Positions 1 through 16,501 of a stretch of 16,501 nucleotides of DNA are shown piece after piece (the first letter of the stretch is position 1; the number at the start of each line of letters is the position of its first letter). A program made the translations under genes and the position numbers. The notes below the pieces were generated by a model. That model did no database searches. It saw only the letters and a list, made by a program, of their open reading frames with translations, and was not told the DNA's origin. Origin of the DNA: an uncultured Oxalobacter sp. (lineage in GTDB: Bacteria; Pseudomonadota; Gammaproteobacteria; Burkholderiales; Burkholderiaceae_D); contig CAKRSU010000035.1 in the NCBI GenBank assembly GCA_934401755.1, positions 1-16,501 of the forward strand, read 5' to 3'.

Positions 1-64
1 CATAGAAAAACGTGCGCTTGAAAAGCTCCGTGAAGCATTGGGAGAAGAAGCAAACCCGGGATAA
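1..64 (+). CDS. 3' end of an unidentified gene (partial)
   Basis: An open reading frame enters from the left edge and stops at the TAA at 62-64. The last residues visible are IEKRALEKLREALGEEANPG, a charged amphipathic helix with a short flexible end. This is too little to assign a family. A strong hairpin terminator follows about 70 bases downstream, which supports this being the true 3' end of a transcribed gene unrelated to the operon that follows. Confidence 0.6.
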   Translation, partial: IEKRALEKLREALGEEANPG

Positions 65-135
65 AGTTTACATATTTCATTATTCATAATACAGTATACA
101 TAATATAGACAACGTAATAATAGAATGAATCATAG

Positions 136-174
136 AACATGCCCGGAAAGCAGTTGGAGCTTTCCGGGCATGTT
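136..174 (+). terminator. Intrinsic terminator after the upstream gene
   Basis: A perfect 16-bp inverted repeat pairs 136-151 (aacatgcccggaaagc) with 159-174 around a 7-base loop (agttgga) and runs into a short T-rich stretch (ttttat). The G+C-rich core in AT-rich surroundings is typical of a Rho-independent terminator. It separates the gene ending at 64 from the operon starting at 664. The U-tract is short, so efficiency may be moderate. Confidence 0.8.
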
Positions 175-290
175 TTATGGCTAAAAGATAAGAGAGGTGC
201 TTGGGCTGATATATGTGTGATGCATGCAAATTTTAAAGTAATATTGTTGTTTACAAAATATGTAATAATGTAACAAAATAATACATTTTA

Positions 291-319
291 TTGACAGTAC
301 ATACTACACAGTATATAAT
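291..319 (+). promoter_or_regulatory. Distal sigma-A type promoter (P1)
   Basis: A perfect -35 TTGACA (291-296) and a perfect -10 TATAAT (314-319) are separated by exactly 17 bases. Two near-identical decamers, ACAGTACATA (294-303) and ACAGTATATA (308-317), overlap the -35 and -10 with a 14-base period and could be an operator. The predicted start is near 326, about 340 nt before the first operon gene. The identification rests on consensus match only. Confidence 0.65.
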
Positions 320-548
320 AAATTTTAAGTGCTTACCTAAATTGGCCTTTTTTGTATTTGGTCAGTTAAGCAGTAAATCTGATTTTGCCTGCTTGAAAAA
401 GAGTGTGAACCAGACAGAATAATTGCCCCGGCAGGGTATACATGCGTGATGGTAGTGCGTATTTTACATACAATGGTTATCCAGCGAAAATGTGGCATTT
501 TATGACAGATAATGTGCTAAAATTTGTAGAATTATGGTTTAAATTGTA

Positions 549-577
549 TTGACATAAATATGTATAATGGATATACT
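549..577 (+). promoter_or_regulatory. Proximal sigma-A type promoter (P2)
   Basis: A perfect -35 TTGACA (549-554) is followed after 17 bases by TATACT (572-577), five of six matches to the -10 consensus. A perfect TATAAT at 563-568 lies too close to this -35 (8 bases) to pair with it. The predicted start near 584 gives a leader of about 80 nt before the start codon at 664, the more economical promoter for the operon. Confidence 0.65.
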
Positions 578-663
578 TTACTAAAGTGTTCCCGAAATCA
601 AGTGCAGTCATTATGCAGAAATGCATAATAAAATAAAGTTTAGAGACAGGAGAAAAAGAGAAA

Positions 664-2934
664 ATGAGAGGCAGACCCAAAAAACTACTTGCGTTAGTAT
701 TAGCGGTGTTTTTAATGGCGGCTATATTTCCGCTGTCCGCTTATGCTGATGAGGATCAAGAGAGCCAGGCTAAACGCTGGAATATCATGCTCGTGGTTGA
801 CGGCAGCGGATCTCTGTTTGCTACCGACGCGAACAAGCTTAGATATGATGCAATAGCGGCTTTCCTTGACATTATTCAGAGTGATGGGAACAATGTCGGT
901 GCAATTGTCTTTTCTGCAAATCCTACGGCATACGACTCGGATGAGGCCATGCGCCGCGGCATAATGCTCGACACGGGGCTTATCCCGCTGGACAAGTCTG
1001 CGCCGACGGGCGGGGACGCAAAAGCATATTTGGTAAATGCGATCCGCACGGCCGGTGTCAGTGTCAGTAGAGATGGCGCCACTGATATTGGCACGGCGTT
1101 GCTTGTCGCGCAGGAGCATCTCTCCAGCATGAATAATGGCAATGATTCGGCGATCTTCCTGTTTACAGACGGTGAGACCGATCTGAATACAGATGCTACA
1201 CGCAGAAAGTCTGGGGAAAATCTGAAGACTGCCACTAGCAATATGTACGATCAGGGTATAAAGCTGTGCGGCGTGTTTCTGAACAAGGATGGCAAGTCCC
1301 AGTCCAAGGAAGTGCGCAGTATTGTATGTCAGGCCAACGGTATATCTGACAGCAGCCTCAATCTTGGGGATATGTATGTTGAGATCACTGATGCAGCCAG
1401 CTGTGCAGACTCTACTGATAAATTCATGTCCATGCTTGGATTCAGCATTCCGGAGGGGGGGCCCGGATTTGTAATCTATGACAGTGCGGACATGAGTTTC
1501 CGTATTCCCGGTGTTGGCGTTGAAGAGGCCAATATCCGCCTGAGAACTGTTGATGGTGTGGCGCTCCCTGCGGGTGTTGATGTGACGATCACAGCGCCTG
1601 ATGGCACGGTCTATTCGGGGGCGTCCGCTGCGGCTATATGCTCAACCGGAAAGACATACAGAGTATATAAGATATCAAATCCCATGAGCGGCACTTGGAA
1701 GATACATATAGAAGTTCCCGAGGGGAATCAGGTAGGTATTTCCTATACGCCCGTGTTCAGCATATATATCGGAGCCAAAATGAATATTGAGCCTGCTGCT
1801 GACAAGCTGCATGTGAATATGAGTGCAAATGTAAGCGGAGTGCTGACACGCGGAGACACAGAGATCACTGACGCAAACGCATATAAGGAATATAAGTGCG
1901 TCTTCACGCTTACCGATGTTTCAAGCGGCGAGAAAACGGAGCACGAAATTCAGATGAACGGCAATGGCAAGTTCATAGACAGCATACCGCTTGATACATA
2001 TGGCATATTTGATGCGCAGATCCGCTTTGAGTGTGACGATGTTAGCGCAGTATCGGATATACAGACTTTGGATCTTACAAACAGAGCTCCGAATGGACCG
2101 TCATATTTGGACGCTAAAGTAAAGTATGGGCTTTTCCAGAAAAAGATTTATGAAATCGACCTTTCCGATGAATTTGTTGATCCCGAGGATGGCGGCAATA
2201 TTACACTGAGCGTTGATGATGCACAGTCTACCTGCAATACCTCAGCAGTGTCGATTGATGGGCTCAAACTGAATATTGAAAGTAAAAATATCAGCGACCA
2301 GAAGAAGTCATACCTTTATGTTGATGTCAGCGATACTTTAGGGGCGAGCTCGGAAATAAGCATAAATATCACTCATAAAAACATGACGCTCCCAATTATC
2401 CTTGCTTTTATTGGTGCAGCAGTCGCAATATTCCTGATCGTCTTATTTATCACCAGAGTAATAATACAGCGTCTTGACGGTGAGTGCACTCTTGAATTCA
2501 GCTGCAAAGACAAGCTTGTTGACTGCCTGCTTCCGCTTCCAGGAAGCGAATGCAAGCGCCATACGAATCTTGCAACTATGATCGCTGCCGGCAGACAGGA
2601 ACTCAAGGAGGGTTGCAGGCAGGCAAATGTCTCCATAGAGGATGCCGAAAGTGCCCTTCAGGAGTTTGGAGATCTCTCCAAGGTGAAAGTGTCTGTTGTC
2701 AATGGAAAAGATGGGCGTAAATTAGTGGCCAAGCTCCGGGTTTGCCAGAGCAAGGCGCAAGTTCTCTATAACAGCCAGATGGATGTTGATAGCAATGGCG
2801 TGAAGCTCACGATCGGATACTACGCTAAAGCGGATGGTGGTGCTGATGAATCAGGGATGTTTGATTTTGACGATGACAGCGTGACCATGAAAGATGACGA
2901 CGATACATGGAGCTTCTTTGACGATGAGGGTTGA
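664..2934 (+). CDS. Secreted, membrane-anchored vWA-domain protein with Ig/cadherin-like repeats
   Basis: This 756-residue protein opens with a Lys/Arg-rich signal peptide and a plausible cleavage after SAYA (residue 28). A von Willebrand factor A domain (about 38-260) carries an intact metal-ion adhesion site: DGSGS at 46-50, Thr140 and Asp169 in LFTDG. Residues 280-370 look like an Ig-type domain, with a VTITAPDG strand and an SGTWKIHIEVPEG strand. Residues 488-570 resemble a cadherin/dystroglycan-like repeat (EFVDPEDGG, then VDVSDTLGASSEI). One membrane helix lies at about 575-601. A cytoplasmic domain of about 155 residues follows and ends in an acidic aromatic tail (DDDDTWSFFDDEG). AGGAGA at 648-653 supports the ATG. 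It is the first gene of the operon. The likely role is metal-dependent binding outside the cell with signalling or docking inside; the ligand is unknown. Confidence 0.85.
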   Translation: MRGRPKKLLALVLAVFLMAAIFPLSAYADEDQESQAKRWNIMLVVDGSGSLFATDANKLRYDAIAAFLDIIQSDGNNVGAIVFSANPTAYDSDEAMRRGIMLDTGLIPLDKSAPTGGDAKAYLVNAIRTAGVSVSRDGATDIGTALLVAQEHLSSMNNGNDSAIFLFTDGETDLNTDATRRKSGENLKTATSNMYDQGIKLCGVFLNKDGKSQSKEVRSIVCQANGISDSSLNLGDMYVEITDAASCADSTDKFMSMLGFSIPEGGPGFVIYDSADMSFRIPGVGVEEANIRLRTVDGVALPAGVDVTITAPDGTVYSGASAAAICSTGKTYRVYKISNPMSGTWKIHIEVPEGNQVGISYTPVFSIYIGAKMNIEPAADKLHVNMSANVSGVLTRGDTEITDANAYKEYKCVFTLTDVSSGEKTEHEIQMNGNGKFIDSIPLDTYGIFDAQIRFECDDVSAVSDIQTLDLTNRAPNGPSYLDAKVKYGLFQKKIYEIDLSDEFVDPEDGGNITLSVDDAQSTCNTSAVSIDGLKLNIESKNISDQKKSYLYVDVSDTLGASSEISINITHKNMTLPIILAFIGAAVAIFLIVLFITRVIIQRLDGECTLEFSCKDKLVDCLLPLPGSECKRHTNLATMIAAGRQELKEGCRQANVSIEDAESALQEFGDLSKVKVSVVNGKDGRKLVAKLRVCQSKAQVLYNSQMDVDSNGVKLTIGYYAKADGGADESGMFDFDDDSVTMKDDDDTWSFFDDEG

Positions 2935-3002
2935 TGCCTTCTGATAAACCCAAAGCAATTAAAAATGCAAAGTAAATATAAAAACAGATATGGAGGATAA
3001 TT

Positions 3003-6000
3003 ATGCCAATTATACTGGATGAAAACAGGAGAAAGCAATTCGAGAGGCAGTTGGAGCGGCTTCGTGAGGATAAAATATTCCCGCCCATGAAGCGTGATAT
3101 GGTAAAGGGAAACCGTTATCTTATAATAAGCCTTGGCGGTACCGGTGCAGACGCGCTGTTCGGTATAAAGAAAAAGTTTGAGGAGGCAATACCGGCTGAC
3201 CAGCTTGAAGAATATGTGAGATTTCTTGCTATCGATACCGATAAAGCCACAAAGAACAGCGTAATAAAAGAAACCAGGCCTGACGGTACGGTAGGTACGA
3301 AAATCGTTGATTCGCTTAACGATAAACAGTTCTTCCTGCTGTCTGGCGCCAATGCCAGAACTGTTGTGACACATTCTCTGCCGATGGTTGACGACTGGAT
3401 AAATCCTCAGCTCCCGGACATCATAAAAAATAATTCTGATATGCTTAGCGGAACAGGAGCGTCTGCCACAAGACAGATAGGCCGAGTATCGTTGTTCCCG
3501 GCGGAGACTGTTGCGGCTCTCGATGGGCGCATCAGCAATCTTGTTGGGGAGCTCACTAACAATACGGCAGACAATCTCCGGGTCATGATAGTTTCCGGTA
3601 TAGCAGGTGGCACAGGGTCAGGCACGGTTATTGATATGTCATATCTTATAAGACATTTTATTAATCAAATGCCGGGCAGTATTGGCTCTCGTACCAAGTA
3701 CGGCGGCTTCATTCTTCTCCCGCCGACCGGAAACAGCACAAATCATGTCGATATTGAAAAGGGCAATCAGAACGGTTACGCCGCTCTCAAGGAGATAGAT
3801 CAGTTTATGACGCTTGCTGAGCGTGGCGAGGTATATTCTCACAGGTATGCCAACCAGGTGGTCAAATCAGGCAGCAATATATTTGATGCCTGCTATCTCA
3901 TGGACGGGGTTCGTAAAGGCGTCGCACTGGGTAAAAACGCCAGAAAGTATGTTGTAAATGTCCTGTCAGAGTGCATGCTGGATATGGCGACATCCCAGCC
4001 GGTTGATAGTGATGATAGCGCGCCGCAGACTGTTGACTCATTCATGAACGATGCGTCTCCATATGCTAGCAGCATGCTGAGAAGTAAGTCGGAGAGTGAA
4101 GCGCCCAGAGATGCCAACTATAAGTACTGCGCACTTGGCCACTGCGAGGCAGAGATCCCGATAGCGCTCATGAAGGCATATGTCGCGGAGAAAGTGTACG
4201 AAAAAATGCACACTGTCTTTGAAAAATGCGACAACCTCAAAGATGAGGATATTGAGGAGTTCGTCAAGAGTGTTATTGTACCGGAAAGAAAGTACACAGC
4301 GCAGGCTGTAAGAAAAAATGTTAATGAGAAGGTAGAAAGTATATTCAGGGCAGTGAACAGCGCATATAAAGGCGGACCGTACTATGCCTGCAATCTGCTC
4401 GCGGATGTTGATGTCCCTGTGGAGAAGTTAAAAAAGCAGTGGCCGGTATTCCGCCCGGGTAATGCAAGTGATGAGCAGCTTGATTTTATAGTGAATTACT
4501 GCTCTAAGCTTAATCATGATACTTTTGGTGTATTTACCGCTGTCATGGATGGAATGGCAGACATAATGGAACAGGAGGCTGATATTGAGAGTTATTCCAC
4601 AAAGACGGCAAACAGCTACGCATTTTGCCCGATAAATGTTACTGATTCGTCCGGGGCTGTCAGAAAATATCTTGATGGCCTTATAAGCGGGAAACGTATT
4701 GGAGAGCTTACCAATGCTTTGCTGGACGAGATGATAGAGAATAAGGATGAATGGACGCAGATATACAACAACGATAAGACCACAGGTGCGATGGATCTGC
4801 ATAAAGTCATCCGAAAATTCTGGAATGAACAGCTTGACAGTGTTATTAATGCAACGCTTGAAGATTTCCTCATTAAATTCTATTCTGGTGATGAGAACGC
4901 ATGCTATAATCCAGATGATCCGCAGAGCTCTGATAAACATCTTGAGACTGCGGCGAATGCAATATATGATCAGATGTTTGGCTCGGCGGGAAGAGCGCAC
5001 CCGATGGCCGACTTTACGAATATTGCCGGTCTTAGCGAGGCGGATTTCAATGGTCATAATTTCATTTTAGTTCCGGCGAAGGCCCCGCACCTGATGGCAA
5101 AGATAAAAGCCGTAGCGGCTTCAAAATCCACTCCGCAAAACAGCGTGGAAGTATATAGCAGCTTTGCAGATGACCGTATTTCCAGCTATGCACAGTATAC
5201 GGGTATCCCTGCCTTTAAACTCAACTGGGTATGCCGCGCAGAAAAAGACTATGAAGTAGCTCTTGCCGGGGCAAAGCAAGGCCTGCATATGTCAGAGTCC
5301 GTAAAAGGCCGGCTGTGGCGTGAGTTCCCAAATCTTCTGCCTGAGAGCACATGGAAGTTTGTTCCTGGGGAGAATTACAATAATAAGCGTGAAAAGGGCC
5401 TTGCCGATATGGCGCATAGCCTGTTTAAGGATGCGGATGAGCTGGGACTCACCAGGTCAGAGCCTGAGGAGAGCGGCAGTAAATTTATGAGGTACTCAGT
5501 GAAGCTGCTGCCGGCTGAGCTGAGACCGGATAATCAGCTTTTCAAAGAACGTGATCTTGCGGCCGATAACTCCAGAACCTGGGAAGAGAAGAACGGTGAA
5601 ATAGAGCGCAGCACGGAAGCGTGCGCCCAGGCGCTGTTTGATCGTCTGACTTCATTAATCGCCTCAGGAGACACAATTGACTACCTTGATACAGCGCTTG
5701 AGGGTTGCCAGAAGCCGGTGAGCTTTGTATCCAAGAACCTCTGGGCTGCTGAATATGTCCTTACCAGTGGCCATAAAAATGCTGCTGGAGAAAATGAAGA
5801 ACCCAGTGGTTGGTGTGAATATATAGCTGGTTGTGTGCTGCGTAAAATGCCGGATACGATGAACGATCTTCGCGGCACTATAGAGGTTATGAAGAAGCTC
5901 CGCGCAAAGGTGGACGCTGCATTTTCAGCCAATCAGTTGAGATGCTGGTTTGCGCGTTATCTTACGGTTGGACTCTTTAAATATAATAAAGCATACTACC

Positions 6001-6413
6001 AGTGGGAGTATACTGCGGCGGATGGATGCGAAGCGGTGCTTGTTGAGCTTGAACCGGATGATAAGATCCAGAAAACTGCTGAGTATTACTTTATGTTCAA
6101 TGCCTTAAAAGCCCTCGAAAAGGAAGAACTTGATGCGCTGCAGGCTGGTTATTATGAAATAGCTTCTTATGATAATAGAAAAGAGCATGTTGAAAAGCAG
6201 CAGGCGTTGAAGGCCAAAGCAGTGGAACTCGGACAGGAAGTTCAGACGAGATTCAACGGTAAGAACCCTGACAAGCTGTGCGTACTCGGGTCGACCGAAT
6301 ATGAAAGAGCAGCGATGAAGAGAGGTTATGATGTCGCGGCTATTCGTGCGTTCTACAGGGAGCTTGCGAACGAGCTTTCTGATCTGACGTTTGACATGAG
6401 GCAGAGGGGCTGA
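3003..6413 (+). CDS. Tubulin-like protein (Tubulin_2 type)
   Basis: This 1136-residue protein has no signal peptide or membrane helix and should be cytoplasmic. Near the N-terminus a beta strand and glycine loop read YLIISLGGTGAD (39-50), followed by FLAIDTD (74-80), a layout like the first nucleotide-binding loops of FtsZ/tubulin. The signature loop is AGGTGSG (GGTGSG at 202-207), close to the GGGTGSG of FtsZ/tubulin. Length and layout match the bacterial 'tubulin-like' Tubulin_2 family, which is far larger than FtsZ; the roughly 900 residues after the signature are family-specific and mostly helical. GTP binding is expected; polymerisation is possible but cannot be read from sequence. TGGAGG at 2991-2996, six bases before the ATG, is a strong ribosome site. 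It lies 68 bases after the vWA gene and before two orphan genes, which suggests it is the cytoplasmic core of the system. Confidence 0.85.
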   Translation: MPIILDENRRKQFERQLERLREDKIFPPMKRDMVKGNRYLIISLGGTGADALFGIKKKFEEAIPADQLEEYVRFLAIDTDKATKNSVIKETRPDGTVGTKIVDSLNDKQFFLLSGANARTVVTHSLPMVDDWINPQLPDIIKNNSDMLSGTGASATRQIGRVSLFPAETVAALDGRISNLVGELTNNTADNLRVMIVSGIAGGTGSGTVIDMSYLIRHFINQMPGSIGSRTKYGGFILLPPTGNSTNHVDIEKGNQNGYAALKEIDQFMTLAERGEVYSHRYANQVVKSGSNIFDACYLMDGVRKGVALGKNARKYVVNVLSECMLDMATSQPVDSDDSAPQTVDSFMNDASPYASSMLRSKSESEAPRDANYKYCALGHCEAEIPIALMKAYVAEKVYEKMHTVFEKCDNLKDEDIEEFVKSVIVPERKYTAQAVRKNVNEKVESIFRAVNSAYKGGPYYACNLLADVDVPVEKLKKQWPVFRPGNASDEQLDFIVNYCSKLNHDTFGVFTAVMDGMADIMEQEADIESYSTKTANSYAFCPINVTDSSGAVRKYLDGLISGKRIGELTNALLDEMIENKDEWTQIYNNDKTTGAMDLHKVIRKFWNEQLDSVINATLEDFLIKFYSGDENACYNPDDPQSSDKHLETAANAIYDQMFGSAGRAHPMADFTNIAGLSEADFNGHNFILVPAKAPHLMAKIKAVAASKSTPQNSVEVYSSFADDRISSYAQYTGIPAFKLNWVCRAEKDYEVALAGAKQGLHMSESVKGRLWREFPNLLPESTWKFVPGENYNNKREKGLADMAHSLFKDADELGLTRSEPEESGSKFMRYSVKLLPAELRPDNQLFKERDLAADNSRTWEEKNGEIERSTEACAQALFDRLTSLIASGDTIDYLDTALEGCQKPVSFVSKNLWAAEYVLTSGHKNAAGENEEPSGWCEYIAGCVLRKMPDTMNDLRGTIEVMKKLRAKVDAAFSANQLRCWFARYLTVGLFKYNKAYYQWEYTAADGCEAVLVELEPDDKIQKTAEYYFMFNALKALEKEELDALQAGYYEIASYDNRKEHVEKQQALKAKAVELGQEVQTRFNGKNPDKLCVLGSTEYERAAMKRGYDVAAIRAFYRELANELSDLTFDMRQRG

Positions 6414-6442
6414 CTCTGATCCGGATAGACAACTGAGAAGTG

Positions 6443-6469
6443 TAAAGGCCGCCAAAATCGCGGCCTTTA
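6443..6469 (+). terminator. Intra-operon hairpin (attenuator or partial terminator)
   Basis: A perfect 10-bp inverted repeat, taaaggccgc (6443-6452) with gcggccttta (6460-6469), has a 7-base loop (caaaatc). It sits 30 bases after the tubulin-like stop and 37 before the next start. The only T-run is inside the stem, so complete termination is unlikely. It more probably lowers read-through or protects the upstream mRNA 3' end. Confidence 0.55.
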
Positions 6470-6505
6470 TGCGATATACAAAAGCTATGTGCGAAAGGAC
6501 ATAAA

Positions 6506-7867
6506 ATGAAAATCTCTGAAATGATTCAGGCAAAATATCCAATTGAATATTATGTCAATTCTGAAAATGCCGACCCTGTTGCGATCCGTTTTGCAGACGA
6601 TGTCAGTGCTGCGCTTGCCGGGAGTATAGAAAGAGGACTGAGCAGGATGCTCGTTGATATTGCGGATGAGGGCGGGAATGGCATTGCGGAGATCGTCATT
6701 GAGGCCGGCACAGGCGGAAACTCTTGCTGTGTGTCTGTATCCAGCGGAGAAAGGTATTTTATTGCGGATAAAGATCCGGTCGATGCCGTGACCTGGATAG
6801 TTTATGCGGTATCCACGCGGTGTGACTGGCTCAGGCAGCTTGACGGCTGTGATATATCCACGCGTATGTTCTCGTCAAATCAGCAGTATATATCCGCAGT
6901 CCTGCTCAGAAGCGCCAATGAGCAGTATGAATCTTCCGTCATCCCCGAGAGGATCAATGAGATTTTCAAAGAGCTCTGCACCGTGCCTGAAAGGTTTGCT
7001 AAAACAGCGCCGCGTTTTTCTGAGCAACCCATTAATGACGAAATCTATAAGCAGTGGGCATGTGGCGGCTTTCTGCACAGGAAGCGTACTGTGCAGCGCA
7101 CGAATGTTGGCGAACTGGCGGAAGAGCTGTATGACAGAAACAGTTTTATGGAGAAAATACAGGCTTTCTGTAAGTTCATAGAATCTACAGAAACATTCAG
7201 CAGGGGATTAGAGAAAGCAGCGGACTATTTGCACGGGAAATTGGAGGATACACCATGCCTTGCAATACAGAATGCATTAGTAAGTCTTGAAAATCTTGCT
7301 GCAAATCAGTATCCGGCGCCAGATCGGAGCGCACTGGAAAGGCTTATGGAAGACAGCATAATGAGCTTTAGTCTTACAAAAAGTAATCTCGCGTCTGCAT
7401 TCAGAAGGCTGGATGAATACTATATCGAGGCGGCTCGGTATCAGCTTACGCGCGATTTCTTTTCCTCGCTGCTTCATAGTCCGCTTATTGAATCCATCAG
7501 AGAGGAACGCGAGGAGACATTGACAAAACTTAACATGCTTCGCCGCGATCTGTCAGGCTTCTGTAGAGTGCCGGACGCCGAGCTTGATCCGGACGCCAAA
7601 CATATCGGTTGGAGCAAGCTTGTAAATATTCAGGACAGTTACCTACGTTGTGAGGACAAACTATGGACGCCGGGGTTCGCAAATGAGCTGCGTATGACCA
7701 TACTTAACACGAGGCCTTGTAGAGTGTTCATTTGCCCTCAGGCGCTGTATCATGACGCAGAGTCTATATATTTGCGCGAGGATGTCACCGTCAAACCTGT
7801 ACCTCTGACTGACAACAGAAATATTTTCTGCATATGGGCGGATATGCACAGCGAAGGCGGTATATAA
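6506..7867 (+). CDS. Orphan cytoplasmic protein of the tubulin/GTPase operon
   Basis: I do not recognise a family for this 453-residue protein. It has no signal peptide or membrane helix. The first 110 residues look like an alpha/beta domain (IAEIVIEAGTGG and VSVSSGERYFIADKDPVDAV). The middle (about 120-360) is strongly helical and charged. The end returns to beta strands (CRVFICPQAL, IFCIWADM). GTGGNS is glycine-rich but lacks the Lys of a P-loop. AAAGGA at 6494-6499 supports the ATG. The stop at 7865-7867 is followed one base later by the next ATG, so the two are almost certainly translated together. Position directly after the tubulin-like gene suggests an adaptor or regulator of it, by context only. 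Confidence 0.8.
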   Translation: MKISEMIQAKYPIEYYVNSENADPVAIRFADDVSAALAGSIERGLSRMLVDIADEGGNGIAEIVIEAGTGGNSCCVSVSSGERYFIADKDPVDAVTWIVYAVSTRCDWLRQLDGCDISTRMFSSNQQYISAVLLRSANEQYESSVIPERINEIFKELCTVPERFAKTAPRFSEQPINDEIYKQWACGGFLHRKRTVQRTNVGELAEELYDRNSFMEKIQAFCKFIESTETFSRGLEKAADYLHGKLEDTPCLAIQNALVSLENLAANQYPAPDRSALERLMEDSIMSFSLTKSNLASAFRRLDEYYIEAARYQLTRDFFSSLLHSPLIESIREEREETLTKLNMLRRDLSGFCRVPDAELDPDAKHIGWSKLVNIQDSYLRCEDKLWTPGFANELRMTILNTRPCRVFICPQALYHDAESIYLREDVTVKPVPLTDNRNIFCIWADMHSEGGI

Positions 7868-7868
7868 A

Positions 7869-8495
7869 ATGAAAGAAGAATTAAGAGAACAGCTGCTGAA
7901 AGATTTTTCCGATTTTTCCTGTTATGTTCAGAAGGAAAAAAGCGGGAACACCCTCCGCATGAGCTCTAATTGGAAGGGCCGGACTCCCGGTGTTAAAAAG
8001 ATCGCGGTTCATCTCACAGGCGTCAACCCGCTGACCGGAGAGCAGGTAGACAAGGCCGGTATATGCGCTGTTTTTACAGCCGAAACGTCAAGCTATAGAT
8101 CGGATATTCTAACATATCATGGCCGGTATAAACTGCGCTTTTCGGCTTATCTCGACAACGGCGAGGTTATAAGCGATTTTAGAGAACCAAAGGAAGTAGA
8201 GTTTGTCAGCTCAGCAAAGAAACCGTACATCAAATATGGACTGAAAAAACTATCAGAGTTTACTCAGATAACAGTCGAGTGTAATTGCTGGAGAATGGTG
8301 GAAAATAATGTGTGGTTGAAACTTGGCAGCCGCGGTCAGCAGCGCTATCAACCGCTGCCTGTTCAGAAGCAGTCTGGGCAAAAAATGACATGGGTATTGC
8401 CGACTGTGGACGATATCGGGGTCGAGGTATCAGATGAGCTGAAAAAATTTCAAATTGAAGTTAAGGACGAGAAACAGAAAGGTTGGACACGGTAA
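7869..8495 (+). CDS. Orphan small beta-rich cytoplasmic protein
   Basis: This 208-residue protein has no signal peptide or membrane helix and no family I can name. After a short N-terminal helix (KEELREQLLKDFSDF) it alternates strand and turn, for example KKIAVHLTGVNP, GRYKLRFSAYLDNGEV and EVEFVSS. Such a pattern would fit one or two beta-sandwich (Ig-like) or barrel domains. The tail is Lys/Gln-rich. The gene starts one base after the upstream stop, and its own stop (8493-8495) touches the next ATG at 8496. This tight packing implies fixed stoichiometry with the orphan upstream and the GTPase downstream. It may be a small adaptor bridging the two; that is inference. Confidence 0.75.
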   Translation: MKEELREQLLKDFSDFSCYVQKEKSGNTLRMSSNWKGRTPGVKKIAVHLTGVNPLTGEQVDKAGICAVFTAETSSYRSDILTYHGRYKLRFSAYLDNGEVISDFREPKEVEFVSSAKKPYIKYGLKKLSEFTQITVECNCWRMVENNVWLKLGSRGQQRYQPLPVQKQSGQKMTWVLPTVDDIGVEVSDELKKFQIEVKDEKQKGWTR

Positions 8496-10325
8496 ATGGA
8501 GTTCTTTTGCGCAAAATGTCAGAGAAAACATGAAGTATCTGAAATTGCTGCTGATATATGGAGCATCTGCAAGGAAGATGTGAACGCGTGCCTTAGCAAT
8601 ATTTCAAGTGAAATGGATGCACACAGGCCTGAACACGGGGAAGATAAAATCGTATACCGTAAGTTCAGGAACCTTGTAAGTGAGTCCAGAGATGCTGAGG
8701 ATGTCAAGACGACAATAAACGGTTTCCATGCATATCTAATTAAATTCATAAATGAAAATCCTAAAGTTGCTTTTGAATTTATGATGCGCGGCAGTGAAAT
8801 CAAAGAGTATCTAACGGATGCGCAGATCGTCGAGTCAACAGTGACCGGCAACATGTGTATAAGCCTTGGCAGAATTATAGAGCTTTATCGGCAATACGGA
8901 GCGAGAACTACGAGTGAAGATGAATTCTATAATAAGTACCTTGATATTATTACAGACGATATTCTGCGGGAGAATATCTATGAAAAGAGAATGACGTTTT
9001 ATTATAACAAGGTACGCTTTCAGGACGAAGTTGATTATGTACTCGAAAGAGGCACAGATGAAAACAATGTTCCGTTTGCAATGGGCGGCGAAATGCTTGG
9101 CTTTGTAAGAACCTGCCCGTATTGCGGAAGCAGGGTCTCACAGGCGGTCGGCAGAGCGCCGGAAATAGTTATCGCACTTGCGGGTGGTCCGCGTGCCGGA
9201 AAAACGTCCTGTCTTACCGCTCTCACAAGTGCGCTCAGTTCCGGTAAATATGCCGAGTATGATCTTGGAATTCAAGCCATGCAGCACGATAAACTCTGGA
9301 AAAGGCTTTCCGAGGAGATACAGCATTATCAGAAGTGTGTTAAGGTCACAAAAACAGCGACTGACCAAAATGAGGTTTCATCTTACTCCGTGCTAGTCCG
9401 TTTTGGACGGCAGAACCGTGTTCTCACTTTTGTGGATATGCCCGGTGAGTTCTGGGAGAGCGGCAGCGGCTTGTCGCCGGCGTTTTTTCAACAGTATTCT
9501 GGACTTTACCAGAGTATTGACTGCATTTGGTTCGTTGCCTCGAAACTTTCCGTCTATGAATTCGATTTGGGAACGCCTGGACGCCAGTCCGAGCTTCAGG
9601 AGCTTCTTGCTAAACAGACTTCTGAAACGTCAACGCTCATTGAGCAGTCCAGACCGTCCAATCTTGACGCTAATTTCCGCACCCTGCGCAGTCAGCTTGT
9701 AGCGTGGGGTAAGGATATGCCGCCGGTTGCGGTTATTATCAGTAAGCCCGATGTCTGTACCGGCGATGAAGATAAGAATTCCGTAAAGCAGTATAATCTA
9801 TTTCCGATTGACGGCGATGTCCCAAGCGTGAATCTCAGCGACCTGATGAATGTGCTGCAAAGAGATAGAAGCGGGCAGTACTATCTCAGAGAGAAACGTT
9901 TTTATGACTGCGGCATGAATGTACGCAAGTTTGTTTATAAAAAAAATAATGCTCTTTTCAGAGCTATAGAGGATAATTGCCCGGATCGGTTCTACATCTC
10001 AATGGCGGCCTATGGCTGTCCGGCTGCTGACTCGGCGGACAAAGCGCAAAGTGGGCCGAAGCCATTTCATGAGATGTTCCCGCTCATATGGACGCTCGCG
10101 GTGACCGGAGTTCTCGGAATCGCTCACCAGTGTGTTTGGAGAGACTATGATATTTTCAAGAACTTTAAGAGTGCTACTAATGGCGCTGAGAAAGTTGTTT
10201 TTGATTATCGCGTTGTACCCAATACGTCAAAGCGCGATAAGGAGAAGAAAATTATATTTGATGATGTCGCAAGCAATCTTCTAATGAGAAGCAAGAGTTA
10301 TAAGATCAGCGAATTCGAACATTGA
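8496..10325 (+). CDS. P-loop GTPase with split zinc-binding CxxC pairs
   Basis: This 609-residue protein begins with CAKC (5-8). A helical region of about 190 residues follows, then a second pair, CPYC (207-210), immediately before the nucleotide-binding domain. Walker A is GGPRAGKT (230-237). The G3/Walker B motif is FVDMPGE with Asp314-Met-Pro-Gly317. A G4-like motif SKPD (416-419) follows the strand VAVII and replaces the usual NKxD; SMAAYG near 505 could be the G5 region. These features fit a TRAFAC-type GTPase of the kind found with vWA and GAP1-like partners in bacterial GTPase-centred operons. No membrane helix is visible. Its ATG directly abuts the previous stop, with only a weak AAAGG about 13 bases upstream, so translation is probably coupled. 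The large protein downstream is its likely partner. Confidence 0.85.
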   Translation: MEFFCAKCQRKHEVSEIAADIWSICKEDVNACLSNISSEMDAHRPEHGEDKIVYRKFRNLVSESRDAEDVKTTINGFHAYLIKFINENPKVAFEFMMRGSEIKEYLTDAQIVESTVTGNMCISLGRIIELYRQYGARTTSEDEFYNKYLDIITDDILRENIYEKRMTFYYNKVRFQDEVDYVLERGTDENNVPFAMGGEMLGFVRTCPYCGSRVSQAVGRAPEIVIALAGGPRAGKTSCLTALTSALSSGKYAEYDLGIQAMQHDKLWKRLSEEIQHYQKCVKVTKTATDQNEVSSYSVLVRFGRQNRVLTFVDMPGEFWESGSGLSPAFFQQYSGLYQSIDCIWFVASKLSVYEFDLGTPGRQSELQELLAKQTSETSTLIEQSRPSNLDANFRTLRSQLVAWGKDMPPVAVIISKPDVCTGDEDKNSVKQYNLFPIDGDVPSVNLSDLMNVLQRDRSGQYYLREKRFYDCGMNVRKFVYKKNNALFRAIEDNCPDRFYISMAAYGCPAADSADKAQSGPKPFHEMFPLIWTLAVTGVLGIAHQCVWRDYDIFKNFKSATNGAEKVVFDYRVVPNTSKRDKEKKIIFDDVASNLLMRSKSYKISEFEH

Positions 10326-10340
10326 GCAGGGGGCGATTAA

Positions 10341-13300
10341 ATGGATTATCAATATATAAATACAATAAAAGATGAATCTTACATAGATTTACCAAGCAAA
10401 TTTCCATTCCCATCCGCAACTATGGGCGACATTCATAAATATGGCTGCTGCGATCACTTCCTCAAGTCAAATTTACCCGGATTGGTGATATATTTTAAGC
10501 TTTGCTACGATAGGAAACCTCCGATCGAGGTGCTGTCAAAAGTGGCCAGAAAGGAACACTCGGTATCTGTTGGACGTTTTACACAGTGCGTAGGCTGGGC
10601 TTGGAATGGGGATCTGCTGCTCAATAACTTTGACGATATTGTGGATACGGCTTTCTACACCGAGGACGAGATCGATGCTTTTGCGCAGTCCGGCGAGGCT
10701 GTGCCAAAACGGGAAGAGCGGGCTGTTAATCCGGTTCAAGAGATAAAACTGGATGTACAGGCCATTAAAGCAGTATTTTTCGCCGCTATGCTTCGTTGGC
10801 TGCGCGGCGATATGGCGGTGCAGATCGCTGTGCCGGGTAACGTGGACTATAATGCTTACGTTGCTGCCGCTGTAAAGAAAATATATTCCTATTTTCCTGT
10901 CGGACTTCGTGCAGAGGCTGGGTTCTGTTCGTATCTGCCCAGAGATAAAGCAAATGAGTTTCGACCGGTGTTCATAGGCTTTGTACCCGAGAGCATGGCG
11001 GATGGAAAGACGGTATTTCTTGACGGCTCGAGCGTTGCTGCTATAGAAGCGCTCACGGCTGGTACCGGTCTAAAAAATCTTGATTTGTTTATAAACTATG
11101 TGTGCAGCTTGGAAGACGAAGAGAGAGCCCGCTTTTTACATACTGTATATGTCGATATGGAGAACTCAGGCGCTCCTGAGGCAGCAAACGACCTCGCGGC
11201 GATAAAGTATTCCTATCTTGGCGACGCTATACGGCTTGTTTCCAGTAATGGTGCTCCGCATGAGCTTATTCGTCAGTGGATGCAGTTCTATTCGAACCGC
11301 AGCAAATATCCGTTGTCCATGAGTGATGAAATAGATGCCCGGATACGTGAGCTGCTGACGGATGAGGTCGTTGCAGAGTCAATTCGCGCAGACTGCGAGA
11401 ATGAGACGTCAGCGGACGGCATAGGTGAGGTGATGATAACCTATAACGCTCTGTGCGGTGCGAAGAAGAGCTGGTCGGATATTGCATGGTCGACTATGTG
11501 CTCCGCACTCAGAACCAAGCTGGGACTCGGTTACAGGGAAATATATGATTTTGCCCGCAGCTGCCGTGCAAAGCTGAGCAATATTGTTGACGAGGAGAAG
11601 ATAACGTCAATAGCGGTTTCTTTCCTGCGTGAGAAATATAATGAGATCAACGGATATGAGCTTGAGACTTCCGCACAGATCGAAGCTGCCGCCCGGGAGG
11701 CAAAAAAATTGCTTGATGCCTCCGAAAAGCTCTATGAAACGCAGGATGCGCTTGCTTTTGCTGCGCAGGTGCATGAGCTTGTACAGCGAATCGAAGACAA
11801 ACGCTATTCAAATGACGTAATTTACCGTGAGATAAATGAAAAAATTGCCGGGGCCGGCAGTTATTTTGAGGCGCTCAACATCTACGCAGATAGCGCTCCC
11901 AGCGTTGCAGCTATGGATCCCGCGCAGATAGATGGGCTGAAACAGACGCTGGCAGGCTTGCGTCCCGGAAATATCACGGATTATATCAAAGCTTTTAAAG
12001 CGTATTACAATATAGACATAAATAAGAAGCCTGTGCTGGCTGATGTTGCGGCTCTTCCGGAGTTCGTGAGTTCAATGATACTGACGGACCTTTCATCTTT
12101 CAGAGTGGTGCAGGTAACACTTTCCAGCGAAAGAAAAGCAAGAGAAATAAACGACTATGTTGTAGACACCGAGGGACTTGCGGCCAGACTTTCGCATGAT
12201 TGCAGGATCAACGTAAGATTTAATAATAAGGAAGTCAGCGCTGGATGGCTGAAAGCGCTTGCCGGATGCACACTTACGGCAAAGAATGTCGGAGACAAGG
12301 CAGAATTCCGGCGGAGCCTTTTTAGTCTTATAGAGAAAGGCAGCTACAGGGTACGCGACATTCCTGCAATATGTGCCATGACAGAGGCATGTGGAGTCGA
12401 TGTGGTTGAGGATATTTTCTGTTTTGCGCTGGAGGGGAGATTTACTAATAGCTCTGACAAGGATTATTTTACTGCATTTGACTGTTTGCGCAGAAATATT
12501 GGTATGCAGGATGACGCTGAGACGCTTGAGACTCTTATAAAATATAGAAAAGACATGCGTACGGTCGATCCTGTAGCGGGAAAAGCATTCAGCAGCTATG
12601 TAAATGACTGCAAGCGTGCACAGAAGAATGGAAAGCAGCAGGGAAGCCCGGCCATTCTGATTGCTGTAGGTGCTGTGGCAATGTGCCTGCTGGTATTGTC
12701 AACTGTGCTGTTTATCTGTTTCAGGCATCTTAATGCAAAATCAATAGAGTTAGATGCGCAGAACAAGCAGCAAATTGAGATGCTGGAAAAAGAAGTACAC
12801 GACAGTTATGCTGTCAACCTCTTTGATCGTGAGTTTGATGATTATGCGCAGCGTTTCAGCGATATTATCGCAGAAGAGGAAAATCAGAGTATTGTAAATG
12901 ATTACAGCACCCAGCATAAAATCGACGACGAAATTTCAAAAGTCGGAGATCAGCAGGTTAAGTGGGGAGAATATGTGTTCTGGACATTTGTTCTTGCTGC
13001 CGATGAAAACAACATTGTAACGCCAGAGTCGATTGAAGCCGTGCAGTTGAGGGTAAATAGCGCTATTGAGCTTATGCACCCTGATTTGGCTGTCCCAGCA
13101 GTGCCCGAATCGACAGAGTCTCCGGAAGAATTGACAGATGGAGAAAATGAGATGCCGTCTGATGATACACCGGAGCGGGCGATTGATAATAACAGCTATG
13201 ATGATTCTGCTGCGGCAACAGAACCTGAACCAAGCTCGGAGATAACTCATGAAGTTGAACCCACGCCAGAGGCTGCTGAAGAAATAGATTTGGTTGACCA

Positions 13301-13373
13301 GATAATTGAGATGATGAGACATATATTTGAGGCAGCAAAAGAACACTGCAGTATATCATATTTATTAAATTGA
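10341..13373 (+). CDS. Large GAP1-like GTPase-partner protein with a C-terminal membrane helix
   Basis: This 1010-residue protein has no signal peptide. Residues 135-215 read as a helix (IKAVFFAAMLRWLRG), a strand (MAVQIAVPG), a helix ending in IYSYFPVGLR, and then AEAGFCSYLP. That order resembles the middle region of 'GTPase-associated protein 1' (GAP1) proteins, where a 'LP..lr..lsF.ty' pattern is common; the match is from memory. Residues about 230-765 are helical and may be repeat-like. A single membrane helix lies at about 771-794. The last 216 residues, predicted outside, start with a coiled coil (around QNKQQIEMLEKEV) and continue into an acidic Pro/Glu/Ser-rich stretch. A GGGGG-containing ribosome site at about 10330 precedes the ATG. 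It lies 15 bases after the GTPase gene, so the pair probably forms a complex at the membrane. Confidence 0.7.
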   Translation: MDYQYINTIKDESYIDLPSKFPFPSATMGDIHKYGCCDHFLKSNLPGLVIYFKLCYDRKPPIEVLSKVARKEHSVSVGRFTQCVGWAWNGDLLLNNFDDIVDTAFYTEDEIDAFAQSGEAVPKREERAVNPVQEIKLDVQAIKAVFFAAMLRWLRGDMAVQIAVPGNVDYNAYVAAAVKKIYSYFPVGLRAEAGFCSYLPRDKANEFRPVFIGFVPESMADGKTVFLDGSSVAAIEALTAGTGLKNLDLFINYVCSLEDEERARFLHTVYVDMENSGAPEAANDLAAIKYSYLGDAIRLVSSNGAPHELIRQWMQFYSNRSKYPLSMSDEIDARIRELLTDEVVAESIRADCENETSADGIGEVMITYNALCGAKKSWSDIAWSTMCSALRTKLGLGYREIYDFARSCRAKLSNIVDEEKITSIAVSFLREKYNEINGYELETSAQIEAAAREAKKLLDASEKLYETQDALAFAAQVHELVQRIEDKRYSNDVIYREINEKIAGAGSYFEALNIYADSAPSVAAMDPAQIDGLKQTLAGLRPGNITDYIKAFKAYYNIDINKKPVLADVAALPEFVSSMILTDLSSFRVVQVTLSSERKAREINDYVVDTEGLAARLSHDCRINVRFNNKEVSAGWLKALAGCTLTAKNVGDKAEFRRSLFSLIEKGSYRVRDIPAICAMTEACGVDVVEDIFCFALEGRFTNSSDKDYFTAFDCLRRNIGMQDDAETLETLIKYRKDMRTVDPVAGKAFSSYVNDCKRAQKNGKQQGSPAILIAVGAVAMCLLVLSTVLFICFRHLNAKSIELDAQNKQQIEMLEKEVHDSYAVNLFDREFDDYAQRFSDIIAEEENQSIVNDYSTQHKIDDEISKVGDQQVKWGEYVFWTFVLAADENNIVTPESIEAVQLRVNSAIELMHPDLAVPAVPESTESPEELTDGENEMPSDDTPERAIDNNSYDDSAAATEPEPSSEITHEVEPTPEAAEEIDLVDQIIEMMRHIFEAAKEHCSISYLLN

Positions 13374-13386
13374 ACCGGTAGTAATT

Positions 13387-13420
13387 CCGCACGCTCTTCT
13401 ATATACAACAGAACGTGCGG
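13387..13420 (+). other. Hairpin just upstream of the transglutaminase-like gene
   Basis: CCGCACG (13387-13393) pairs with CGTGCGG (13414-13420) around a 20-base loop; TTCT and AGAA inside the loop can extend the structure. There is no T-run, so it is not a classical terminator. It ends 7 bases before the ribosome site AAAGGAG (13428-13434). It could slow or protect the transcript at this junction, or modulate initiation of the GTG-start gene. Confidence 0.45.
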
Positions 13421-13441
13421 AGAATATAAAGGAGAATAGCA

Positions 13442-14827
13442 GTGGCGAGAAAGAGAAATCAAGATAGACTCGGAAGTCCGTTTGATGATAAAGAGAATAA
13501 ATATGGAAGCGATATTTATTCGGATGACACTGATAATATAAGCCCCTACGGTCAGGGGAGCTCTATTAGACGTTATAGGGAACAAGAAAAAAAGAAACGT
13601 AGTTATGAACCGTACATTGTTGCCGGGATTGTTGTTTTAATTAGTATCCTGATTTTCCTGATAATAGGGAAATCCCTCGGAACATGGCACCATACAGTGA
13701 TTGTAACACCACCTCCCCGCCAGACTGCAAACTTGAGTACACCCGTCCCTACTACGGCACTGTCGAAGCAGACACCTGTGCAGGAAAACATTGTGGCAAC
13801 CCCCGTTCCAACTGCTGGACAAACAACTCCAGTTGAACTTACAGACAGATATTTTGGCAGAAAGCTGGGCACTATTCAGAAAACCGCATATGAGAAAATC
13901 AGAGATGGCGTTGCGGTACACGATGCGCAGATCGATATTAAGCTTACAAATATTGACGACGTAGTGCTTGTAGCGGATTCAGTTTGCTGGGATTATCCGG
14001 AGTATTTCTGGTTCACCACTGAAATCAAATATTCATATTCCATGAACGGGGATACATATAGCATCACTGTTGAACCGGTATACCGGTTTGATGCGAACGA
14101 ATATATTTCCTACAGTGCTGAGGTTGATTCTGTATTTCAACCGGTGATAAACAGTCTCTACTCAGCGTCAGACTATGAAAAAGTCAAAGGCGTCTACGAG
14201 TTCCTGATTGAGTATACAAAATATGACTTGGAGTACCATGGAATGTCGATATATGAGCTTGCCCGTGACGGACGGGCAGTGTGCGAAGCGTATGCCAGAG
14301 CAACGCAGTACATGCTTACGAAGCTCGGAGTAGAGACATTGTTTGTTGTAGGTGACAGTGATAGCGACGGCACGGGAATGGAAGGGCATGCGTGGAATAT
14401 TGTTAAGCTGGACGGGGAGTACTACAATGTTGATACTACCTGGGGTGACCCGGTTATGACAGACGGCTCGCAAAAGCTTGTATATGACTATCTCTGTGTG
14501 ACAGATAAGGATCTGCAGAAGACGCACCTACCGGATGATAACGGCTACCCGGAGTGCACGGCCACAAAGTATAATTACTACCGTCTTAACAACAGATATC
14601 TTGATAGTTACGACGAGAGCGTCATAGCCAACTGGATAGCACAGGCGAATGGCGGCGAGGTAGCGTTCCAATTGGCCTCGGAGGACTTGTATAATGAGAC
14701 AATGAGTCAGTTATTTGATAAGGGTAGAATATTCGATATTGCCGAGACTGCGATTGGAGAAGGAAATATTTCATATGTGTATGGCAACAACCAAAACATG
14801 CGCACGATTTCACTGAAGATAAATTGA
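13442..14827 (+). CDS. Membrane-anchored extracytoplasmic transglutaminase-like protein
   Basis: This 461-residue protein has a charged, disordered N-terminus (1-55), one membrane helix (about 58-77) and a Pro/Thr-rich spacer (88-132). The transglutaminase-like domain follows, about 145-345. The Cys-His-Asp triad is visible: Cys281 in GRAVCEAYA, His316 in EGHAWNIVKL and Asp331 in YYNVDTTWGDP. This is the papain-like Transglut_core arrangement. With an Arg/Lys-rich cytoplasmic start the enzyme should face outward. Such domains may crosslink or cleave proteins; the substrate here is unknown. Translation starts at GTG, supported by AAAGGAG seven bases upstream and by the absence of any in-frame ATG before the membrane segment. 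About 100 residues follow the core and are not recognised. It probably acts on surface partners of the vWA proteins. Confidence 0.85.
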   Translation: MARKRNQDRLGSPFDDKENKYGSDIYSDDTDNISPYGQGSSIRRYREQEKKKRSYEPYIVAGIVVLISILIFLIIGKSLGTWHHTVIVTPPPRQTANLSTPVPTTALSKQTPVQENIVATPVPTAGQTTPVELTDRYFGRKLGTIQKTAYEKIRDGVAVHDAQIDIKLTNIDDVVLVADSVCWDYPEYFWFTTEIKYSYSMNGDTYSITVEPVYRFDANEYISYSAEVDSVFQPVINSLYSASDYEKVKGVYEFLIEYTKYDLEYHGMSIYELARDGRAVCEAYARATQYMLTKLGVETLFVVGDSDSDGTGMEGHAWNIVKLDGEYYNVDTTWGDPVMTDGSQKLVYDYLCVTDKDLQKTHLPDDNGYPECTATKYNYYRLNNRYLDSYDESVIANWIAQANGGEVAFQLASEDLYNETMSQLFDKGRIFDIAETAIGEGNISYVYGNNQNMRTISLKIN

Positions 14828-14861
14828 AAGGAGTGCGGCTTTCGGGCTGCGAGGAAAGATG
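14827..14861 (+). promoter_or_regulatory. Ribosome site with structured spacer before the last vWA gene
   Basis: A strong AAAGGAG (14827-14833) lies 25 bases before the ATG, too far for normal use, and a weaker GAGG (14851-14854) lies only four bases before it. Between them GCGGC (14835-14839) can pair with GCTGC (14846-14850), with one G-U pair and a six-base loop. Folding this hairpin would leave nine unpaired spacer bases between AAAGGAG and the ATG, an ideal distance. Confidence 0.4.
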
Positions 14862-16067
14862 GCAGAGGATAGACGTAAATTTAATTGGTTGATGTTGTTT
14901 ATCACGATTTTCTTCGGGGTTGTGTCGTGGGTTTGTGCGGCACTTGTACGAGAGAAGTTGGGACCGTTTGTGCCGAGAATTATACTGGTGGGTATATGCT
15001 TTGCTGTTACTGCGCTGATCGTATGCAGTATGATCTGTCTTGTCAGTAAAGGCGCGGGCACTTTTGAAGCTAATATTATTACTGGCCGCCGCAGTGCAGG
15101 TATGATTGCGGTATATATACTCATCGGTACAATTATAATATTTGGCGCAGGCGTTCTTATGGAATACATATACGAAGTTAACTTCAAAAAAGCGGGTGGG
15201 GAACCGACGTCTTATATCTTTTTGATAGACGACTCCGGCTCAATGACCCAAACCGACGAAGAGTATTCCAGATATTCGGCAGTAAATGAAATGCTCAAGA
15301 GTAAAGAGCCTGAGTTCCCATATGTTGTATATAGCTTTTCTAATGATGTGACGCTTATGCACTCAGGGAAAGCTGCTGACGGCGGGGTAGAGTTTTCGGG
15401 CGAATTAGGCGATGAGACGCGTGTACGTGGTGCCCTTGAGACAGCGTTTGATGACTATGGTAAAAGGAAATGGGATGGAGGTACAAATCCCAAATTCGTG
15501 CTCCTGACAGATGGCGTGGCAACCGATGTAGAGTATTATACGGAGCTTGATCCCATCTTGGGGAAGTATGCTGCTAAAGGTATGACTATAAGCTGCGTAG
15601 GGGCGGACAAGGCGGATGAGAAATTGCTTAACTATGTTGCAGAAGCTACAGGCGGTGTGGTGGTGAAAGCGGACGAAGGTGCCAAGCTCAATTCTGCTAT
15701 ATCGACAGCTGCGTTAAGCGCTGCGGCAAGAGACCTTTTCTCGTTTAGGCACGGTGTTCGTATGGGTTTTGTCTATGCGATCATAAGAGTTTTTACAATT
15801 ACACTCATTGGTGTGCTTATCGGCGTGCTGTCGGCTTTATGTTATGGCGACAGCGATAGCGCAAACAGCGTACTTGTCATAGCGGCCTGCAAATCTCTGG
15901 TAGCGGGACTCGTCCTCGAACTGGGCATAAATAAACTGGGCTTCGACGAAGCGTGGTGCTGGCTGATCTCGTGGTTATTAATGTGCATGCTTTTTGTCCA
16001 ACACAGTGTGAGAGCAGCAAGTCCAAGCGTAGATTACAGCGCGCCGACATCCATATTCGAGAATTGA
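14859..16067 (+). CDS. Polytopic membrane protein with an extracytoplasmic vWA domain
   Basis: This 402-residue protein has three membrane helices (about 10-30, 38-62 and 80-105), a vWA domain (about 117-285) and three more helices (about 304-328, 335-356 and 365-383). The metal-ion adhesion site looks complete: DDSGS at 124-128, a likely Thr187, and Asp218 in LLTDG. The positive residues at the N-terminus and in the GRRS loop place the vWA domain outside the cell. The N-terminal helices before a vWA recall BatA/BatB-like membrane proteins, but the flanking triplets differ and no MoxR ATPase is nearby. It is the last gene of the operon, 31 bases after the transglutaminase-like gene. Together with the first gene it brackets the operon with two vWA proteins of different build. 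Its partner or ligand is unknown. Confidence 0.8.
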   Translation: MAEDRRKFNWLMLFITIFFGVVSWVCAALVREKLGPFVPRIILVGICFAVTALIVCSMICLVSKGAGTFEANIITGRRSAGMIAVYILIGTIIIFGAGVLMEYIYEVNFKKAGGEPTSYIFLIDDSGSMTQTDEEYSRYSAVNEMLKSKEPEFPYVVYSFSNDVTLMHSGKAADGGVEFSGELGDETRVRGALETAFDDYGKRKWDGGTNPKFVLLTDGVATDVEYYTELDPILGKYAAKGMTISCVGADKADEKLLNYVAEATGGVVVKADEGAKLNSAISTAALSAAARDLFSFRHGVRMGFVYAIIRVFTITLIGVLIGVLSALCYGDSDSANSVLVIAACKSLVAGLVLELGINKLGFDEAWCWLISWLLMCMLFVQHSVRAASPSVDYSAPTSIFEN

Positions 16068-16201
16068 TTTTTTACTGAATAGTTTCAATCAGCCAGCGAC
16101 ACGTATCTGAAAAAGGATTTGGCAATTCCTCCGTTTACGGCTATTTGAGCGCGATATGGACTGCCAGCTCATGCTAAGCTGGACTGAACGAATTAATAAG
16201 A

Positions 16202-16229
16202 AAGGCCCTCGGGTTTCCCCGAGGGCCTT
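16202..16229 (+). terminator. Operon-distal hairpin terminator
   Basis: A perfect 12-bp inverted repeat, aaggccctcggg (16202-16213) with cccgagggcctt (16218-16229), has a four-base loop. It lies 135 bases after the last operon gene. A T-run is lacking on the plus side, but the upstream A-rich flank would give a T-rich tail on the minus strand, so it may work in both directions. Confidence 0.7.
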
Positions 16230-16326
16230 GTGTTGATAGTACGTTAATAGTAGAGAGAAACCAAGCAAAATAGAAACGAATAAAAAAAGACAGAAATTCA
16301 GAAAAAATCCAAATTTCCGTCATTTT

Positions 16327-16352
16327 TGGTCGGAGTGTAATTATAGGATTTC
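16327..16352 (-). other. tRNA 3'-end-like remnant (possible attachment site)
   Basis: Read on the minus strand, this segment ends in CACTCCGACCA, preceded by GAAATCCTATAATTA. Many bacterial tRNAs end with a T-arm of the form TTCGAATCC, then an acceptor strand such as CACTCCGACCA. The bases upstream do not form a complete tRNA cloverleaf, so only the 3' portion is resembled. Such fragments occur where tyrosine integrases act at tRNA genes. No integrase is in the window; this is a weak call. Confidence 0.25.
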
Positions 16353-16429
16353 AGAAAACGCAGATATATCAACGGTTTGCTGGCAGTCGGCAAGAGGTTT
16401 TTATTCTAAAAATTCAAAATGACAAGAAC

Positions 16430-16460
16430 AACGCCGCCCAACAGGACAACGGGCGGCGTT
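16430..16460 (+). terminator. Second hairpin terminator near the right edge
   Basis: A 10-bp perfect stem, aacgccgccc (16430-16439) with gggcggcgtt (16451-16460), has an 11-base loop and is followed by further T bases (tttt around 16459-16462). It has the shape of an intrinsic plus-strand terminator, although no gene lies between it and the previous hairpin at 16202-16229. It may be a back-up terminator or belong to a short unannotated transcript. Confidence 0.6.
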
Positions 16461-16501
16461 TTCATATATAAAACCATGAAGGGAGGTCACTTCCACCCGG
16501 C

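Follow-up and report, generated by a model that had tools for sequence, protein, structure and literature searches.

A probable variant of the tubulin-type DO-GTPase/GAP1 systems that carries a transglutaminase-like gene

Described systems and layout of the locus

Makarova and Koonin (2010; PMC2875224) described operons in which FtsZl1 is joined to vWA and GTPase genes; FtsZl1 has no recognizable elements that contribute to FtsZ filaments, and a role in membrane remodeling or vesicle formation was proposed for these operons. Tubulin-type GAP1-N2 "GTPase-centric" systems were described by Kaur et al. (2020; PMC7159879), who proposed a role in conflict for the class, with the tubulin replacing STAND NTPases. 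In their Firmicutes version, where two tubulin genes are a theme, the tubulins occur with two vWA proteins, one of which has multiple transmembrane (TM) helices and an outward vWA domain, and with a GAP1 protein that has a polar C-terminal extension. We found no experimental function for any member of the class in the literature.

The window analyzed here, a stretch of 16,501 nucleotides, contains eight open reading frames (ORFs) between positions 664 and 16067, all on the plus strand and separated by gaps of 0 to 92 bp. This bears out an earlier account made from the letters alone (here, the sequence-only reading), which had described eight codirectional, closely spaced genes. The same account had framed the genes with promoters and a terminator, and the promoter part stood: two near-perfect sigma-70-type promoter-like sites lie on the plus strand upstream of gene 1, TTGACA-17-TATAAT (12/12) at positions 291 to 319 and TTGACA-17-TATACT (11/12) at positions 549 to 577, the latter 86 bp before the gene. 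Since the scan returned 37 sites in total compared to a shuffle mean of 28.3 (standard deviation, 5.4), weight is given only to these near-perfect sites. The terminator part did not fully stand. A 12-pair, GC-rich, terminator-like hairpin follows gene 8 at positions 16202 to 16229, but it was called on the minus strand only and is absent from the plus-strand list, where the T-run is missing; a plus-strand terminator at this place is a plausible prediction. No RNA family matched the window at the gathering threshold. Over the Pfam cut-off, genes 1 and 8 carry vWA domains, gene 2 Tubulin_2, gene 5 DO-GTPase2, and gene 7 Transglut_core, and genes 3, 4, and 6 gave no match; TM helices were predicted by hydropathy in four of the eight products.

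The cluster very probably represents a Clostridia (perhaps more narrowly an Oscillospiraceae-like) form of the tubulin-type DO-GTPase/GAP1 system known from the literature, overlapping the FtsZl1/vWA/GTPase operons, and the supposition that vWA/GTPase/GAP1-type operons form a known class was correct (PMC7159879). The linkage of tubulin, GTPase, GAP1, and vWA genes is not new; here it comes with an extra transglutaminase-like gene. Shared with the GAP1-N2-type systems are a DO-GTPase of the TRAFAC clade with a Walker B glutamate and cysteine pairs before the P-loop, a GAP1 protein with a polar C-terminal extension encoded downstream of it, a tubulin with a long C terminus, and two vWA proteins, one of them multi-TM and outward by hydropathy. 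Unlike those systems, the window has a GAP1 too diverged for Pfam, one detectable tubulin, and the transglutaminase-like gene; the YtkA-fused vWA protein was not seen, and the FNIII protein has a counterpart only in a low-confidence model. With the FtsZl1 operons the window shares an FtsZ-like protein with a long C-terminal region and neighboring vWA and P-loop GTPase genes, whereas the OmpA-like and protein-kinase genes of those operons were not found over the Pfam cut-off.

Genes 1 and 8 encode vWA proteins predicted to face outward

Gene 1 (positions 664 to 2934, plus strand; 756 amino acids [aa]) matches PF13519 (3e-9) and PF00092 (2.9e-8). Its product begins with a hydrophobic segment at residues 8 to 26, a probable signal peptide by hydropathy, followed by a vWA domain predicted outside, with a DGSGS MIDAS motif at residue 46. 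The region after the vWA domain gave no Pfam match over the cut-off; it includes a predicted TM helix (residues 578 to 596) and then about 160 residues with an acidic end, which hydropathy places in the cytoplasm. Gene 8 (positions 14859 to 16067, plus strand; 402 aa; PF00092, 6.5e-6) starts 31 bp after gene 7. Five TM helices are predicted in its product, and the vWA domain, with a DDSGS MIDAS motif at residue 124, lies between the third and the fourth and is predicted outside. The topology proposed by the sequence-only reading, with two vWA domains, a transglutaminase-like domain, and an acidic tail facing outward, needs one correction by hydropathy: the acidic tail predicted outside belongs to gene 6, and the acidic end of gene 1 is predicted to be cytoplasmic.

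Gene 2 encodes a tubulin-like GTPase and is followed by two orphan genes

Gene 2 (positions 3003 to 6413, plus strand; 1,136 aa) matches Tubulin_2 (PF13809, 1.4e-46) over residues 40 to 402 and continues into a long C-terminal region. We take PF13809 to be equal to FtsZl1. Before the GGTGSG loop at residue 202 stands an Ala, which means that a GGGTG(S/T)G-type motif is kept except for its first Gly. Among the 120 gene 2 homologs listed, the nearest are 89 to 91% identical to the window protein, followed by homologs at 64 to 65%, 50%, and about 40%. Neither the tubulin profile nor the GTPase had a real match among solved structures. No second tubulin was detected, gene 2 alone matching Tubulin_2 in a Pfam search of the eight window proteins; given the poor model of gene 3, a diverged second tubulin in the cluster is possible.

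Gene 3 (positions 6506 to 7867, plus strand; 453 aa) has three homologs, and its poor model (pLDDT 43.5) shows a small alpha/beta N terminus and a mostly helical remainder with no recognizable fold. No relative of gene 3 was detectable in the fetched tubulin loci, where its place is occupied by a larger third gene with no relation seen to it. The product of gene 4 (positions 7869 to 8495, plus strand; 208 aa) is nearly all beta in a model of low confidence (pLDDT 53.8), and its first half is perhaps FN3-like. A pectate lyase-like identity was rejected, as the best Foldseek match had an E value of only 2.2e-3 and none reached 0.001. The counterpart of gene 4 in relatives, a gene of about 200 aa, is alike only in size and place.

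Genes 5 and 6 encode a DO-GTPase and a diverged GAP1 protein

Gene 5 (positions 8496 to 10325, plus strand; 609 aa) matches DO-GTPase2 (PF19993) at 5.7e-8 and 33.2 bits, over a cut-off of 27, with a P-loop GGPRAGKT at residue 230, a Walker B DMPGE at 314, and SKPD at 416. Two CxxC pairs, one at residue 5 and the other 200 residues away at residue 207, likely form one interrupted zinc ribbon. The second pair lies exactly 23 residues before the P-loop, as it does in 19 of the 29 other DO-GTPase-profile matches (window excluded, duplicate L008 dropped), and D..GE is present in 22 of these 29.

Gene 6 (positions 10341 to 13373, plus strand; 1,010 aa) starts after 15 bp. By hydropathy its product has one TM helix (residues 772 to 790) and an acidic C-terminal tail outside, the last 130 residues holding 32 D/E compared to 4 K/R. 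The GAP1-like partner named by the sequence-only reading was recovered by profile methods only, a direct Pfam search being negative. An HMM was built on seven nonwindow proteins at the position of gene 6; five of these were run against Pfam, which found GAP1-N2 and GAP1-M in four and GAP1-M in that from L003, and the other two are 90 to 92% identical to that from L001. Among the eight window proteins gene 6 alone scored with this HMM (18.3 bits), and in four iterated rounds on loci without the window it reached 28.4, 27.1, 24.4, and 24.0 bits over residues ∼97 to 220. Comparison to GAP1 by hhalign gave 89% and an E value of 2.3e-6, with the alignment covering mainly the N/M junction and M. A Pfam GAP1 match is also absent in three of eight GAP1-position proteins of relatives (L012, L008, and L073). 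A predicted TM helix was found in 10 of 22 distinct relatives at this position, some of them cut short; GAP1 is therefore not membrane-anchored as a rule.

Gene order in relatives points to a core with variable companions

Order was tallied over 35 tubulin rows from 34 loci, among the matches listed by a genome-contig scan for tubulin loci. L008, which is on the same contig as L077, was left out; so were the closest relatives (89 to 91%, 64 to 65%, 50%, and about 40%), the tallied loci having tubulin matches of about 25 to 38% identity, and many rows end at contig or stretch limits. In 26 of 32 rows, the gene immediately upstream of the tubulin gene encodes a vWA protein. The exceptions are L009, L011, L074, one of the two rows in L078, where a second tubulin stands between the vWA gene and the tubulin, and L084 and L090, where a vWA gene is present and overlaps the called tubulin start. 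A same-strand DO-GTPase was found in 23 of 35 rows and none within the fetched stretch in the other 12, which include the distant tubulins of L081, L082, L083, and L088. Among 11 rows with at least 9 kb downstream, three of them from Paenibacillus species, DO-GTPase and GAP1 genes follow the tubulin gene in nine; the exceptions are L074 and L089, and in L089 a profile search did find a GAP1 relative. Five of 27 gene 6 homologs are probably linked to gene 2 homologs as well: their longest contigs are identical in size to those of listed gene 2 homologs (37908, 17783, 29539, 72265, and 16575), which suggests common contigs.

Relatives of gene 8 occur in 13 of 35 rows at variable positions, for instance between the tubulin and the GTPase in L001, L002, L004, L005, L007, and L073 and beyond GAP1 in L077, with an opposite-strand ORF intervening, and L080. 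Most rows without gene 8 offered less than 9 kb downstream. These orders, the upstream vWA gene in 26 of 32 rows and the downstream DO-GTPase and GAP1 genes in nine of 11, support a core of four recognizable genes (1, 2, 5, and 6) that acts as a single system, in which genes 3 and 4 occupy conserved positions. The single eight-gene system of the sequence-only reading, which had proposed such a comparison, therefore held for the order of the tubulin, GTPase, GAP1, and vWA genes but not as a fixed unit of eight, given that gene 3 is without relatives in these loci and that genes 7 and 8 are variable.

As for origin, a viral or mobile source was not supported: three scans with short peptide patterns found no relative in viral contigs, and there were one distant partial phage match and three distant partial plasmid matches (Meiothermus, Allomeiothermus, and Thermus).

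Gene 7 is an occasional accessory

Gene 7 (positions 13442 to 14827, plus strand; 461 aa) follows gene 6 by 68 bp, with a GTG start preceded by AAAGGAG, and matches PF01841 at 1.3e-9. Hydropathy predicts a TM helix at residues 58 to 76 and a transglutaminase-like domain outside. Residues 132 to 422 match PDB 9crn_A (2.8e-20) and, in the alignment, share its Cys, His, and Asp positions (Cys281, His316, and Asp331); its N-terminal TM helix and its setting in a tubulin/GTPase operon distinguish gene 7 from the transglutaminase-like surface proteins 9crn_A and NF045980. The match to the NF045980 lipoprotein family was 73.5 bits, far below its cut-off of 450. Bacterial proteins of the transglutaminase fold are often peptidases, and the domain could be a crosslinking transglutaminase or equally a peptidase.

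A gene 7 relative lies within 10 kb of a tubulin gene in four of 32 genomes (G576, G471, G087, and G194), where about 1.1 would be expected by chance within 20 kb (P = 0.026 for at least four and 0.10 for at least three). G576 and G471 belong to the same genus, and the G194 match is below the Pfam cut-off yet clear with gene 7 as the query (4.8e-33). Within 8 kb, three were seen compared to 0.44 expected (P = 0.01), from two lineages. An association above chance is thus suggested, not established. Among eight gene 7-type neighborhoods viewed, G576 and G194 are tubulin loci, whereas the other six (G515, G239, G778, G781, G069, and G287), including those of the two best gene 7 relatives (G515 and G239), gave no tubulin, DO-GTPase, or GAP1 match. 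We conclude that gene 7 is an occasional accessory of the system. In G239, a 772-aa vWA protein is encoded about 7 kb from the gene 7 relative (gene 8 profile, 2e-24).

A possible envelope-linked GTP switch and competing explanations

The explanation that we consider best as a whole, at a probability of about 0.5, is as follows. The outward vWA domains of genes 1 and 8 and the GAP1 tail of gene 6 would detect changes on the outside of the cell through metal-dependent ligand binding at the intact MIDAS motifs. The signal would cross the membrane via the parts of gene 1 and GAP1 that lie in the cytoplasm, the end of the former and the body of the latter, and would set the nucleotide state of the DO-GTPase, and this envelope-linked GTP switch would control tubulin-like assembly. 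Taken by itself, this logic of sensing, switch, and assembly is tentative, at somewhat less than an even chance, and it assumes that the gene 2 product polymerizes. In response to stress or conflict, the assembly may then act on the envelope, an output that we offer still more guardedly, and the gene 7 enzyme would be an accessory that was recruited and modifies a protein on the surface.

Two competing explanations follow the published proposals. A system directed against phages or other invaders, in which an NTP-dependent multimer assembles to kill or wall off the infected cell, is rather unlikely here. The class was defined in this way from variable effectors and multicellular hosts (PMC7159879). 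Extra domains in the relatives are consistent with it. Among the 120 tubulin relatives listed, a distant one (P0111, 24% identity) has Pfam accessions that are presumably TIR and FtsK, a finding that also counts for the explanation considered best, and three of 27 gene 6 homologs (P0143, P0144, and P0150) carry extra accessions that we take to be leucine-rich repeats, which would mean that GAP1 takes exchangeable parts. However, Pfam found no known toxic effector in the window, PADLOC gave weak matches only and no good model match, and no close relatives were found in phage and plasmid collections or, by short peptide patterns, in viral contigs. A machine for membrane remodeling or vesicle formation is less probable still. 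The components are alike, namely, an FtsZ-like protein, vWA, a GTPase, and membrane proteins (PMC2875224), and half of the products have predicted TM helices, but no membrane-deforming domain was recognized by Pfam and the output would be deduced from the tubulin fold alone.

An inside-out machine, the proposal of the sequence-only reading, in which assembly within the cytoplasm would place vWA adhesins and a crosslinking transglutaminase outside the cell, is about as improbable as membrane remodeling, and a crosslinking or adhesion output is speculation. The outward vWA domains with MIDAS motifs and the Cys-His-Asp set fit this idea; the irregular presence of gene 7 beside tubulin genes, its core-free neighborhoods, and the frequent peptidase activity of its fold do not. 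One study (PMC12008871) reports that a methanogen vWA/tubulin-like operon is upregulated under agitation, alongside adhesion-like genes. More doubtful again is that two units merely adjoin, a conserved core of genes 1 to 6 and an unrelated surface pair of genes 7 and 8. The rarity of gene 7 beside tubulin and the varied places of gene 8 relatives, with the opposite-strand ORF in L077, argue for such a division, but genes 7 and 8 each start close behind the preceding gene, most rows lacking gene 8 extend too little downstream, and a multi-TM vWA protein belongs to the Firmicutes systems (PMC7159879). Least probable is a bacterial analog of the link between integrins and the cytoskeleton, in which a polymerizing tubulin-like GTPase, gated by a membrane-bound switch of the GTPase and GAP1, would directly control outward MIDAS-type vWA domains and the transglutaminase would then fix the contact covalently.

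The cluster, in which the predicted topology is clear, only one tubulin is detectable, and a catalytic handle probably lies outside, offers a practical case for the study of bacterial tubulins at the membrane. Tubulin relatives of the gene 2 kind are common enough to matter: at an E value of ≤0.001, they were found in 29 of 394 sampled genomes from the order of an Oscillospiraceae metagenome-assembled genome (MAG) and in 24 of 400 from the family of the same MAG, two samples with some genomes in common.

Gene order in the operon and its relatives

The eight open reading frames (genes 1 to 8, 664 to 16067) all lie on the plus strand and are spaced 0 to 92 bp apart, as the sequence-only reading had said in calling them co-directional and closely spaced. 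Two near-perfect sigma-70-type promoter-like sites, ∼260 bp apart, were found at 291 to 577, within the 600-bp region upstream of the genes, and a strong hairpin lies on the 3′ side of the series. No Rfam family was found in the promoter-bearing region.

The tubulin-like GTPase (gene 2, 3003 to 6413) has 146 homologs, of which 120 were listed. Among the matches listed, six showed 89 to 91% identity, two 64 to 65%, one 50%, and the others at most 44%; the named ones (28 to 43%) came from Faecousia, Candidatus Limivicinus, and Oscillospiraceae MAGs, which makes a Clostridia host of Oscillospiraceae-like affinity probable for the window. Relatives' loci gathered by genome-contig and whole-genome searches included, among the matches listed, Paenibacillus, Clostridium, Cytobacillus, Thomasclavelia, Clostridia MAGs, and others. 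The order that recurred was vWA, tubulin, a large gene, (a second vWA), a ∼200-aa gene, double-GTPase (DO-GTPase), and GAP1. For 35 tubulin genes tallied from 34 loci, many of which are truncated by contig or stretch ends, a vWA gene directly preceded tubulin in 26 of the 32 with sequence there, a DO-GTPase was on the same strand in 23 of 35, and DO-GTPase plus GAP1 lay downstream in 9 of the 11 with at least 9 kb. Loci L077 and L080 have the second vWA past GAP1, like the window, with an opposite-strand ORF intervening in L077. In L002, L003, and L006, a DO-GTPase/GAP1 pair lies upstream of the vWA-tubulin pair. Two tubulin-like genes share a single cluster in L078 (5636 to 9061 and 9796 to 12750) and in L073/L074 (G087 contig 60), where the second is directly 3′ of a transglutaminase-like gene.

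Domains and predicted topology

Pfam detected vWA in genes 1 and 8, Tubulin_2 in gene 2, DO-GTPase2 in gene 5 (8496 to 10325), and Transglut_core in gene 7, and nothing above its cutoff in genes 3, 4, and 6. The DxSxS MIDAS motifs, the tubulin GGTGSG loop, the P-loop, Walker B, and SKPD of gene 5, and the Cys/His/Asp set of gene 7 are all present. By hydropathy, gene 1 has a hydrophobic N-terminal segment and a single predicted transmembrane helix, which would place its vWA outside and ∼160 residues inside. Single helices are also predicted in gene 6, followed by an acidic tail, and in gene 7, ahead of the enzyme domain; gene 8 has five, with vWA between the third and fourth.

The CxxC pair of gene 5 is split, one near the N terminus and the other exactly 23 residues before the P-loop, a spacing found in 19 of 29 other DO-GTPase profile hits; the stretch separating the two varies in length among gene 5 and its relatives. 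In L013 (9302 to 12880), the DO-GTPase profile matches three successive genes (9e-6, 1e-57, and 2e-93), which suggests that the switch component has expanded there.

Gene 6 as a diverged GAP1

From profile comparisons, gene 6 (10341 to 13373) is assigned to GAP1 as a strongly diverged member. When eight proteins at the relatives' GAP1 position were compared with Pfam, four (L001, two in L002, and L007) matched GAP1-N2 and GAP1-M, that of L003 matched GAP1-M, and those of L012, L008, and L073 had no Pfam match. A profile of seven such proteins aligned with the profile of gene 6 homologs at 89% probability. The seven-protein HMM, which contains no window sequence, matched only gene 6 among the eight window proteins (18.3 bits), and four HMM rounds on window-free loci gave 28.4, 27.1, 24.4, and 24.0 bits; bit scores are preferable here because the E values refer to an eight-sequence search. 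A transmembrane helix is predicted at the GAP1 position in 10 of 22 distinct relatives. Three of 27 gene 6 homologs (P0143, P0144, and P0150) carry Pfam accessions that are presumably leucine-rich repeats, and GAP1 parts therefore look exchangeable.

Gene 7 as a probable lineage accessory

Gene 7 matches the solved transglutaminase-like protein 9crn_A, and the preferred reading is that it is an accessory gene of this lineage. Because family matches occur in all 32 genomes examined, their proximity to tubulin in 4 of 32 is just modestly above chance. The order conserved in relatives is vWA-tubulin-DO-GTPase-GAP1, not the full set of eight genes; in the 32 genomes, the two proteins most similar to gene 7 are encoded away from tubulin.

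System logic and precedents

The anatomy supports a system in which sensors face outward, a GTPase switch is tied to the membrane, and a tubulin-like protein assembles; the likeliest logic is envelope sensing with tubulin assembly. The outward-facing sensors would feed the switch, and the tubulin-like protein would act as the assembler; we infer its polymerization as well as the direction and output of signaling. Conflict defense, membrane remodeling, and adhesion compete as outputs. P0111, a distant gene 2 homolog of 1402 aa with 24% identity, has Pfam accessions that are presumably TIR and FtsK, a hint that the broader tubulin-like family may function in conflict. Kaur et al. 2020 (PMC7159879) proposed such a role for the class, and Makarova and Koonin 2010 (PMC2875224) described FtsZl1/vWA/GTPase operons and proposed membrane remodeling.

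The sequence-only observation is largely right and its system real, but the class is already in print. Kaur et al. defined the DO-GTPase, GAP1, and the tubulin theme, whose Firmicutes form combines two vWA proteins with a GAP1 that ends in a polar tail; their main text mentions transglutaminase once, for another system's VMAP component (PMC7159879). What the window contributes is a compact version of this class: its GAP1 is strongly diverged, just one tubulin can be detected, and a transglutaminase-like protein is present as an accessory. Among the matches listed in the open-licence PMC literature, none reported experiments on a bacterial member. A methanogen vWA/tubulin-like operon, whose tubulin-like protein is CetZ according to the study's authors, was upregulated under agitation (2025; PMC12008871), and a 2024 paper mentions a DO-GTPase beside phage-shock genes.
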